The notes under the pieces were generated by a model. It ran no database searches. It was not told the origin of the DNA and saw only the letters and a list, made by a program, of their open reading frames with translations. DNA of 64,000 nt from an uncultured SAR86 cluster bacterium. Lineage in GTDB: Bacteria > Pseudomonadota > Gammaproteobacteria > Magnimaribacterales > Magnimaribacteraceae. The stretch is taken from positions 1-64,000 of the forward strand of contig CACOVO010000005.1 in assembly GCA_902630715.1 (NCBI GenBank), in the 5' to 3' direction. Made by a program: the position numbers and the translations under genes. Shown here in pieces: positions 1-64,000 of the stretch. The first letter of the stretch is position 1. The number at the start of each line of letters is the position of its first letter.

Positions 1-1
1 A

Positions 2-3000
2 GGGATTATTGATGATTCCCTAGACGAATCAAACGAGACAGTAATTGTCACCTTATCGAATCCCAGTAATGCAACCTTGGGTAGCGATAAAGTACACACC
101 TATACCATCACCGATAACGACAGCGCACCAGTTATAGACTTCAATGCTACCAGTTCAAGTGGAGCTGAGTCTGTTTCTTCCAAAGCTATTACAGTGGATT
201 TATCTGCAGCATCTAGTCAAGATGTAACCGTTGACTATGCTGTTACTGGTACCGCAACAGGATCGGGTACAGATTACACCTTAGCCAACGGAACTCTATC
301 TATAAGTGCGGGGTCAACCTCAGGAACCATCACCATTGCCAGTATTGTTAATGACTCCTTAGATGAAGACAATGAGACTGTCGTTTTGACTCTATCTAAT
401 CCAAATAACGCAACAGTGGGCAGTGATAGTGTTCACACTTATACCATCGATGATAATGATGATGCATCAGTTGTCGATTTTAATACCACCAGTTCGAATG
501 GAGCTGAGTCAGTTTCTTCCAAAACAATTACGGTAGACTTATCTTCAGTTTCAGCAAAAACCGTTACTGTTAATTATGCTTTGTCTGGTACCGCAACAGG
601 ATCAGGTACTGATTACACTCTCGGAAGCGGTACACTTACAATTAATGCTGGATCCTCAACTGGCACAATAACCATCGCAAGTATAGTTGATGACTCCATA
701 GACGAAGCAGACGAAACTGTTGTATTAACATTGTCTAACCCAAGTAATGCAACTTTGGGCACTGACAGCATTCATACCTACACTATCAGTGATAATGATA
801 ATACTCCAACCATTGAATTTAATGCTTCTAGCTCAAGTGGAGATGAATCTGTATCTTCCAAAGCCGTCACCGTAAATTTATCTGGACCTTCGAGCGATAG
901 TGTAACGGTCGATTACGCAGTCACTGGAACGGCTACCGGGTCAGGAACAGACTATAATCTTGTTAACGGGACTTTAAGTATTTCTGCTGGCAACACAACA
1001 GGCACAATTACTATTGCAAGTATTGTTGACGATGATGAGGATGAAACAGATGAGACGGTAGTCATTACTTTATCTAGCCCAAGCAATGCAACCCTAGGAA
1101 GCAGTGATGTTCATACTTACACGATTGCTGATGACGATGGTTTACCTACAGTCGATTTTAATAGAACAAGTACAACTGGTGCTGAAGATATATCGTCGGT
1201 TGCCTTAACTGTTGACTTGTCAGCAGCTTCGAGTAATGACATTACTGTAGATTACGCCGTCACAGGCACAGCCACAGGCTCTGGAACCGATTACACTCTT
1301 GCAAATGGCACCTTAACTATTAGTGCAGGTGCAACTTCCGGAGCTATTTCAATAGAGGGAATTGTAGATGATGATCTTGATGAGGCTGATGAGACAGTCA
1401 TTGTTACTTTATCGAACCCAAATAACTCTATTCTTGGAAACGATAGTGTACACACTTACACTATTAGCGATAATGATGGTATTCCAGCAGTAGGATTTTC
1501 TTCTTCAACTTCAACTGATTTAGAATCCGTCTCCACAAGATCAATATCTATTGGTATTCCTTTTGCAACTGCTTCAGAAATTCAAGTTGATTATTCAGTT
1601 TCAGGGACCGCAACAGGCGCTGGAGCAGACCACACAATGTCATCTGGCAGCGTTTCTATCGAAGAGGGCGCAACCACTGGAACAATAGTCATAGATTCGA
1701 TTATTGATGATTCGGATGATGAATCTGATGAAACATTAATCATCACCTTATCAAATCCAACCGGTGCCGTCCTTGGAAATAGCATAGTTCATACTGCCTT
1801 CATCACTGACAATGATGATCCTCCGGTTATTAGTTTTGATAGCACAAGTTCAAGTGGAGATGAGGCAGTTTCTTCAGCAGGTTTGACTGTTGTTTTAGAC
1901 TCTAGATCCAGTCAAAACATAACAGTTGACTACGCAATCTCTGGAACTGCAACTGGATCAGGTGAAGATTACACACTTGGCGCCGGAAAACTAACTATCA
2001 ATGCGGGCGAAACAAGCGGCACCATTACCATAGCAAGCATTATTGATGATCCGTTCGATGAACCTGATGAAACGGTAATTATTACTTTATCTAATCCTGT
2101 TAATGCAATTCTTGGCACTGACATTACTCACACTTTCACAATTAGTGACAATGACACAACTCCGACCGTTAACTTTAATACCCCAGCTTCTAACGGTGAT
2201 GAATCTATAACCTCTGTAGCTTTAGTTATAGATTTATCTGTCGCACCTAGTCAAAATGTGACAATTGACTACTCTGTTACTGGTACCGCTACAGGTTCTG
2301 GTACCGATTACACTTTATCCGATGGAACGATCACGTTAAGTGCTGGCGAAACAACCGGAACACTTTTTATCACCGATATTGTTGATGATATGTTGGATGA
2401 AGAAAACGAAACAGTAATTGTTTCCTTATCAAATCCAACTAATGCAACTTTAGGGACTGATAATGTCCACACTTATACCATTAACGATAACGATAATTTA
2501 CCTGCTGCAGATTTTAATATTATCAGCTCTGAAGGTGATGAGCCGTCGCCATCGATAAATATTACTGTTGATATATCTGAGATATCTGGAAAACAAATAT
2601 CAGTAGATTATAAATTGACAGGTACAGCAACTGGTTCAGGAACTGACTACAACTTAGAAGATGGAACTTTAATAATAGATACCGGCGAAAATAACGGAAA
2701 TATAACAATTCCAGGCATTATTGATGATGACCTTGCCGAGGACGATGAAACAATTATTATCACATTATCCAATCCAACAAATGCAGTCCTGGGTGTTGAC
2801 AATGTTTATACTCATACGATTTTAGCTAATGATGATGATAAAAGACCCAACTTAATAGCAACCAAACCTCAAGATGACAGCACCAGGGTCCCTATAAATA
2901 GCGATATTATTTTGACGTTTAACAAAGCTGTTAATTGTGAATCAGGCAGCATAAATATTGAGTCTGAAAATAATACTTCCTCTTATACCGTAAGTTTCCC

Positions 3001-4927
3001 AAATGAAATTGTGACAGGTTGCGGTACAGAGAATATAACCATTAATCCACCCACGGATTTAGAGTATGAAACTGAATATTATGTATTAATTGATAATACT
3101 GTATTTGAGGACGAATTAGGAAACTCTTATAAAGGTATTAGCGACAAAAACGAGTTTAATTTTAAAACACCCATCGAATTGACCGATCCTACCTTAAAGC
3201 AGCCCGTAATCGATAACGCAAGAGCTATGCTACAGATTGCAACACGATGGGTAGATCAAAATGTTAATGTAATTTCCAAACGTTTGAAAACTGCCTCGCG
3301 GGAGGGTTTGAGAGGGTTAAAGGTTAATTTTGACAATAAGATACTTGATACAGTTAAAACCCTTGGTTCGAGTGAGTCTGAAGATAAATTCGTAGAGGAG
3401 CCAATAATAGAGTTATGCACTATCAATTCTAGTGGCCCTAAAACTGATCAATCTCTAAAGATAAAAGTTCATTTATCTAAAATCGCACCTGATGACATTG
3501 CTGTTAATTTCAACATCACCGGCTCATCAGATAAAGAAAATTTTTCCTTTGGCGAAGGGATATTAAATATTGAGGCTGGGCTAAAATCTGCCATTATTAT
3601 TATCGATGGTATTCCACAAAATAAATTTGGTTTTATTAAGGGAGATAGGAAAATTTTTGTGACCCTTTTAGATTCTTCAAATGCGCGATTAGGCGATAAT
3701 TTGGTTTATACCCATACTCTAACAGAGGATCCAAAAGCATGGACTGACCCTAACGAAAATTATTTCTGCATATCAAATTTTGATATTCCTAAATTATCAA
3801 CACCTATAGCTGCTTATTCCTCCTATAACCTTTATAAAGTTGTGACCAAACCCCAATTCTATAGCCAGAATACCGAAGGCTACAAACAAAATGCCACTCA
3901 AGGCTTTGGAGATAATAATTCTGATATCCAAATTTCTAATATAACTAATGACCAAGAAGAGGCTGACAGTTCTCAAAGTTTACAGCAATTAGAATCCACC
4001 GCAAAAGAATGGGTATCGGATCCTGTGAAAGTAACAGCTGATGGGGAATTAAGAGAACTCATTGGAGATTGGTCAGTATGGATTGATGGAGAATTTGGAG
4101 AATTTACTCTTCGCAAAAATAGGCAAAGTACAAGAATTCTGGACGAAAGATCTTTTCATATAGGCATCGATAGATTAAATGACGATGGAGATTTATTTGG
4201 TTTTGCTTTAGGTTTAGGAGAAGCCAAACCGCTAAATAGAAATCAGGTCTCTAATGTAGAGTCTAAAAATTATAGCCTTTCAACGTACGGGAAATTCGAT
4301 GGTGAGGGAAGTGCCTTACAATTTATTCTTGGGATCAGTAAATTAGAATTCGACTCAGACCGAGTGGATGGAGAAGAGCTTTTAAAAGGCCAACGAGAAG
4401 CAAAACAAATGTACGGATCCTTGGCGCTTATTCGTTCATTTAGTAATGAGTCGAGTAATTGGCTCATTTCTCCGTATTTTAGGATTGATGCTTCATACAC
4501 AGAGTTTGATAAATATAGAGAAATAGGCGGCGAGACCGCACTCACTTTTGATGAGCTGACATTATCAAATGTTAAGGCATCAATTGGAACAGATATCAGT
4601 TACCTATTTGTAGGATCTAAATATAATTTAATGCCATATATAACCTTAGAGTACGGCATAGATTATTCTGAAACTTCTAATCAAAATATGTATTACAACT
4701 CTGAGGGGCCCAACATAAATTACATATTACAGCTGGATGATGGAGTGAAAGCTCATAATTGGGAAGTTGATTTAGGATTAGTGCTTGAAATTACACCGGA
4801 CATGACCACTAATCTTGGTTGTAGATGGCAAGGCAGATCTAGCTACTCATCTGATTACTCAAGCATTTCTATTAATGACCTTTCGCAATCAGAAATTTGT
4901 TTTCTTGAGTTAATGTTGAGTCTTTAA
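2..4927 (+). CDS. Giant Calx-beta repeat autotransporter adhesin (5' end outside window)
   Basis: The reading frame is open from base 2, so the gene begins upstream; the TTG at 77 is only the first start-like codon inside it. Seen in order: tandem Calx-beta repeats (each with a TATGSGTDYTL-like core and an acidic D-DE-DET turn) to about 2840; a Big_5-type Ig-like domain at about 2843-3173; a helical linker; one degenerate Calx-beta unit at about 3400-3730; a spacer; and a C-terminal autotransporter-like beta-barrel from about 4010 to the stop. Calx-beta domains bind calcium and build long surface fibres in large secreted proteins. The barrel predicts outer-membrane anchoring by type V secretion. 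The final residue is Leu rather than the more usual Phe. Ligand and cellular role are unknown. Adhesion is inferred from architecture. Confidence 0.85.
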   Translation, partial: GIIDDSLDESNETVIVTLSNPSNATLGSDKVHTYTITDNDSAPVIDFNATSSSGAESVSSKAITVDLSAASSQDVTVDYAVTGTATGSGTDYTLANGTLSISAGSTSGTITIASIVNDSLDEDNETVVLTLSNPNNATVGSDSVHTYTIDDNDDASVVDFNTTSSNGAESVSSKTITVDLSSVSAKTVTVNYALSGTATGSGTDYTLGSGTLTINAGSSTGTITIASIVDDSIDEADETVVLTLSNPSNATLGTDSIHTYTISDNDNTPTIEFNASSSSGDESVSSKAVTVNLSGPSSDSVTVDYAVTGTATGSGTDYNLVNGTLSISAGNTTGTITIASIVDDDEDETDETVVITLSSPSNATLGSSDVHTYTIADDDGLPTVDFNRTSTTGAEDISSVALTVDLSAASSNDITVDYAVTGTATGSGTDYTLANGTLTISAGATSGAISIEGIVDDDLDEADETVIVTLSNPNNSILGNDSVHTYTISDNDGIPAVGFSSSTSTDLESVSTRSISIGIPFATASEIQVDYSVSGTATGAGADHTMSSGSVSIEEGATTGTIVIDSIIDDSDDESDETLIITLSNPTGAVLGNSIVHTAFITDNDDPPVISFDSTSSSGDEAVSSAGLTVVLDSRSSQNITVDYAISGTATGSGEDYTLGAGKLTINAGETSGTITIASIIDDPFDEPDETVIITLSNPVNAILGTDITHTFTISDNDTTPTVNFNTPASNGDESITSVALVIDLSVAPSQNVTIDYSVTGTATGSGTDYTLSDGTITLSAGETTGTLFITDIVDDMLDEENETVIVSLSNPTNATLGTDNVHTYTINDNDNLPAADFNIISSEGDEPSPSINITVDISEISGKQISVDYKLTGTATGSGTDYNLEDGTLIIDTGENNGNITIPGIIDDDLAEDDETIIITLSNPTNAVLGVDNVYTHTILANDDDKRPNLIATKPQDDSTRVPINSDIILTFNKAVNCESGSINIESENNTSSYTVSFPNEIVTGCGTENITINPPTDLEYETEYYVLIDNTVFEDELGNSYKGISDKNEFNFKTPIELTDPTLKQPVIDNARAMLQIATRWVDQNVNVISKRLKTASREGLRGLKVNFDNKILDTVKTLGSSESEDKFVEEPIIELCTINSSGPKTDQSLKIKVHLSKIAPDDIAVNFNITGSSDKENFSFGEGILNIEAGLKSAIIIIDGIPQNKFGFIKGDRKIFVTLLDSSNARLGDNLVYTHTLTEDPKAWTDPNENYFCISNFDIPKLSTPIAAYSSYNLYKVVTKPQFYSQNTEGYKQNATQGFGDNNSDIQISNITNDQEEADSSQSLQQLESTAKEWVSDPVKVTADGELRELIGDWSVWIDGEFGEFTLRKNRQSTRILDERSFHIGIDRLNDDGDLFGFALGLGEAKPLNRNQVSNVESKNYSLSTYGKFDGEGSALQFILGISKLEFDSDRVDGEELLKGQREAKQMYGSLALIRSFSNESSNWLISPYFRIDASYTEFDKYREIGGETALTFDELTLSNVKASIGTDISYLFVGSKYNLMPYITLEYGIDYSETSNQNMYYNSEGPNINYILQLDDGVKAHNWEVDLGLVLEITPDMTTNLGCRWQGRSSYSSDYSSISINDLSQSEICFLELMLSL
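95..2806 (+). repeat. Eight coding tandem repeats of exactly 339 bp (Calx-beta)
   Basis: The conserved His (or Tyr) codon of the V-H-T-Y-T-I motif starts at 95, 434, 773, 1112, 1451, 1790, 2129, 2468 and 2807. Every spacing is 339 bases (113 residues), with no insertion or deletion. Sequence between copies varies mainly at third positions and loop residues. This fits an old tandem duplication under length constraint, or repeat homogenisation. Confidence 0.95.
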
Positions 4928-5007
4928 CAACGCAATTACTTCTTATTACTTATGAATCGATCTTTATAAAAAAATTAGAAAATGCTCTGCCTACTAAATT
5001 TATCGTG

Positions 5008-5634
5008 ATGAATATAAAAAAAAGGGAAAAAACCAAAGCAAAGCTATTAAAAGCAATTCGCTTCATTATTGCCAAGGGAGAGAAGGTTTCAGTAATTACT
5101 ATTACTAAAAAAGCAAAACTCGCATATGGCACTTTTTATAGATACTTCAAAGATTTAGATGAAATTTACTATGAGGCTATCGAAGAATTATTATTTGATC
5201 TTGCTAAAAAACTTGAGAGAGATTTAAAGGACATTTATCCTGCACCCCTAAGAGTATACGTAACATGGTATACGGTGATTGATTTTTACAAAGATAAAAA
5301 TACGGTTACTTGGTTGTTGGACCATCCTGGAAAAATTAATAAAGCATTTCTCGACACACAGCCAATGAGTGAGGTATGGATTGAAGAAGCCATAAAGGAT
5401 CCAAAACTACCTAGTTTCACCAAAAAAAATGCCGATCATTATATGAAAGTACGCACTTATCTTTTTTGGATGTATTCAAATGCTCTAAACGAATTACTAA
5501 AGGGCAGAAAATCAGTAGATGTTTATACTGAGCTGATGAGCGCGGCAAATATTTTTAATTTTTCAGATAAGATCCATAAATTTTATATAAAAGAATCGAT
5601 CAAATATTCTAAAGAAGCACAAAGAAATTATTAG
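5008..5634 (+). CDS. TetR/AcrR family transcriptional regulator
   Basis: A protein of about 208 residues. The N-terminal helix-turn-helix (about residues 26-46) has the family signature T-K-K-A-x-L-x-Y-G-T-F-Y-R-Y-F, followed by an all-helical ligand domain. TetR proteins usually repress neighbouring genes until a small ligand binds. ATG 5008 is preferred; a GTG three bases earlier (5005) is possible, and neither has a clear ribosome-binding site. It lies 56 bases before the 2OG-oxygenase/hydrolase/cupin genes on the same strand, so control of that group is a reasonable inference. No operator was identified. Confidence 0.85.
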   Translation: MNIKKREKTKAKLLKAIRFIIAKGEKVSVITITKKAKLAYGTFYRYFKDLDEIYYEAIEELLFDLAKKLERDLKDIYPAPLRVYVTWYTVIDFYKDKNTVTWLLDHPGKINKAFLDTQPMSEVWIEEAIKDPKLPSFTKKNADHYMKVRTYLFWMYSNALNELLKGRKSVDVYTELMSAANIFNFSDKIHKFYIKESIKYSKEAQRNY

Positions 5635-5690
5635 ATAGTTTGAATCCTTTTTCATAAGCTAGGTATGGAACCTATCTTTATGTAGAATAA

Positions 5691-6920
5691 ATGGTTGGGA
5701 GAATTGGTCACTTGACATCAACAGTAAACACACAAATAGACCGGCTTGAGCTGCCAGAGGTTGACTGGTTAGATAAAAGATCTAATCCTGAAAAGTTTTT
5801 TAGAGATCTTTCTTACGCATTATCTGAGTATGGTTTTATGGTTCTCACAAATGCTCCAGGCTTTTCTGACGATTTTCAACAAAGAGCTTTCCAAGAGGTT
5901 CGGGGGTTCTTCGATTCCCCTATGGACTTAAAAAAAACAGCTCACATATCTAATACACCTTACTTCCGTGGATATAGCCTGCCAACTCCAGCTGATCGTG
6001 GTCACGGACAAGTCATAGAGGCTTTTCAGTATGGTTTCGAACAAGAACCTCTGTGTGATTATGATGATAAAACTCAGCCTATTCACCTTAGACTTTTTCG
6101 CGGTCCAAACACATGGCCGGACAATCAATTATTGCCCGGTTTCAAGCCTTTAATAGATGATTTGAATAGCCGTTATCACCTTTTGACGCATGAACTAGGG
6201 GAGGCTATTGTAGAGTCCCTCGGCGAGGATATTGATGCTTTTCGTGAATATTTTAACTTTGACGATCCAGATCTAGCCGCCAGTCTAAACCATAATTTTA
6301 GTCTTGAAGCCTTTGCGGAAAAAGACAGAGATATGGTTCATCGTGAATATAAAAAATTTGCTAGTGACCGTGTAGGGGCGCATATTGATGGACCTCCTTT
6401 TATTGCACTTTTAATAAATGACCGCCCAGGTCTTCAAGTAGTCGCTGGCGAAGGTGAGTGGATTGATGCTCCCGTAACCTGCAGAACAGCTAAAGGCGAT
6501 TATCATGTTCCAGTTATTCCCGGATCTGTAATAGTGAATACTGGGGGTACGCTAATGCATCTTAGCGAGGGAAGATATTCTGCAACTTTACACCGCGTAA
6601 ACACAACCTTGATTCCCAAAGGCGAGACTAGAGTTTCAATGCCTTACTTTTTGTTGCCTAAAATGGAGGGTGATCTCATACCTTTTGGAAAAACTGAGGC
6701 AGATTCGGTCGGAGCCGCGGGTTATGAGTCTGGTAGAGATAGGGGGGCTAATGCAAGCGTCAATAGAATGGGAACTTTCCCTCAAGTTACCCGTCGTTGG
6801 TGGACCGAAGAGTATGCCGAGTTACGTCAAAAGCAAAATGAAGAAGTTGAGGCAGAGACCAAGGCAGCTTTCAAACTTGCCAAAGAGCGAGGCGAACGTT
6901 TCAAAAAAAAATCAGGCTAA
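5691..6920 (+). CDS. 2-oxoglutarate/Fe(II)-dependent oxygenase, isopenicillin-N-synthase-like
   Basis: The protein has 409 residues: an N-terminal DIOX_N-type region, then a 2OG-Fe(II) oxygenase jelly roll. The iron triad is visible as H231-x-D233 (GAHIDGPPF) and H301 (SATLHRVNT). R314 in RVSMPYF fits the 2OG carboxylate clamp. The enzyme should couple 2OG decarboxylation to hydroxylation or desaturation of a small organic substrate. It is longer than a typical family member (about 330) because of a charged, helical C-terminal tail. The next gene starts 11 bases downstream, suggesting an operon with the hydrolase and cupin. Substrate unknown. Confidence 0.85.
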   Translation: MVGRIGHLTSTVNTQIDRLELPEVDWLDKRSNPEKFFRDLSYALSEYGFMVLTNAPGFSDDFQQRAFQEVRGFFDSPMDLKKTAHISNTPYFRGYSLPTPADRGHGQVIEAFQYGFEQEPLCDYDDKTQPIHLRLFRGPNTWPDNQLLPGFKPLIDDLNSRYHLLTHELGEAIVESLGEDIDAFREYFNFDDPDLAASLNHNFSLEAFAEKDRDMVHREYKKFASDRVGAHIDGPPFIALLINDRPGLQVVAGEGEWIDAPVTCRTAKGDYHVPVIPGSVIVNTGGTLMHLSEGRYSATLHRVNTTLIPKGETRVSMPYFLLPKMEGDLIPFGKTEADSVGAAGYESGRDRGANASVNRMGTFPQVTRRWWTEEYAELRQKQNEEVEAETKAAFKLAKERGERFKKKSG

Positions 6921-6931
6921 CTCCAATCTTT

Positions 6932-7864
6932 ATGACACAGCATGAATTTCAATCCGGTGATGATGGGATAGTATCTTATAAGTCTTCCAATCCATTCGAA
7001 TTTTTCCATATACTAAAGTCGAAAAAATCAGAAGAGCAAAACATGTTCGGCTCTCTTATCTTCCCCGATGAAAAGAAAGCTAAGTACCCTCTGGTTATCT
7101 GCATGCACGGCAGCATGGGTTGGAGGGGTCATCATCACGAACACTCGGTGAATTTTTTAAATAATGGGTTTGCTATATTTAGAGTTAATAGTTTTGATGC
7201 CAGACAGGTAGTGTCGATTGTAGAGGATCAAATTCAGGTTACACTTGCCACTGTCCTAACAGATTGTTTTAACGCGCTCAGGATACTGTCCAAGCATCCC
7301 GACATCGATTCTAGCAAAATTTTTATTGCTGGCTGGAGCCTCGGCGGAAGTACCGCTATTTATTCTGCTTGGGAACCGTTGGCTGAGAAATTAGCTCCCG
7401 AAGGAGAAAGATTTGCAGGTCATCTCGCATTTTATCCGGGAGCATTTATCTGGCCTGAAGAAATGAGATGGAGTCAATCACCTATACTGACTTTAATTGG
7501 CAAAGATGACGACTATACACCTGCAGTTTTGATAGAGGAATTATCTCCTGCCATTAATGAAAATGGAGGAGACAGTAAAATTATTCTTTACGAAGACAGT
7601 CATCATTCTTTTGACTCTATTGATCCAGTTATTTTTGTACCAAATGCCATAGCAGTCGGCCAAAGGCACACATTTGTTGATAAGGGCGGCTCTCATTATC
7701 ACAAAGATGAGGATGGTAAAAAGACTATGATTAATGAACCTCATGAAAGGGAAAAATTATTTAAAGATAGAGCAAAAATTGGAGCTCACTTGGGTTGTAA
7801 CTGGAAAGCAAGAAAGTCATCAATGGAAGATTCTGTTCATTTTCTTCTAGATAATATAAGTTAA
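6932..7864 (+). CDS. Dienelactone-hydrolase-like alpha/beta hydrolase
   Basis: A 310-residue alpha/beta hydrolase without a signal peptide. The oxyanion region has CMHGSMGW, the nucleophile elbow is GWSLGG (Ser136), the acid is in GKDDDYTP (Asp192-194) and the base in EDSHHSFD (His224 or His225). The layout resembles the dienelactone hydrolase family, which opens lactones or esters. It follows the 2OG oxygenase by 11 bases, so it may hydrolyse the oxygenated product. That step order is inference only. The exact substrate cannot be read from the sequence. Confidence 0.8.
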   Translation: MTQHEFQSGDDGIVSYKSSNPFEFFHILKSKKSEEQNMFGSLIFPDEKKAKYPLVICMHGSMGWRGHHHEHSVNFLNNGFAIFRVNSFDARQVVSIVEDQIQVTLATVLTDCFNALRILSKHPDIDSSKIFIAGWSLGGSTAIYSAWEPLAEKLAPEGERFAGHLAFYPGAFIWPEEMRWSQSPILTLIGKDDDYTPAVLIEELSPAINENGGDSKIILYEDSHHSFDSIDPVIFVPNAIAVGQRHTFVDKGGSHYHKDEDGKKTMINEPHEREKLFKDRAKIGAHLGCNWKARKSSMEDSVHFLLDNIS

Positions 7865-7929
7865 CATAGCGACTAAACAATCTTAAGCTAGACAAGTAGC
7901 ACTTGAATGAATCTAAGAGGGAGAATGAT

Positions 7930-8451
7930 ATGAGAAGAATAATTACTGGACATAATGCAGATGGTAAATCTGTAATCTCTATAGATGGTCCGCCAGCAAG
8001 GTCTATGGGAGAGAATGAGGGCGGTCTTTATGAACTATGGAATACCGACGGTTCAGGTTTTGATACCAAATCAGCCGAGGACAGAGCAGATATAGACATT
8101 AAGCTCTCTCCTGAAAAATCAGGAACAAAATTCAGATATTTTCAGATAAATCCAATTCCTGAAGGTGTTCCTCAAGAAGTCATAGAAGCAAGTACAGCAG
8201 CGGCTTTCGAAAAGATGGGTGCCGCCCATCATCGTGTAGATACTTCAAGAAATGCAGCAATGCATGAAACAGATACCATTGACTATATTATCCTTCTTAA
8301 AGGTGATGTTACTTTAATTCTAGACGAGGAAGAGGTCCGACTAAAACCACATGATGTAGTAGTTCAAAGGGGCACAAACCATGCCTGGGTTAATAATGGA
8401 ACAGAACCTGCATTGTTAATAGCAGTATTAATAGATAGTAGCTTGGTCTGA
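7930..8451 (+). CDS. Cupin-domain protein
   Basis: A single-domain cupin of about 173 residues. ATG 7930 was chosen over the upstream in-frame TTG at 7903 because an AAGAGGGAG-like ribosome-binding site lies just before it. Cupin motif 1 is seen around His112 (MHETDTIDYIILLKG) and motif 2 around His151 (QRGTNHAWVN), so a metal site is plausible although motif 1 lacks the usual second His. Such small cupins serve as isomerases, dioxygenases or sugar/aromatic-binding proteins. Its place after the oxygenase and hydrolase suggests the same pathway. Function not assigned. Confidence 0.75.
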   Translation: MRRIITGHNADGKSVISIDGPPARSMGENEGGLYELWNTDGSGFDTKSAEDRADIDIKLSPEKSGTKFRYFQINPIPEGVPQEVIEASTAAAFEKMGAAHHRVDTSRNAAMHETDTIDYIILLKGDVTLILDEEEVRLKPHDVVVQRGTNHAWVNNGTEPALLIAVLIDSSLV

Positions 8452-8529
8452 AGTTGATTCTAAAACCCCCTTATATTTGTTGTATTATTGATTCTAATAA
8501 TCTAAAGTTCATCGCCCAAATTTGAAAAA

Positions 8530-8928
8530 ATGAGAACAACACAAGAATACTCTGACAAAACAGCGATAAGCCTATCCGTGATTTGCTTGTTGCACTGTTT
8601 GCTCATGCCTTCCTTTCTTGTGCTTCTCTCAGGATATATATCCCTTTCTTACAATAATGAATTAATACATTACGCCATTTTGTTTATAGCAATACCAATA
8701 AGCGTTTATGCCCTTCTAACTGGGGCAAAAAATCACAGGACCTTCACTTACCTAGTTATTGGACTGATAGGGCTTTCAGCCTTGATTATTGCAGTCACAC
8801 TAGGCATTCAGCTATGGGGCGAGTTTGCTGAAAAGTCACTTACTTCAATAGGGGCAATCTTAGTAGCCTTTTCTCATTTTAGAAATTACAAACTTTGTAG
8901 AGAAGCCGACTGCGATACCTGTCACTAA
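8530..8928 (+). CDS. MerC-domain inner-membrane protein
   Basis: A 132-residue protein with four predicted membrane segments. Transmembrane helix 1 carries the cysteine-containing CLLHCLLMP motif typical of the MerC family, and the C-terminus has a Cys/His cluster (C-R-E-A-D-C-D-T-C-H). MerC was named from mercuric-ion uptake, but many chromosomal MerC-domain proteins occur without mer genes and their metal is unknown. No merA, merT or merR lies nearby, so mercury resistance should not be assumed. Metal handling is a reasonable but untested role. Confidence 0.75.
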   Translation: MRTTQEYSDKTAISLSVICLLHCLLMPSFLVLLSGYISLSYNNELIHYAILFIAIPISVYALLTGAKNHRTFTYLVIGLIGLSALIIAVTLGIQLWGEFAEKSLTSIGAILVAFSHFRNYKLCREADCDTCH

Positions 8929-8956
8929 TCAAGTCCTCTTAATTGGTCCTTTTAGT

Positions 8957-9376
8957 ATGATGACCAAGTATCTGACCACAATATGCCTTATAGGGGGCGG
9001 TGTTATTCCATTACTTGTAGATGTTAATACTTCACATTTATTAAATCCGAGCTGGGATTCGCATGCTAGGCTTCATGAGGCTTGGCGCCTTTCAGTAAAT
9101 CTTCTTATTTTCTCTTTTGCAATTTATCTTCTCTGGTCAAAAAATAAGGAGTTTCTTGCAGCTTTGCTTAGTCTATGTCTACACTTTGGATTTCTTGTAG
9201 CAACAATTTTGATGCCTTTTTACGGTGGAGAGCTGGTTGGGGAGGGTAATCCAGAACCAGAGATATTAGACATACCTATTGGCTTATTCATGTTCAGCTC
9301 AATGTTTATTTTACAAGCTTTAACCTTTATAGTTCTTAAAAGAAAGGGCTTATCTTTATCTGGTGACTTAAGTTAA
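8957..9376 (+). CDS. Four-helix membrane protein of unknown function
   Basis: This 139-residue protein has four strongly hydrophobic segments. Between the first two is a polar stretch with His, Trp and Arg (SHARLHEAWRLS) that could face a cofactor or ion. I do not recognise the family with certainty. It follows the MerC-like gene by 28 bases, so the two may be co-transcribed. Its last nine bases overlap the convergent DUF885 gene. The start may be ATG 8957 or the next codon, also ATG. Confidence 0.6.
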   Translation: MMTKYLTTICLIGGGVIPLLVDVNTSHLLNPSWDSHARLHEAWRLSVNLLIFSFAIYLLWSKNKEFLAALLSLCLHFGFLVATILMPFYGGELVGEGNPEPEILDIPIGLFMFSSMFILQALTFIVLKRKGLSLSGDLS

Positions 9377-11197
9377 CTTAGCTTCTTCATCTATCCATTC
9401 ATTTATAAGGTCTTCTAGAATGAATAAAGGAACAATTCCTTGGTTTAAAAGTATCGAATGAAACTTCTTCAGATCAAATTTATTGCCTAACTGGCTTTTG
9501 GCCTTATCTCTTAATTCTAAAATTTTCAACATGCCCATTTTGTAACTAGTAGCTTGTGCTGGCCAGACTATGTAGCGCTCAATTTCAACCCTTACCTCTG
9601 TATCGGACATTCCAGTTGTTTTTTTCATATAATCCATCGCCTTTTCTCTGGTCCATTTCTTGTGATGAATTCCTGTGTCAACGACTAATCTGTTTGCTCT
9701 AAACATTTCACTTTGAAGTACACCCAATTCATCGTAGAGATCTTTTGTCATGCCAACTTCAACTGCAAGTTGCTCAGAATATAGGGCCCATCCTTCAGTA
9801 TAGGCAGACGTCCTGTAACCTAATCTTCTGTACAAAGTTAAATCTTCGTTTTCTAAATTAAGAGCTATTTGAAAATGATGTCCAGGAACGGCCTCATGAA
9901 AAGTGAGTGTTCTCATACCAAATTTTGGAGTTTGCTTTATGTCATAAAGGTTCGCGTAAAATACACCAGGTCTTGATCCATCAAGGCTTGGAGATTGATA
10001 GTAACCTCCAGCAGCGGTTTTTTCGGAATATTCAGGAACAGCTCTTACCTCAACAGGGCTTTTGGGAAATTTCTCAAAATAAGGTTTAGCATCTTCCTCA
10101 GCCTCTTTAACCATTTGGTTATAGTCCCTTATTACAATTTTTTTCCTATCGGGAGTGTCTTCATACAAAAATTGAGGATCTTCATTTAAATCATTCATCA
10201 TTTCACCAATAGGTTTATTTACTTCATAACCAAGTTCGATAAATATATCCTTCATTCTGGCCCCAATACGCTCCACTTCTTGGAGGCCTATTTGATGTAT
10301 TTCTTCTGCAGAATAATCCGTTGTAGTGTAGGCCTTTAATCTCAATGCATAAAAATCTTCACCTTCAGGTAAAGACCAAACACCATGATGTTTATTAGCG
10401 TTTTCATAGTTTTCTGTCATGAAATTTAAAATTGACTCAAAGCCTGGTTTAACGGTGTAATCTATAGTTTCATTTAATTCGTTAAGTAGCTCATTCGATC
10501 TTTTTTCACTAAGATTTATGTCTTCTAATTTCACTTTAAAAATCTGAATTAGGGGATTTTCAGAATCTTCATATGATAAAAACTCACCTAACTGTCGGAT
10601 CACATGGTCAAAGACATATTTCGGTGCAAATATTCCCAATTTTTTCTGCTCCTCCAACCAAATTAAGTTTGCATTTAAAGCATCATCGAACATTTTTACC
10701 CGCTCAATATAATCTGATGCTTCGCGCTCATTTCTTACTGGATGAGTGTCTGTCATAAATTCCACAAGATTTAAGTGATTACCGCTAATTTGGTTAAAGG
10801 GATATGTGTGATACCTAAATTTTTCGTGTCTCTCGATATCCATTTCAGTATCAAAAATAGCTATCTTTAATGTGATTTTTTGATTTTCGTCGAGCTTAGA
10901 TTGCTCGAATCCTCTAAGAACTTCTAAACGTTCTAAATTTTCTTTGTAATTTTTTTCTGCGTCTTCGAGGGAAGATATCGAAAGCTTTCGGTTGTGGCCA
11001 AATATACCAGCAAAATTGTCAAATATTCCTAAGTATGTCATGTACTCGGGGGAATCTAGGATATTCAAAACTAGCTCCATGCCCAGATAGTGATCTAAGG
11101 AGATAGGTTTTTTAGAAAATAAATTCATCAAATAAAGCGATAAAGTCGCCAAGATTATCAATACGAGAGCGTATATACTTTTAAGTGTTATTTTCAT
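9368..11197 (-). CDS. DUF885 family protein, membrane-anchored metallopeptidase-like
   Basis: A 609-residue protein with an N-terminal signal anchor (about residues 6-26) followed by a long helical DUF885 domain. The family-defining HEAVPGHH sequence is at residues 434-441 and resembles a zinc-peptidase helix of the HExxxH kind. Proteins of this family are usually exported and are thought to be peptidases, but substrates are mostly unknown. It would act in the periplasm. The gene lies 150 bases downstream of the PHB-depolymerase-like gene on the same strand. Confidence 0.8.
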   Translation of the reverse strand: MKITLKSIYALVLIILATLSLYLMNLFSKKPISLDHYLGMELVLNILDSPEYMTYLGIFDNFAGIFGHNRKLSISSLEDAEKNYKENLERLEVLRGFEQSKLDENQKITLKIAIFDTEMDIERHEKFRYHTYPFNQISGNHLNLVEFMTDTHPVRNEREASDYIERVKMFDDALNANLIWLEEQKKLGIFAPKYVFDHVIRQLGEFLSYEDSENPLIQIFKVKLEDINLSEKRSNELLNELNETIDYTVKPGFESILNFMTENYENANKHHGVWSLPEGEDFYALRLKAYTTTDYSAEEIHQIGLQEVERIGARMKDIFIELGYEVNKPIGEMMNDLNEDPQFLYEDTPDRKKIVIRDYNQMVKEAEEDAKPYFEKFPKSPVEVRAVPEYSEKTAAGGYYQSPSLDGSRPGVFYANLYDIKQTPKFGMRTLTFHEAVPGHHFQIALNLENEDLTLYRRLGYRTSAYTEGWALYSEQLAVEVGMTKDLYDELGVLQSEMFRANRLVVDTGIHHKKWTREKAMDYMKKTTGMSDTEVRVEIERYIVWPAQATSYKMGMLKILELRDKAKSQLGNKFDLKKFHSILLNQGIVPLFILEDLINEWIDEEAKLT

Positions 11198-11346
11198 GAT
11201 TAATTAAAACCTAATATTGCAGTTCTTCTGAGGCCTATATATAAAGTCATTGTACCGTTATTAAAACGTGTCAGGTTTATTATAGGATGAAAGGGATTAC
11301 TAAATGATAGATTTGATTTGCTTTTAAGATGGTTTTTAATCGTAGA

Positions 11347-12318
11347 TTATTTATCTAGGCTTTCGAAAACAGAGTAAATTTCTTCAGCAGTATTTATATC
11401 TCTTACATTTCCATTGAAATAGGAGCTATATTCGACATTTGGCGACGCGTATATATGACCTCCATTTACTAAGGTGTAGAGTGCAACAAGCTTCTCTCCT
11501 TTGCTAACTTTTTTTGTTACAGAACTATTAGGATCTCCATCAGACTCTTCCAGACGAAAAACCTTTTCCTCAGTTCTAACATCTAGATTTTTCCAGTATT
11601 CATAGGTTTTATCCGAGGACTGAACAATACCTCTGCTAGTATTTCCAAAAAGACTTACTAGTCCTCCATCATAGGGCGCAATCTTGTCAGCAGTTCCATT
11701 GAAGATCATGATATTCACTGATTTCTGTGATCTTATGCAATCGTTGTTTTCTTCTACAGGTATTGTAGCTACTAGTGGAGCCAGCAAAGACACACTCTCA
11801 GGTGCCTCATATCCTAGCCTGTACATCATTTGTCCACCATTAGAAATACCTGTTGCCACGACTTTAGTCCTATCAATTGAAAAATCTTTTTCTAATGATT
11901 CAATCATCTTTTTAAAAAATCCTACATCATCAATTTTTTTGAGGTTAGCTTCGTAGTCAGCAGATGCACGGCAGTCATTCCAGAATTTTTCGTATCCTTG
12001 AGGATAAACGAGCACAAATCCCTTTTCATTCGCTAGATATTCAAAATCATATCCAGTTGCAATTCTCATTACTTCCGAAGTGCCGAAAGATCCATGGAAA
12101 ACAAAAAACGCTGGAGAACCGGGTCTTAACCCTTCAGGAATAAAAACATCGTATGTTCTGCTGATACCATCGTGAACGAGACTTTGTGGTTTATATTCAC
12201 CGAAAGAAGGTGCCTGACGTTCTGGGATAACATTGATGTAGTTGAATATAAATATGTAAGCGCTCAATGCGCCCGTAATTAACCCTATAAAGAACAGTGA
12301 GGATTTAGATTTCAGCAT
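11347..12318 (-). CDS. PHB-depolymerase/feruloyl-esterase-like exported hydrolase
   Basis: A 323-residue protein with an N-terminal membrane/signal segment (residues 8-28). The catalytic fold is of the LpqC/poly(3-hydroxybutyrate) depolymerase group: an oxyanion FVFHGSFG, nucleophile elbow GISNGG (Ser159), an Asp in NGTADKIAPY and a late NGGHIY histidine. Relatives act on polyesters, feruloyl esters or short acyl esters outside the cytoplasm. The conserved WNDC region is also present. The substrate cannot be fixed from sequence. It is preceded by a possible 29-residue hydrophobic peptide gene on the same strand. Confidence 0.75.
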   Translation of the reverse strand: MLKSKSSLFFIGLITGALSAYIFIFNYINVIPERQAPSFGEYKPQSLVHDGISRTYDVFIPEGLRPGSPAFFVFHGSFGTSEVMRIATGYDFEYLANEKGFVLVYPQGYEKFWNDCRASADYEANLKKIDDVGFFKKMIESLEKDFSIDRTKVVATGISNGGQMMYRLGYEAPESVSLLAPLVATIPVEENNDCIRSQKSVNIMIFNGTADKIAPYDGGLVSLFGNTSRGIVQSSDKTYEYWKNLDVRTEEKVFRLEESDGDPNSSVTKKVSKGEKLVALYTLVNGGHIYASPNVEYSSYFNGNVRDINTAEEIYSVFESLDK

Positions 12319-12327
12319 ATGCGATTG

Positions 12328-12417
12328 TCACAATACGAAAATTATATAGTAGCTTGAAACAATAAAGCCTATCAAAAAACCACCAACCAATATGAGCATC
12401 CCGCTTAAGTTAATCAT
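12328..12417 (-). CDS. Possible 29-residue single-pass membrane peptide
   Basis: A short frame (ATG at 12417, TGA at 12328-12330) encodes a mostly hydrophobic peptide with a small-residue GGFLIGF core, consistent with one membrane helix. It ends nine bases before the esterase start. No Shine-Dalgarno sequence is visible, so it may be chance. Comparison with related genomes would decide. Confidence 0.3.
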   Translation of the reverse strand: MINLSGMLILVGGFLIGFIVSSYYIIFVL

Positions 12418-12461
12418 AAAGCAATTTAGTAAAATCTAATCTATAGTATCAGATAATTTCA

Positions 12462-13094
12462 ATGGATTATTGCACCCTATGTAACGCAACGGATGTTTAT
12501 TTATACAGTCAAATAGATAAAAGGAAATATTATAGATGCCAAAATTGCAAATTTATTTATTTGGATAGTAAAGACCGTCTATCTCCAAACGATGAAAAGA
12601 ATCGATATGATCTTCATAATAACAATCCACTAGATAAACAATACCGAGAATTTCTTGCCCGCCTATATGAACCAGTCTATGAAAAGATAAAGATTGGCGA
12701 TAAAGGTCTGGATTATGGTTGCGGTCCTGGGCCCGCTTTAGCAGCCATGTTCATTGAGCAAGGCTTTACTGTTGACCTTTATGACCCTTTTTACTTTCCA
12801 GATAAATCTCATCTATCTAAAAAATATAATTTTATAACTTGTTCTGAGGTGGCTGAGCATTTTTATAAGCCTGCAAAGGAGTTTAGAGAGATAGACAAAG
12901 TTTTAATTAAAGGAGGTTGGTTTGGCATGATGACAAATTTATATGATGACTCGACAAGCTTCGAAAGTTGGTATTACAGAAAAGACCCAACTCATGTGTC
13001 ATTCTATTCTAGAGAAACTCTTCATAAGATAGCTTCAATCATGTCTTGGAATATAGAAGAGCTGAATCATAATGTTGTTTTGTTTCAAAAATAA
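12462..13094 (+). CDS. Class I SAM-dependent methyltransferase with N-terminal zinc ribbon
   Basis: 210 residues. The N-terminus has two CxxC pairs (CTLC and CQNC) separated by about 20 residues, a small zinc ribbon seen in sugar C-methyltransferases and relatives. The SAM site is LDYGCGPGP, and a post-motif CSEVAEHF resembles Methyltransf_23-type enzymes. The substrate is not known. It stands alone between divergent and downstream genes; 45 bases separate it from the VOC gene. Its length is short for a two-domain enzyme. Confidence 0.75.
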   Translation: MDYCTLCNATDVYLYSQIDKRKYYRCQNCKFIYLDSKDRLSPNDEKNRYDLHNNNPLDKQYREFLARLYEPVYEKIKIGDKGLDYGCGPGPALAAMFIEQGFTVDLYDPFYFPDKSHLSKKYNFITCSEVAEHFYKPAKEFREIDKVLIKGGWFGMMTNLYDDSTSFESWYYRKDPTHVSFYSRETLHKIASIMSWNIEELNHNVVLFQK

Positions 13095-13139
13095 TTATGT
13101 TTGAATCAGTGTTTTAATGATACTTAAAAGGGGAATTAA

Positions 13140-13529
13140 ATGTTTAGTCATATAATGGTAGGAGCGAATGATATAGAACAGTCTAAAAAGTTTTACGACA
13201 GTATACTTGGGGTTTTAGGTGCAGAGCCTGGAGTATTATCCGTAAACCCTACTGGTCATAAAAGATACATGTATTTCCTTGAAGGTAATGTCTTTCTTAT
13301 TTCAGAACCTATTGATGACAATGATGCAACAATTGGAAATGGAAGCACAATTGGCTTTGCGATTAAAAGCCCAGAACAAGGAGAAGAGTGGCACCAGGCT
13401 GGAGTCGATAATGGTGGAACAACTTGTGAAGATCCTCCGGGCATAAGAGAGGGGATGGGTATGAAATTATATTTAGCCTATCTTAGAGATCCTTCAGGAA
13501 ATAAATTATGTGGACTCCTTAATTTATAA
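13140..13529 (+). CDS. VOC-superfamily (glyoxalase/dioxygenase-like) protein
   Basis: A 129-residue protein with the paired beta-alpha-beta-beta-beta modules of the vicinal oxygen chelate fold. It opens with the typical FSHIMVGANDIEQSKKFYD pattern, where the His is a likely metal ligand, and ends with the usual RDPSGNKLC strand. Members include glyoxalase I, extradiol dioxygenases and resistance proteins; this one is the single-domain, glyoxalase-like kind. AAAAGGGG six bases before the ATG is a good ribosome-binding site. It starts a compact three-gene unit with the hydrolase (5-base gap) and SDR. Confidence 0.8.
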   Translation: MFSHIMVGANDIEQSKKFYDSILGVLGAEPGVLSVNPTGHKRYMYFLEGNVFLISEPIDDNDATIGNGSTIGFAIKSPEQGEEWHQAGVDNGGTTCEDPPGIREGMGMKLYLAYLRDPSGNKLCGLLNL

Positions 13530-13534
13530 AAATA

Positions 13535-14281
13535 ATGGAACTTGAGCTTGATACAGCCAAGCTAAATTTCGAAGTTCACGGAGACCCAAAAAATCATCCC
13601 CTTGTCTTATGGCATGGGGCTGGTTGCACACTCAGAATGTGGGATAACGTATTAGAGGGTCTTAAAAAAGACTTCTTTACTATATCTTTCGACATTCGTG
13701 GCTCTGGAAAGAGTATTAATTTAGACGAAGATCAGAGTTCTTATTCTTTTGAGGTGTATGCAAATGACCTAAATCAAATATTGAAGTATCTCAATATAGA
13801 GAAATTTCATATTTGGAGCATGGCTTGGGGGACTAGAGCAGCAATAGCCTATTCATCTTTATATTCTAGCCAAGTTTTGACTGCAGTTTTTAGCGATGCG
13901 AGTATAGGTGCAGCAGATGTAGTTGCACAAAAATCTGGGTTACGAGAAGCACTAAAGGCTCAAGATGAAGTCGGTATAAGAAGACATGACTTGCCTAAAG
14001 GCTGGAACGAGCACATCAATTACGAGAGCGCTAAATTATGCCTAAAGGCAGCCGCAAAATTCGACTTAGTAAGAGCTATCGAAGCTATTGATTTTCCGTT
14101 TTTAGTTATGACCGGAGATTACGACCCAAACCTTGCCTCAAGCAAGGAAATAGTAAGAATTACGAAGACGGGAAAATTAGAAATCCTTGAAGGAATTGGC
14201 CACGGCTCGGTTCTCCAAAGACCTGATTTAACTTTGGACAAATTTTTGAAATGGCATGAACTTAGAGAAAATTATGCTTAA
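13535..14281 (+). CDS. Alpha/beta-hydrolase-fold protein lacking the serine nucleophile
   Basis: 248 residues, similar in layout to 3-oxoadipate enol-lactonase and related hydrolases: oxyanion LWHGAGC, DIRGSGKS, acid candidates D195/D197 (GDYDPN) and base H223 (GIGHGS). The nucleophile elbow reads S-M-A-W-G, with Ala97 (codon GCT, 13823-13825) where Ser, Cys or Asp is expected. The rest of the fold is intact. It may therefore be a non-hydrolytic enzyme, a binding protein or an inactive paralogue. It lies between VOC and SDR genes and overlaps the SDR start by eight bases. Confidence 0.75.
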   Translation: MELELDTAKLNFEVHGDPKNHPLVLWHGAGCTLRMWDNVLEGLKKDFFTISFDIRGSGKSINLDEDQSSYSFEVYANDLNQILKYLNIEKFHIWSMAWGTRAAIAYSSLYSSQVLTAVFSDASIGAADVVAQKSGLREALKAQDEVGIRRHDLPKGWNEHINYESAKLCLKAAAKFDLVRAIEAIDFPFLVMTGDYDPNLASSKEIVRITKTGKLEILEGIGHGSVLQRPDLTLDKFLKWHELRENYA

Positions 14282-14984
14282 AGATAAAACAATACTTATT
14301 ACGGGAGCATCCAATGGATTGGGCAGGGCCTGGGCTGAAAAATTCAACGAAGAGGGCGCAAAAGTTTTTGCCATGGATATTGAGCCTAATGGTTTGGACT
14401 TATTAAAAAATAAAGGTATCGAAATTTGTCTTGGAGATGTATCTGTCCCACAAGAAGTGAAGTACTTTGTAGAAACTGCATTTGAATCTACCGGCGCCTT
14501 AGATGTTGTATTCAATAATGCAGGAATGGGATTTGGTCATAGAGTGGACAATTTTCCAGATGGAAAATTTGAGCATCATATCTCAGTACACTTATTCGGA
14601 ACCATCTATGGAATGAGATATGCTCTCCCATTAATGCAAAAGCAAGGATATGGAAGAATCGTAAATACTATCTCTAGAAATGCTGAGGCAGATCAAGAGG
14701 GCACCTCTGCTTATGCAGCGGCAAAGGCCGCTATATGGTCAGCTTCTCGAGTGGCCGCGCAAGAGAACTCCGACAAGGATATTTTGATAAATATGATAAT
14801 TCCAGGACCAACGAATACAGGGATATGGGGTAAGGATATGCCACACCTTCAAAAGCCAGATGAAACCTTTCCAACCGCAAAAATGTTAGCTACTCTTAAA
14901 AGGAATGGTCCATCTGGTAAAGTTTTTTGGAACGAAAAAATATATCCAATGTTCAACGAGGACAATCAGATCTTAAAAGGATAG
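14274..14984 (+). CDS. Short-chain dehydrogenase/reductase (SDR)
   Basis: About 236 residues in a classical SDR fold: nucleotide-binding TGASNGLG near the N-terminus, the NNAG motif, Ser in NTIS and catalytic Y147-AAA-K151. An acidic residue at the end of strand 2 (AMDIEP) suggests NAD(H) preference. ATG 14274 was chosen because the SDR core begins right after it; an in-frame ATG at 14256 would extend the protein by six residues into the upstream gene. Translational coupling with the hydrolase is likely. Substrate unknown; presumably an alcohol or ketone from the same small pathway. Confidence 0.85.
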   Translation: MLKDKTILITGASNGLGRAWAEKFNEEGAKVFAMDIEPNGLDLLKNKGIEICLGDVSVPQEVKYFVETAFESTGALDVVFNNAGMGFGHRVDNFPDGKFEHHISVHLFGTIYGMRYALPLMQKQGYGRIVNTISRNAEADQEGTSAYAAAKAAIWSASRVAAQENSDKDILINMIIPGPTNTGIWGKDMPHLQKPDETFPTAKMLATLKRNGPSGKVFWNEKIYPMFNEDNQILKG

Positions 14985-15007
14985 ACGGCCAGATTAGCTG
15001 GCCGTCT
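14983..15007. terminator. Strong hairpin between convergent genes, likely bidirectional terminator
   Basis: A perfect 10-bp stem AGACGGCCAG / CTGGCCGTCT encloses the five-base loop ATTAG. It overlaps the SDR stop and ends seven bases before the stop of the convergent exported-protein gene. A short T tract follows only on the minus strand (TTTT), so efficiency is uncertain. The position favours a shared terminator. Confidence 0.6.
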
Positions 15008-15014
15008 CAGGACC

Positions 15015-15458
15015 CTAGTTTACTTGAAATACTTCAAAACTCAGTGTTCCCGCCATGAGGTCCACTTTACCTTGGGCGTGATTTATCACTCCGTTGTTAA
15101 GCGAGTCGAAAGAATACATAGTTACTATCTTACCTTTTCGAACCCAAGAACCTTGAAGTGAAGCGTATTGCATCTCTCCGTCTTCATTTATGGTTCTAGC
15201 TTGGCCTGAAAATTCTCCAGACATACCGTCATCACTGTTCACAGTAAAGTTATGTGTTAAGTAAACTTTTCCGTATCCCTCTCCTACGGTTCCTTCTGAA
15301 GTTATTGTACTTCCGCCTTCTTTCGCAATCCATGACGTCATTTCAAAGTTTGCTGGGAAGCTCTCTCCAGATACATCAAAAGAGAAGAGATTTGATGAAC
15401 ACAGAATAGAAACAGAAGTGAATAACCCAATTAGAGCGTTTTTTATAATCTTAATCAT
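15015..15458 (-). CDS. Small exported protein, paralogue of the gene at 16170
   Basis: 147 residues with a clear N-terminal signal peptide (lysines then a hydrophobic run to about residue 26). The mature part starts with S-G-E-S-F and contains GGSTITSEG and YGKVYLTHNF; the gene at 16170 has K-G-E-S-F, GGTITVSSE and YGKVFLTYNV in the same order. The shared beta-strand-rich pattern shows common descent. I do not recognise a named family. It lies downstream of a lipoprotein gene on the same strand (18-base gap), so the products may work together in the periplasm. Confidence 0.65.
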   Translation of the reverse strand: MIKIIKNALIGLFTSVSILCSSNLFSFDVSGESFPANFEMTSWIAKEGGSTITSEGTVGEGYGKVYLTHNFTVNSDDGMSGEFSGQARTINEDGEMQYASLQGSWVRKGKIVTMYSFDSLNNGVINHAQGKVDLMAGTLSFEVFQVN

Positions 15459-15476
15459 TTTATTTTCCTTTTTTAT

Positions 15477-16100
15477 TTATTTTGGTGCTGATTCCGGTTG
15501 ATAATCATAATATCCATCTGTGGGAATCATTAGATGAACATAAGGCGAACCTTTGAACATGACGTATGGTGCGCCGGTTGTGAATTCAGTTGTCTGTGTA
15601 TCTAGGCTTGAAGGATCTTTAGGAAGCAACATGAGATGTGGTCCTGACTCAATAAAATGGATAGGATCTGATCCTTCTCTGTCCCCTTCAGAATAAGCCC
15701 TAAAATTATCTACACCAGTATCTCCATGAAGCATCCACAGCCAACCATCGCTATTCATTTCAGGGATAGTTTGATTCATATAAGCATCTACCCAAGCTAA
15801 AGAAGCCTCATCCCCGCACGCTGGATTTGCATCATGGGGTTTATCAAATCCATTCTCAGGCATAGGGTTAAATGGTAAACAAACCCAGCCATTGGTTCCT
15901 TCTCTTAATACTTCTCCATTTCCACCCTTTACAGTTGCAAAATTTCCAATGAAATCTGGTGCAGCAGTAGAGTAAGCCCAAATCTGCCACTCGGCCGAAT
16001 CGTGGGGACCTTGAGGCTCCCCTTTTGCTTCAGAATTCATATCTGAACCACAGGAAACAAGTGCAAATAAAATGGTGGCTAAACCGAATTTTTTCATCAT
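15477..16100 (-). CDS. Putative lipoprotein of unknown function
   Basis: About 207 residues. The start at 16100 (ATGATG) is chosen because a GGAGG ribosome-binding site lies just upstream, inside a longer in-frame ATG at 16112. A short signal sequence ends in a lipobox LVSC, giving Cys17 as the lipidated residue. The mature protein is rich in Gly, Pro, Asp and Trp and contains WLWMLHGDTGVDN and a late SPYVHLMIPT segment. I do not recognise the family. It is divergent from the 16170 gene and upstream of its paralogue, within a small cluster of exported proteins. Confidence 0.65.
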   Translation of the reverse strand: MMKKFGLATILFALVSCGSDMNSEAKGEPQGPHDSAEWQIWAYSTAAPDFIGNFATVKGGNGEVLREGTNGWVCLPFNPMPENGFDKPHDANPACGDEASLAWVDAYMNQTIPEMNSDGWLWMLHGDTGVDNFRAYSEGDREGSDPIHFIESGPHLMLLPKDPSSLDTQTTEFTTGAPYVMFKGSPYVHLMIPTDGYYDYQPESAPK

Positions 16101-16169
16101 TTTTTCCTCCAATGATTGTTAATTTTGTTAAGGTCAGTATATCTATTCATAAAAAAAAAGGAGAATATT

Positions 16170-16592
16170 ATGAAATTTTTGAAACTTGGCTTAGCAATAA
16201 TTTTATCTGCGACCTTTTCTCTATCTATTTTCTCTCACGATCCAAAAGGGGAATCTTTTTCTTTGTCTGGCAAAATTACTTCAATAGAGCTTACCGTCGA
16301 CGGCGGCACCATAACTGTTTCATCTGAAGCAGGAAGGTATGGAAAAGTCTTCCTAACTTATAATGTTAAGTTAAACCCATCTTTACCAAATCAGGGATAT
16401 TTTTCTGGAAGAGGAGTTGGATTTAACGATGGTGTAAGACAGGCTGGATCCAGACAAGGGGTATTTAGAAGAGAGGGTTCGATAATGAAGTTCTGGTCAC
16501 TGGATGACGTGACAGATGGAAATATGAACTATTGCGAGACGGTAATGGATTTAGAAACTGAGACAGTTGAAATGACCTTTTATCCTTTCTAG
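16170..16592 (+). CDS. Small exported protein, paralogue of the gene at 15015
   Basis: 140 residues; ATG 16170 follows an AAAGGAG ribosome-binding site, so an in-frame start at 16116 is rejected. A signal peptide of about 22 residues precedes a mature domain beginning at or near DPKGESF. It shares the ordered motifs GESF, GG(S)TIT, YGKV(F/Y)LT(Y/H)N and FSG with the protein encoded at 15015. The two genes are on opposite strands around a lipoprotein gene. Function unknown. An intrinsic terminator follows directly. Confidence 0.65.
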   Translation: MKFLKLGLAIILSATFSLSIFSHDPKGESFSLSGKITSIELTVDGGTITVSSEAGRYGKVFLTYNVKLNPSLPNQGYFSGRGVGFNDGVRQAGSRQGVFRREGSIMKFWSLDDVTDGNMNYCETVMDLETETVEMTFYPF

Positions 16593-16603
16593 GACAAATA
16601 TTG

Positions 16604-16630
16604 AAAGCCCTCCATTAGGAGGGTTTTTTT
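16604..16630 (+). terminator. Rho-independent terminator
   Basis: The stem CCCTCC (16608-16613) / GGAGGG (16618-16623) with loop ATTA is followed by seven T (16624-16630) and preceded by a matching A run. It ends the small exported-protein transcript, so the mannosyltransferase operon needs its own promoter or read-through. Confidence 0.9.
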
Positions 16631-16642
16631 AATGAGGAATCT

Positions 16643-17986
16643 ATGACATCAATAATTGGGAATTGGCAGATAATTCTTATTTTGCTTATCGGAGCAGCAT
16701 TAAGGTTTTATAATCTTGGATTCATCCCTGGCCCTATATTTGATGAAGTCTTCTATCCCGATTTTGCTTTAAGTTATCTCAAAGGAGAACCTTTTTTTTC
16801 AGTTCATCCACCTCTTGGTTCTTATATATTAGCGTTTGGAATATACATTTATGATTTAATCCCCTGGGCAGAGGGAATTGATCTTTCTTCGGCTCAATTA
16901 GATCAAATTAATCCACTGTCTTTCCGCTGGATAGGCGCTTTAGCTGGGGTTATTCTTATTTATGTAGGTTATAAGTTGGCAATCGAGATGCTTGATCAAA
17001 GGTTCTTTGCTCTTTTAGTTGCTCTATTTTTGGCTCTTGATGGATCATTAATGGTTGACTCACGAATAGGCATTATAAATATCTACTTATGTTTATTTGG
17101 TTTCATGGCTATTTTATTTTTCGTGAAGGGATTAAAAAATTCTGAGCACGGATCTTTAATTGTTTCAAGTTTCCTTCTTGGAGCTGTCATCTCAGTAAAG
17201 TGGAACGGATTGGGTTTTTGGTTAACCTTACTTTTATTTTCCCTTTTATTTTTCTTCTTAAGCAGAAAGCAAACTAGTTTTGATTATAAATATCAAATCT
17301 CAAAAATTGCCTCCTTTGTGATTTATTTTTTTGCACCTTTTTTTATTTATCTATTATTTTGGCTACCTGAGATATTTGATAGTGAATATTCATTGATTGA
17401 TAAACATTTCCAAATGATTTCTTATCATTTTGAAAATGCAGACCAAAAAGACCACCCTTACAGTTCACCTTGGTACACCTGGCCTTTTATGATCCGCCCG
17501 ATTGGCTACTTTTTTGATTCTGAGACACTTGTCGGTGAAGATGGGTCTTTTATTGAATTTTATAGCGCAATACATCTCTTGCCCAATCCTGCACTATCTC
17601 TTCTTGCATTTTGTGCAGTAATTATTTTGACATTTAAATGGATTGATACATTAGCAAGACCGGCGAGTAGTCTTAGGCTCTCAAAAGATACATATGCAAT
17701 CAGCCTCATACTATTGGGGTACTATTCAAATTTTTTACCATGGGCTATTGCATCTAGGTCAACATTTATTTATCACTACCAACCTGCTGCAGTTTTTTCA
17801 TTTTTTGCCCTAGCATTTCTTTTACATAAACTTTTTATTAAAAATAAATTCGAAAATAAGCTTCTCTATTATTTTGCATTATCCTTAATATGCATATCGG
17901 CAATTTACTGGCTTCCTATTCATTTAGGCCTTGAGATAACCAGTGAGAATTTTTATTCTAGGATGTGGTTTAGCTCATGGATATAA
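16643..17986 (+). CDS. Protein O-mannosyltransferase family (PMT, GT39) membrane enzyme
   Basis: 447 residues with around ten hydrophobic segments. PMT hallmarks are in the expected order: Asp34-Glu35 in the first periplasmic loop (GPIFDEVFY), then HPPLGS (His55), DSRIGI, GAVISVKWNGL and a PWYTWPFMIRP region matching the PMT_4TMC part. PMT enzymes use polyprenyl- or dolichyl-phosphate-mannose to mannosylate Ser/Thr of proteins during or after Sec export. A sugar-lipid transferase of the wider GT-C group is the main alternative. The 3' end overlaps the donor-synthase-like gene by ten bases, which supports a paired function. AGGAA lies before the ATG. Confidence 0.75.
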   Translation: MTSIIGNWQIILILLIGAALRFYNLGFIPGPIFDEVFYPDFALSYLKGEPFFSVHPPLGSYILAFGIYIYDLIPWAEGIDLSSAQLDQINPLSFRWIGALAGVILIYVGYKLAIEMLDQRFFALLVALFLALDGSLMVDSRIGIINIYLCLFGFMAILFFVKGLKNSEHGSLIVSSFLLGAVISVKWNGLGFWLTLLLFSLLFFFLSRKQTSFDYKYQISKIASFVIYFFAPFFIYLLFWLPEIFDSEYSLIDKHFQMISYHFENADQKDHPYSSPWYTWPFMIRPIGYFFDSETLVGEDGSFIEFYSAIHLLPNPALSLLAFCAVIILTFKWIDTLARPASSLRLSKDTYAISLILLGYYSNFLPWAIASRSTFIYHYQPAAVFSFFALAFLLHKLFIKNKFENKLLYYFALSLICISAIYWLPIHLGLEITSENFYSRMWFSSWI

Positions 17987-19104
17987 GCTCAACGAAAACC
18001 GAGCAAAGAGCCTGCTTTGTACTTCCCACTTTTAACGAAGAAGGCAATATTGAGAATGTTATTAAAAAAATATTTGAATCAGAAGATGAGCAGAGTTCGT
18101 ATGATTTTTCAATATTAGTGGTTGATGATAATTCTTTGGATGATACACAAAGCATTGTTAAGCGCCTTATAAAATCAAATAATAAGATTCACTTAATAAC
18201 GGGAGAGAAAAAGGGTCTAGGAGAGGCTTACAAGAGAGGTTTTAAATATGCTATTGATGAATTAAACACAGACTTGATTTTCCAAATGGATTCCGATGGG
18301 CAGCATGATCCCAACATCATACCGAATTTTTTAAAAGTGATAGATGAGGGAAAGGATGTTGTAATTGGATCTAGATTCACCGAAGGTGGATCAACACCCG
18401 ACTTTTCTTTTTCTAGGCTGCTGATTAGCAGGATTGGTAATCTCCTGGTTAGGTATGTAGGCGGCATTACTCATGTTAAGGACTGTACCTCTGGTTACAG
18501 AGCAATCAATGTATCTTATTTAAAGGAAGTTGATTTTAGTTATTTGTCTACGAAAGGCTATAGCTTTCAATCTTCTTTGATATGCGATCTTGCATGGAGA
18601 GGTGCAGAGATTTCAGAAATTCCTATCGTATTCAGTTCACGTGAATCTGGTGATTCAAAACTCTCTTTAAGAGATCAAATTGAATTTTTACTAAACATCC
18701 CAAAACTTGGTTTTCGGAATTTGAAAGACTTTATTAAATATTCCTTAGTAGGATTCTCCGGAGTCATTGTAAATCTTGGTCTCTATACATTTTTAACTAG
18801 AATTTATAATTTTTCTGAACTAATAGCCCCAATTATTTCCATCGAAACAGCCTTAATATCAAATTTTATCTTGAATAATTTTTGGACCTTTGAAAGGAGG
18901 TCAACTCAAAGCAGAATCCGAGTAAAATTTCTTAAGTTTCATTTGGTAAGTGGTCTTGCTGCAGTTATAAATTATGTCGTCTTCTTGTCGCTATTCGTAA
19001 CTTTTGGGGTTCATGATATTTTTGCTAACTTAATAGGTATAGTATTTGCGGCAATTGCGAATTATCTTATTAACTCTAATTGGACCTGGAAGGAAAATAC
19101 ATGA
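17977..19104 (+). CDS. Polyprenyl-phosphate mannose synthase (DPM1-like GT2) fused to GtrA domain
   Basis: 375 residues. The first 240 form a GT2 domain close to dolichol-phosphate mannosyltransferases: VLPTFNEEGNI, VVDDNSLDDT, the metal site D105-S-D107 in QMDSDGQHDP and a GSRFTEGG segment. From about residue 245 a four-helix GtrA domain follows, ending near W-T-W. GtrA proteins are thought to help polyprenyl-linked sugars cross the inner membrane. The product could supply the mannosyl donor for the PMT gene, which overlaps its start by ten bases. It overlaps the next gene in an ATGA arrangement. Sugar identity is inferred. Confidence 0.85.
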   Translation: MDISSTKTEQRACFVLPTFNEEGNIENVIKKIFESEDEQSSYDFSILVVDDNSLDDTQSIVKRLIKSNNKIHLITGEKKGLGEAYKRGFKYAIDELNTDLIFQMDSDGQHDPNIIPNFLKVIDEGKDVVIGSRFTEGGSTPDFSFSRLLISRIGNLLVRYVGGITHVKDCTSGYRAINVSYLKEVDFSYLSTKGYSFQSSLICDLAWRGAEISEIPIVFSSRESGDSKLSLRDQIEFLLNIPKLGFRNLKDFIKYSLVGFSGVIVNLGLYTFLTRIYNFSELIAPIISIETALISNFILNNFWTFERRSTQSRIRVKFLKFHLVSGLAAVINYVVFLSLFVTFGVHDIFANLIGIVFAAIANYLINSNWTWKENT

Positions 19105-19829
19105 GAATTTATAAATTTTTATTAGTTTATATTTTTGGCACACTTATTTCGTGCAGCGAAATTAAAGAGCCATCTTTGAAAAACTTTGTTATCCAAGATG
19201 ATGTTTTCAAATCTGGAATTTCTCTAATTGACCTTCCATATGGTTTGCATGATCTAGAAGATACTTCTCTGGACCAAAGCACTCTAATAGTTGGAGTACA
19301 TGGAAGTAATAGTAGAGGATATGAATGGGTATATCCTTTATTAACTCTCGATGAGGAAACTAATCTAGTTTCCTTCTTCCGCTGGGATGATAATAATTGT
19401 CACGGTTCATCGTCGTCTTTTTTACTTGAGACGATTAAAAGGAAATTAGTTGAATCTCCGAAGATTCAAAAAGTTGTCATTTATGGTCATAGTTACGGCG
19501 GAATATTGGTGGCCTCCCTTTTGGAAGAATGGAATTTACAAATTCCTCTTTTAGCAAATGCAATAGCAGCTCCGCTCAAGGGTATGGACCAACTTTCGGA
19601 GGCCTGTGATTACAAACCTCTTGCTTCTGTAAAAACTGGGACAAGACTACATCAATGGAGGACAATTAAGAATCTGGATGGAGCTTTTAAGGATCTGGAT
19701 TACGATCCACAAAATGCAGAAATAATGGGAAGCCAAGTAACCAGATTACCAAAAACATACAAAGGTAAGAAATTAGGACATAATTGGTCTATCAGCTGGG
19801 TGGCAGACGAAATTTCCAACACAAAGTAG
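19101..19829 (+). CDS. Lipoprotein alpha/beta hydrolase
   Basis: 242 residues. ATG 19101 overlaps the previous stop (ATGA) and starts a short signal with lipobox LISC (Cys18), so the product should be a membrane-bound lipoprotein facing the periplasm. The hydrolase core has GVHGSNSRGYEW and the nucleophile elbow GHSYGG (Ser131). A late GHNWS His can complete the triad. Such proteins may be lipases or esterases. Coupling to the two glycosyltransferase-type genes suggests a cell-envelope role, which is inference only. Confidence 0.7.
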   Translation: MRIYKFLLVYIFGTLISCSEIKEPSLKNFVIQDDVFKSGISLIDLPYGLHDLEDTSLDQSTLIVGVHGSNSRGYEWVYPLLTLDEETNLVSFFRWDDNNCHGSSSSFLLETIKRKLVESPKIQKVVIYGHSYGGILVASLLEEWNLQIPLLANAIAAPLKGMDQLSEACDYKPLASVKTGTRLHQWRTIKNLDGAFKDLDYDPQNAEIMGSQVTRLPKTYKGKKLGHNWSISWVADEISNTK

Positions 19830-19847
19830 CCTTTTTCAAAAGCAAAT

Positions 19848-21074
19848 ATGAAAGCAATAGAGAATTTTTTTCAAAAAAAAGATATCAATTACGGCTGGGT
19901 AATGGTTTTAGTTGTCTTTGTATTGAGTGGCCTTGCATTCGGATCAATGGCTTCAATTTCAGTATTTTTGAAGCCAGTTTCTTTAGAGTTTGGATGGTCA
20001 AGAGGTCAAACATCATTCGCATATACTATTGCGTCGCTCGCGTCAGCAGTCTTCGGTGTTTTTTGGGGTCAAGTTGCAGATAAATATGGAACCAGATGGT
20101 TTGGTTTTGTAGGTGCCATTAGCATGAGTTTAGTTTTATTCGCATTAAGCAGTTTTAATTCAATAGCTCAGTTTTATGTTTTATATTTTTTGTTTGGAGC
20201 GATGGGAAGCGCTTTATTATTTTCTCCATTATATGCAAATGTAGGTTTTTGGTTTAGAGAAAATCCTGGTCTTGCTCTCGGTTTAGCAGCTTCAGGCGGT
20301 GCAATCGGTCAGGCTTTTATACCCCACCTTAGTGGAATACTAATTGAGAGCTCAGGATGGAAATTGGCTTATGTAAACCTAGCGATCATTTATATTTTAA
20401 TTTCTTTACCCATTGCTTTTCTTATCAAGGAGTCACCTTGGAGGATCAATGCAAGGAATCAAGAAGAACAAGAAGAAAGAAACTTTCCTTTATCTGAAAA
20501 ACAGGTAGTAGCTTGGATCAGTATTGCGGTCATTTTTTGTTGTGTTTGTATGTCGATTCCAATAATGCATCTGGTTCCCATGCTTACCGATAAAGGATTC
20601 TCTCTTGAGTTCGCAACCTCTGTATTGATGATACTGATGATTTGTGGAGCCTTTGGTAGGATTCTTGGTGGAATGTTAGGAGATTACATTGGGGCCTTGC
20701 CAGCATATATAATAATGTCATTGGGTCAGACAATCTTTGTAGTCTGGTTTCCCCATTTAATTTCTCCCTCTATTGTTTATGTTATGGCGGCATTATTTGG
20801 ATTTACTTATTCAGGAGTAATGTCGAGCATATTAGTTTGTACGCGTATGATGGTATCTGCAAAGTTTGGAGCACGAGCAATGAGTTTAACCTCATTCTTT
20901 GGTTGGATAGGAATGGGTTTAGGTGGATTTTTGGGAGGTTACTTTTTTGATATCTATGGCGATTACAATTGGGCTTTCACTTTTGCTGGATTATCAGGAA
21001 TCATTAATCTTTTTATTCTTTCATTATTTTTTATGAATATAAGAAAGAGACAAAAATTATTAGTGAGCTCTTAG
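19848..21074 (+). CDS. Major facilitator superfamily transporter, monocarboxylate/oxalate-formate-like
   Basis: 408 residues with twelve predicted helices. The N-terminal region YGWVMVLVVF and the EFGWSRGQTSFAYT segment are typical of the MCT/OFA group of MFS carriers, and the loop 2-3 motif (GQVADKYGTRW) follows. These carriers move monocarboxylates, formate/oxalate or related organic acids across the inner membrane. Substrate not determined. The gene is 18 bases after the lipoprotein hydrolase and six bases before rlmN. Confidence 0.8.
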   Translation: MKAIENFFQKKDINYGWVMVLVVFVLSGLAFGSMASISVFLKPVSLEFGWSRGQTSFAYTIASLASAVFGVFWGQVADKYGTRWFGFVGAISMSLVLFALSSFNSIAQFYVLYFLFGAMGSALLFSPLYANVGFWFRENPGLALGLAASGGAIGQAFIPHLSGILIESSGWKLAYVNLAIIYILISLPIAFLIKESPWRINARNQEEQEERNFPLSEKQVVAWISIAVIFCCVCMSIPIMHLVPMLTDKGFSLEFATSVLMILMICGAFGRILGGMLGDYIGALPAYIIMSLGQTIFVVWFPHLISPSIVYVMAALFGFTYSGVMSSILVCTRMMVSAKFGARAMSLTSFFGWIGMGLGGFLGGYFFDIYGDYNWAFTFAGLSGIINLFILSLFFMNIRKRQKLLVSS

Positions 21075-21080
21075 CGCTTC

Positions 21081-22199
21081 ATGACTTTCTATTCAGCTGA
21101 AAAAATAAATCTTATGGGCTTAAATAAAGCAGCCTTAGAGGAGTTCTGCATATCTCTTGGAGAAAAACCTTATAGAGCAATACAAATAATAAAATGGATT
21201 CATCAAAGAGGTGTTTCTGACATATCTAATATGACAGATCTTTCTAAAGATTTTAGGATCAAACTCAGTGAAGTTTCTGAAATAAAAGTTCCAGAGGTCT
21301 CTGAGGAAAAAATTTCTCAAGATGGAACAAGAAAATGGTTGCTAAAGATTGGTGAAAAAGATCTTGTTGAAATGGTTTTAATACCTGAAGGTAATCGATC
21401 TACATTATGTGTTTCTTCCCAGGCGGGTTGCGCAGTAGATTGCAGTTTTTGCGCGACAGGTAAACAAGGGTTTTCAAGAAACTTAGAGCTCTCTGAGATA
21501 ATTGGTCAGGTTTGGATCGCTGCAAACTCTTTTGGATTACCTAGAGAACCTAATTCAAAAAATATTACCAATGTTGTGATGATGGGAATGGGAGAACCGC
21601 TATTAAATTTTGAACCTGTTGTAGAGGCAATGAACCTCATGACTGACGACAATGCGTATGGACTTTCAAAAAGAAAAGTCACTTTGAGCACATCTGGGAT
21701 AGTTCCAAAAATTGACGAGCTGAGCAAAGTTACTGATATTTCATTAACAATTTCTTTGCATGCGCCAAACAATGAACTTAGAGATCAACTGGTTCCTATT
21801 AATAAGAAATATCCCATCGAGCAACTTCTGGATTCTGTTAAGAGATATGTCGACTCTTGCAATGACAAGAGAGTGACAACCATAGAGTATATTTTAATTG
21901 ATGGAATAAACGATCAGCTTGAGCATGCAAGAGAGCTAAGCGAAGTTTTAGAGAAATTGCCAAGCAAGATAAATTTAATACCTTTTAACGCTTTTGAGGG
22001 ATCGAACTATCTTAAGCCTTCAGGAAATAGAGTAAAAAGATTTCAAAAATATTTACAAGACAAAGGTTATGTCACGACAATAAGATCCACAAGAGGTGAT
22101 GACATAATGGCCGCATGCGGTCAGCTTGTGGGCCAGGTTAATGACAGAACAAGACGTAAAGAGAGATTTAAGAACCAGATAAAAACCAAGGCAATATAG
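21081..22199 (+). CDS. rlmN: 23S rRNA A2503 / tRNA A37 C2-methyltransferase
   Basis: 372 residues, full length. This radical-SAM enzyme methylates C2 of A2503 in 23S rRNA and of A37 in some tRNAs. The cluster Cys residues are C117, C121 and C124 (CAVDCSFC), and the methyl-carrying Cys is C346 near the end (MAACGQL). Other family motifs such as MGMGEPLLN and STSGIVP are present. In most Gammaproteobacteria rlmN lies next to ndk and pilus or isoprenoid genes; here it is inside a run of transporter, glycosyltransferase and monooxygenase genes. Its stop overlaps the next start by one base. Confidence 0.95.
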   Translation: MTFYSAEKINLMGLNKAALEEFCISLGEKPYRAIQIIKWIHQRGVSDISNMTDLSKDFRIKLSEVSEIKVPEVSEEKISQDGTRKWLLKIGEKDLVEMVLIPEGNRSTLCVSSQAGCAVDCSFCATGKQGFSRNLELSEIIGQVWIAANSFGLPREPNSKNITNVVMMGMGEPLLNFEPVVEAMNLMTDDNAYGLSKRKVTLSTSGIVPKIDELSKVTDISLTISLHAPNNELRDQLVPINKKYPIEQLLDSVKRYVDSCNDKRVTTIEYILIDGINDQLEHARELSEVLEKLPSKINLIPFNAFEGSNYLKPSGNRVKRFQKYLQDKGYVTTIRSTRGDDIMAACGQLVGQVNDRTRRKERFKNQIKTKAI

Positions 22200-23344
22200 T
22201 GTTGAAACGTGTAGCAATAATTGGTGCAGGGATATCTGGTCTTACTGTGGGATATGCTCTAACAAAAAAAGGCATACAGGTTGATATATTTGAACGATCT
22301 CAGTCTATTGATGAATTTGGTGCAGGAATTACTTTATCAAAAAATGCCACATCGCTGTTGGATGACATTGGTCTTTTAGGATCAATTGCTGCAAAAGGCT
22401 ACAGACCTTTGGGCTCTTATATTAGAGATTTCAAGACTACAAAAGTAATAAGCTCGATGAAGCTTGATAAAAATTTTATTACTATTGATAGAAGAAACCT
22501 TGTTGAGGAGTTGTTTAAGAGATCACAAGAATTAGGCTGCAATATTCTTCTGAATAACACCATTGAATCAATAGATGCTTCGAAAGGTATTGTGAATTCC
22601 TCCTCTAATAGTCATGCAAAATACGATTTGATCCTTATCTGCGATGGAATAAATTCTATTTTTAGACAGTCTTTATTTGGAGGACAGAAGCCAAAATTTG
22701 CTGGCTACGTGGCATGGAGGGGAATGACAACTAAAGAGGCTCTGCCACTATATGAAGGAAGTTTGAAGGCAAACATTTATTATGGTCCAGGTGCACATTT
22801 CGTGCATTATCCTACCGGCCTTGATGACAAGATTAATTTTTTAATGATAGAAAGAAGCTCAATATGGACGGAAGAATCATGGAAATTAGAAGGAGATAAG
22901 TCAGACTTTCTTAACCGTTTTGAAGGATGGAATAAAGATATAGTTTCAATGCTTAATTCTGCTGACAAGATTTACAAATGGGGAATATTTGAGAGGTCTT
23001 TACCAAAAAAGATGTTTAGCGAAAAATGTGTATTACTTGGTGATGCGGCTCATCCGATGGTTCCATTTTTAGGACAAGGAGGATGCATGGCAGTAGAAGA
23101 TGCTTATTGCCTAAGTTCACTTATAAACGTAACAAAGGATACTCATAAGGCCCTTACTAAATATGATCAGCTCAGAAATGCAAGGTGCAAGTGGATACAG
23201 AGGCGTTCAAGACTACAAGGAATTTTTAATCATGTATCAAGCCCTTTGATAGTCCCTATAAGAAATATTTTGGCAAAATTCACCATGAAGTTCAGTGTAG
23301 AAAAATTACACTCTTATGACTTAATTACTGAATTAAGATCCTAA
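22199..23344 (+). CDS. FAD-dependent aromatic-ring monooxygenase-like protein
   Basis: 381 residues in the PHBH/UbiH group A flavoprotein family. N-terminal FAD Rossmann motif GAGISGLTVGYAL, a middle region with ICDGINS, and the FAD ribose motif GDAAHPMVPFLGQGG are all present. The family hydroxylates aromatic or quinone precursors with NAD(P)H and oxygen; salicylate-hydroxylase-like and ubiquinone enzymes look alike here. The start is GTG at 22199, sharing a base with the rlmN stop. No partner ubi genes are in this window, so ubiquinone synthesis is only a possibility. Confidence 0.8.
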   Translation: MLKRVAIIGAGISGLTVGYALTKKGIQVDIFERSQSIDEFGAGITLSKNATSLLDDIGLLGSIAAKGYRPLGSYIRDFKTTKVISSMKLDKNFITIDRRNLVEELFKRSQELGCNILLNNTIESIDASKGIVNSSSNSHAKYDLILICDGINSIFRQSLFGGQKPKFAGYVAWRGMTTKEALPLYEGSLKANIYYGPGAHFVHYPTGLDDKINFLMIERSSIWTEESWKLEGDKSDFLNRFEGWNKDIVSMLNSADKIYKWGIFERSLPKKMFSEKCVLLGDAAHPMVPFLGQGGCMAVEDAYCLSSLINVTKDTHKALTKYDQLRNARCKWIQRRSRLQGIFNHVSSPLIVPIRNILAKFTMKFSVEKLHSYDLITELRS

Positions 23345-23496
23345 CCTTACCGTGCATGAGGTTGCCACAAAAGAAGTGAATATATAATCTTACTGAATAA
23401 TAATTAAGAGAGAAAATACAGAGCGCTAATAGACAGTTTTTATTTTCAGTGGTGGTAAATAAATTTTGTTTAAACGACGGAATGTAGAATTTAGAT

Positions 23497-24867
23497 TTGT
23501 CAAAAATATTGCCTAAGGTCTCTTTAGGGACAACTATCGCATATGGATTACCCGGTATGGGCGCGGGATATATGTATCTTCTGATGGCATTGTATGTAAT
23601 GAAATTTTCTACAGATGTTTTGCTTATTGCTCCGGCCGTCATGGGTGTGATATTCAGTATATCTAGGATTTGGGATGCCATATCTGATCCCATTGCAGGA
23701 TATCTCAGCGACCGGACAACTTTTAAGTTTGGACGAAGAAGATCATGGATGTTGTTAAGTTTTATCCCTATATGTTTTGGCTTCTTAGCAGTTTTTTCGC
23801 CCCCGGAATCCTTAGATGGATCAGCTTTAGATCTTTGGATGATGATAGCAATCTTGAGCTTTTATTCGGCTATCACTTTGTTCAATGTGCCTCATATGGC
23901 ACTAGGTGCAGAACTTTCGGAAGACTATCACGAAAGAACAAGACTCTTCGGAGTGAGGCACATCGGATTTACTCTTGGTTCAATTCTTTCTCTTGTCTCA
24001 ATGAGCTTGCTAATAAGTGAGGAGACAAGTCCAGACGGAGATGTGAGAGACTTAGCCCGCAATTTAGCTTTACTTGCAGTTTGCATAATGACTTTGATGA
24101 TTTTTTTGGCAGTATCGAGGCTTAAAGAAAATCCTAACTTTCAAAATAGAGTAAATAAAAATCCATTCAAGGCTTTCAGAGATGTATGGATTAACCCCCA
24201 TGCCAAAATATTAATTATCGTATTATTTATTGAGAATCTTGGCGGCGCAGTAATTGGTGTTTTAACGCTTTACGTCACTCAATATATTGTAGAGGCTCCA
24301 GCATGGGCTCCAGTAATAATACTTGCATATATGCTTCCGTCAGCTTTATCAGTTCCTTTATGGATTCCATTATCTAGAAGATTTGGCAAAGTAAACTTAT
24401 GGGTTTTCAGTCTTGCTTTTACAGGGATATCTTTTGGAGGAATATTCATAATACCTTTTTTAGATTCAGTGAGTGATAGGTTGATAGTAATGTTTATTGG
24501 AGCGGCGCTCGGTGGAACAGCTGCTGGATGCGGTGGTGCCATAGGCCCTTCAGTGAAGGGGGATGTAATAGATTATGACGAATATCTCACTGGTGAAAGA
24601 AAAGAGGGTTCTTATTTCGCTGCTTTAAATTTTGTTTTTAAAAGTGCAACAGGAATTATGCTTTTAGTAACTGGATTTGTTTTACAGTTTTCTGGATTTA
24701 TTCCCAATCAACCTCAAACAATGGAAGTAAAGATTGCTTTAATTAGTCTCTATGGACTTGTTCCTTTGGTATTTTATAGCCTAGGCGCATTTCTTTTATT
24801 TAAGAAATTTACATTTGGAGAAAAAGAACACGCCAAAATAAAAGAACAAATTAAAAATAGATATTAG
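23497..24867 (+). CDS. GPH-family (MelB-like) sodium/sugar symporter
   Basis: 456 residues, twelve predicted helices. SRIWDAISDPIAGYLSDRT followed by FGRRRSWML is the classic N-terminal signature of glycoside-pentoside-hexuronide:cation symporters, with a matching central IENLGG and C-terminal VIDYDEYLTGERKEGSYF. Members bring glycosides or related solutes in with Na+ or H+. The start is a TTG at 23497 without a strong ribosome-binding site. It stands alone: 152 bases follow the monooxygenase, and the next genes are convergent. Substrate unknown. Confidence 0.85.
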   Translation: MSKILPKVSLGTTIAYGLPGMGAGYMYLLMALYVMKFSTDVLLIAPAVMGVIFSISRIWDAISDPIAGYLSDRTTFKFGRRRSWMLLSFIPICFGFLAVFSPPESLDGSALDLWMMIAILSFYSAITLFNVPHMALGAELSEDYHERTRLFGVRHIGFTLGSILSLVSMSLLISEETSPDGDVRDLARNLALLAVCIMTLMIFLAVSRLKENPNFQNRVNKNPFKAFRDVWINPHAKILIIVLFIENLGGAVIGVLTLYVTQYIVEAPAWAPVIILAYMLPSALSVPLWIPLSRRFGKVNLWVFSLAFTGISFGGIFIIPFLDSVSDRLIVMFIGAALGGTAAGCGGAIGPSVKGDVIDYDEYLTGERKEGSYFAALNFVFKSATGIMLLVTGFVLQFSGFIPNQPQTMEVKIALISLYGLVPLVFYSLGAFLLFKKFTFGEKEHAKIKEQIKNRY

Positions 24868-24880
24868 CAATGTAAGGATA

Positions 24881-24913
24881 AAAATAAAAAAACAGGACTG
24901 ATGGAGGCCATCA
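24881..24913 (-). terminator. Candidate terminator after the PhyH pair
   Basis: On the minus strand a TGATGG / CCATCA stem with a three-base loop (24899-24913) is followed six bases later by a T tract (24892-24881, one A inside). The spacing before the T run is imperfect, so this is only a candidate. Confidence 0.4.
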
Positions 24914-24951
24914 TAGCCAGTACAATAAGTGCTTAGACAATCATCCTTGAT

Positions 24952-25848
24952 TTACGGCTTTAGAATTCCTATTGATTCTCTCTTTGGATCAAAATTCGTA
25001 GGCGAGACACTAGATCCATCATGACCTCCTAAAGTTCCGTAAGGAGTGAATCCAAGAATATGCTTTTGCTTATCTGTTATCTTTTCTAAAACCTCGTCTC
25101 TAATACTGTACTGGTGATTTTCTTGGGGTTTTACCCAGGGCTGCAAAAATGCAGTAGATATATTACTTCTGACTGATCCTGATCTGTTAAGACCATTGCC
25201 ATGCCAAAGCCTTCCTTCCCATACTATTGCTGTCCCTTTAGGTGCAGTTAAGGAGACAGCCTTTTTTTGAATATCTTCTCCATTTGCAGTTTTATAATCT
25301 ATGAGTGGCCACTTATGCGAGCCCGGAATAAGACGAGTACCACCGTTTTCGGGAGAATTATCAGAAATTAAATACATAACATTCGCCATAAAGGGAAAAT
25401 CAAAAGCATGAGGCACAAGAGGCCATTGGTCTTGATGAAGAGCCATTTTCTCATTGCCACTTCCATTCATATGAGCTCCCATAGAGCACAGGCAAACTTT
25501 TGCTCCGATCATATGCTGTATAAGTGGCAAGATTTTGGGATGATCTATTAACTTCAAGAAACAATCTCCTTTGTTAATCAAATTCCAAATAAGCCTACTA
25601 ACCTTTTCTTCCTCAGAAGATTGAATTCCAAGACCCTCATCACCACGAACTTTAGAGCCTACTTTATGCTTTTCCTCCCCTAAGAATTGTTCATTTAGCC
25701 TTTCGTCCATTTCCCTGACTTCTTCATCATTCAATGCATTTGCAATTAAAGCCATACCATATTGATCCAAATGAGATTTGGCTTCTTCAATATCCTCCGT
25801 CAGAGGCGGGTAATCCAGTGTTACAAAATCTTTTTTTTCTGTATTCAT
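24952..25848 (-). CDS. Phytanoyl-CoA dioxygenase (PhyH) family oxygenase
   Basis: 298 residues. Iron ligands are visible as H138-Q-D140 (LHQDQWP) and H216 (GRLWHGNGLN), and R227 (SVRSNIS) fits the 2-oxoglutarate clamp. NGGTRLIPGSHKW is a PhyH hallmark. These enzymes hydroxylate phytanoyl-CoA, ectoine or many secondary metabolites, so the substrate cannot be fixed. The ATG overlaps the stop of the upstream PhyH paralogue by four bases (ATGA), so the two are translationally coupled and probably act on the same pathway. Confidence 0.85.
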   Translation of the reverse strand: MNTEKKDFVTLDYPPLTEDIEEAKSHLDQYGMALIANALNDEEVREMDERLNEQFLGEEKHKVGSKVRGDEGLGIQSSEEEKVSRLIWNLINKGDCFLKLIDHPKILPLIQHMIGAKVCLCSMGAHMNGSGNEKMALHQDQWPLVPHAFDFPFMANVMYLISDNSPENGGTRLIPGSHKWPLIDYKTANGEDIQKKAVSLTAPKGTAIVWEGRLWHGNGLNRSGSVRSNISTAFLQPWVKPQENHQYSIRDEVLEKITDKQKHILGFTPYGTLGGHDGSSVSPTNFDPKRESIGILKP

Positions 25849-26834
25849 TTTTTATTAGGTTTAAGTTCTTTAATTCTTTCAGGTTCGATATCTATTAAAT
25901 GATCCATAGAACTCTCAATCCTTCCGTAGGCATTCCATACTTTAAACCCTAGCCTGGATTTCAGTTTTTCAGAGCAAGAATCCCAAAGATCTCTATCCAA
26001 GCCAAGAGTTTGGTTTTCTTGTTGTCTAAACTGCGGAGAGCAAAATGTTGTAAGTACACCCAGTCTGTCTGTATTACCAGTATTTGCTCCAGTACCGTGC
26101 CAAAGCCTTCCATCGAAAACCATTAGCGTTCCTGCTTCTGCTTCAGGCTGAACAATAGGATAGGCGCTTTGATCTTCTTGATTAGGATGAGCTCCACTTA
26201 AGTGAGATCCAGCTACAACTTCAGTTGCACCGTTTGTAGATGAAAAATCAGATATCATCCACATACAGTTAGCAACTACTGGTGGAGATATTCCGAGAGA
26301 AATATCTGGTTCAATAAAAGATGTGTCGGCTTTTCTTGAAATTTCTGATGGCCTTATATAATTTTCACCTGCTTTGATAGGTTGAGGCATCCACCATTGA
26401 TCTGTATGAAGGCCCATACGAACTCCCCCCGGTTTAGCTATGTTTGCCGAATGAGTCGATAAAATAAAGTCTTTGCCCAAGATATGACCTACTAATTCGT
26501 CAACTAAAGAATGCGTAACCATGTCCCTAAAGCATTGTCCTTTATTAGCCATCATCCATAGCCTTTGATTGACACCACCATTTTCTTTAGTAAAAGAACT
26601 CTTATCTACCTTTCCCCCTTTAAATCTTATCTCTTGTTTAGCCCCTCCGTCTCTGAATGAGAGGCCTAGCTCTTCCTCAGCCTCAGCTTGTTCAAGCAAT
26701 CTTTCTCTACATATTTTTACTTCATCAGCATTTAGGGCTTCAGGTATCAGGCAATATCCATACTTGTCTATGTTGGCTTTAGCGACGGATAGATCTTTTG
26801 TCTCAGAAGGGCCGTGTTCCAGAATCATAGACAA
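25845..26834 (-). CDS. Phytanoyl-CoA dioxygenase (PhyH) family oxygenase, paralogue
   Basis: 329 residues, first gene of a two-gene PhyH unit. Iron ligands are H143-T-D145 (GLHTDQWW) and H246 (GRLWHGTGAN), with R257 as the likely 2OG-binding Arg. It keeps the NGATEVVAGSH strand and has a longer N-terminus and central insert than its neighbour. The two proteins share the same core but are clearly diverged. The divergent aldo/keto reductase starts 104 bases away. Substrate unknown. Confidence 0.85.
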   Translation of the reverse strand: MSMILEHGPSETKDLSVAKANIDKYGYCLIPEALNADEVKICRERLLEQAEAEEELGLSFRDGGAKQEIRFKGGKVDKSSFTKENGGVNQRLWMMANKGQCFRDMVTHSLVDELVGHILGKDFILSTHSANIAKPGGVRMGLHTDQWWMPQPIKAGENYIRPSEISRKADTSFIEPDISLGISPPVVANCMWMISDFSSTNGATEVVAGSHLSGAHPNQEDQSAYPIVQPEAEAGTLMVFDGRLWHGTGANTGNTDRLGVLTTFCSPQFRQQENQTLGLDRDLWDSCSEKLKSRLGFKVWNAYGRIESSMDHLIDIEPERIKELKPNKK

Positions 26835-26938
26835 AAGATATTAGCATGAAAAAATTAAATCCATCAATTCATATAGCCTTTACACTTTAAATGGTTTTTT
26901 ACTTAGAATGTAGTTCTTAAAAAGGGGAGCCTAGCAAT

Positions 26939-27925
26939 ATGCAAAAAAGAGATTTCAGGCCTTTCAAGTCGGTCACTGCCTTGACACTAGGTGGTGGTGG
27001 TTTAGGTCAGGTTTGGGGAGAAACCACCAGAAAAGAGGCAATTAAGACAGTTAATCTTGCTTTGGAAAAGGGAATTAATCATATTGATGTTGCCCCTATG
27101 TATGGAAAAGGCGAAGCGGAGATAGTAGTTGGCGAAGTTTTTAAAGGCAAAGAGTTAGGCGATGTAAAAATTACTACAAAATGCAGATTAGGAACATTAC
27201 CAGATGACGAAGTATATGAGCGCTTAAATTCCTCTCTTACTAAAAGCCTTGATAATCTTAATATGGAACGGGTTGATCTTTTTTTACTGCATTCACAGTT
27301 ACGACAAGATGATTTTCAGTTACATACACTCAATGAGTATCGAGATACTAATACCACTTCACTTTCTTGTTATTACAATGCAGCTATACCTGCCTTTGAA
27401 AGATTAAAAGAAGAAGGCAAGATCGGAAGCTGGGGTATAGGCGGATTAGGTCAAACTCAAGCAATACTCGATGCCTTAAATAATGATATTCAACCCGAAG
27501 CTATTCAGTGTATTGTTAATCCCTTGAATTCAGCGGGTGCCATAGGATATGTTGATCAAGATTTTGATCCTCAAAAAATTCTCACTGAAAGTCAGGAAGC
27601 TGGAGTACCAATACTTGGAATTAGAGCAGTTCAAGCTGGGGCATTAACATTAGAAATGGATAGAGAGCCTCATCCATCAGGATTTGATATAAAAGATTTT
27701 GAAGATTACGTTAAAGCCGAGCCTTTTAGACAGTTAGCTTCAAAATGGAAAATGAATCCATCCATTCTTGCACACCGATATGCTCTTAGTGTCGAAAAAG
27801 TGTCATCTGTGATACTGGGTGTAAAAAATAGGAAGGAGCTTTTAGATTGCATAGAAGCCGAATCACTTGGAGAACTCGACCAGGGTCAAATTAGCGAAAT
27901 AGATACAGCAATGGGCGGTATATAA
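26939..27925 (+). CDS. Aldo/keto reductase
   Basis: 328 residues in the TIM-barrel aldo/keto reductase superfamily. The tetrad is Asp50, Tyr55, Lys81 and His118 (IDVAPMYG, TTK and LLHS). The C-terminal phosphate-binding region has SSVILGVKNRKEL. It should reduce a carbonyl or oxidise a sugar or alcohol with NADP(H). The resemblance to D-threo-aldose dehydrogenases is general only. AAGGGGAG upstream of the ATG is a strong ribosome-binding site. It is divergent from the PhyH pair and convergent with the heme operon. Confidence 0.85.
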   Translation: MQKRDFRPFKSVTALTLGGGGLGQVWGETTRKEAIKTVNLALEKGINHIDVAPMYGKGEAEIVVGEVFKGKELGDVKITTKCRLGTLPDDEVYERLNSSLTKSLDNLNMERVDLFLLHSQLRQDDFQLHTLNEYRDTNTTSLSCYYNAAIPAFERLKEEGKIGSWGIGGLGQTQAILDALNNDIQPEAIQCIVNPLNSAGAIGYVDQDFDPQKILTESQEAGVPILGIRAVQAGALTLEMDREPHPSGFDIKDFEDYVKAEPFRQLASKWKMNPSILAHRYALSVEKVSSVILGVKNRKELLDCIEAESLGELDQGQISEIDTAMGGI

Positions 27926-27976
27926 ACAGTCTTGGAAAAAAGAGTAGAGCAGCTATCCAGATAAACTTGAGTTAAT

Positions 27977-28492
27977 TTACAGAGTCTTGGAGAATAGTTT
28001 TACTTTATCCCAGTTAGTAAATTCAAATTCACCCCTTAAGTCGGTTGGCCCTTTGCCTATCCACATAATGAATCTTATTATGTGCTTATCAAAGAAGCCG
28101 TATTGGCTGTAATTTATCTTCCCAGCAAAAACACCTAATTTTGCTGGTTTCCAATTAGTTATCTTTAAAAATTTTTGCATATAAGGATTGGTTTCAGGCT
28201 CATTCTTCTCAGGCTTTCGCGCCACAACATTTACAGTAAAGAATGCATGCTCTCCTGAGTTTAGGAAATTCAAGTTTTGATCAATGTAATCAAAGAGTTT
28301 TTTGTTATGTTTTCCGTATCTGATGCTTGCACCTATGACTACTTTTTTATGATTATTAATATTTAGTTCTGGAGCATCCTCTATTGGAATTATTTGTGCT
28401 TCCAATGATTCGTTTAATTGATCCTTCATTTCTTCACAAATTTTAAAAGTATGTCCATCTGTGGAGCTAACAATAAAAAGTAAGTCGATCAT
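27977..28492 (-). CDS. hemG: Protoporphyrinogen IX dehydrogenase, flavodoxin type
   Basis: 171 residues with a flavodoxin-like fold. It matches the HemG family: VVIGASIRYGKHNKKL, a FFTVNVVARKP strand, the NPYMQKFL segment and FAGKINYSQYGFFDKHII. E. coli HemG (about 180 residues) oxidises protoporphyrinogen IX to protoporphyrin IX and passes electrons to quinones at the inner membrane. It is the last gene of the hem operon, seven bases after hemF, so the cluster covers the pathway up to protoporphyrin IX. No ferrochelatase gene is in the window. Confidence 0.9.
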   Translation of the reverse strand: MIDLLFIVSSTDGHTFKICEEMKDQLNESLEAQIIPIEDAPELNINNHKKVVIGASIRYGKHNKKLFDYIDQNLNFLNSGEHAFFTVNVVARKPEKNEPETNPYMQKFLKITNWKPAKLGVFAGKINYSQYGFFDKHIIRFIMWIGKGPTDLRGEFEFTNWDKVKLFSKTL

Positions 28493-28499
28493 TTTTTAC

Positions 28500-29312
28500 T
28501 TAATCCCATTTAGCAGTAGGCGGCATAGACATCAATATTGCATCAGAATTGCCTCCAGTTTTTATGCCAAAAGCAGTTCCTCTATCCCAAAGCAAATTAA
28601 ACTCTACATAACGGCCTCTTTTGATAAGTTGCTGTTCTTTTTCCTGTTCCGTCCACTCCTCATCCTTAAGATTTCTGATAATTGTTGTTATCGCTTTTAA
28701 GGAAGATAAACCCACTTCTTTTATAAAGTTAAAATCCTTGTTCCAATCGTCTGTTTTTAAATGATCTATGAATATTCCACCTTCACCCCTAGCTTCTGAT
28801 CTGTGTGGTAGATAGAAATATTCATCACAAGCTTTTTTATATCTCTCGTAATAATTTGGATCTGCAGAATCACAGGCCTCCTTCATGCACTTGTGAAAGA
28901 ATTCAATTTCTTTGTCTTTTTTAATTGTTGGAGTTAAATCTCCCCCACCTCCGAACCAAGAATCTCCAGTGACTATATATCTCGTATTAAAGTGAAATGC
29001 TGGTACTTTGGGCGATTGCATGTGTGCCACAAGACTGATGCCACTTGCCCAGTAGTTAGGAGCTTCCTCTGTACCCTTAACTTCAGATTTAAAATCATTA
29101 TCAAATTCTCCAGACACCGTAGATATGTTTACACCAACCTTTTCAAAGACTTCACCTTTCATTAGGCTCATCTCTCCGCCTCCTTCAAATTTATGGTCCC
29201 AGTTTTTTCTTTCAAAACTCCCGCCATCTATATCCACAAATTCCTCACAGAACATATCTCTCAGTTCTCTAAACCAGGACGAAGTTAAGGATTTTTTTTC
29301 TTCAATATCCAT
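28500..29312 (-). CDS. hemF: Aerobic coproporphyrinogen III oxidase
   Basis: 270 residues. HemF uses oxygen to convert the propionates of rings A and B of coproporphyrinogen III to vinyls. Key segments are present: SLVAHMQSPKVPAFHFNTRY, WFGGGGDLTP, the YLPHRSEARGEGGIF region and a late YVEFNLLWDRGTAFG. It is somewhat shorter than E. coli HemF (299). The wording of the first two motifs looks to me more like alphaproteobacterial versions than enterobacterial ones; a tree would test this. Three bases separate it from hemE. Confidence 0.95.
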   Translation of the reverse strand: MDIEEKKSLTSSWFRELRDMFCEEFVDIDGGSFERKNWDHKFEGGGEMSLMKGEVFEKVGVNISTVSGEFDNDFKSEVKGTEEAPNYWASGISLVAHMQSPKVPAFHFNTRYIVTGDSWFGGGGDLTPTIKKDKEIEFFHKCMKEACDSADPNYYERYKKACDEYFYLPHRSEARGEGGIFIDHLKTDDWNKDFNFIKEVGLSSLKAITTIIRNLKDEEWTEQEKEQQLIKRGRYVEFNLLWDRGTAFGIKTGGNSDAILMSMPPTAKWD

Positions 29313-29315
29313 TTT

Positions 29316-30335
29316 TTAAAAGGATGCTCTTATTCTTTGTACAAATTCTTTGACGTTTTCCTGAGGTGTTGTTTTCAGAACTCCATGGCCTAGTCCACAA
29401 ACCCAGCCCGATCTTTCTTCTGGCGATAGCACTGACATTTGTTCTATGAAAGTATCTAATTTTGGCAAGAATTCTTCATGGGGAAGGGTTAAAAAGCGCT
29501 CACTAAAATTACCTTGAATAAAACCTACCGATGTTTTTTTAAAGTAATCTCTTAGATCGATATTAGAGTCTAGACCCATTCCTGCTAGTTTTATTTTAGG
29601 GTTATCTTGTTTCGCAATTATAGTTTCGTAGTTAACCCCATCTTTTGCATAGTAGCCAACCTTATTAGGAAATTCTTTGACTAACATATTGAAGGTCTTA
29701 CCTAGGTAGATATTTAAGTCTTCTTCTGCGAGCTGATGCGCAGTGGAATCAAAGATCATTACGACTTCTGCGCCAGCACTCAATTGCAATTCCACATTCT
29801 CCTTCAGAAGTGGAAGAATCACGTTATCTAAAAGTCCTATTTGAAAATTATTCATACGAATATCACTAGAATCTTTGCTGATATTGCATGCATAAGCTAT
29901 CAAAGTCCAAGGTCCGCCGACAAAGCCTATTAATGATTTTTCATTTGGCAGTCTCTCGATAGTTCTTTCTATCGCTTCACCCTGAAATTCCATAAAGTTT
30001 ATAGGGTTTTGATTAATGATTAAGCTTTCGGCATTATCTTCGTTTAAGTGAAGGCCAAATTGAGGCCCAGGGTTATAAGACAAGTCCATGCCAAGTGCTT
30101 CAAGGGGAAATAATATATCGCTGAATAGAATCGCAACGTCAAAATCAAATTCGTTAATAGGCCCCATAGCAGTTTCAGCAGCAAGTTTTGGGTTTTTACA
30201 GAGCTCTTCGAAAGTGTGATCTTTTTTTAAGTTTTGATAATGATCATGATATCTCCCTGCTTGACGCATTAGCCATATGGGCGGGCAGGCTTGTGGCTTC
30301 CTTTCGAGAGCGTTAATGAATTTTTTATTAGGCAA
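29316..30335 (-). CDS. hemE: Uroporphyrinogen decarboxylase
   Basis: 339 residues, near the usual length. HemE removes four carboxyl groups from uroporphyrinogen III. The active-site loop PPIWLMRQAGRY, the Asp-containing FDVAILFSDILFPLEA strand and VGGPWTLIAYACN are conserved. The start codon is TTG at 30335, two bases after the hemB stop. The FDVAILFSDIL segment differs from the gammaproteobacterial form that I recall (LDAAILFSDIL followed by TIPDAMGLGL), hinting at another origin. That is a memory-based comparison. Confidence 0.95.
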   Translation of the reverse strand: MPNKKFINALERKPQACPPIWLMRQAGRYHDHYQNLKKDHTFEELCKNPKLAAETAMGPINEFDFDVAILFSDILFPLEALGMDLSYNPGPQFGLHLNEDNAESLIINQNPINFMEFQGEAIERTIERLPNEKSLIGFVGGPWTLIAYACNISKDSSDIRMNNFQIGLLDNVILPLLKENVELQLSAGAEVVMIFDSTAHQLAEEDLNIYLGKTFNMLVKEFPNKVGYYAKDGVNYETIIAKQDNPKIKLAGMGLDSNIDLRDYFKKTSVGFIQGNFSERFLTLPHEEFLPKLDTFIEQMSVLSPEERSGWVCGLGHGVLKTTPQENVKEFVQRIRASF

Positions 30336-30337
30336 GA

Positions 30338-31333
30338 CTACTTATTTAATTTAGAGGCAATTTCATTTGCAGCATAAGTCAGAATGGCATCTGCACCTGC
30401 TCTTTTGAAACTTAACATTGATTCGAATAAAACAGATTCCTCTAGCCAATTGTTTTCAATTGCTGCCTTAAGCATGGCATATTCTCCGCTGACTTGATAT
30501 GCGAAAGTTGGTACCTTAAAGGTCTCTTTTACAGATTTGATGATGTCAAGAAAAGGCATTCCTGGTTTGACCATAACAATATCAGCACCTTCTTCAAGAT
30601 CCATTCTGACTTCGTGAAGGGCTTCATCTGAGTTCGCAACAGACATTTGGTAGGTGTCTTTACTACCTTTACCAATATTCATAGAAGAGCCAACGGCGTC
30701 TCTAAATGGACCATAAAACTTTGAGCTATATTTAGCCGCGTATGACAAAATAATTGTATTTACAAATTTTTCTTTTTCTAGTGCCTCCCTTATGCCGGAT
30801 ATTCGACCATCCATCATGTCAGAGGGTGCTATCATATCTGCACCAGCCCTAGCCAGGACCATAGCCTGCTTAATCAAAACTTCTAGACTTTCGTCATTGT
30901 CTACATAACCAGTTTCATCTAAAACTCCGTCATGGCCATGAGATGTATAAGGATCTAGTGCAACATCGGCAATTACAGCCATATCTGCATATCTTTTGAT
31001 TTGTCTGATGGCTTCGCATACGAGATTGTTTTCGTTGATTGATTCACTTCCTAACTCATCCTTTTTATCTGCACTGATTACAGGAAAAATTGCTATGGCT
31101 TTTATATTATTATTTTTAAGCTTTTCTATTTCCTCATCTAACGCATTCATTCCAATACGATTGATACCTGGCAAAGAGTCTATCTTTTCAATTCCATCTA
31201 AATCTTCTTTTACAAATATAGGTTGAATAAGATCATCTGTTGTAAGTTTATTTTCCTCTATAAGACTTCTTCTCTCAGGACTGAACCTCGTCCTTCTGAG
31301 CCTTGTTTTCGGAAATTTTCTAGATGCGTTCAT
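30338..31333 (-). CDS. hemB: 5-aminolevulinate dehydratase (porphobilinogen synthase)
   Basis: 331 residues. HemB condenses two 5-aminolevulinate molecules to porphobilinogen. The two active-site lysines are K201 (SYAAKYSS) and K256 (MVKPGMP). The metal region reads LDPYTSHGHDGV, with Asp where zinc-type enzymes have Cys, so it is the magnesium/cysteine-free form found in Alphaproteobacteria and Pseudomonas-like groups. It is 43 bases after the hemCD stop and two bases before hemE, in the same operon. Confidence 0.97.
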   Translation of the reverse strand: MNASRKFPKTRLRRTRFSPERRSLIEENKLTTDDLIQPIFVKEDLDGIEKIDSLPGINRIGMNALDEEIEKLKNNNIKAIAIFPVISADKKDELGSESINENNLVCEAIRQIKRYADMAVIADVALDPYTSHGHDGVLDETGYVDNDESLEVLIKQAMVLARAGADMIAPSDMMDGRISGIREALEKEKFVNTIILSYAAKYSSKFYGPFRDAVGSSMNIGKGSKDTYQMSVANSDEALHEVRMDLEEGADIVMVKPGMPFLDIIKSVKETFKVPTFAYQVSGEYAMLKAAIENNWLEESVLFESMLSFKRAGADAILTYAANEIASKLNK

Positions 31334-31376
31334 ATTTATTAAAAAAACGGCTGAGCATTATACCTTAGACAAGAAT

Positions 31377-32876
31377 TTATTTGAGCTTATTGGTAATTGC
31401 ATCAACCCAACTTTCAAAGTCTAAGAAAGGTTGCACATTAGAAGCCTTCTGACTGATAAGTTTATAAGTCTTACCAAGACCACAAGCGTGTTTTCGATCA
31501 ATTATTTCTGGATATTCGTCTAAGGCCAATTGGAAGGAAGTCGCACTCATCCAGTAAAAGTAATGGCAGTCCTTTATACGAGAGGAAACTTTCAAGGGTT
31601 CCAATTCATAAGTGACCAAAATTTCTTTGTTGTCATTTTTGTTTTTTGCATGTGTTACTTTAAGCCAATCTATCTCCTTAAATGGACTTTCCTCAGGGGA
31701 ATATTTTTCTCCAAGACTATCGGAGGTGCCATTAACCCAGTAGCCTTTATGAGCGAGAGATTTCCACGTTTTTATTCCACTTGTCCAAATAATATTGGAA
31801 TCATCAACTAAAGCTTCCCCCAAAATGGTGTTCGACCTGCTGACATAAATTCCTTTGTCTTTTATGGATTGAAGCGTCTCCTCTGAGTCTTTTAATTCTT
31901 TTCTTTTGAAGAATTTCTGTTCATTTTTGTTAATTGGGAAGTAGTTATTTAGATTAAGAGAGTTAAAGTAATCTTTTGCTTCATTCCCATTAAAAAGTCT
32001 TCTAGATATATCATCTCCTTCTTCGGTTTCTCCTCTAACTGTCAATAAGCTTCCTTTCTCCATAACTTCATAACTTACACCTATCTTTTGATGACAACCA
32101 CCTCCATAAGATTTAAGTAAAGACCTTTCAGTTTCTACAGAGCTGAAAGCTTTCTGGTCCGATATGGAGGAAATAATATTTTTGACTTCATCATCATTTT
32201 GTCTTGCCTCAATTGCCAAAGCTCCTTGTGCGGCAGCGCAAGGATTCTGAGAGAGAGGTAGAACCATCCACTTCAAGTCCCTTTGTATTTCCAATAATTG
32301 ATTTCTTTCAGGGGAAAATTCTTTCTTTTGTGCATTAAGAATTCTGTCTATCGCAGCTTTGGCAACAACTAGGGCGTCATCATCTCCTTCAAGTAGCTTA
32401 CTCAGACGAGTATTTACATTGCCTCTTACGCTTTTAAATTGTATCTTCGTTTTGAAAGGTAAAGCCAATGGTAAAAATAAGGATAAATTCTTTTCCCTCC
32501 TTGGTGAGGAGCTAAGAATTGTGAGACTTCTTTTATTGATACTAGACTTTTTTAAAAAAAGCATGTCACGCATATCGCCTCTTTCTATTGTTCCAACTAT
32601 TTCCGTTCCTTGCTCTAAATCAACAGGCAAGTCTTTCCACGAGTGCACCGCAATATCTGCTTTTTTATTGATCAAATCATGTCTGATATCATTGGTGAAT
32701 ACCCCTATATCAGGCATTTTGTCTAATGGCGTATTTAAATCAGCATCACCAAGGGTTTTCTTGTATATGTGTTGAATTTTTATATGAGGATGACTAGCTT
32801 TTATTTTTTCTGCTACCAATTGTGACTGTATCCTTGCTAAAGGACTTTTTCTTGATACTATTTTTAAGTTCTTCAA
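31377..32876 (-). CDS. hemCD: Hydroxymethylbilane synthase fused to a compact uroporphyrinogen-III-synthase-like domain
   Basis: 499 residues. Residues 1-300 are HemC: SRKSPLARIQS, catalytic Asp82 in HSWKDLP, the arginine-rich VRGNVNTRL region and the dipyrromethane-binding Cys261 (SYGGGCHQ). After a linker, about 340-499 resemble the HemD fold (WTSGIKTWKSLA; SATSFQLAL; ACGLGKTYKLISQ). That part is only about 160 residues, while free HemD is about 240-260, so it may be a shortened or very diverged uroporphyrinogen III synthase. The start is TTG at 32876. First gene of the hem operon, divergent from the ALAS gene. Confidence 0.85.
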   Translation of the reverse strand: MKNLKIVSRKSPLARIQSQLVAEKIKASHPHIKIQHIYKKTLGDADLNTPLDKMPDIGVFTNDIRHDLINKKADIAVHSWKDLPVDLEQGTEIVGTIERGDMRDMLFLKKSSINKRSLTILSSSPRREKNLSLFLPLALPFKTKIQFKSVRGNVNTRLSKLLEGDDDALVVAKAAIDRILNAQKKEFSPERNQLLEIQRDLKWMVLPLSQNPCAAAQGALAIEARQNDDEVKNIISSISDQKAFSSVETERSLLKSYGGGCHQKIGVSYEVMEKGSLLTVRGETEEGDDISRRLFNGNEAKDYFNSLNLNNYFPINKNEQKFFKRKELKDSEETLQSIKDKGIYVSRSNTILGEALVDDSNIIWTSGIKTWKSLAHKGYWVNGTSDSLGEKYSPEESPFKEIDWLKVTHAKNKNDNKEILVTYELEPLKVSSRIKDCHYFYWMSATSFQLALDEYPEIIDRKHACGLGKTYKLISQKASNVQPFLDFESWVDAITNKLK

Positions 32877-32888
32877 TTTCGGTCTAAA

Positions 32889-32903
32889 TGAGAATAATTC
32901 TTA
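32889..32903. promoter_or_regulatory. Fur-like 7-1-7 inverted repeat upstream of hemCD
   Basis: TGAGAAT-A-ATTCTTA lies 13 bases upstream of the hemCD start in the 109-base divergent region. It matches the Fur 7-1-7 consensus (TGATAAT-N-ATTATCA) at 11 of 14 arm positions. A core AGAAT-A-ATTCT is a perfect inverted repeat. Iron control of heme synthesis would make sense, but the match is imperfect. Confidence 0.35.
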
Positions 32904-32985
32904 ACAAGTCATAGATAACTTTATTGAACTACAATACTGTGCGCGTCAAACCCTAATTATATAAAACTTTATTAATAATTAATCC

Positions 32986-34236
32986 ATGAACTATAAGAAA
33001 TTCTTTTCTGACGAGCTCGTTTCCCTAAAATCGCAGGGTCTTTACAGAAAGTTTAGAGCAATAAATAGAAATAAATCTAGCTTTCCCAAAGCCACAGAAC
33101 GCTTTGAAGGCAAAGAAAGAGAAGTCGAAGTTTGGTGCAGCAATGATTATCTAAATCTGAGTCAGCATCCCGATGTTACTAAAACATCCGTCGACGTAAT
33201 TAACGAACTTGGAACTGGATCAGGTGGAACTAGGAACATATCAGGTACTTCCACATATCATGTAGACCTGGAGAAACTTCTTGCAGACCTTCACCGTAAA
33301 GAGTCAGCATTATTATTCCCATCTGCATATACAGCAAATCAATCAACTTTATGGACTTTATGCAAGAATATGGAAGGCGTAGAGGTTTTCTCCGACGAGC
33401 TTAACCATGCTTCTCTAATTCAAGGTATTAAGAATGCTAATGTTGTATGTCATGTTTTTAGGCACAACGACACTGAACATCTTGAAGAACTATTAAATAA
33501 TGCCAATGCCAACACTCCAAAGATAATAGTATTCGAATCTCTTTATTCTATGGAAGGACTAAGATCTCCCCTTCAAAAAATCATAGAGCTCGCAAAAAAA
33601 TACAACGCATTAACTTATCTCGATGAAGTTCATTCCGTAGGACTTTACGGACCAGAAGGTAGAGGTATTACTGCAGAGAAAGGCCTTGAAGATGATATCG
33701 ATATTATCAATGGAACACTTTCTAAATCATTCGGACAAATGGGAGGGTACGTGGCTGCAAACGCAGATGTCATTGACTACATCAGGAGCTTTGCTCCTGG
33801 TTTTATTTTTACTTCGTCAATGAATCCATCTATTGCTGCAGCCTCGATTACCAGTATCAAGATTGCAATGGAGTCCGAACATTTGAGAGATAATATAAGG
33901 CTGAATTCCGACAGAATAAGGAAAGGGTTAGCAGAACTCAACATTCCCTTTTTAGAGAACGATAGTCACATAATACCAATACATTTATACGACCCTAGGC
34001 TTTGCAAAGGTGCTGCAAATCTCCTTATAGAGAAACATGGTATTTATATTCAACCTGTTTTTCACCCTACAGTACCAAAAGGGGATGAAAGGTTTAGAGT
34101 AACTATCACACCAAGACACGAAGCAAGTGACATAGATCACTTCCTTGACGCAGTTGATGATGTATGGAAATCTATGGATCTTAAGAGGTCCGATGACATA
34201 GAAGAAATCAAACCTGCTGTCTCTAGGATCTACTAG
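32986..34236 (+). CDS. hemA: 5-aminolevulinate synthase (Shemin/C4 pathway)
   Basis: 416 residues, a PLP-dependent alpha-oxoamine synthase condensing glycine and succinyl-CoA to 5-aminolevulinate. It is assigned to ALAS rather than BioF or Kbl because of [60 protein letters not shown] and a [13 protein letters not shown] end. The PLP lysine is K247 (GTLSKSFGQ). It is divergent from hemCD, hemB, hemE, hemF and hemG, so it should feed heme. Most Gammaproteobacteria make 5-aminolevulinate from glutamyl-tRNA instead. Known gammaproteobacterial ALAS copies often serve secondary metabolism, but no such genes are seen here. Confidence 0.93.
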
Positions 34237-34650
34237 TTACAAATCCCCGTCCGCTCTTACTTCGCTTTGATCGATGGTGAACTGTTCCCCATAACGTGCT
34301 TCCAGTTTTTTCTGGTTCTCACTTATTACCTCAACAGGATCAAGGCCTAAGGCCATGCACGCGGTTACCCAATACCACATAACATCTCCCAGCTCTCTTT
34401 TCATATGAAAAATATTATCAGCGTCGGCAGGCTTGCCCTGAAGAACCATTTTTTTGACTATTTCCACAAACTCACCAGTCTCGCTTCCAAGACCTAATGC
34501 GGCAGTAAGAAGTCTCGGCATATCTATTATGGAATTATCCTGAATTTTATCTAAAGATTCCTTAAGGCTCTCAATATCAAGGCTTGGTTCACTCGTAACT
34601 TTTGTTACAAAATCACAGTAAGTTTCAAAAAATTTATCAGCTTTTTCCAT
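34237..34650 (-). CDS. MazG-like nucleotide pyrophosphohydrolase
   Basis: 137 residues in the all-alpha NTP-pyrophosphatase family. The acidic metal-binding pattern is E58-T-G-E61-F-V-E64 (positions in the ORF counted from the GTG at 34653) followed by E-L-G-D about 26 residues later. Such enzymes hydrolyse dNTPs or aberrant NTPs to the monophosphate. ATG 34650 is preferred to GTG 34653. Its stop codon directly abuts the ALAS stop with no gap. Physiological substrate unknown. Confidence 0.75.
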   Translation of the reverse strand: MEKADKFFETYCDFVTKVTSEPSLDIESLKESLDKIQDNSIIDMPRLLTAALGLGSETGEFVEIVKKMVLQGKPADADNIFHMKRELGDVMWYWVTACMALGLDPVEVISENQKKLEARYGEQFTIDQSEVRADGDL

Positions 34651-34773
34651 CACTCAATCATACCTAAAGTCTCAGATAATAATAAGTTCTTATATCAAAA
34701 TTTCGACAAAATTTTTTGCCATTTGATCTCAATTATTCAAGATTGAAAATGAAATCTTAGTTAAAATAGGTAA

Positions 34774-36945
34774 GTGGACGTATCTGAAATTTTCGAAACT
34801 CTAAATGAACCTCAAAGGAAAGCTGTTACGTCTGAAGCTCAGAGCTTGCTAGTGCTTGCAGGAGCTGGGTCCGGAAAAACAAGAGTAATCGCACATCGCG
34901 TAGCATGGCTTATAAAAGCTCAGAATGTTAATCCTCACTCAATATTAACTGTTACCTTCACAAATAAGGCTTCGCGCGAAATGAGAGGAAGAATTGAAGA
35001 CATTGTCCAAGAAGAAATGGGAAATTTTTGGTGTGGAACTTTTCATGGCATATCTCATAGACTACTAAGGACTCATTGGGAGGAGGCAGGCTTAAGGAAA
35101 GAATTTTCAATCTTAGATTCTGAAGATCAGCATAGAGTCATAAAAAGGGTTGTAAAATCTATGGGCCTTGACGATACAAAATGGCCACCTAGACAAATAC
35201 AGTGGTTCATAAATAAACAGAAGGATGAGTGTTTGAGATCTAAAGATGTCGAAGTTACAGACGATTACTTTACTGAAAAAATGGTCGAAATCTATAAAGT
35301 GTATGAAGAGCTTTGTGAAAGAGAGAGCTTAGTAGACTTTGGTGAACTTCTTCTCAGAGTTTATGTTCTTCTAAAGACAAATGGTCAGGTTTTAAGACAC
35401 TATCAAAGAAGATTCAGCCATATTTTAGTAGACGAATTTCAGGACACTAATGAGGTTCAGTACCAATTTCTAAAAATGTTAGCTGCGAGCGGTTCAAATT
35501 TCATTGCAGTTGGAGATGACGATCAATCTATTTATGGGTGGAGAGGAGCTAAGAGTGAGAATATTAATAGATTTACTAATGATTACAAAAACACAGAGAT
35601 TATAAGACTTGAACAGAATTATAGGTCTACTTCCGTAATCTTGAATGCAGCTAATGAGGTTATAAAGAATAATCAAGGTAGATTAGGTAAGGAGCTGTGG
35701 ACTGATCAGAAAGAGGGAGAGCCTATTTCAGTTTATTCAGCTTATAACGAGGATGATGAAGCAAGGTTTGTCGTGGGCAGCATTCAAAACTGGGTGGCTC
35801 AAGGCAGAAATCTTGATGAAGTTGCGATCCTTTATAGGTCAAATGCTCAATCAAGGGTCTTAGAAGAGGCAATATTAAGAGAGTCATTGCCCTACAAAAT
35901 TTACGGTGGTCTAAGATTTTATGAAAGAGCGGAAATAAAGAATGCAATGAGTTATTTAAAGTTGGTCTATGGAAGAGAAGACGATGCTGCTTTTGAAAGA
36001 GTTATTAACATTCCTCCTCGCGGCATTGGTGTCAAGACCATAGAGATAATTAGATCAAAAGCTATGGAAGGCAAAACATCTCTATGGAAAGCATGCCAGG
36101 AGTTGCTTGATAATGACGGATTTACCTCTAGAGCGGCTCAAGCTATTGAGGGATTTATGAACAGCTTTGATACTCTTGAGAGTGACACAAAAGACTTACA
36201 ACTTTGGGAAATCGTTGATATTACGATCGAAAGGAGTGGTCTTATTGAATATCATAAAAAGGAAGCTGGCGAAAAGGGCAGAACAAGGGTGGAAAACTTA
36301 TCCGAACTAGTGGGAGCTGCAAAGGACTTTGAACCTGACACTTTTGATGAACTAGACGAGAGTTCCTTGAAGATGTTTATAGATCATGCTGCTCTTGATG
36401 CAGGAGAGACCCAAGCCTCTGAACACGAATTAGCAATCCAACTTATGACACTTCACTCAGCGAAGGGCTTAGAATTCCCTCTTGTTTTCATAACTGGGTT
36501 TGAAGAAGGACTTTTTCCACATAAACTATCGATTGAAGATCCCAATCAACTTCAAGAAGAAAGAAGGCTTTGTTATGTTGGCATGACAAGATCCATGGAA
36601 AAACTATTCGTAACTCATGCAGAGATGAGAAATTTACACGGGAGCGAAAGCTTCAATCCAGCATCAAGGTTTCTCAGAGAAATACCTGAAGAACTTACGG
36701 TTGAAGTGAGGACAGGTGGTAATGTTTCCAGATCTTCAAATTCAAAATTTAAAGGAAGTAGAATTAACGGAGAGGTGCCTGAAACAGAATTTAAGCTAGG
36801 CCAGAGAGTTTTGCATGAATCATTCGGCGAGGGTGTAATTTTAAATTATGAGGGCGAGGGATCTAATGCAAGAGTTGAAGTTAATTTTGATTCAAGTGAA
36901 ACAAAATGGCTCATGGTTACTTACGCAAAATTACAACAAATATAG
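34774..36945 (+). CDS. uvrD: DNA helicase II, superfamily 1
   Basis: 723 residues, matching UvrD (720 in E. coli). It unwinds DNA 3'-5' in mismatch and nucleotide-excision repair. Walker A is GAGSGKT (30-36). Later motifs include VDEFQDTNEVQY (DEXQD), GDDDQSIYGWRGA, QNYRSTSVILNAAN, LMTLHSAKGLEFPLVF and VGMTRSMEKL. The C-terminus has the Tudor-like tail LGQRVLHESFGEGVI, which binds RNA polymerase in UvrD/PcrA. The start is GTG at 34774. It is followed after 11 bases by the TRAP receptor gene. Confidence 0.95.
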   Translation: MDVSEIFETLNEPQRKAVTSEAQSLLVLAGAGSGKTRVIAHRVAWLIKAQNVNPHSILTVTFTNKASREMRGRIEDIVQEEMGNFWCGTFHGISHRLLRTHWEEAGLRKEFSILDSEDQHRVIKRVVKSMGLDDTKWPPRQIQWFINKQKDECLRSKDVEVTDDYFTEKMVEIYKVYEELCERESLVDFGELLLRVYVLLKTNGQVLRHYQRRFSHILVDEFQDTNEVQYQFLKMLAASGSNFIAVGDDDQSIYGWRGAKSENINRFTNDYKNTEIIRLEQNYRSTSVILNAANEVIKNNQGRLGKELWTDQKEGEPISVYSAYNEDDEARFVVGSIQNWVAQGRNLDEVAILYRSNAQSRVLEEAILRESLPYKIYGGLRFYERAEIKNAMSYLKLVYGREDDAAFERVINIPPRGIGVKTIEIIRSKAMEGKTSLWKACQELLDNDGFTSRAAQAIEGFMNSFDTLESDTKDLQLWEIVDITIERSGLIEYHKKEAGEKGRTRVENLSELVGAAKDFEPDTFDELDESSLKMFIDHAALDAGETQASEHELAIQLMTLHSAKGLEFPLVFITGFEEGLFPHKLSIEDPNQLQEERRLCYVGMTRSMEKLFVTHAEMRNLHGSESFNPASRFLREIPEELTVEVRTGGNVSRSSNSKFKGSRINGEVPETEFKLGQRVLHESFGEGVILNYEGEGSNARVEVNFDSSETKWLMVTYAKLQQI

Positions 36946-36956
36946 AGGACATAAGA

Positions 36957-38054
36957 ATGAAAAAAATAATCACTTTAGGAATTTTGTTAATTATGATCTC
37001 TTGTTCCGGAGAGAGAGAATCTTCAGTGGAAAACGAAGAATGCTTTTCATCTGGTAGTAAAACTTACAAGTGGACAATGGTTACTACCTGGCCCAAAAAT
37101 TTCCCTGGTCTTGGCATGGGACCTGAGAATTTCGCTAAATATGTAGATGAAATGACATGTGGCAGAATGCAAATAAAAGTTTATGGGGCTGGAGAGTTTG
37201 TGCCTGCTTTAGGTGTTTTTGATGCAGTTTCTCAGGGAAATGTTCAACTTGGACATGGCGCCTCTTATTATTGGACGGGAAAAGTTAAGTCTTCCCAGTT
37301 TTTTACAGCAGTTCCTTTTGGTCTGACTGCTCAAGAGATGAATGGTTGGCTGCACTACGGAGGAGGCATGGAACTTTGGGAAGAAGCTTATGAACCTTTT
37401 AACCTCATTCCATTAGCAGGCGGAAACTCTGGAGTTCAAATGGCGGGCTGGTTTAAGAGAGAAATTAATTCTCTGTCTGATCTAAAGGGCTTAAAAATGA
37501 GAATTCCTGGATTGGCTGGTGAAGTCTTCACCAGAGCAGGAGCGGAGACGGTAACACTTCCGGGTAATGAAATATTTCTTTCATTGCAACAGGGAGTGAT
37601 TGATGCAGCAGAATGGGTCGGTCCTTACAACGATTTAACTTTTGGGTTTCATCAAGTTTCAGATTATTACTATTATCCTGGATGGCATGAACCAGGTTCT
37701 ACGTTAGAAATAATTATCAATAAATCAGCGTACGAATCATTACCTGACGATTTAAAAGCGATCATTAAATATGCAGCAAAATCAGCTAATCAAGAAATGC
37801 TCGATGAATACACTGCACGTAATAATAAAGCTTTAACAGAGCTGATAGAGAAACATGATGTAGATCTTAGAAAACTTCCCGATAACGTTCTTAGAGAATT
37901 AAGAACTATAACCGACGAAGTGATGAAGGATTTCATAGCCGACGACCCTATGGCTCAAAAGGTTTATGAATCTTACACTCAGTTTAAAGAAGAAGTGGTG
38001 AACTACCATAGAATTTCCGAGAAAGCTTATATAGATACAAGAGAATTAGATTGA
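36957..38054 (+). CDS. TRAP transporter substrate-binding lipoprotein, TakP-like (alpha-keto acids)
   Basis: About 365 residues. ATG 36957 follows GAGGA and begins a signal sequence with a lipobox-like MISC, so the receptor is probably tethered. The body follows the TakP subfamily closely: MVTTWPKNFPGLGMGPE, a GDAV-like FDAVSQGNVQLGHGA, QMAGWF, KMRIPGLAGEV, DAAEWVGPYNDL and YYYPGWHEPGS. TakP proteins bind 2-oxo acids such as pyruvate and branched-chain keto acids. Cognate membrane subunits are probably the TRAP genes at 39612-41478, on the opposite strand behind lipB and lipA. The 3' end overlaps the lipB start. Confidence 0.85.
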   Translation: MKKIITLGILLIMISCSGERESSVENEECFSSGSKTYKWTMVTTWPKNFPGLGMGPENFAKYVDEMTCGRMQIKVYGAGEFVPALGVFDAVSQGNVQLGHGASYYWTGKVKSSQFFTAVPFGLTAQEMNGWLHYGGGMELWEEAYEPFNLIPLAGGNSGVQMAGWFKREINSLSDLKGLKMRIPGLAGEVFTRAGAETVTLPGNEIFLSLQQGVIDAAEWVGPYNDLTFGFHQVSDYYYYPGWHEPGSTLEIIINKSAYESLPDDLKAIIKYAAKSANQEMLDEYTARNNKALTELIEKHDVDLRKLPDNVLRELRTITDEVMKDFIADDPMAQKVYESYTQFKEEVVNYHRISEKAYIDTRELD

Positions 38055-38665
38055 AAGATATGCACATCAATGATCTGGGCTTAATTGACTATAACTTGGC
38101 CTGGAAGCAGATGCAGGTAGCAATAGGGAAAAGGTGTTCAAAAGAACCTGACGAAATTTGGTTTGCAGAACATACTCCAGTCTATACTTTGGGTCATGCA
38201 GCTTCGGAGGCTTTTATTTTATCTAATAATGACGTTCCAGTTGTCAGGACTGATAGAGGAGGTCAGGTTACTTATCATGGACCCGGACAATTGATGATTT
38301 ATACACTCCTTAATCTGAAGAGACTTGGCTGGGGGCCGAAACGACTTATCTGTGAACTCGAAACATTGATCATTAAATTATTAGAAAAGTATGAAATTTT
38401 CGCAGAGCGGAGAGAAGGCGCTCCCGGAATTTATGTTCAAGATAAAAAAATCGCATCTATTGGCTTAAAGATAAAAAAAGGATTTTGCTATCATGGAATT
38501 AGCCTAAATATTGATATGGATTTAAAACCATTTGATGGGATAATTACTTGCGGCATAGAGGAACTGGACGTTACTCAAATTACAGATTATTCAAAAATAT
38601 CCATTGAACTTGTCAAAAAAGATTTTATAAATATTTTAAATGGATCTAATTTTAGGACTGCTTAA
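38051..38665 (+). CDS. lipB: Octanoyl-[acyl-carrier-protein]:protein N-octanoyltransferase
   Basis: 204 residues. LipB moves octanoate from acyl carrier protein to the lipoyl domains of 2-oxoacid dehydrogenases and the glycine cleavage H protein. The signature [16 protein letters not shown] is intact, with a catalytic Lys in [10 protein letters not shown] and Cys167 in [12 protein letters not shown] 38051 overlaps the previous stop; ATG 38060 is the alternative. An AGAG about seven bases before the TTG slightly favours it. The stop shares a base with the lipA ATG. Confidence 0.95.
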
Positions 38666-39615
38666 TGGATAATCTTATACCCACTAAGACCATAAAAGAG
38701 AACGGAGTTGTTGCTATCAGAAATGGTATAAAGCCTAATCCTAATAAGCTGATACCAATTGAAAGAAAACCTACTTGGCTTAGGGTGAAGTCTAAAAACT
38801 CAGTAAAATACAGACAGCTCAAAGAAATTGTCTCAACCAAAAAGCTTCATACAGTATGTGAGGAAGCAATGTGCCCAAATATTCAGGAGTGTTGGAGTCA
38901 CGGTACGGCGACTTTTATGCTACTTGGCTCTGTTTGCACACGTGCATGTAAATTTTGTGCTGTAGATACAGGCAATCCCAGAGGTATTCTGGATACTGAA
39001 GAGCCCAATAAGGTAGCAAACTCTATATCCAATATGGAATTAAAGTATGCCGTTTTAACTTCTGTAAATAGAGATGATTTAGCTGATGGTGGAGCAGAAC
39101 ATTTTGCTTCCACCGTAAGAGCCATTAAAGAAAAATCACCGAGCGTAATCATCGAAACACTTGTTCCTGATTTTCTTGGTAATGAAAGATCTATAGAAAT
39201 CCTTTTAAACTCAAATCTCGAAGTATTCGCACAAAATGTAGAGACAGTAGAGCGACTTACCGAAAGAGTTCGAGATCCAAGGGCGGGTTATCACCAAACC
39301 TTGAAAGTTTTATCATACGCAAAGAAGTATTCTCCGACTGTTATCACTAAGACTAGCCTAATGCTCGGCTTAGGCGAATCAAAAGAGGAAATACTGGAGA
39401 CTTTTAAGGATATAAGAGCTACCGGAGTTGATGTCTTGACCTTAGGACAATATATGAGGCCGACTAAAAATCACCTACCTGTTGAGAAATGGTATACGCC
39501 TGAAGAATTTCTAGAATATAAAGAATGTGCCCTGGAATTTGGATTCGTTGAGGTTGCCTCGGGGCCTATGGTTAGATCTTCTTATAGAGCTGATAAGATA
39601 GCTCATCTTATCTAG
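38665..39615 (+). CDS. lipA: Lipoyl synthase
   Basis: 316 residues, full length. This radical-SAM enzyme inserts two sulfurs into protein-bound octanoate. The auxiliary cluster cysteines are C65, C70 and C76 ([12 protein letters not shown]), and the radical-SAM cluster is C91-TRA-C95-KF-C98. The C-terminal RSSYRAD supplies the conserved Ser ligand. It overlaps lipB by one base. Its stop lies in a CTAG that is also the stop of the convergent TRAP permease gene. Confidence 0.97.
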
Positions 39616-40985
39616 CTACCATACACGGCATTTGGCAATGCTGTAACTAATTCAGGAAAGATAGCTAACGCAACAAGAACCATTAGTTGAATCAGTATGA
39701 ATGGAATTACGCCTTTATATATGTCTTTTGTCGCAAGACTATCGGGCGCGACTCCTCTTAAATAGAAGAGAGCGAAACCGAAAGGGGGCGTGAGAAAAGA
39801 TGTTTGAAGGTTTATGGCTATCATTATTCCTAGCCATATGGGATCAACTCCCAACATAAGTAACGCAGGACCTACAATTGGTACAACGACAAGTGTTATC
39901 TGGATAAAGTCTAGTATAAAACCTAGCAAAAATATCAGTACCATAACCAAAAGTACTGCACCGAATGTACCTCCTGGTAATTGGTTAAATATGCTTGTTA
40001 TTAAATCATCTCCACCAAATCCCCTAAAAACTAAAGAGAAGATCGAAGAGCCCAAAAGTATCATAAAGACCATTGCAGTGATTTCTGTTGTAGTCTCAAC
40101 CGATTCGGTTAGATTCTTTTTTGTAAGACTTTTTTTACTTAAAGCTAAAAGAATTGCCCCGAAGGCACCTACTCCAGCAGCTTCAGTAGGAGTAGCCACA
40201 CCCAAAAGTATGGAACCAAGGACTGATGCAATTAAGACAAAAGGCGGTAGAAGAGAAGTTAATAATATTTTCCATCTACCAGAAACTATTTCAACATTTT
40301 GGGATGGAGCCATTTGGGGTGATAAGTATGCTCTTAAAACAACATATAGTGCGTAGCAAACTACCAAAACGATACCTGGGATAATTGCTCCCATAAATAG
40401 ATCTCCAACAGAGACAGTTCTAGCTGAGAAATTTCCTATGCTCAATTGAGATTGCTGATAAGCAGCCGATAGTACGTCTCCTAAGATGACTAAAGCTATT
40501 GAAGGTGGAATTATTTGGCCTAATGTCCCTGTAGCGCATATAGTTCCAGCAGAAAGGCTAGGATCATATTTTCTTGATAACATGATGGGTAAAGAAATAA
40601 GTCCCATGGCAATTACAGTGGCGCCTACAATCCCTGTACTTGCAGCTATTAAAGCACCAACAAAGATGACAGAAATAGCCAAACTACCTCTAAAGCCACC
40701 TATCACTTCTGCCATGTTGCTTAACAAGTCTTGAGCAAGGTTTGACTTCTCGAGAAGCACTCCCATAAAAACAAATAATGGCACCGCAACCAAAGTCATA
40801 TTTGTCATGTCGCCGTATAGCCTATTTGGAATTGCTCCTAGAAATGCACTTTCGAAGGTACCTGAGAAAATACCTATACCTGCAAAGATGATTGCTGTAC
40901 CAGCTAATGAGAAGGCAACCGGAAATCCTGCCAGCAGGACAAGACATATAACACCGAACATTAAGAGAGGAATGAATTCAACCAT
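39612..40985 (-). CDS. TRAP transporter large permease subunit (DctM type)
   Basis: 457 residues with twelve or more hydrophobic helices. The DctM pattern is clear: [55 protein letters not shown] and [16 protein letters not shown]. The large subunit forms the Na+-driven path through the inner membrane and needs the small DctQ subunit and a soluble receptor. It overlaps the DctQ gene by eight bases. The nearest receptor is the TakP-like lipoprotein at 36957, so 2-oxo acids are the likely cargo. Confidence 0.92.
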
Positions 40986-41478
40986 TTCTCTTTAGAGTCA
41001 AATAAGACTTTAGTATCTCAGAAAGGCTTTGCAGCATAAGAAGAGTTGCCACTGCAATTAATAAGGACTTTTGTAAGTAGACGAAAGGAAGTCCATCAGG
41101 CTCAGCTGAAACTTCCATTATACGCCACGAAAATTCTACATATCCCCAAGAGTATAAAAGAATAGTCCAGCACACAGGCTGTAAAAATATAATGTTTCCA
41201 AGCAAATCAATGAGCGCTTTTCTTGATTCACTGAAGTTTCTATAAAATATATCAACCCTTACATGTGCACCCCTTTTCAATGCAAATGCTGCTCCCAGTA
41301 AAAATAAACCTCCGTGCAAATATAAAACCACATCTTGTAAAAATACCGACCCCATATCAAGCCCGTACCTCATAATAACTACCGTACAAGTAATCAAGAC
41401 CATGATTGCTACGAACCAGGAACAGAGTTTTCCCGTGATTTCAGAGAATTTATCAAGATTCAGGCTTATTTTTTCCAA
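40978..41478 (-). CDS. TRAP transporter small permease subunit (DctQ type)
   Basis: 166 residues with four hydrophobic helices. The family pattern LYLHGGLFLLGAAFALKRGAHVRVDIFY is split over helices 2 and 3. DctQ stabilises the large subunit in TRAP transporters. The start is TTG at 41478; no ATG fits upstream. It is the first gene of the dctQM pair and is divergent from the acyl-CoA dehydrogenase gene, 54 bases away. Confidence 0.88.
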   Translation of the reverse strand: MEKISLNLDKFSEITGKLCSWFVAIMVLITCTVVIMRYGLDMGSVFLQDVVLYLHGGLFLLGAAFALKRGAHVRVDIFYRNFSESRKALIDLLGNIIFLQPVCWTILLYSWGYVEFSWRIMEVSAEPDGLPFVYLQKSLLIAVATLLMLQSLSEILKSYLTLKRNG

Positions 41479-41532
41479 TGTTTATCTATTCTTACTACTG
41501 AGTAATTGAATTATAATTAGAGAGAGGTATTT

Positions 41533-42744
41533 ATGAACTTACAATTTACACAAGAAGAACTAGATTTTCAAAAAGAAGTTAGAGATTGGATTAAAGAAAA
41601 CTATCCTGAAGACATGAAGGAGAGGCTTACGAATGCCCCTAATGGTCACGTTACAAAAGAAGAGCATGTGAAGTGGCAACAAGCTCTTTATGCAAAGGGA
41701 TGGGCAGGTATAAATTGGCCTAAGGAGTATGGCGGTGCTGCCTTTACAGCTTCACAAAAATATCTCTTTAGTAAAGAGATGGCAGCGGCAAGAGCCCCTG
41801 GTTTCACGGCATTTGGAGTATCTATGGTTGCTCCTGTGATAATGGCTTTCGGGTCTGATGAGCAGAAAAGTAAGTATCTTCCTGACATACTTTCTTCAAA
41901 GGTTTGGTGGTGTCAGGGCTATTCAGAACCTGGATCTGGATCAGATTTAGCATCGCTCAAGACTAAAGCTGAAGACATGGGTGATCACTATTTAGTTAAT
42001 GGAGCTAAGACATGGACAACCATGGCCCAACACGCAGACATGATTTTCTGTCTAGTGAGAACAAGCCAAGAGGATATAAGACAAAAAGGCATCTCTTTCT
42101 TACTCATAGACATGCACTCAGAGGGAATTGAAGTTCAACCAATCAATACGCTTGACAATACTCCTATCGGCCATCACGAAGTAAATACCGTATTTTTCGA
42201 AGACGTTAAAGTTCCTAAAGAAAATTTGATTGGAGAAGAGGGTAAAGGGTGGACGTATGCAAAATATCTCTTAGAGTTTGAAAGAGGCAATGGATATTCC
42301 TCTGAACTTTATCAACAGCTTCAACAAATAAAAGTAAAAGCCGGAACTGAAGATATAAGTGGTGCAAAATTATCCGAAGATCAGAATTTCCAACAGAAAG
42401 TTGCTGATATAGAGATACAAATTAATGCTATGGAGGCAACTGAACTGCGTATTTTAGGTAGTTTAACTGCTGGCCAAAATGTAGGACCTGAGTCGTCACT
42501 ATTAAAAACAAGAGGTACTGAAATTGGACAGGCCATAACCGAGCTTGCCGTTGAGCTGGTTGGCTATTACGGCATCCCATTCAATAATCCTGGCCCCGAA
42601 ATTGGAAATAATGAACCTGCAATTGGTAGCCGATTTGCCAATACTGCTGCACCGAGATATTTTAATTATCGTAAGGCTAGTATCTATGCTGGATCAAATG
42701 AAGTTCAAAGAAACATTATGGCTAAACTGGTATTAGGTTTGTGA
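41533..42744 (+). CDS. Acyl-CoA dehydrogenase
   Basis: 403 residues, full length. Family segments include WCQGYSEPGSGSDLASLKT, VNGAKTWTTMAQHADM and the C-terminal YAGSNEVQRNIMAKLVLGL. The enzyme oxidises acyl-CoA to 2-enoyl-CoA using FAD. A GAGAGG ribosome-binding site precedes the ATG. The substrate chain cannot be read from sequence. The dienoyl-CoA isomerase two genes on, opposite strand, suggests a local beta-oxidation theme. Confidence 0.9.
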   Translation: MNLQFTQEELDFQKEVRDWIKENYPEDMKERLTNAPNGHVTKEEHVKWQQALYAKGWAGINWPKEYGGAAFTASQKYLFSKEMAAARAPGFTAFGVSMVAPVIMAFGSDEQKSKYLPDILSSKVWWCQGYSEPGSGSDLASLKTKAEDMGDHYLVNGAKTWTTMAQHADMIFCLVRTSQEDIRQKGISFLLIDMHSEGIEVQPINTLDNTPIGHHEVNTVFFEDVKVPKENLIGEEGKGWTYAKYLLEFERGNGYSSELYQQLQQIKVKAGTEDISGAKLSEDQNFQQKVADIEIQINAMEATELRILGSLTAGQNVGPESSLLKTRGTEIGQAITELAVELVGYYGIPFNNPGPEIGNNEPAIGSRFANTAAPRYFNYRKASIYAGSNEVQRNIMAKLVLGL

Positions 42745-42747
42745 TTA

Positions 42748-43521
42748 ATGCTAGTACTTGTTTCACCGGCTAAAACTTTAGACTACGAAACTGAGTCTAA
42801 TTATGAGGACTTTTCGATAGCAACTCATCTTGATGATAGCGAAATACTTATAAAAGAGCTGCAAGATAAAAATCCAGAAGAGCTTTCGTCTCTTATGGGC
42901 TTGAGCGAGAAATTGTCTCTTCTTAACCATGAAAGAAATATAAATTGGTCGAGCCCAAAAAAGCCAAGTGAGACAGCTAGGCAAGCCATTTTTGCTTTCA
43001 AAGGCGACGTTTATCAGGGTTTGGACGCAAATAGCCTCTCCAGAAATGATATTAATTATATGCAGAAGAACCTTTGTATACTCTCTGGTTTGTATGGAAT
43101 GTTAAAACCTTTGGATTTAATGTATCCCTACAGACTCGAAATGGGAACAAAGATGAAAAATATGCGGGGGAATAATCTATACGAATTTTGGGGATCTAAG
43201 ATTACAGAATCTATCAATAAAATTTGTAATGAAAATAAGTCAAAAGGGGTGTTGAACTTGGCATCAGTAGAATACTTTTCCGCAGTAAAGCGAGACGAAT
43301 TATTAGCCCCATTGGTGAGCCCAGTTTTCAAGGACTACAAGAATGGAAGCTATAAAATTATCAGTTTTTATGCCAAAAAGGCTCGAGGATTAATGGCTAG
43401 ATTTGTAATCCAAAATAAAATCCAGAGCCCCAAAGACCTTTGTGACTTTAATCTTGAAGGATACAGTTACAGTAAAAAAGAGTCATCCAACGACGCACCG
43501 GTTTTTTTAAGAAAAGTCTAA
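42748..43521 (+). CDS. yaaA: Peroxide stress protein YaaA (DUF328)
   Basis: 257 residues, matching E. coli YaaA. It starts with the characteristic MLVLVSPAKTLDYE and keeps ARQAIFAFKGDVYQGL, LSGLYGMLKPLDLMYPYRLEMG and a late ARGLMARF. In E. coli YaaA binds DNA and lowers free iron during hydrogen-peroxide stress. It begins four bases after the acyl-CoA dehydrogenase stop, and its stop overlaps the convergent isomerase gene by four bases. Confidence 0.95.
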   Translation: MLVLVSPAKTLDYETESNYEDFSIATHLDDSEILIKELQDKNPEELSSLMGLSEKLSLLNHERNINWSSPKKPSETARQAIFAFKGDVYQGLDANSLSRNDINYMQKNLCILSGLYGMLKPLDLMYPYRLEMGTKMKNMRGNNLYEFWGSKITESINKICNENKSKGVLNLASVEYFSAVKRDELLAPLVSPVFKDYKNGSYKIISFYAKKARGLMARFVIQNKIQSPKDLCDFNLEGYSYSKKESSNDAPVFLRKV

Positions 43522-44369
43522 ACTCCTACTTCTCCATCAAGATACTTTCTTCTTGGAAGCATATCTTCAAACTCAGGCTCTTTGTTTTCAGCTTTTGCCT
43601 TAAATGCAACTGACATTTCATCGCTAATTCCTACAGCTGTGTTCCACAAAGCTATATGATTTAGTGCCTCCTCTATGGTGTGATCTCTACCATAGTTCAA
43701 AGACTCTTTTGTTCCAGCAATAGCTAAGGGGCCTTTAGATGCAATTTCTGAAGCAATTTCCATAACCCTTTCCATCATCTCCTCTTTGGTCTCGAAAACC
43801 TCATTGACTAAACCATGCTTCATTGCCTCATCGGGAAGAAATCTTCTTCCTGTATACGCCAATTCTCTTACAACTCCTTCAGGTATCAATCTAGGTATTC
43901 TTTGGAGGGTTCCTACATCAGCAGCCATACCTATATTTATTTCTTGAATGCAAAAGAAGGCGTCTTTAGTACAGTATCTCATGTCTGTAGCAGTTGCTAG
44001 ATCTACACCACCACCTACACATGCACCTTGTACTGCTGCGATTACTGGAATCCTTGCCTTTTCTAAGCAAGTTATGGTGTGCTGTAAATCAAGTGTGACC
44101 CTGTAACCAGATTCTTTTCTCATGCCCATATGAGCGTTAGGCTGTTTGTCTGAGGGAGAAAAATTTGCTAAATCCATTCCTGCACAAAAGTGTTTTCCTT
44201 CTCCAGAAAGCACTATTACTCTTGCAGAAGCATCATCAGATATGCTTTCTACGAGATGAGGAAGTTCAGACCAAAAGGCTTTATTCATCGAATTAAATTC
44301 ATCTGGCCTCGACATCTTGATGTGTGCTATTTTGTCTTTTATTTCTAAATCAAAACAAGTGTATTCCAT
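43518..44369 (-). CDS. Delta3,5-delta2,4-dienoyl-CoA isomerase-like crotonase
   Basis: 283 residues in the crotonase fold. The oxyanion hole is visible at HFCAGMDL and GACVGGG. Catalytic residues are E143 and D151 (QEINIGMAADVGTLQR). This eight-residue spacing and the AADVGTLQR wording match mammalian and bacterial ECH1-type dienoyl-CoA isomerases, which help oxidise unsaturated fatty acids. A plain enoyl-CoA hydratase would have two Glu. A GGAG site lies just before the ATG. A 55-residue open frame precedes it by 17 bases. Confidence 0.85.
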   Translation of the reverse strand: MEYTCFDLEIKDKIAHIKMSRPDEFNSMNKAFWSELPHLVESISDDASARVIVLSGEGKHFCAGMDLANFSPSDKQPNAHMGMRKESGYRVTLDLQHTITCLEKARIPVIAAVQGACVGGGVDLATATDMRYCTKDAFFCIQEINIGMAADVGTLQRIPRLIPEGVVRELAYTGRRFLPDEAMKHGLVNEVFETKEEMMERVMEIASEIASKGPLAIAGTKESLNYGRDHTIEEALNHIALWNTAVGISDEMSVAFKAKAENKEPEFEDMLPRRKYLDGEVGV

Positions 44370-44386
44370 TTTTTATCTCCGTATTT

Positions 44387-44554
44387 TTAAGCAGTCTCTG
44401 CCAAATTGATTATTTCATCAACCATTAACTTAAGTTTGTCGACATGATCAAATGCTTTATTATGGGGCATGACAACTTTGCGATCTCTACTTAAAAGGTT
44501 CAAACCGCTTTTTAGTTCTTGAGCGCTTTCTAGTATCTTTTCTTTATTTTCCAT
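44387..44554 (-). CDS. Small 55-residue hypothetical protein
   Basis: ATG at 44554, TAA at 44387-44389. The product is charged and helical, without a signal or membrane segment, with heptad-like spacing of Leu/Ile. It sits 17 bases before the isomerase gene on the same strand and fills the otherwise empty 245-base gap. The ribosome-binding site is weak. I do not recognise it; conservation in related genomes would confirm it. Confidence 0.5.
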   Translation of the reverse strand: MENKEKILESAQELKSGLNLLSRDRKVVMPHNKAFDHVDKLKLMVDEIINLAETA

Positions 44555-44613
44555 ACTAAATTTTTATAAATTCTCAGAATGTTATATTGTAGAAGAAAAG
44601 ATGAGTTCAATAA

Positions 44614-45420
44614 ATGAAAGTTTCAAAATTAGCTAGCTACTCCCAAAAAGTATTGGAGGCAGTTCATTTGGCCTCTAAAAGCATTATGGAAATTTACAAT
44701 TCTGATAAATTAAATTTTGAGAGCAAGTCTGATGGCTCTCCAGTAACTCTGGCAGATAAAACTTCTCATGAAATGCTCTCGTTGCATTTAGAAACTTTTG
44801 GAAAAATTCCTATTCTTTCTGAGGAAGGAGATAGTTTGAAAGATGACATAGACTTATTTTGGTTGATTGATCCACTTGACGGCACTAAAGAATTTATAAA
44901 TAGAAATGGAGAGTTTACCGTCAATGTGGCATTAATTTGCGAAGGAGTTCCCATATTAGGAGTAGTTGCCGCACCAGCCATCGATGAGACATATATAGGT
45001 TTTTCTGACAATGCATATAAAATTGTAAATGGTCAGAAAATGAGCATATCTTCGCAAAAGCAAGATAAAAAATCATGTGCTATTACCCTAAGCAAAAGTC
45101 ATAAAAGCGATGCAGATAAGGTTTTTGTAAACCTCTGTAGGGAAGAATTTGGTGAAGTAAAAGAGTTACCTGTTGGGAGTTCCTTGAAATTATGCAGAGT
45201 TGCTGAAGGTAAGGCCAACATTTACATAAGACTAGGCCCTACTTATCAATGGGATATCGCTGCTGGCCAGGCAATAGTTGAGGCTTCTGGAGGATGCGTC
45301 GTTAATCTGAATAATGAACCTCTAAGGTATGAGTTCATTTCTGAGAAAAAAAATCCGTTTTTTTATTGTGCAGGAGATGTTTCTTATCCTTGGAAAGATT
45401 TACTGGAGCATTTAGTTTAA
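44614..45420 (+). CDS. cysQ: 3'(2'),5'-bisphosphate nucleotidase
   Basis: 268 residues in the inositol-monophosphatase superfamily. The metal/phosphate sites are L-S-E70-E71 and D86-PL-D89-GTKEF, with a late WDIAAGQAIVEASGG. CysQ hydrolyses 3'-phosphoadenosine 5'-phosphate, a by-product of sulfate assimilation, to AMP. TKEFI after DPLDG favours CysQ over SuhB-type phosphatases. The last nine bases overlap the convergent oxidoreductase gene. Confidence 0.9.
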   Translation: MKVSKLASYSQKVLEAVHLASKSIMEIYNSDKLNFESKSDGSPVTLADKTSHEMLSLHLETFGKIPILSEEGDSLKDDIDLFWLIDPLDGTKEFINRNGEFTVNVALICEGVPILGVVAAPAIDETYIGFSDNAYKIVNGQKMSISSQKQDKKSCAITLSKSHKSDADKVFVNLCREEFGEVKELPVGSSLKLCRVAEGKANIYIRLGPTYQWDIAAGQAIVEASGGCVVNLNNEPLRYEFISEKKNPFFYCAGDVSYPWKDLLEHLV

Positions 45421-46374
45421 ATCTAGGATTATTTTTCCTATATTTTCGTTAGCCTCCATAATCCTATGAGCTTTTTGGCATTCGGAGAAAGTCAGTACTT
45501 CATGAACAATAGGTTTGAGCTCCTTTTTTTCGAAAAGAGGTAAAACCTTATTTTCAAGATCACTCATTACTTTATTTTTGGTAGCTAAATCTCTGGCTCT
45601 AATCGTTGATCCAATTACCTTATGTCTCTTCATCATTAATCGTCCAAGGTTTATGTTTGCTGATGCTCCGCCCATTAGGCCGATTATTATTAGTCTTCCT
45701 TCTAATCCAAGAATGCTTAAATTATTTTCAAAATAGTCTCCACCAACAGGATCAAGAATTATATCAACTCCGTCTGGAGCCCAATTTTTTATTTTCTCAA
45801 AAATTGATTTAGATCTTATTTCTCCCTCTGACGCTCCAAGTTTTAAACAAAAATCTACCTTTTTTTTGTTGCCAGCAGTGATAAAACTTTTACAACCGAA
45901 AGCTTTTGCTAGTTGGATTCCAGCAGTACCAATTCCGCTTGCTCCAGCATGAAAAACCACTTTATCTCCTTCGCGCATTTGTGCTTCTATAAATAAATTC
46001 AACCAACAAGTAGCGAAAACTTCTGGTATCGAAGCTGACTCAGCCCAATCTAATTCAAGAGGTTTCCTAATCGCGTGATATTCTGGACATGTCACATATT
46101 CCGCGTATCCCCCTCCTGCTAAAAGTGCAATCACTTCATCACCAGGTTTTCTAGAGGTAACTTCTTTACCAACCTCGGTTATTACTCCGCTGCATTCGAG
46201 TCCTAAAATGTCACTTGCACCAGGCGGAGGCGGATATAAGCCATTTTTTTGAGCAATATCGGCTCTGTTAAGTCCGGCCGCCATAACTTTTATGAGAACT
46301 TCATTTTCCTTGGGTTCTGGTTTCTCAATGTCTCCAAGAACTAATTCTTTATTCACTACCTCAATTGCTTTCAT
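45412..46374 (-). CDS. NAD(P)H:quinone oxidoreductase, PIG3/TP53I3-like
   Basis: 320 residues in the zinc-less medium-chain dehydrogenase family. The opening GLNRADIAQKNGLYPPPPGAS is typical of the PIG3 subgroup; the NADPH site is HAGASGIGTAGIQLAKAFG, followed by a long DGVDIILDPVGG strand. These proteins reduce quinones by one electron with NADPH. The catalytic Cys/His zinc ligands of alcohol dehydrogenases are absent. It is convergent with cysQ and divergent from rpoH. Confidence 0.88.
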   Translation of the reverse strand: MKAIEVVNKELVLGDIEKPEPKENEVLIKVMAAGLNRADIAQKNGLYPPPPGASDILGLECSGVITEVGKEVTSRKPGDEVIALLAGGGYAEYVTCPEYHAIRKPLELDWAESASIPEVFATCWLNLFIEAQMREGDKVVFHAGASGIGTAGIQLAKAFGCKSFITAGNKKKVDFCLKLGASEGEIRSKSIFEKIKNWAPDGVDIILDPVGGDYFENNLSILGLEGRLIIIGLMGGASANINLGRLMMKRHKVIGSTIRARDLATKNKVMSDLENKVLPLFEKKELKPIVHEVLTFSECQKAHRIMEANENIGKIILDLN

Positions 46375-46433
46375 AATTTTTTAAATAATTTTCATGCTTT
46401 GGGAAACCTCAATCTGCCTAAGAATGGTTAAAT

Positions 46434-46463
46434 TTGCACCAGTATTAACTAAAAATGTAAAAT
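46434..46463 (+). promoter_or_regulatory. Candidate sigma70-type promoter for rpoH
   Basis: TTGCAC (46434-46439), an 18-base spacer, then TAAAAT (46458-46463). The predicted start of transcription is only a few bases before the rpoH ATG at 46475, so the transcript would have almost no leader. Weak evidence based on two hexamers. Confidence 0.3.
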
Positions 46464-46474
46464 TCGTACTGATT

Positions 46475-47368
46475 ATGCCTAAAAAACAGCTTAAAAGTGA
46501 AAATTCCTCTGGCACAGCTCTTCAGGAGATGGAATCCCTATCTCCCGGAGGAGATCTACAGGCTTATATAAATTCTGTACATAGTATAGGAATATTGACC
46601 TCTGAAGAGGAAAAAAAGCTTGCTGAAGACCTGTATTATAGAAATGACTTAGATGCAGCTAGAAAGCTGGTATTGGCCCATTTGAGATTCGTAATTTATA
46701 TAGCAAAAACATACTCTGGATATGGATTGCCTGAAGCTGATTTAATCCAAGAGGGAAATGTCGGTTTAATGAAAGCAATAAGAAAGTTCAATCCTGAAAT
46801 GGGAGTAAGGCTTGTTTCTTTCGCCGTTCATTGGGTAAAGGCTGAAATTCATGAATATGTACTGAAGAATTGGAAAATAGTAAAAATAGCCACAACAAAA
46901 GCACAAAGAAAGTTATTTTTTAATCTCAGAAGCAAGAAAAAAGGGATAGGCTGGCTAACTGAAGAAGAGATTGAATTAATGGCAAAAGACCTAGGTGTCA
47001 AGCCATCTGAAGTTAGAGAAATGGAGAAGAGATTAGGCGGTACAGATATGTCCTTTGACCCCTTAGCAGATTCTGATGATGAGGAAGCCTCCTTTGCTCC
47101 TTCTCAATATTTAGAAGATCACGACGCAGATCCTGCAGATATTTTCGAAAAAGAAAATTTAGACGAGATTAATACCAGTCAACTTTATGAAGCTATCAAC
47201 TCATTAGATGATAGGAGTAGAGACATAATTCAAGATAGATGGTTGGCAGATGAAAAGCTCACACTCCACGAACTTGCAGATAAATACGACATATCCGCAG
47301 AACGTGTTCGTCAGATTGAAAAAAATGCGATGAAAAAAGTAAAGCAAGCTTTCTCTTCTGGAGAATAG
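46475..47368 (+). CDS. rpoH: RNA polymerase heat-shock sigma factor 32
   Basis: About 297 residues. ATG 46475 gives the normal RpoH N-terminus; the in-frame ATG at 46394 would add 27 residues with no family support. Region 2 has [16 protein letters not shown] and [12 protein letters not shown]; the RpoH box [10 protein letters not shown] is present; region 4 has [20 protein letters not shown]. RpoH directs heat-shock gene transcription. No long structured 5' region like the E. coli thermosensor is visible. trmB follows after one base. Confidence 0.95.
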
Positions 47369-47369
47369 A

Positions 47370-48032
47370 TTGCGAGAAAAAGAACGACTTAAAAGTTTTG
47401 TTTTAAGAAAAGGAAGAGTAACTTCCAATCAGAAACGTGCAATACAAGATCTTTGGGACGAGTTTGTAATTTTTGAGAGCTCGGACCTTCAAAAATCTTG
47501 GGTTCAAGAAAAGTTAGCCTTAGATATTGGTTTCGGGGCAGGCGAGACAACTGCTTATTTGTCTAGGGCAAAACCAAATATGTCCATTATTGGCGCCGAG
47601 GTTTATCTTTCAGGAATAGGTTCCCTACTAAGTAAGATACGAAATGAGAATTTACAAAACATTAAAATTTTAAATTCAGATGTCGTTGCTTTTTTGGAGA
47701 ACAACGACGCATATTTTTTTGATTTAGTTTTAATGTTTTATCCAGACCCATGGCCTAAACGAAAACATCACAAGAGACGACTCTTTAAAGACGATTTTCT
47801 TGAGTTGCTAAATAAGAAAGTTAAAAAGGAGGGTATTTTTTATTTTAAGACTGACTGGCAACATTATTTCGATGAAGTAATGAAAATTGAGTTAGATAGT
47901 AAGACTTGGCAAGTTATTAAAAAAAAAGAATTGGAAGATTATCTAATTAAATTGCCACAAACATCTTTTGAGCTAAAGGCAATGGAGTCGAAAAGAGAGA
48001 TATTTGAGCTTATTCTGAAGAAGATTAATTAA
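47370..48032 (+). CDS. trmB: tRNA (guanine-N7-)-methyltransferase
   Basis: 220 residues. TrmB methylates G46 in the tRNA variable loop with SAM. The N-terminal SFVLRKGRVTSNQ, SAM site DIGFGAGETT and the FYPDPWPKRKHHKRRL motif are conserved. The start is TTG at 47370, with GGAGA about six bases upstream, in the end of rpoH. Its 3' end overlaps the convergent rdgB by eight bases. Confidence 0.95.
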   Translation: MREKERLKSFVLRKGRVTSNQKRAIQDLWDEFVIFESSDLQKSWVQEKLALDIGFGAGETTAYLSRAKPNMSIIGAEVYLSGIGSLLSKIRNENLQNIKILNSDVVAFLENNDAYFFDLVLMFYPDPWPKRKHHKRRLFKDDFLELLNKKVKKEGIFYFKTDWQHYFDEVMKIELDSKTWQVIKKKELEDYLIKLPQTSFELKAMESKREIFELILKKIN

Positions 48033-48606
48033 ATAGACGGTTTATATTTTCTAGAAGAAGCTTGAAAGCACTCGATCTGTGAGAAATGTGATTTTTTTCC
48101 TTTTGATCAAGCTCAGCAAGATGTAATCCATCACGTGTAATGAATATTGGATCATAGCCAAAACCATTTTTTCCTTTGAAATTAGTAGCTATATTACCTT
48201 CCAAACTTCCGAAGCTTTTAATGATCTCACCTTCAAAATATCCAACGAGACAACACTTAAATCTTGCTGTTCTTTGTTTTTCATTGAATCCGGCAAGCTC
48301 CTGAAGCAATTTTTTGCAATTATCAATATCTGTTCCAGATTCTGAATACCTCGCTGAAAATATTCCTGGCTCTCCATTGAGGGCATCGACTTCTAGCCCA
48401 GAGTCATCTCCAATGGCCGGAATCCCAAGCTCTTTTGAAATGAATTCAGCTTTGATTAAGGCATTTTCGTAAAAACTTTTTCCCGTTTCAGGCGGTAGAT
48501 CTTTGATCCTATCTGGAATTTTTATAAATTCATAGGGCGTTCCGGAAGCCAATTCTTCAAACTCCTCCAGCTTACCTCTATTCTTGGTGGCAATTGCTAC
48601 TTTCAT
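48025..48606 (-). CDS. rdgB: XTP/dITP diphosphatase (non-canonical purine NTP pyrophosphatase)
   Basis: 193 residues, full length. It removes ITP, dITP and XTP to keep them out of nucleic acids. N-terminal VAIATKNRGKLEEF, GDDSGLEVDALNGEPGIFSARYS and the GYDPIFI strand with SHRSSAF are all present. The ATG overlaps the metW stop (ATGA). metX-metW-rdgB is a common order in Gammaproteobacteria. hemW, often next, is absent here; trmB comes instead from the other side. Confidence 0.95.
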   Translation of the reverse strand: MKVAIATKNRGKLEEFEELASGTPYEFIKIPDRIKDLPPETGKSFYENALIKAEFISKELGIPAIGDDSGLEVDALNGEPGIFSARYSESGTDIDNCKKLLQELAGFNEKQRTARFKCCLVGYFEGEIIKSFGSLEGNIATNFKGKNGFGYDPIFITRDGLHLAELDQKEKNHISHRSSAFKLLLENINRLFN

Positions 48607-49190
48607 TTTGAAATTTTATACATAGCTAAGGCAGCGAAAAAATTCGGTACACTATTTGTTAGAAAACTTTCATGTCCTCTATCGTTAAAGAACCTTTTTT
48701 CAATAATATTAATAGAACATTCTTCACATAGATTTTCAAAATCTTTTATGGTGCATAGATGAATATTGTCTGTTTCGTACCATTTTTTTGGCAATGTGCC
48801 TGTAACTGGCATTTTTCCTGACAAAAGAAGATTGGTTCTTGTCATCCAGAAGCCAAAATTGGGTATTGTCACGATACTCTCATTTCCAATCCTCGTGACT
48901 TCCAAAAGAGCCTTTTTAGGATCCTTCAATACTTGTATTGTCTGGCTCATTATGACTACATCAAAGCTTTTATTGCCAAAATTTGTTAACCCTTCGTCGA
49001 TATTCTGTTGAATTACATTTATCCCTGACTTGATGCATTCGTTGATCTTATGATTATCTATCTCAACACCAAGGGCAGTAACATCTAAATCATTTCTTAA
49101 TATCTTCAATATTTCCCCATTTCCGCAACCCAAATCGAGAACTTCAGACTTTTTATTTATCCAATTTTTAATTACCTCTGTAGTGTCCAT
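48603..49190 (-). CDS. metW: Methionine biosynthesis protein MetW
   Basis: 195 residues, a class I methyltransferase-like fold with VLDLGCGNGEILKIL, a GVEIDNHKI acidic end of strand 2, and the PNFGFWMTRTNLLLSGKMPV segment specific to MetW. MetW forms a complex with MetX in several proteobacteria and is needed for its activity. Its ATG directly abuts the metX stop, so it is translated with it under the SAM-II switch. Confidence 0.95.
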   Translation of the reverse strand: MDTTEVIKNWINKKSEVLDLGCGNGEILKILRNDLDVTALGVEIDNHKINECIKSGINVIQQNIDEGLTNFGNKSFDVVIMSQTIQVLKDPKKALLEVTRIGNESIVTIPNFGFWMTRTNLLLSGKMPVTGTLPKKWYETDNIHLCTIKDFENLCEECSINIIEKRFFNDRGHESFLTNSVPNFFAALAMYKISK

Positions 49191-50300
49191 TTAATTTTCA
49201 AGAAAAGAGGCTAGGCCTCGCACATATTGTTCATCAGCGAATAAAAATGAATCATGACCATGAGGACTATTAATTTCTAAGTAGCTTACATCCTTCTTTG
49301 CTTCAATCAGTGCATCTACTATCTCTCTTGATCTCTCCGGTGAAAATCTCCAGTCCGTTGTAAAAGATATTACCAATAATTGCGACACCACGGCATCTAG
49401 AGCTTTAGCAAGATTACCCTCATACTCACTTGCTGGATCGAAATAATCTAATATTTTAGTCATAAGAAGGTAAGTATTGGCATCGAAGTTCTCCGAAAAA
49501 ATATCGCCTTGGTATCTTAAATAACTTTCAATTTCAAATTCAGCATCAAATCCAAAATTAAGCTTATCTTCTTTGAGTTCTCTACCAAATTTACTTCTCA
49601 TTGCTTCATCTGAAAGGTAGGTGATGTGTCCAACCATTCGCGCTAGCTTAAGTCCTTGTTTTGGATTCACACCACTATCCAAGTATCTGCCCCCTAAAAA
49701 ATTTGGGTCGTTCAGAATTGCTTGCCTAGCCACTTCATTGAATGCAATATTTTGTGCACTTAATTTAGACGCAGCAGCAATAATTACTGCTTTTTTAAGC
49801 TTTTTTGGGAAAAGATATGACCATTCGAGCGCTTGCATACCCCCAAGACTTCCACCAATAACAGCATGCCACTTCTTGATACCTAGATAATCAGAAAGCC
49901 TTGATTGGGATCTGACCCAATCTTTGACTGTAATTATTGGAAAATCAGGTCCGAAATGTTTTCCTGTTTCCTTGTTTATTGAAGAAGGACCTAATGAACC
50001 ATGACACCCTCCAATATTATTGGGGCAAACAACGTAAAACTTGTTTGTATCTATTGCCTTGTCCGGACCTATTAAAGAGTCCCACCAACCAGGCCTCTTT
50101 TCTCCTTGATAATAGCCAGCAGCATGATGATTGCCGCTAAGAGCATGACAAATTAATATTGCATTAGAGGCGTCTTGATTAAGTTTGCCGTAAGTTTCAT
50201 AAATGAGATTAATATCTGTCAGGGTTTTGCCACATTCAAGATTAAGTTCGCCATCTAAAATGACGCTGTTCGGAGTAACAACTGTTTTTATCTCGCTCAT
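49191..50300 (-). CDS. metX: Homoserine O-acyltransferase
   Basis: 369 residues with the alpha/beta-hydrolase fold. It acylates homoserine in methionine synthesis; whether acetyl- or succinyl-CoA is used is unclear, since several gammaproteobacterial MetX proteins prefer succinyl-CoA. Nucleophile Ser151 is in [12 protein letters not shown]; acid and base lie in SFTTDWRF and SPHGHDSFL. The [10 protein letters not shown] signature is present. The ATG follows directly after the T tract of a riboswitch terminator. Confidence 0.96.
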
Positions 50301-50333
50301 AAAAAAACCTGTTTGCTATTGCTTAACAGGTTT
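50301..50333 (-). terminator. Intrinsic terminator in the metX leader
   Basis: On the minus strand a perfect 9-bp stem AAACCTGTT (50333-50325) / AACAGGTTT (50313-50305) with an 11-base loop runs straight into TTTT and then the metX ATG. Its first AAAC can instead pair inside an 8-bp antiterminator, GTTTAATT (50365-50358) with AATTAAAC (50337-50330). The layout is that of a SAM-controlled attenuator. Confidence 0.85.
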
Positions 50334-50340
50334 AATTCAA

Positions 50341-50392
50341 TGCGTTAGCTGTATTTCAATTAAACGCCCGCAAGCTATGTCAAATCGGCGAA
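50341..50392 (-). promoter_or_regulatory. SAM-II riboswitch aptamer upstream of metX
   Basis: Minus-strand RNA shows the SAM-II layout: P1 CGCC (50390-50387) with GGCG (50368-50365); conserved GAUUU (50386-50382) in loop 1; UUGC after it; and a pseudoknot UAGCU (50377-50373) with AGCUA (50350-50346) followed by A. The pattern and order match the SAM-II (metX) class known from marine and alphaproteobacterial metX/metA leaders. S-adenosylmethionine binding would lower metX-metW-rdgB expression. A covariance-model search would confirm it. Confidence 0.85.
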
Positions 50393-50398
50393 TACCTT

Positions 50399-50427
50399 AT
50401 TATATTGAATAAAGAATTAGAAACCAA
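50399..50427 (-). promoter_or_regulatory. Promoter of the metX-metW-rdgB operon
   Basis: Minus strand: TTGGTT (50427-50422), 17-base spacer, perfect TATAAT (50404-50399). Transcription would start near 50392, exactly where the SAM-II aptamer begins. The -35 hexamer lies inside the end of yggT. The fit of promoter, aptamer and terminator strengthens all three calls. Confidence 0.65.
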
Positions 50428-50992
50428 CAGATAGCCATACGGGCAGGCCAGAGTCGACTGCGAATTCCACAAAAACTGCCTGAACAAAATTAAGGGCTAT
50501 GAATGCAAAAATAGGTGAAAAGTCTAACCCTCCCATAGGTGGTAAAAATATTCTGAAGGGTTTAAATAACACATCAGACATTTGTCGAATCAACACAATT
50601 GCAGGATGAAAGTTTGTACCTGCTACGAAACTTAAGATAATTCCACCCAACAGAATCCACCAGATCATTTTCAACATCAACAAAATAACGGAATAAGTTG
50701 ACCACATTAGTATCTTTACAGGTTCATACTCAATGGATCCAGTTGCTGCTGCGAGATAGAAAGCACCAGCTTGAATGAAAATAGCCACAATAAAAGATGA
50801 TAGATCAATATTTCTTATGGGCTTTATAAAACCTCTTAGGAATTGACTAGGTAAATCAACAGCCCGGATAATTCCTTGAACCAAAGGGTTGTAGTAATCA
50901 ACTTTCAAAAGACGAAAGAGAAAATTAAATACAACCCCTAGGGTAAAAACATCCATTAAGGCTTTGAATAAAAAGAAAGTAGCTTCGGACAT
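50417..50992 (-). CDS. yggT: YggT family membrane protein
   Basis: 191 residues with two tandem YggT (CcmB-III-like) modules, each with paired hydrophobic helices; the segments FNFLFRLLKVDYYNP and LFKPFRIFLPPMGGLDFSP are typical. The family is linked to osmotic tolerance and to membrane assembly or division in some bacteria, but the mechanism is unclear. It follows proC by two bases in the normal gammaproteobacterial order yggS-proC-yggT. Confidence 0.9.
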   Translation of the reverse strand: MSEATFFLFKALMDVFTLGVVFNFLFRLLKVDYYNPLVQGIIRAVDLPSQFLRGFIKPIRNIDLSSFIVAIFIQAGAFYLAAATGSIEYEPVKILMWSTYSVILLMLKMIWWILLGGIILSFVAGTNFHPAIVLIRQMSDVLFKPFRIFLPPMGGLDFSPIFAFIALNFVQAVFVEFAVDSGLPVWLSVGF

Positions 50993-50994
50993 TG

Positions 50995-51810
50995 TTATTT
51001 TCCTAATTCTGTTGATCTTTTTTCGGCAGATTCCATTGATTTCTCTATTATTTGTTTTAGTTTGTGTTTTTCAAATTCCTCTATAGCTTTTTGAGTTACA
51101 CCTCCAGGTGAGGTAACTTTATTTCTTAATATTTCAGGAGAGTCTTCACTTACAGAAACCAATTTAGCCGCACCTTCGATCATAGATGAAATTAATTTAA
51201 CTTTTTCTTCCTCGGGAAGAGAAAATTTACTCGAAGAACTTAACAACGACTCGATGAGGTAAAAGACATAAGCAGGACCTGAACCTATCAGCGCTGTAAA
51301 GATATCGATTTCATCTTCTTTAACCTCTGTTACCTTTCCAACACACTCAAAGAGCAACTTTGCTTTTTCTCGATCTTCGGAAGAGGCACTTTTGTTGCCA
51401 GAAATGGCTGTTACACCCATCATTATGCTCGCAGGAGTATTGGGCATAGCTCTAAATATTCTTGTTGTGTTGCCTAAAATAGATTCAATCTTCGCTATTT
51501 TCACTCCGGCAGCAATCGATAATATCAGGATATCTTTCTTTTTAACTTCTTCTTTAATTTCACTTAAAACAGCCTCGATAATATTTGGCTTAATCGCAAG
51601 GATTACAATATCAGAAGTCTTTACAACAGACAGGTTGTCTTGAGTAGTTTTTATACCTAAGCCTGAAGATAACTTTAACAGGTGCTCTTCTTCTGGAGAG
51701 GATGCAATAATGTTTTTAGGATTATGATTACTATTAACCAGACCACTGATGAGTGCTGAGGCCATATTACCTGCACCTACAAAGCCTATCTTTCCTGATA
51801 ACTCTTTCAT
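50995..51810 (-). CDS. proC: Pyrroline-5-carboxylate reductase
   Basis: 271 residues. ProC reduces pyrroline-5-carboxylate to proline with NAD(P)H. The dinucleotide site GFVGAGNMASALISGL and the RAMPNTPASIMMGV, GSGPAYVFYLIE and VTSPGGVTQKAIE motifs are present. Its ATG overlaps the yggS stop in an ATGA arrangement. Confidence 0.97.
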   Translation of the reverse strand: MKELSGKIGFVGAGNMASALISGLVNSNHNPKNIIASSPEEEHLLKLSSGLGIKTTQDNLSVVKTSDIVILAIKPNIIEAVLSEIKEEVKKKDILILSIAAGVKIAKIESILGNTTRIFRAMPNTPASIMMGVTAISGNKSASSEDREKAKLLFECVGKVTEVKEDEIDIFTALIGSGPAYVFYLIESLLSSSSKFSLPEEEKVKLISSMIEGAAKLVSVSEDSPEILRNKVTSPGGVTQKAIEEFEKHKLKQIIEKSMESAEKRSTELGK

Positions 51811-52481
51811 TCTCTAAGACCAAAAATAGATGTGCCAACCCTGATCATTGTAGCCCCTTCTTTTATGGCAGCAGCAAAATCTGACGACATTCCCATTGAT
51901 AATGTATCCAGATCGTAACCTTTATTTACTAGGTTGTAGTATATGTCTTTTACTTTTTTAAAGACTTTTCTTTGTTCATATTCATCATCTCTTTGCATCG
52001 GAATAACCATTAAACCCCTCACAATCAAGTTATTTAAGTATTTTAATTCGCCAATAAGACTTTCCAGCTCATCAGGCGAAACTCCAGATTTAGTCTCTTC
52101 ATTATCTATATTGAGCTGAACACATATATTGAGAGGATTCATAGATGATGGTCTTGAATCATTTAATTTTTCAGCGACTTTATAACTGTCTACTGTATGA
52201 ACCCAATCAAATAATTGGGAAATTTTTTTTGCTTTTCTTGATTGTATGGCTCCAATGAAGTGCCAAGTAGGATTTAATTCTAAGTTAATTATCTTTTCTT
52301 CCGCTTCTTGTAAGTAATTTTCTCCGAAGTGCCTCAGACCTGCTTTGTATGCCTCTCTAATTTTCTCTATAGTTTGAGATTTTGATGCTCCAATTAGAGT
52401 TATGCTGTGCGAGTTTCCCACATCTGCATGCATGCACTCATCAATTTCTTTTAAAACTCTTTTAACGTTATCTGAGATCAC
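51807..52481 (-). CDS. yggS: PLP homeostasis protein (YggS/PLPBP)
   Basis: About 224 residues from a GTG at 52481, four bases after the argS stop. A longer in-frame start at 52529 would overlap argS by 44 bases and exceed the usual length, so it is not used. The PLP lysine lies in IGASKSQTIEKI, followed by HFGENYLQEAEEKI, WHFIGAIQSRKAKK, VDS and SMGMSSDFAAAI. YggS binds PLP and controls vitamin B6 and amino-acid balance. Confidence 0.9.
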   Translation of the reverse strand: MISDNVKRVLKEIDECMHADVGNSHSITLIGASKSQTIEKIREAYKAGLRHFGENYLQEAEEKIINLELNPTWHFIGAIQSRKAKKISQLFDWVHTVDSYKVAEKLNDSRPSSMNPLNICVQLNIDNEETKSGVSPDELESLIGELKYLNNLIVRGLMVIPMQRDDEYEQRKVFKKVKDIYYNLVNKGYDLDTLSMGMSSDFAAAIKEGATMIRVGTSIFGLRE

Positions 52482-52485
52482 AAGA

Positions 52486-54228
52486 TTACATTTCTTGAGG
52501 AGACGAAATACCCAATATACTGAGGCCATTATAGATTACTTGCTTAATTCCGCTCAGGAGAAATAGCCTAGAATTCTTTAGATCCTCATCATCAATAAGA
52601 AATTTTTCGCTATTGTAATAACTATGAAAAGTGCTCGCTAAGTCCCGGAGGTAATAGCATAGAAGATGAGGTTCTCTTGCATCTGCTGCCCTTGAAATTA
52701 TGTCAGGATATTGTTTCAACATTTTCTGAATTTCAATTTCTTTATCAGAATCCAATAATTCCAATTTTGAATTTTTAAAATTTAATGGTTCTGAATCTGC
52801 CTTCCTCAGAACGCTACAAATGCGTGCATGTGCATATTGTATGTAATATAACGGATTATCTTTAGATTGCTCTTTAGCCAAGTCCAGATCAAATTCTAGA
52901 TGCTGATCAGATTTTCTATTTATATAAAAGAACCTTGCTGCTTCTGAAGAAACTTCATCTATTAATTCTCTCAATGTAATAAATTCACCGCTTCGAGTTG
53001 ACATACTTACTCTTTTACCGCTTCTTACTAAATTTGCAAACTGGATAAAAACTACTTCGAGTTTTTCTATATTTCGATCACATGCTTCCATCGAGGCTTT
53101 TATTCTTGGAAAGTAACCGTGATGATCTGATCCCCAGATATTAATTATTTTGTTATATGCACGATCATATTTATTAAGATGATAGGCAAAATCGGTCGCA
53201 AAGTATGTGTATTCGCCATTGCCTCTTTTCAAAACTCTATCTTTATCATCACCAAATTCAGTTGATCTAAACCAAATTGCATCATCCTTGGTATATACAT
53301 GTCCCTTTCTATCTAATTCAGCTATAGATTTATCTAACTGATTAGTATTCGAATTCTCATCGAAAAGGGAAGACTCAGAAAACCACTTATTATGATTTAC
53401 TCCAAAATCAAATAAGTCTTTTTCAATTAAATCTAAAATTTCTTTTAAGGCAAATTCTTTGATGAATACAAAATCTTCTCCAATTTCGTCCTTGATTTCA
53501 TCAATGATTCTATCGATAAATTCTTCGCTCTCTTCCGAATCATTTCTGAAGAGATTTTTGGTATTTTTTACAACTGTATATAGCTTATCAGATTTAGTAT
53601 CTGCCAGTTTTTTCGCTATTGAAACGAGGTAGTCGCCTTGATAGCCACTTTCTATCATTGTAATTTTTTTATCAAAAATTTGAGCATATCTAATCCATAG
53701 ACTTACGGCTAGTATGTTCATTTGCCTTCCAAAATCATTGATGTAGTACTCTTCATCAACTTCATAACCTGCTTCTTTTAGTAGACTGGCAAGAACAGAT
53801 CCGAATACAGCTCCTCTACCGTGTCCAACATGAAGAGGCCCCGTTGGATTGCTTGAAACATATTCGATCAAAATTGTTTCTTTGTTAGGTTTTTGCTTTC
53901 CAAATCTCTCTTTATCAGAAAAAATTTCTTGAAGGATCTTATTATGCGATTCCTTTGAAAGGTAAAAGTTAATAAAGCCTGGCCCGGCAATATCGACTTT
54001 GACAATCTCCTTATTAGTAATAAATTCTTCTTTAATTTCGTTAGCGATTTCTTTGGGATTTTTATTTAGAGGCTTTGCTAAAACTAGTGCTATATTCGAA
54101 GCTAAGTCGCCATGTGCTTTGTCTTTATTTTCTTGAATGTTGACTAACAGGTTCTCAGTATCTATTTCAAAGCTACCATATAAGTCGCCTACTATCCCTT
54201 TAAGAATTTCCTGAATTTTGTCTTTCAT
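52486..54228 (-). CDS. argS: Arginyl-tRNA synthetase
   Basis: 580 residues, class I synthetase. The HIGH equivalent is HVGHGRG in PTGPLHVGHGRGAVFGS, the KMSKS-like loop is KRVSMSTRSGEF, and the C-terminal anticodon domain holds YIQYAHARICSVLRKA. It charges tRNA-Arg. The N-terminal Add1 domain is complete. It starts with ATG six bases after the efp stop. In many gammas argS is beside cell-division or priA genes; here it heads the yggS-proC-yggT run. Confidence 0.97.
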   Translation of the reverse strand: MKDKIQEILKGIVGDLYGSFEIDTENLLVNIQENKDKAHGDLASNIALVLAKPLNKNPKEIANEIKEEFITNKEIVKVDIAGPGFINFYLSKESHNKILQEIFSDKERFGKQKPNKETILIEYVSSNPTGPLHVGHGRGAVFGSVLASLLKEAGYEVDEEYYINDFGRQMNILAVSLWIRYAQIFDKKITMIESGYQGDYLVSIAKKLADTKSDKLYTVVKNTKNLFRNDSEESEEFIDRIIDEIKDEIGEDFVFIKEFALKEILDLIEKDLFDFGVNHNKWFSESSLFDENSNTNQLDKSIAELDRKGHVYTKDDAIWFRSTEFGDDKDRVLKRGNGEYTYFATDFAYHLNKYDRAYNKIINIWGSDHHGYFPRIKASMEACDRNIEKLEVVFIQFANLVRSGKRVSMSTRSGEFITLRELIDEVSSEAARFFYINRKSDQHLEFDLDLAKEQSKDNPLYYIQYAHARICSVLRKADSEPLNFKNSKLELLDSDKEIEIQKMLKQYPDIISRAADAREPHLLCYYLRDLASTFHSYYNSEKFLIDDEDLKNSRLFLLSGIKQVIYNGLSILGISSPQEM

Positions 54229-54233
54229 TAGGG

Positions 54234-54797
54234 TTATTTTCTGCCTTGGTATTCACCACTTCTAGTATCAATTGTCACTATCTCACCTTCAGATACAAAA
54301 AGCGGTACTTTAATTATTGCACCAGTTGACAAAGTAGCTGGTTTCGAACCCCCTGTTGCAGTATCTCCCTTAACTCCAGGATCTGTTTGAGTGATTTCTA
54401 AATCTACAAAAGTTGGAGCTACAACAGAGATTGGTTGATCATTCCACAAAAGCACTTTGCAGACGTCCTCTTCAGTAACCCATTTATCATTATCCCCAAT
54501 TATTTTGCTATCAATAGGTATTTGCTCATAAGTTTCAGGATGCATGAAAACCCAGGAATTTCCGTCATTATAAAGGAATTGCATATCCAGCTCTTCAACG
54601 TCTGCAGCTTCAAGAGATTCGCCTACTTTGCAAGTTTTTTCGCCAACTCTGTTAGTTAAATAGTTTCTAAACTTGATTTTGCTAAATGCTTGACCTTTTC
54701 CTGGTTTATTAAATTCTTCTTCGATTATCACACAGGGATCACCGTCAATTATTAACTTTAAACCGACTTTGAAATCGCTTGTCGTATAAGATACCAA
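54234..54797 (-). CDS. efp: Translation elongation factor P
   Basis: 187 residues. EF-P relieves ribosome stalling at polyproline. Lys34 in NKPGKGQAF is the position modified by EpmA/EpmB in E. coli; no epm gene is in the window, so its modification is unknown. The start is TTG at 54797 with AGGTAG upstream. The three-domain length is normal. Nine bases separate it from psd. Confidence 0.95.
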   Translation of the reverse strand: MVSYTTSDFKVGLKLIIDGDPCVIIEEEFNKPGKGQAFSKIKFRNYLTNRVGEKTCKVGESLEAADVEELDMQFLYNDGNSWVFMHPETYEQIPIDSKIIGDNDKWVTEEDVCKVLLWNDQPISVVAPTFVDLEITQTDPGVKGDTATGGSKPATLSTGAIIKVPLFVSEGEIVTIDTRSGEYQGRK

Positions 54798-54806
54798 GAT
54801 TTCTAC

Positions 54807-55637
54807 CTATATGCTTTTTAATGAGATTAAGTTATCTCCAAATTTTACTAGCTTATTTTCTTTCAAGGAATCTAAATCTAGTTTATTTGAATCTTCAATT
54901 AAGATGATTACAGTAGAACCCATCTTAAAATAAGCTAGCTCTTCACCTTGTTTTTTAAAGGAATCTGACTCGGGGCCTTTTCTCCACTCCTCTATCAATT
55001 TTTTTCTAGAAGGTTTAATAGTTGTATTCCAATAGGGCACTATACTTCCAACAATTGATGCACCTACTGATACTAGAGAATAATTCGTTTGCTTTGATGA
55101 AATTTGTAAGACAGCCCTTTCGTTTTTAATGTAAAGGTTAGGTATCGAGTCTTGAGCTTTTTTGTTGACACTATAAAGATCTTCTCCCATGTGGTCAGAA
55201 TGGGTAATTTTTCCTTCTAAAGGACAATGAATTCTATGATAGTCTGTTGGAGCCAGATATATGGTGATAAAATAGCCGTCTTCATATCTTGATTGATAAC
55301 TATCTCCAATGAGTTCGCCAAGATCGTATTCATAATTTTTTGCCTGAATCAACTTTCTTTTTTTTATCAGACCATGATCAACAATTTCACCATCTACTGG
55401 CGAAATGAATGCGCTTTCTGATAAATCAATTATTCTTGCTCCTTCTTTTAATCTCCTAGTGAAAAAATCGTTGTAAGAAGCATAATGTTTATAATCCGAG
55501 TGGATGGCTTCGTTTAGATTGGGCTTATAAATCAATACAAATAATCTTATTAAAAGATTTTTTAGGAAAGGCACCTCGCTGGATGCTAAAAAACCAATTA
55601 GTAAAGTTAATAATTTATGAGGTACGAATCTCTGCAT
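54807..55637 (-). CDS. psd: Phosphatidylserine decarboxylase proenzyme
   Basis: 276 residues. Psd makes phosphatidylethanolamine and self-cleaves to form a pyruvoyl group. The cleavage site is seen as MGST with Ser241; SPVDGEIVDHG and APTDYHRIHCPLEGKI are conserved earlier. It is anchored to the inner membrane. The ATG shares one base with the stop of the DUF1295 gene upstream, so the two are coupled. Confidence 0.95.
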   Translation of the reverse strand: MQRFVPHKLLTLLIGFLASSEVPFLKNLLIRLFVLIYKPNLNEAIHSDYKHYASYNDFFTRRLKEGARIIDLSESAFISPVDGEIVDHGLIKKRKLIQAKNYEYDLGELIGDSYQSRYEDGYFITIYLAPTDYHRIHCPLEGKITHSDHMGEDLYSVNKKAQDSIPNLYIKNERAVLQISSKQTNYSLVSVGASIVGSIVPYWNTTIKPSRKKLIEEWRKGPESDSFKKQGEELAYFKMGSTVIILIEDSNKLDLDSLKENKLVKFGDNLISLKSI

Positions 55638-56413
55638 TATTTTTTATAAATAGTTAATAGTTTTGGAACAGATTCTCGATAACTTATATATTCAGGACTA
55701 TTTGATGCAATTTTATGTTCTATTTTGGGAACCAATTTTCCATAAATTATGTATACAAAAACCAAAAATCCAATAATAGACCATTCAGAGCCCACTGCAC
55801 CTAAGGAGAGAATTTGCAGTCCTAAAAAGAATAGTAATAAGCCTAAAAGATCTGGGTGTCTAGAATAAGCCCATGGACCCGTACTGATAAATAAAGTGGT
55901 TTTAGAAACATTATTCCTAATTTCCTTTTCGCTTATCACCTCAATTAGCATACCCGTAATACACAAAATAAGACCAAATAGATCTATTAAATTTAAAGCT
56001 GAGTAACCAGAAAGATAGTTCATAGAAAATGCTGAACCAAAACAAATAAACTGAAAAAAGGAAATTCTTAAGATCAGGCCTATTATCTTAAAAAACCTTT
56101 TATCCGAAATAGCCAATCTTATTGATTTTAAGAATTCCTCAAGCAATATTGCTTTGGAGGATTTATGCGAATTAAAAGACTTAAAGACCCAAATCATCAG
56201 TAATAGGTTTCCAAGAATTTGTCTACTGGAAATCTCAGAGATCTGGGCATAAAACTGAATAAACCAGCCAGACAATAAACTTAAAAGGACAGGAAGGAAG
56301 AGAAATCTCAAAAATGCTCTTGGGCTTTTTCTTTTTACGCATCTCAAAATGATCCCCATCATGACTAAGGAATTGATAAAAAAAAGTATTAACAGAAACT
56401 CAATATTTGACAT
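55637..56413 (-). CDS. DUF1295 / ICMT-like integral membrane protein
   Basis: 258 residues with six or more hydrophobic segments. The C-terminal part has the methyltransferase-like pattern GPWAYSRHPDLLGLLLF, then KIEHKIASNSPEYISYRESVP, as in DUF1295 and isoprenylcysteine/phospholipid methyltransferases of the same fold. Coupling to psd raises a role on phosphatidylethanolamine, but the family also contains steroid-reductase-like proteins, so this is only a suggestion. Confidence 0.75.
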   Translation of the reverse strand: MSNIEFLLILFFINSLVMMGIILRCVKRKSPRAFLRFLFLPVLLSLLSGWFIQFYAQISEISSRQILGNLLLMIWVFKSFNSHKSSKAILLEEFLKSIRLAISDKRFFKIIGLILRISFFQFICFGSAFSMNYLSGYSALNLIDLFGLILCITGMLIEVISEKEIRNNVSKTTLFISTGPWAYSRHPDLLGLLLFFLGLQILSLGAVGSEWSIIGFLVFVYIIYGKLVPKIEHKIASNSPEYISYRESVPKLLTIYKK

Positions 56414-56448
56414 CTACGAATATTTATTTAGCTACACTTTATTTGCCA

Positions 56449-56476
56449 TTGCAATGAACATGATTTAGTTTATAGT
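56449..56476 (+). promoter_or_regulatory. Candidate promoter of the TonB2 operon
   Basis: TTGCAA (56449-56454), 16-base spacer, TATAGT (56471-56476). The predicted transcription start near 56483 falls at the first base of the structured leader. Matches are 4/6 and 5/6 to sigma70 consensus. Confidence 0.45.
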
Positions 56477-56483
56477 TTAACCG

Positions 56484-56547
56484 TTCGCAAACGGGGAAGG
56501 TGAAATAATGTGCTTGCAAAACATGGAAGTTTCATCTACTTTGCGAA
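56484..56547 (+). promoter_or_regulatory. Structured RNA leader of the TonB2 operon
   Basis: Three nested helices stack in order: TTCGCAAA (56484-56491) with TTTGCGAA (56540-56547); TGAAA (56501-56505) with TTTCA (56530-56534); ATGT (56508-56511) with ACAT (56521-56524). A fourth pair GTTTAA (56475-56480)/TTAAAC (56552-56557) would enclose them if transcribed. I do not recognise it as a known riboswitch. Seen by pairing only; no conservation test was possible. Confidence 0.45.
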
Positions 56548-56555
56548 TAGTTTAA
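56508..56555 (+). CDS. Possible 15-residue leader peptide of the TonB2 operon
   Basis: ATG 56508 to TAA 56553-56555 encodes MCLQNMEVSSTLRIV. GGGGAAGG ends seven bases before the ATG, a strong Shine-Dalgarno sequence, placed in an internal loop of the leader structure. Translation would melt the inner and outer helices. The frame ends 27 bases before the DUF3450 gene. Could be a real regulatory peptide or chance. Confidence 0.4.
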   Translation: MCLQNMEVSSTLRIV

Positions 56556-56582
56556 ACAAGAATAAAGAATTAGGAGATAGCT

Positions 56583-57347
56583 ATGACGCGTCTTTGTAAA
56601 ATAGTCTTTGTGCTGGCTGGAATATCAATTTCAGGCACATCTTTTGGCGATCAAATCCAGCCTTTATTGGATGTAGGAGCTGAAAGGCAAATAGCAGAGA
56701 AGACATCTCAATCGAAAATTGATGAAATGGATGAACAAACTTCGGTAATAGTCAGCGAATTTAAAACCGTAAGTAAGCAGATAGAGGGTTTAAGAGTTTA
56801 TAACGCTCAAATGAGACAACAGATTCAACGTCAGGAAGAACGCCTGAAAGAAATTGATAGAACTTTGAAAGAAGCTCAAATAATGCAAAGACAGATTCCT
56901 CCTTTCACTAGAAGAATGCTTGCAGGGGTAGAGTCCTCTATCTTGCTTGATATGCCATTTCACTTGGCTGAGAGAAAAGAACGCATAGCCTTCGCTAAAG
57001 CTGCTCTTGATAATCCGACAGTATCGCCAGCAGAAGGCTTGAGGCAAGTACTTGAAGCATTCAATGTAGAGGCTGAATATGGTAGAAAAATCGATGCCTA
57101 TAAGGATAGCATTGTTATAGATGGAGAACTCATTGAGGGTAATATCCTCAGAGTTGGCAGATTGGCGATGGTTTTTCAAACAGCTGACGAAACACAAACT
57201 CTTGCATGGAACAATCAAACAAGATCTTGGGAAGCTCTAGATAATAGTTTCAGAAATCCTACTCGGAAAGGGCTAAGGATTGCAAATAAGTTAGCAACGG
57301 TTGATCTCATGGAATTACCTTTGCCAGCAGCAACGGAGGCTAACTAA
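56583..57347 (+). CDS. DUF3450 family periplasmic protein, first gene of TonB2 operon
   Basis: 254 residues. A signal peptide (about 1-22) is followed by a long coiled coil (about 40-110) and a C-terminal domain beginning near PPFTRRMLAG. This matches DUF3450, which is encoded before ttpC-exbB2-exbD2-tonB2 in Vibrio and other gammas. Its task in energy transduction is not established. AGGAGAT before the ATG is a good ribosome-binding site. ttpC starts one base after its stop. Confidence 0.88.
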   Translation: MTRLCKIVFVLAGISISGTSFGDQIQPLLDVGAERQIAEKTSQSKIDEMDEQTSVIVSEFKTVSKQIEGLRVYNAQMRQQIQRQEERLKEIDRTLKEAQIMQRQIPPFTRRMLAGVESSILLDMPFHLAERKERIAFAKAALDNPTVSPAEGLRQVLEAFNVEAEYGRKIDAYKDSIVIDGELIEGNILRVGRLAMVFQTADETQTLAWNNQTRSWEALDNSFRNPTRKGLRIANKLATVDLMELPLPAATEAN

Positions 57348-57348
57348 A

Positions 57349-58740
57349 ATGAAGTACTTAAAAGTTTATACTCTCTTTATTGGTCTTGGGCTGCTCTCTT
57401 CTTTCTCTTTTTCAGAAGAAGTAGAAGAAGACACAGTCCAGCCTTCTAATCCTCAGGAGTTGTTAGAAATAGTCAAACAAGGCCAGTTTGCAGATACCCA
57501 ACAACAAAGAGAGAGGGAAGCTCAGTTTCGAAATGAAAAAAATAAACAAGCTAAGCTCTTAGCAGATGCAAAGGATGAAAGGGCTCGACTTGAGAGAGAA
57601 GCTGCTAGGTTGGAGCAGAAGTTCGAAGCAAACGAGGCTTTACTGGTAGTTGCTGAAGAGCAGCTTAGGGAAAGACTTGGATCATTAAACGAGATATTTG
57701 GTCATTTAGCTGGTAATGCAACTGAAGCAAGAAATATCATGGAGCAATCAATAACTGCTGCCCAATTTGGTAAAGACAGGGAAGAGTTTATGACTGCTTT
57801 GGGATCTAAGATGAATGAAGGTATTAAGTTAGCCTCTATCGAGGAGCTTGAAACACTATGGTATGAACTTCAAAGGGAAATTAATGCCTCCGGTGAGGTA
57901 GTTAAGTTTAATACAGGGGTTATTACAGTAGACGGAAATGTAGAGGATAGAGATGTAGTAAGGATAGGAAACTTTAATGTAGTTTCTGATGGTCAATACC
58001 TTACATATTCTCCATCTCGAGGTGCATATTCTGAACTCCCATCTCAGCCAGCAGGAAGATATACTTCTCAAACTTCTGATATTCTTAGCGGAAATTCCTT
58101 TCCTGTTCAATTCGCTGTCGATCCTACCGGCCCGCAAGGAGGATCTCTTCTTGCAAGTTTGATATCAATGCCAAGTACATGGGGCAAAATGCAAGAAGGC
58201 GGATTTGTAGGGACTATTTTGCAAATAATCGGAGTTCTAGCCACTCTCCTCTTCATTTGGAGGTTTTATCAACTCTGGAATATGAGAGGTTCAGTAATGG
58301 CTCAAGCAAATTCTGCAACTCTCTCTGATGATAATGCTTTGGGTAGAATCCTTAGAATTGCTGAGGAAGACAAAGAAGCTGACACAGAAACTCTTGAGCT
58401 TAAGATGGCTGAGCAAATTCTTAAGGAAAGACCTAGTGTCGAGGGGTTAAATTGGGTTCTTAAAATCGTGTCTGTTGTAGCACCATTAATGGGTTTATTT
58501 GGAACTATTATCGGAATGATCGAAACTTTCACAATGATAACTTTATTTGGAACGGGCGATCCTAAGACAATGGCTAGCGGTATATCAACTGCACTTGTAA
58601 CAACTTGGTTAGGTTTAATGGTTGCAATACCTACTACCTTCATGTACGCGACTGTGAATAATATCTCAAGAGGAATATTAGGAACTATTGAAGAGCACAG
58701 CACAGGTATGGCCGCTAAACGATCAGAGGGAACAGAATAA
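57349..58740 (+). CDS. ttpC: TonB2-system accessory protein TtpC (MotA/TolQ/ExbB fusion)
   Basis: About 463 residues. ATG 57349 follows GGAGG; an in-frame ATG at 57301 lies inside the previous gene and is rejected. A signal peptide (1-20) precedes a periplasmic coiled coil (about 50-110) and a beta region; near residue 290 a membrane helix begins the ExbB/TolQ-type domain with PLMGLFGTIIGMIETF. In Vibrio TtpC is essential for TonB2-dependent uptake. It lies directly before exbB2. Confidence 0.9.
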   Translation: MKYLKVYTLFIGLGLLSSFSFSEEVEEDTVQPSNPQELLEIVKQGQFADTQQQREREAQFRNEKNKQAKLLADAKDERARLEREAARLEQKFEANEALLVVAEEQLRERLGSLNEIFGHLAGNATEARNIMEQSITAAQFGKDREEFMTALGSKMNEGIKLASIEELETLWYELQREINASGEVVKFNTGVITVDGNVEDRDVVRIGNFNVVSDGQYLTYSPSRGAYSELPSQPAGRYTSQTSDILSGNSFPVQFAVDPTGPQGGSLLASLISMPSTWGKMQEGGFVGTILQIIGVLATLLFIWRFYQLWNMRGSVMAQANSATLSDDNALGRILRIAEEDKEADTETLELKMAEQILKERPSVEGLNWVLKIVSVVAPLMGLFGTIIGMIETFTMITLFGTGDPKTMASGISTALVTTWLGLMVAIPTTFMYATVNNISRGILGTIEEHSTGMAAKRSEGTE

Positions 58741-58760
58741 AATTTATAAAGAAATAAAGG

Positions 58761-59285
58761 ATGCAATTTTTTTATAACTTTTCGGACGCCCTTTTTGCTT
58801 TCATGCAAAGAGGTGGCGACGTTCTTTATTTGATTGGACTGCTTGCTTTTGTAATGTGGTTTCTTATTTTTGAAAGAATGTGGTTTTATTTCTTTACTTA
58901 CAAGAATCATCTAAACATTTCAGTTGCTGAGTGGGAAAAAAGGCAAGATAAGTCTTCTTGGAATTCCAAAGCAATAAGAGATATGTTAATTTCTGAAAAT
59001 TCAATCAGGATTGATAAAAATCTCGGTTTGATAAAGATGTGTGTTGGTATCGCTCCTTTGTTTGGGCTATTTGGAACTATCACAGGAATGATAGAAGTAT
59101 TTCATCTTCTTGCAGTTACAGGCGGTGGAGATGCTAAAGCTATGGCTGGAGGTGTTTCTAGATCAACTATCCCAGCTATGGCGGGTTTAGCAGTTGCTTT
59201 AACCGGAACACTTGCAAACCAGTACTTAATAAATAAAGCACAAAAGGAAAAAGATTTACTAGTCGATCAATTGGTCGCTGAATAG
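58761..59285 (+). CDS. exbB: ExbB2-type proton channel subunit
   Basis: 174 residues with three membrane helices. The core APLFGLFGTITGMIEVFH and the TIPAMAGLAVALTGT helix are typical of ExbB/TolQ proton channels, which use the proton gradient to drive TonB. It is short for ExbB, as normal for ExbB2. The second ExbB-like protein of this operon is TtpC. Confidence 0.92.
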   Translation: MQFFYNFSDALFAFMQRGGDVLYLIGLLAFVMWFLIFERMWFYFFTYKNHLNISVAEWEKRQDKSSWNSKAIRDMLISENSIRIDKNLGLIKMCVGIAPLFGLFGTITGMIEVFHLLAVTGGGDAKAMAGGVSRSTIPAMAGLAVALTGTLANQYLINKAQKEKDLLVDQLVAE

Positions 59286-59295
59286 GAAATATATT

Positions 59296-59706
59296 ATGAG
59301 AAAATCACCAATAAGCAGTGCAGTAGCGGAAGAGGAAGATATAAATTTAACTCCAATGTTGGATGTTGTATTTATACTCCTAATCTTTTTTATTGTTACT
59401 GCAAATTTCATAAAAGAGCCTGGGCTAGAAGTTAATAGACCCGATGCGGAAACTTCAAATATTCAAGAGAATGCTGCAATTCTAATTGCAATTGGTGCAA
59501 CTAATGACATTTGGATCGATGGAAGGAGGGTGGATGTTAGACAGGTTAAGGCCAATGTAACTAAGTTACTTGCAGATAATCCTCAGGGTTCAGTTGTTAT
59601 TCAAGCCGATGAAAAAGCTCAAGCAGACGCTATAATACAAGTAATGGATCAATCTAGAGAAGCAGGAGTTTACGCGATATCTTTAGCCTCTGAACCGAAA
59701 TTTTAA
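59296..59706 (+). CDS. exbD: ExbD2-type energy-transduction subunit
   Basis: 136 residues with one N-terminal membrane helix. D23 in LTPMLDVVFILLIFF is the conserved proton-linked Asp of ExbD/TolR. The periplasmic part has the ExbD-type ILIAIGA and VVIQADEKAQ strands. AGGAA lies before the ATG; ten bases separate it from exbB. Confidence 0.93.
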   Translation: MRKSPISSAVAEEEDINLTPMLDVVFILLIFFIVTANFIKEPGLEVNRPDAETSNIQENAAILIAIGATNDIWIDGRRVDVRQVKANVTKLLADNPQGSVVIQADEKAQADAIIQVMDQSREAGVYAISLASEPKF

Positions 59707-59712
59707 AAATTG

Positions 59713-60354
59713 ATGGGTTTTTTTGCAGAACAAAATTTAAAGATGTTGGGAGCAACCCTCTCAGGCTCTCTTTTGTTGACAGTAGCTATATTCTACATAA
59801 TGCAAGCTCTTATTGACGTAGGGGATGTTGAACTTGATGATAAGGCTATAAAGATTGTCGATGTCACGATGCCAGAGAGAGAGCTCGAGCTTTTGATGGA
59901 TATGGAGCGGCCTCAAGAAGAAGAGCCGCCGCCCGAAACGATGCCTCCTGAATTTGATATGACTCCTCCTGCGGATTTAGACACTTCGGCAGCTAGACCT
60001 AATTTAGGTTTTAAAGGAAAAAAGGCCGGCGTATTTGCTGATGGATCCTATGTACCTATTTTCCAAGTTCCTCCTGTTTATCCAAGACGAGCCTTAGAGA
60101 GAGGAATCGAAGGGTGTGTAATGCTAAAATTCACTGTTACAAAAGTTGGGTCAACAAGAGCACCTGAAGTAGAGTGGTCGATACCACCGGGAATTTTTGA
60201 CAGAGCCGCGATGAGATCAGCTCTAAAATACAAATATAAGCCTCAGATTAGGGATGGAGAGGCTATCGAGGTACCGAACGTAAGAACTATTATTGTTTTC
60301 AAGATAGATGAACCTGGCAAGCCTGCCGACTATACTCCTGAAGGATGTGCATAG
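59713..60354 (+). CDS. tonB: TonB2-type energy transducer
   Basis: 213 residues from ATG 59713 (TTG 59710 directly before it is less likely). A membrane helix at about 9-29 is followed by an acidic, Pro-rich spacer (EEEPPPETMPPEF) and a C-terminal TonB domain with PPVYPRRALERGIEGCVMLK. The short spacer fits TonB2 proteins. TonB links the ExbB/ExbD motor to outer-membrane receptors for iron complexes, vitamins or glycans; no receptor is in the window. Confidence 0.93.
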   Translation: MGFFAEQNLKMLGATLSGSLLLTVAIFYIMQALIDVGDVELDDKAIKIVDVTMPERELELLMDMERPQEEEPPPETMPPEFDMTPPADLDTSAARPNLGFKGKKAGVFADGSYVPIFQVPPVYPRRALERGIEGCVMLKFTVTKVGSTRAPEVEWSIPPGIFDRAAMRSALKYKYKPQIRDGEAIEVPNVRTIIVFKIDEPGKPADYTPEGCA

Positions 60355-60360
60355 AAACTT

Positions 60361-61824
60361 ATGATTAAACTAAGCTACCCACTGAAATTACTTCTTTTAA
60401 CAACTGTCATAAGCTTATTGCCTGTGACTCTTGGTGTTTCCCCCTTGGATTATAAGGGATCTTCTCTGGAAGCCGCAGAAGATGAAAAAAAGAAGAAGAA
60501 AAAAAGAAGACGTACAAAATTGCCAAGTAAAAAGATGCAACGAATTTTGCAAAACTTAGTTCCCCTTATCGAAGCTGAACAGTGGGATGAAGCTCTTTTG
60601 GCTTTAGAACCTGTTGCTGCTGTGGACTCTAAATTTACAAGCACAGATCGATCTAAAATGTTTTATTATCGAGGCTATATATATTTTTCAAAGGAACAAT
60701 ATGACTTAGCTGAAAGGGCTTACAAAAATTTAATTGCAGAGGAGGATTCTAATGATCAAGAAAGACAGAGCGCGATCTACTCCTTATCTCAGCTGGCTTA
60801 CATAGCCGAAGATTACAATAAGGCCATCTCTTATTTGATTGAATGGTTGGATAACGAGGAAGAACCTAGCTCGGATGGTTATGGCTTGCTAGCACAGGCT
60901 TATTATCAGATCGAAGATTTTCGAAAATCAGTTGATGCAATTGATACTGCAATTGAAATACAAGAGTCTAGAGATATAGCAATCAAGGTTCCTGTTTTGG
61001 ACGCAGAAGGAAATGAAACTGGTGAAATGATTGAAACAGGAGAGACAAGAAAAGGAGTTGCCAAAGAAAATCATTACTTATTAAAAATGGCCCTTTATTC
61101 AGAGCTTAAAAAAGACCTAGAAGTCTTACCAATTTACGAAATACTAGTTCAGTATTATCCAAAGAAAAGATACTGGACTAATTTGTCAGGCTTATATGGC
61201 CAGGAAGATAGGCAATTGGATCAAATGGGGGCTTTAGAAGCAGCTTATGATGATAGGCTGTTAGACAGGCAAAGAGAATTTACTGCCTTATCTCAATTAC
61301 TTTTTATGTTCGAGAACCCTAGAAAGGCTGCTAGAGTCATTGAAGATGGTCTCAATCAAGGAATTGTAAAGCAAGAAGAAAAAACACTTAAAGCTGCCGC
61401 TCAATATTGGCATGCGGCGAAAGAATTAGAGAAAGCAAAACCCTATTACCAAAAGGCTGCTGCTAAATCTAAAGAAGGCGAGTTATTTATATTTTTAGGA
61501 CAAGTTCACTTTAGTTTGGACGAATTCGATAAAGCTGAAGAAGCTATTCGAAGCGGCATAAAAAAAGGGAAACTGAAAGATGAAGCTGCTGCTTATATGT
61601 TGCTGGGACAGATAAATTTCGAAAATCAAAAATGGGAATTAGCGATTGAGTCATTCAGAAAATGTATTGACGTCGCAGAAAAACAGTTTGACGATAAGAA
61701 AGAAAAGCAAAAAGAAAAGAAGAAAAGAGTCCAGGATCAAGCTAGAAAGTGGGTAACTTACACAGAAGGTGAAGAAGAGAGAGTTGAGGCATTAAAACTC
61801 AAGAGAAAAGCACTGGGCGTTTAA
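60361..61824 (+). CDS. TPR-repeat protein of the TonB2 operon
   Basis: 487 residues. A signal-like N-terminus is followed by a Lys/Arg-rich patch (about 41-60) and many tetratricopeptide-like helices from about 60 to 450, ending in a lysine-rich tail. In Vibrio TonB2 loci a TPR gene lies in this position and affects uptake; its partner is not known. The Lys-rich patch after the signal is unusual. It ends convergently over folA by four bases. Confidence 0.85.
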   Translation: MIKLSYPLKLLLLTTVISLLPVTLGVSPLDYKGSSLEAAEDEKKKKKKRRRTKLPSKKMQRILQNLVPLIEAEQWDEALLALEPVAAVDSKFTSTDRSKMFYYRGYIYFSKEQYDLAERAYKNLIAEEDSNDQERQSAIYSLSQLAYIAEDYNKAISYLIEWLDNEEEPSSDGYGLLAQAYYQIEDFRKSVDAIDTAIEIQESRDIAIKVPVLDAEGNETGEMIETGETRKGVAKENHYLLKMALYSELKKDLEVLPIYEILVQYYPKKRYWTNLSGLYGQEDRQLDQMGALEAAYDDRLLDRQREFTALSQLLFMFENPRKAARVIEDGLNQGIVKQEEKTLKAAAQYWHAAKELEKAKPYYQKAAAKSKEGELFIFLGQVHFSLDEFDKAEEAIRSGIKKGKLKDEAAAYMLLGQINFENQKWELAIESFRKCIDVAEKQFDDKKEKQKEKKKRVQDQARKWVTYTEGEEERVEALKLKRKALGV

Positions 61825-62300
61825 TACTTTCTATACTCTACAAAAGAAAAGCTTACTCCATTTTCAAAACCTTCTTTCTTAGATATTTCCTTCCATACAT
61901 TTGCGTCCCACGCAGGAAAATACGCATCAGGAGACTCTACATCTATATCTATTTTAGTTATCAGAAGTTTTGTTGCTAAAGGCAAGAATTCTTTGTAAAT
62001 ATATTCTCCACCGATGATGTTTACTTTCTTGGAATAAGTTGCTGCCTGCTCAAGAGCTTCCTCACTATTGCTAACTTCAATAACACCCTCTCTATTTTTT
62101 TTTGTTCTGGTCATTACTATATTTTTTCTCTTAGGTAATGGCCTTCCTATAGAGTCATAAGTAGCACGCCCCATAATTATTGCTGTATTTTCTGTATTTT
62201 CCCTAAAAAATTTTAAGTCTTCTTTTATATCCCAAGGTATTTGTCCATCTTTCCCTATAGCAAGGTTTTTATCAACTGCAGCTATTAAAATAATCTCCAT
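61821..62300 (-). CDS. folA: Dihydrofolate reductase
   Basis: 159 residues, the length of E. coli DHFR. It reduces dihydrofolate with NADPH. The substrate acid is the Asp in WDIKEDLKFF (Asp28), and MGRATYDSIGRPLP plus IIGGEYIYKEFL are conserved. The start shares a base with the thyA stop, so the pair is coupled and recycles folate oxidised by ThyA. Confidence 0.95.
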   Translation of the reverse strand: MEIILIAAVDKNLAIGKDGQIPWDIKEDLKFFRENTENTAIIMGRATYDSIGRPLPKRKNIVMTRTKKNREGVIEVSNSEEALEQAATYSKKVNIIGGEYIYKEFLPLATKLLITKIDIDVESPDAYFPAWDANVWKEISKKEGFENGVSFSFVEYRKY

Positions 62301-63202
62301 TAAACAGCTATAGGGGCACTAATAAACGGATGGGATTGATAATTCAGAAGCTCAAAGTCATTAAAATTAAAATCAAAAAGGTTTTCCTTTTCATTAATTT
62401 TTAAATTAGGCAATTCATGCGGTTTTCTACTTAACTGTTCTTCTACTTGATCTATATGATTAAGGTAAATGTGAGTATCCCCTAATGTATGAATGAATTC
62501 TCCAGCCTCCAAGTCAGTCACCGAAGCTATCATATATGTCAATAGCGCGTACGAAGCTATGTTGTACGGAACACCCAAAAACACATCTGCGCTTCGTTGA
62601 TAAAGCTGGCAAGATAATTTTCCGTTACTTATGTAAAACTGAAAAAGGGTGTGACAAGGCGGCAAACCTGATTTTATCATTGTCGGAATTTCTTTAGGAT
62701 TCCAGGCGGAAACTATATGACGTCTGGAATTAGGATTATTTTTTATATCTTCAATTACAAGTTTCAGTTGATCGACTCCTTCAAAATCTCTCCATTGCTT
62801 ACCGTATACTGGACCTAGATCGCCATATTTTTTTGCAAAAGAGCTGTCTGTTTTCACTAGCTCAACGAATTCTTCCAATTTACTTTTCCAATCATCTGAA
62901 TGCATAACAATGTTTTCTTTTTGATTCGTTTTTTCGAGCCAACTCTGGAATGGCCATTCATTCCATATATTTACATTATTTTTCACAAGATACTCAATAT
63001 TTGTATCTCCTTGTATGAACCATAATAGCTCGTGAAGGATTGCATTGAAGTTAACCTTTTTTGTTGTAACTAGGGGAAATCCTTTTTGCAAATCGAACCT
63101 CATCTGATGACCAAATATACTTAGAGTACCCGTCCCTGTTCGGTCTTCTTTTTTTATCCCCTTGCTTTTTATTTCTTTGAGTAAGTCTAAATATTGTTCC
63201 AT
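62300..63202 (-). CDS. thyA: Thymidylate synthase
   Basis: 300 residues from ATG 63202; TTG 63205 directly before is possible. ThyA methylates dUMP with methylenetetrahydrofolate. Catalytic Cys183 is in [10 protein letters not shown]; the folate/dUMP sites [22 protein letters not shown] and a late [12 protein letters not shown] are seen. It is about 36 residues longer than E. coli ThyA, with an insert near 85-120. It follows lgt by three bases. Confidence 0.97.
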
Positions 63203-63205
63203 CAA

Positions 63206-63973
63206 TTATGCTGTTTTTTTCTTTGAATAATAAATTAGAAATAGTCCAATTACTATCATTGGAAAGCTGAGAATTTGTCCTCTGGTTAAAAAATCTAATA
63301 CGAATCCAATATGTTGATCTGGCGTCCTGAAGAATTCAGTTGAAAATCTTATTAATCCATAACCTATTAAGAAATGACCAGAGACGCTCATAGTGGGCTT
63401 CGGTCTTTTTGTAATTATTAACATATAAATAAAAAGTATTACTCCCTCACCAAATGCTTGATATAGCTGAGAGGGATGTCTCACTAAACCTAAAGGATCA
63501 GCGGGAAAAATTACTCCCCAGCTAACCTCAGTAGGCCGTCCTAGAAGTTCTGAATTTAAAAAATTACCCAATCTGACGAATCCTAGACCGGGTGGAACAT
63601 ATGGCGCAACCCTGTCCATCAGCCAAAAAAAGCTCATTTTCCATTTTTTTGACAACCAATAACAGCTGACAAGGACACCTAGAAGTCCTCCATGAAAAGA
63701 TAATCCTCCCTCCCAAATAGCTAAAATAGAAAGTGGATTAGCTAAAAATTGATCAAAAGAGTAAAAGAAAATATATCCAACTCTACCACCTAGTATAGCT
63801 CCTAAAAGACTATAAAACATTAAGTCACTCGTTTGGTTGATATCTATATCCTTCTGAAATTTTTTGATTAAATAGTAGATAGTAGAGAAAGCAGCTAGCC
63901 AGGTTATTCCGTACCATCTTATTGCTAAGGGACCAATCTGTATTGCTATTGGATCTATCTCAGGAATAAGCAT
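63206..63973 (-). CDS. lgt: Prolipoprotein diacylglyceryl transferase
   Basis: 255 residues with seven predicted helices. Lgt adds diacylglycerol to the lipobox Cys of prolipoproteins, including those predicted in this window. AIRWYGITWLAAF, the GGLSFHGGLLGVL motif with its His, and GRPTEVSWGVIFP are conserved. lgt-thyA-folA is a common order. The sequence is complete, with the ATG at 63973 and the window edge 27 bases beyond. Confidence 0.95.
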   Translation of the reverse strand: MLIPEIDPIAIQIGPLAIRWYGITWLAAFSTIYYLIKKFQKDIDINQTSDLMFYSLLGAILGGRVGYIFFYSFDQFLANPLSILAIWEGGLSFHGGLLGVLVSCYWLSKKWKMSFFWLMDRVAPYVPPGLGFVRLGNFLNSELLGRPTEVSWGVIFPADPLGLVRHPSQLYQAFGEGVILFIYMLIITKRPKPTMSVSGHFLIGYGLIRFSTEFFRTPDQHIGFVLDFLTRGQILSFPMIVIGLFLIYYSKKKTA

Positions 63974-64000
63974 TAGGGACTTCTAATTTCATCAACCATT

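Follow-up and report, generated by a model that had tools for sequence, protein, structure and literature searches.

Actinobacteria, among them M. tuberculosis and C. glutamicum, use the protein O-mannosyltransferase (PMT) Pmt and the synthase Ppm1 as a pair. Bacterial enzymes of family GT39 glycosylate secreted proteins in Actinobacteria, the C. glutamicum PMT needs a DE motif, and work on protein O-mannosylation has been confined almost entirely to eukaryotes and Actinobacteria, so that what free-living bacteria gain from it is an open question (PMC11727336). Beyond Actinobacteria, the GT39 protein Cbes_1864 of Caldicellulosiruptor is required for the glycosylation of secreted proteins (PMC6151902), and a "GT39-like" protein of Edwardsiella has been annotated by BLAST and CAZy only (PMC9998210). 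In the Pmt4 of Chaetomium (ctPmt4), Dol-P is held by residues H105, K244, R666, and H672 (PMC12705809). For the Pyrococcus polyprenyl-phosphate-mannose synthase (PfDPMS; 5mlz), the residues that bind nucleotide, metal, sugar, or lipid phosphate have been assigned (PMC5526996).

Here, we analyze a locus within a 64,000-nucleotide stretch of DNA (the window) from an uncultured SAR86 cluster bacterium. Two overlapping genes in it, encoding a predicted PMT and a predicted donor synthase, probably make up a complete unit for lipid-sugar protein O-glycosylation that varies between strains and does not include the adjacent hydrolase or the Calx-beta adhesin. This kind of system, a PMT with its donor synthase, is already known. 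What is new is, above all, its presence/absence exchange between near-identical genomes, together with the lineage in which it occurs and an asparagine signature in the PMT.

Organization of the locus

Among public genomes, the closest named relatives of the host, itself a member of the SAR86 cluster, are SAR86 single cells and metagenome-assembled genomes (MAGs) with an identical gene order at the locus. Three open reading frames (ORFs) lie on one strand (Table 1), and their coordinates bear out the overlaps of 10 bases (PMT/synthase) and 4 bases (synthase/hydrolase) given in a preliminary description of this DNA. The start codon of the hydrolase is ATG 19101, and the TTG listed at 19080 is a mechanical extension. 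The stem in the spacer upstream of the pair (CCCTCC..GGAGGG, followed by T) was recognized by eye, although the terminator scan did not list a stem after 16592.

Table 1. Features of the SAR86 PMT locus (positions in the window)
Feature	Coordinates	Strand	Remarks
Upstream flank marker, 140-aa secreted protein	16170..16592	+	Adjoins the cassette in genera g1 and g4 of SAR86 (synteny)
Insertion point of the pair, spacer	16593..16642	+	3' of the stop codon of the upstream gene; terminator-like stem
Gene 1, predicted protein O-mannosyltransferase (GT39/PMT)	16643..17986	+	447 aa, ATG; spans the membrane several times; no MIR domain
DE motif of the PMT active site, codons 33-36 (FDEV)	16739..16750	+	F-D-E invariant in 32/32 homologues
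Codon 146 (Asn) of the PMT	17078..17080	+	Aligns with ctPmt4 D197; clade signature
Gene 2, predicted GT2 + GtrA-domain polyprenyl-phosphate-mannose synthase (PfDPMS-like)	17977..19104	+	375 aa, ATG; start within the PMT gene
Lipoprotein alpha/beta hydrolase	19101..19829	+	Lipobox LISC, GHSYG; neighbour outside the pair

Gene 1 and the protein O-mannosyltransferase family

Gene 1 matches the Pfam families PMT (5e-25, 88.9 bits; cut-off, 22.7) and PMT_4TMC (3e-30, 105.7 bits; cut-off, 32.4). Of 14 control genomes, only that of Corynebacterium glutamicum, a known O-mannosylator, contained a PMT_4TMC match; the 13 others, including E. coli, which has ArnT, and B. subtilis, contained none. A profile search of the PDB with 32 PMT homologues matched the four fungal PMT sequences with solved structures and nothing else (3e-39 to 1e-30). 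The AlphaFold2 model of the protein (pLDDT 89, pTM 0.92) aligned with Pmt4 and Pmt2 over 411 to 420 residues at 2.6 to 2.8 Å (Z of 36 to 39), and all of its top structural matches were PMTs. Domain content, profile search, and fold ranking (Z of 39 versus 26) therefore exclude ArnT or another lipid-A or undecaprenyl sugar transferase, the assignment that the preliminary description had set against its own reading of gene 1 as a true PMT. On these domains and this model, gene 1 encodes a genuine member of the PMT family (GT39), with protein O-mannosyltransferase as its predicted activity.

A comparison with the described systems gave the following picture. (i) With the fungal and animal PMTs (GT39; Pmt1, Pmt2, and Pmt4) the protein shares both PMT domains, the fold over about 415 residues (Z of 39), the DE motif, and the residues that bind the phosphate of Dol-P. 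It differs in length (447 versus about 800 aa), in an identity of 18 to 22% in the structural alignment, in two active-site positions described below, and in lacking the MIR domain, which is lumenal and lies between TM7 and TM8 in PMT1/2/4; no Pfam match to MIR was found in the SAR86 PMT, and the model shows only a beta-hairpin at residues 287 to 312. (ii) The logic of the enzyme pair and the DE motif are common to the actinobacterial Pmt and Ppm1. The SAR86 PMT nevertheless falls far outside the actinobacterial sequences used in our tree, has H378 where these have Tyr, and scores 30.1 bits against the cut-off of 800 for the NCBIfam bacterial Pmt equivalog NF058602, and it was therefore left outside that equivalog. 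Its synthase differs from Ppm1 in carrying a C-terminal GtrA domain and in being encoded by a gene that overlaps the PMT gene. (iii) Cbes_1864 is likewise a bacterial GT39 protein beyond Actinobacteria, but has 556 aa and is encoded near its target CelA (PMC6151902). (iv) ArnT and other GT-C lipid transferases have the GT-C fold in common with the SAR86 protein, with a weaker structural match (Z of 25.8 for ArnT).

The active site is largely retained. Residues F83, D84, E85, H105, K244, R666, F669, and H672 of ctPmt4 align with F33, D34, E35, H55, K186, R372, F375, and H378, which are kept in 28 to 32 of the 32 homologues, a set gathered by motif that favours close kin. The FDE sequence at positions 33 to 35, in the first periplasmic loop, is invariant throughout this set, and H55, K186, R372, and H378, on the lipid-phosphate side, are invariant or nearly so. 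Two positions depart from ctPmt4. H87 is replaced by F37 (Phe or Tyr in 31 of the 32 homologues), and D197, the proposed second metal ligand, by N146. All 32 homologues, from Gammaproteobacteria, cyanobacteria, and Verrucomicrobia, have Asn at the latter position, whereas Asp stands there in three plasmid-derived actinobacterial PMTs, as it does in the fungal enzyme. This contrast therefore marks a signature of the sampled gammaproteobacterial/cyanobacterial clade, absent from the fungal and actinobacterial enzymes compared. It offers a test case for whether the proposed PMT metal site is needed.

The same two substitutions, the first on the acceptor side, can be read in another way, namely, as marks of a GT-C transferase with a nonprotein acceptor such as lipid A, a glycolipid, or a surface polysaccharide. 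GtrA/GT2 pairs are, moreover, commonly used in O-antigen modification. Set against this are the PMT_4TMC domain, absent from the ArnT-bearing E. coli, a fold that is by far closest to PMT, the retention of the peptide-side residues F33, D34, and F375, and the requirement for a nonactinobacterial GT39 enzyme in protein glycosylation in Caldicellulosiruptor (PMC6151902). We consider a nonprotein acceptor unlikely and favour transfer to protein.

Gene 2 and its similarity to PfDPMS

The preliminary description had paired the PMT with a polyprenyl-phosphate-mannose synthase, and this pairing gained support from an end-to-end match to PfDPMS with the catalytic residues intact. Gene 2 matches Glycos_transf_2 (5e-27) and GtrA_DPMS_TM (1.5e-25) in Pfam, and it aligns with PfDPMS at 8e-50 across residues 11 to 372, that is, over 362 residues comprising both the GT2 and the membrane domain. 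Thirteen residues of PfDPMS were mapped by hand onto the pairwise alignment, and 11 of them are identical in gene 2 and invariant across the SAR86 set: E12, D39, D89, D91, Q93, and H94 correspond to E21, D51, D105, D107, Q109, and H110, and R117, R131, S135, R202, and K208 correspond to R133, R147, S151, R222, and K228. The other two differ, with F177 replaced by Tyr and K178, near the sugar, by Ser. The protein has the DxDxQH motif, the Arg/Ser acceptor site, and the C-terminal membrane domain of the PfDPMS type and is predicted to be a full-length polyprenyl-phosphate-mannose-synthase-like enzyme of that type. Since the Pyrococcus enzyme has the identical two-domain layout, the GT2-GtrA fusion is an architecture already known rather than an invention of the SAR86 locus; apart from the two substitutions, the SAR86 protein is distinguished by its bacterial host and by the overlap of its gene with the PMT gene.

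Distribution and linkage of the pair

In every SAR86 relative with a PMT (14 in all), the PMT and synthase genes are neighbours. They also adjoin, mostly with overlap, in SAR92/Porticoccaceae and in a few other marine Gammaproteobacteria, and their adjacency across these groups is therefore no accident. In Thiotrichaceae and Cellvibrionaceae, the PMT gene adjoins separate GT2 and GtrA genes, which is a second arrangement of the identical three functions. PMT_4TMC exceeded its cut-off in 4 of 369 sampled gammaproteobacterial genomes, including the host (3 of the 368 others), in agreement with the earlier statement that such enzymes are rare in this class. In the PMT tree, the gammaproteobacterial sequences, together with one from a Verrucomicrobia MAG, form one group (support of 98). 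Two cyanobacterial groups stand apart from it, and the three actinobacterial sequences lie far away; the root is unsure because the actinobacterial outgroup has a long branch. No PMT homologue was found in the phage records, and the plasmid search yielded only distant actinobacterial PMTs. A literature search returned no paper on the pair in SAR86 or SAR92, a result that proves little, most subscription papers being outside the search.

The pair as an exchangeable cassette

Within the family, the pair is present in 15 of 35 genomes. Reading through the locus in family genomes identified ten relatives whose site is intact but empty, the flanking genes being in order and the pair missing; eight belong to the same genus, one to genus g4, and one to genus g5. 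When mapped on a tree built from six flanking genes, presence of the pair changes state at least seven times. The closest comparison is that between G008, which has the pair, and G016, which lacks it. The two genomes are 96% identical into the last bases of the upstream gene (base 8533 of 8534), after which identity ceases, the junction coinciding with the stop codon of that gene. There follow about 3 kb that cannot be aligned, covering the PMT gene, the synthase gene, and most of the hydrolase gene, beyond which 94% identity resumes. The terminator-like stem upstream of the pair also differs between these two genomes.

Gene trees point in the same direction. Genome G033 has the flanks of genus g4 but a pair and a hydrolase of the g1 type, and a single g4 clade was rejected in the AU test (p 8e-10). 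The pair of genus g5 occupies another site, between MFS and rlmN genes, and its sequences cluster with the SAR92 pairs; a single SAR86 clade was rejected as well (p 0.0009). Both marks of an exchangeable cassette were thus observed: empty sites are intact, and the gene trees conflict with the flanking genes. The neighbourhood of the pair showed no dedicated mobility enzyme. The empty sites, the block exchanged between G008 and G016, and the tree conflicts therefore demonstrate horizontal movement. The pair is a presence/absence cassette of two genes that evolves as one unit, and transfers have taken place both among SAR86 genera and across the SAR86 and SAR92 lineages. Transfer proceeded in part by the replacement of a short block of a few kilobases, presumably through flanking homology.

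The hydrolase and the Calx-beta adhesin

The four-base overlap with the synthase gene and the exchange of the hydrolase allele along with the pair in G005/G008 and in G033 could suggest that all three genes form one operon and that the lipoprotein hydrolase processes, or is modified by, the O-mannosylation system. This co-exchange is explained by linkage. The distribution of the hydrolase gene is that of a near-core SAR86 gene: it occurs in 28 of the 35 family genomes against 15 for the pair, it stays behind at empty sites (nine relatives, loci read, have it without the pair), and in genus g5 and SAR92 the pair lacks an adjacent hydrolase. The hydrolase belongs to a different, core gene set and stands outside the two-gene unit, and a three-gene operon is highly improbable. 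The preliminary description had coupled the hydrolase to the two-gene module, which these distributions contradict. As to the protein itself, its alpha/beta-hydrolase matches in Pfam were weak and below the cut-off, and a profile search of the PDB returned nothing beyond weak matches to lipases/esterases of a generic kind.

The proposal that the Calx-beta adhesin of the window is a target of the pair fared no better. The adhesin was found in 3 of 15 genomes with the PMT and in 10 of 20 without it, a difference that runs the other way (Fisher p 0.09); it does not co-occur with the pair and is therefore no dedicated target. In the host genome alone, it could be modified by the pair.

Which sugar would be transferred

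In the host genome, a 414-aa GMP-PMI (6e-97) adjoins PGI (glucose-6-phosphate isomerase), and there are two genes of the PGM/PMM family, which makes GDP-mannose a plausible donor. GMP-PMI as a partner co-inherited with the pair was rejected, as it was found in 5 of 15 family genomes with the pair and in 7 of 20 without it (Fisher p 1). Four PMT-containing MAGs showed no sugar nucleotidyltransferase beyond MurU-like and GlmU-like ones. The sugar may therefore differ from mannose in places. MAG incompleteness, with islands missing, may be one explanation for the absent GMP genes and another donor a second.

An otherwise identical machine might accordingly draw on UDP-Glc or some other nucleotide sugar and place glucose or a different hexose on exported proteins. 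Besides the independent distribution of GMP-PMI and the several PMT-containing genomes without a GMP gene, this would fit the lower activity that PfDPMS has with UDP-Glc and GDP-Glc (PMC5526996) and the placement of the GT2 domain by NCBIfam nearest AglJ, below an equivalog match. The features of gene 2 itself speak for mannose: D89 and H94 of PfDPMS, which contact O2 and O3 of the mannosyl group, are invariant in the SAR86 set, and the GT2 domain alone matches PfDPMS at 3.5e-26 versus 1.4e-6 for the glucosyl enzyme sll0501/GtrB. The GMP-PMI and PGI genes lie side by side in the host, and the genomes without GMP genes are incomplete. We regard another sugar as rather improbable and mannose, judged from these sequence comparisons, as reasonably likely.

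Proposed function and significance

The mechanism that we favour has two steps. Judging from homology and from the intact catalytic residues, a hexose would first be transferred to polyprenyl phosphate at the cytoplasmic face by the GT2 domain of gene 2; this hexose is most probably mannose, with GDP-mannose as its donor. The GtrA domain would anchor the synthase and may help the lipid-sugar to cross the membrane. At the periplasmic face, the PMT would move the sugar from polyprenyl phosphate to Ser/Thr residues of exported proteins, as its fold and conserved lipid-phosphate site suggest; fungi and animals likewise attach sugar to such proteins. The likely role would be a strain-variable modification of envelope proteins. 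Counting against this explanation are the replacements of H87 by F37, D197 by N146, and K178 by Ser, the equivalog score of 30 versus 800 bits, and a GMP-PMI that does not track the pair.

A bolder and more doubtful reading, which we put forward tentatively, is that of a self-contained, horizontally exchanged O-mannosylation cassette with a rebuilt metal/acceptor site that toggles surface mannosylation between near-identical strains. Its specifics are the changes of Asp to Asn and of His to Phe/Tyr, a setting in abundant uncultured marine Gammaproteobacteria, and an action, for example, against phages or grazers. That the advantage lies in resistance to phages, grazers, or proteases is speculation.

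SAR86 provides a natural experiment, with strains that are about 96% alike around the locus and that either have or lack the pair. Such strains bear on the question of what bacterial O-mannosylation is for.

Variable gene content around the PMT pair

The pair, formed by the GT39 gene (PMT) and the overlapping GT2-GtrA synthase gene, was exchanged jointly with alleles of the adjacent lipoprotein hydrolase (L019, 8534-11592 in reverse-complement coordinates, from G008, versus L107 from G016): the hydrolases of genomes G005 and G008 cluster with those of other pair-carrying lineages, apart from their nearest kin, G011 and G016. An M20 peptidase gene separates the hydrolase from the MFS gene in some relatives but not in others, and G005, G011, and G018 lack the MFS gene itself. 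The entire stretch is variable in gene content.

Several relatives encode a membrane protein directly 5' of PMT, which has no Pfam match and is absent from the window; one site with the flanking genes in order and the pair missing (G003) has this gene too. In the window, a 211-aa lipoprotein is bordered by two small secreted proteins that resemble each other in pattern, and none of these three proteins has a Pfam family. Of the 35 family genomes, 13 encode Calx-beta domains, with widely differing repeat numbers. In SAR86 (L129:485-2163; G000:C2), a MurU-like nucleotidyltransferase adjoins a 338-aa gene that lies where AmgK would be expected, an arrangement that looks like the Pseudomonas cell wall recycling locus.

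Coordinates of the features
Feature	Location	Strand	Details
M20 peptidase gene	L023:11758-13221		487 aa
M20 peptidase gene	L103:5102-6565		487 aa
M20 peptidase gene	L108:4695-6158	-	487 aa
Small secreted protein	window 15015-15458	-	GESF...YGKV.LT
Small secreted protein	window 16170-16592	+	GESF...YGKV.LT
Membrane protein gene	L020:7391-7990		~199 aa
Membrane protein gene	L023:7942-8538		~199 aa
Membrane protein gene	L030:2490-3089		~199 aa
Membrane protein gene	L108:6949-7590	-	~199 aa
PMT neighborhood, Thiotrichaceae/Cellvibrionaceae	L059:4068-5449		PMT beside separate GtrA and GT2 genes
PMT neighborhood, Thiotrichaceae/Cellvibrionaceae	L060:9338-10706		PMT beside separate GtrA and GT2 genes
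PMT neighborhood, Thiotrichaceae/Cellvibrionaceae	L066:11140-12533		PMT beside separate GtrA and GT2 genes
Calx-beta repeat autotransporter	window 77-4927		eight Calx-beta stretches; autotransporter domain, residues 1356-1580

PMT arrangements in other Gammaproteobacteria

Two other gammaproteobacterial genomes, G210 and G424, contain an open frame of ~1250 aa with a distant PMT C-terminal domain (L032 and L037), which is a different, much larger GT39 architecture. In Thiotrichaceae and Cellvibrionaceae, GtrA and GT2 are separate genes adjoining PMT, and this GT2 is only distantly related to that of SAR86, as if the donor supply for PMT had been recruited more than once.
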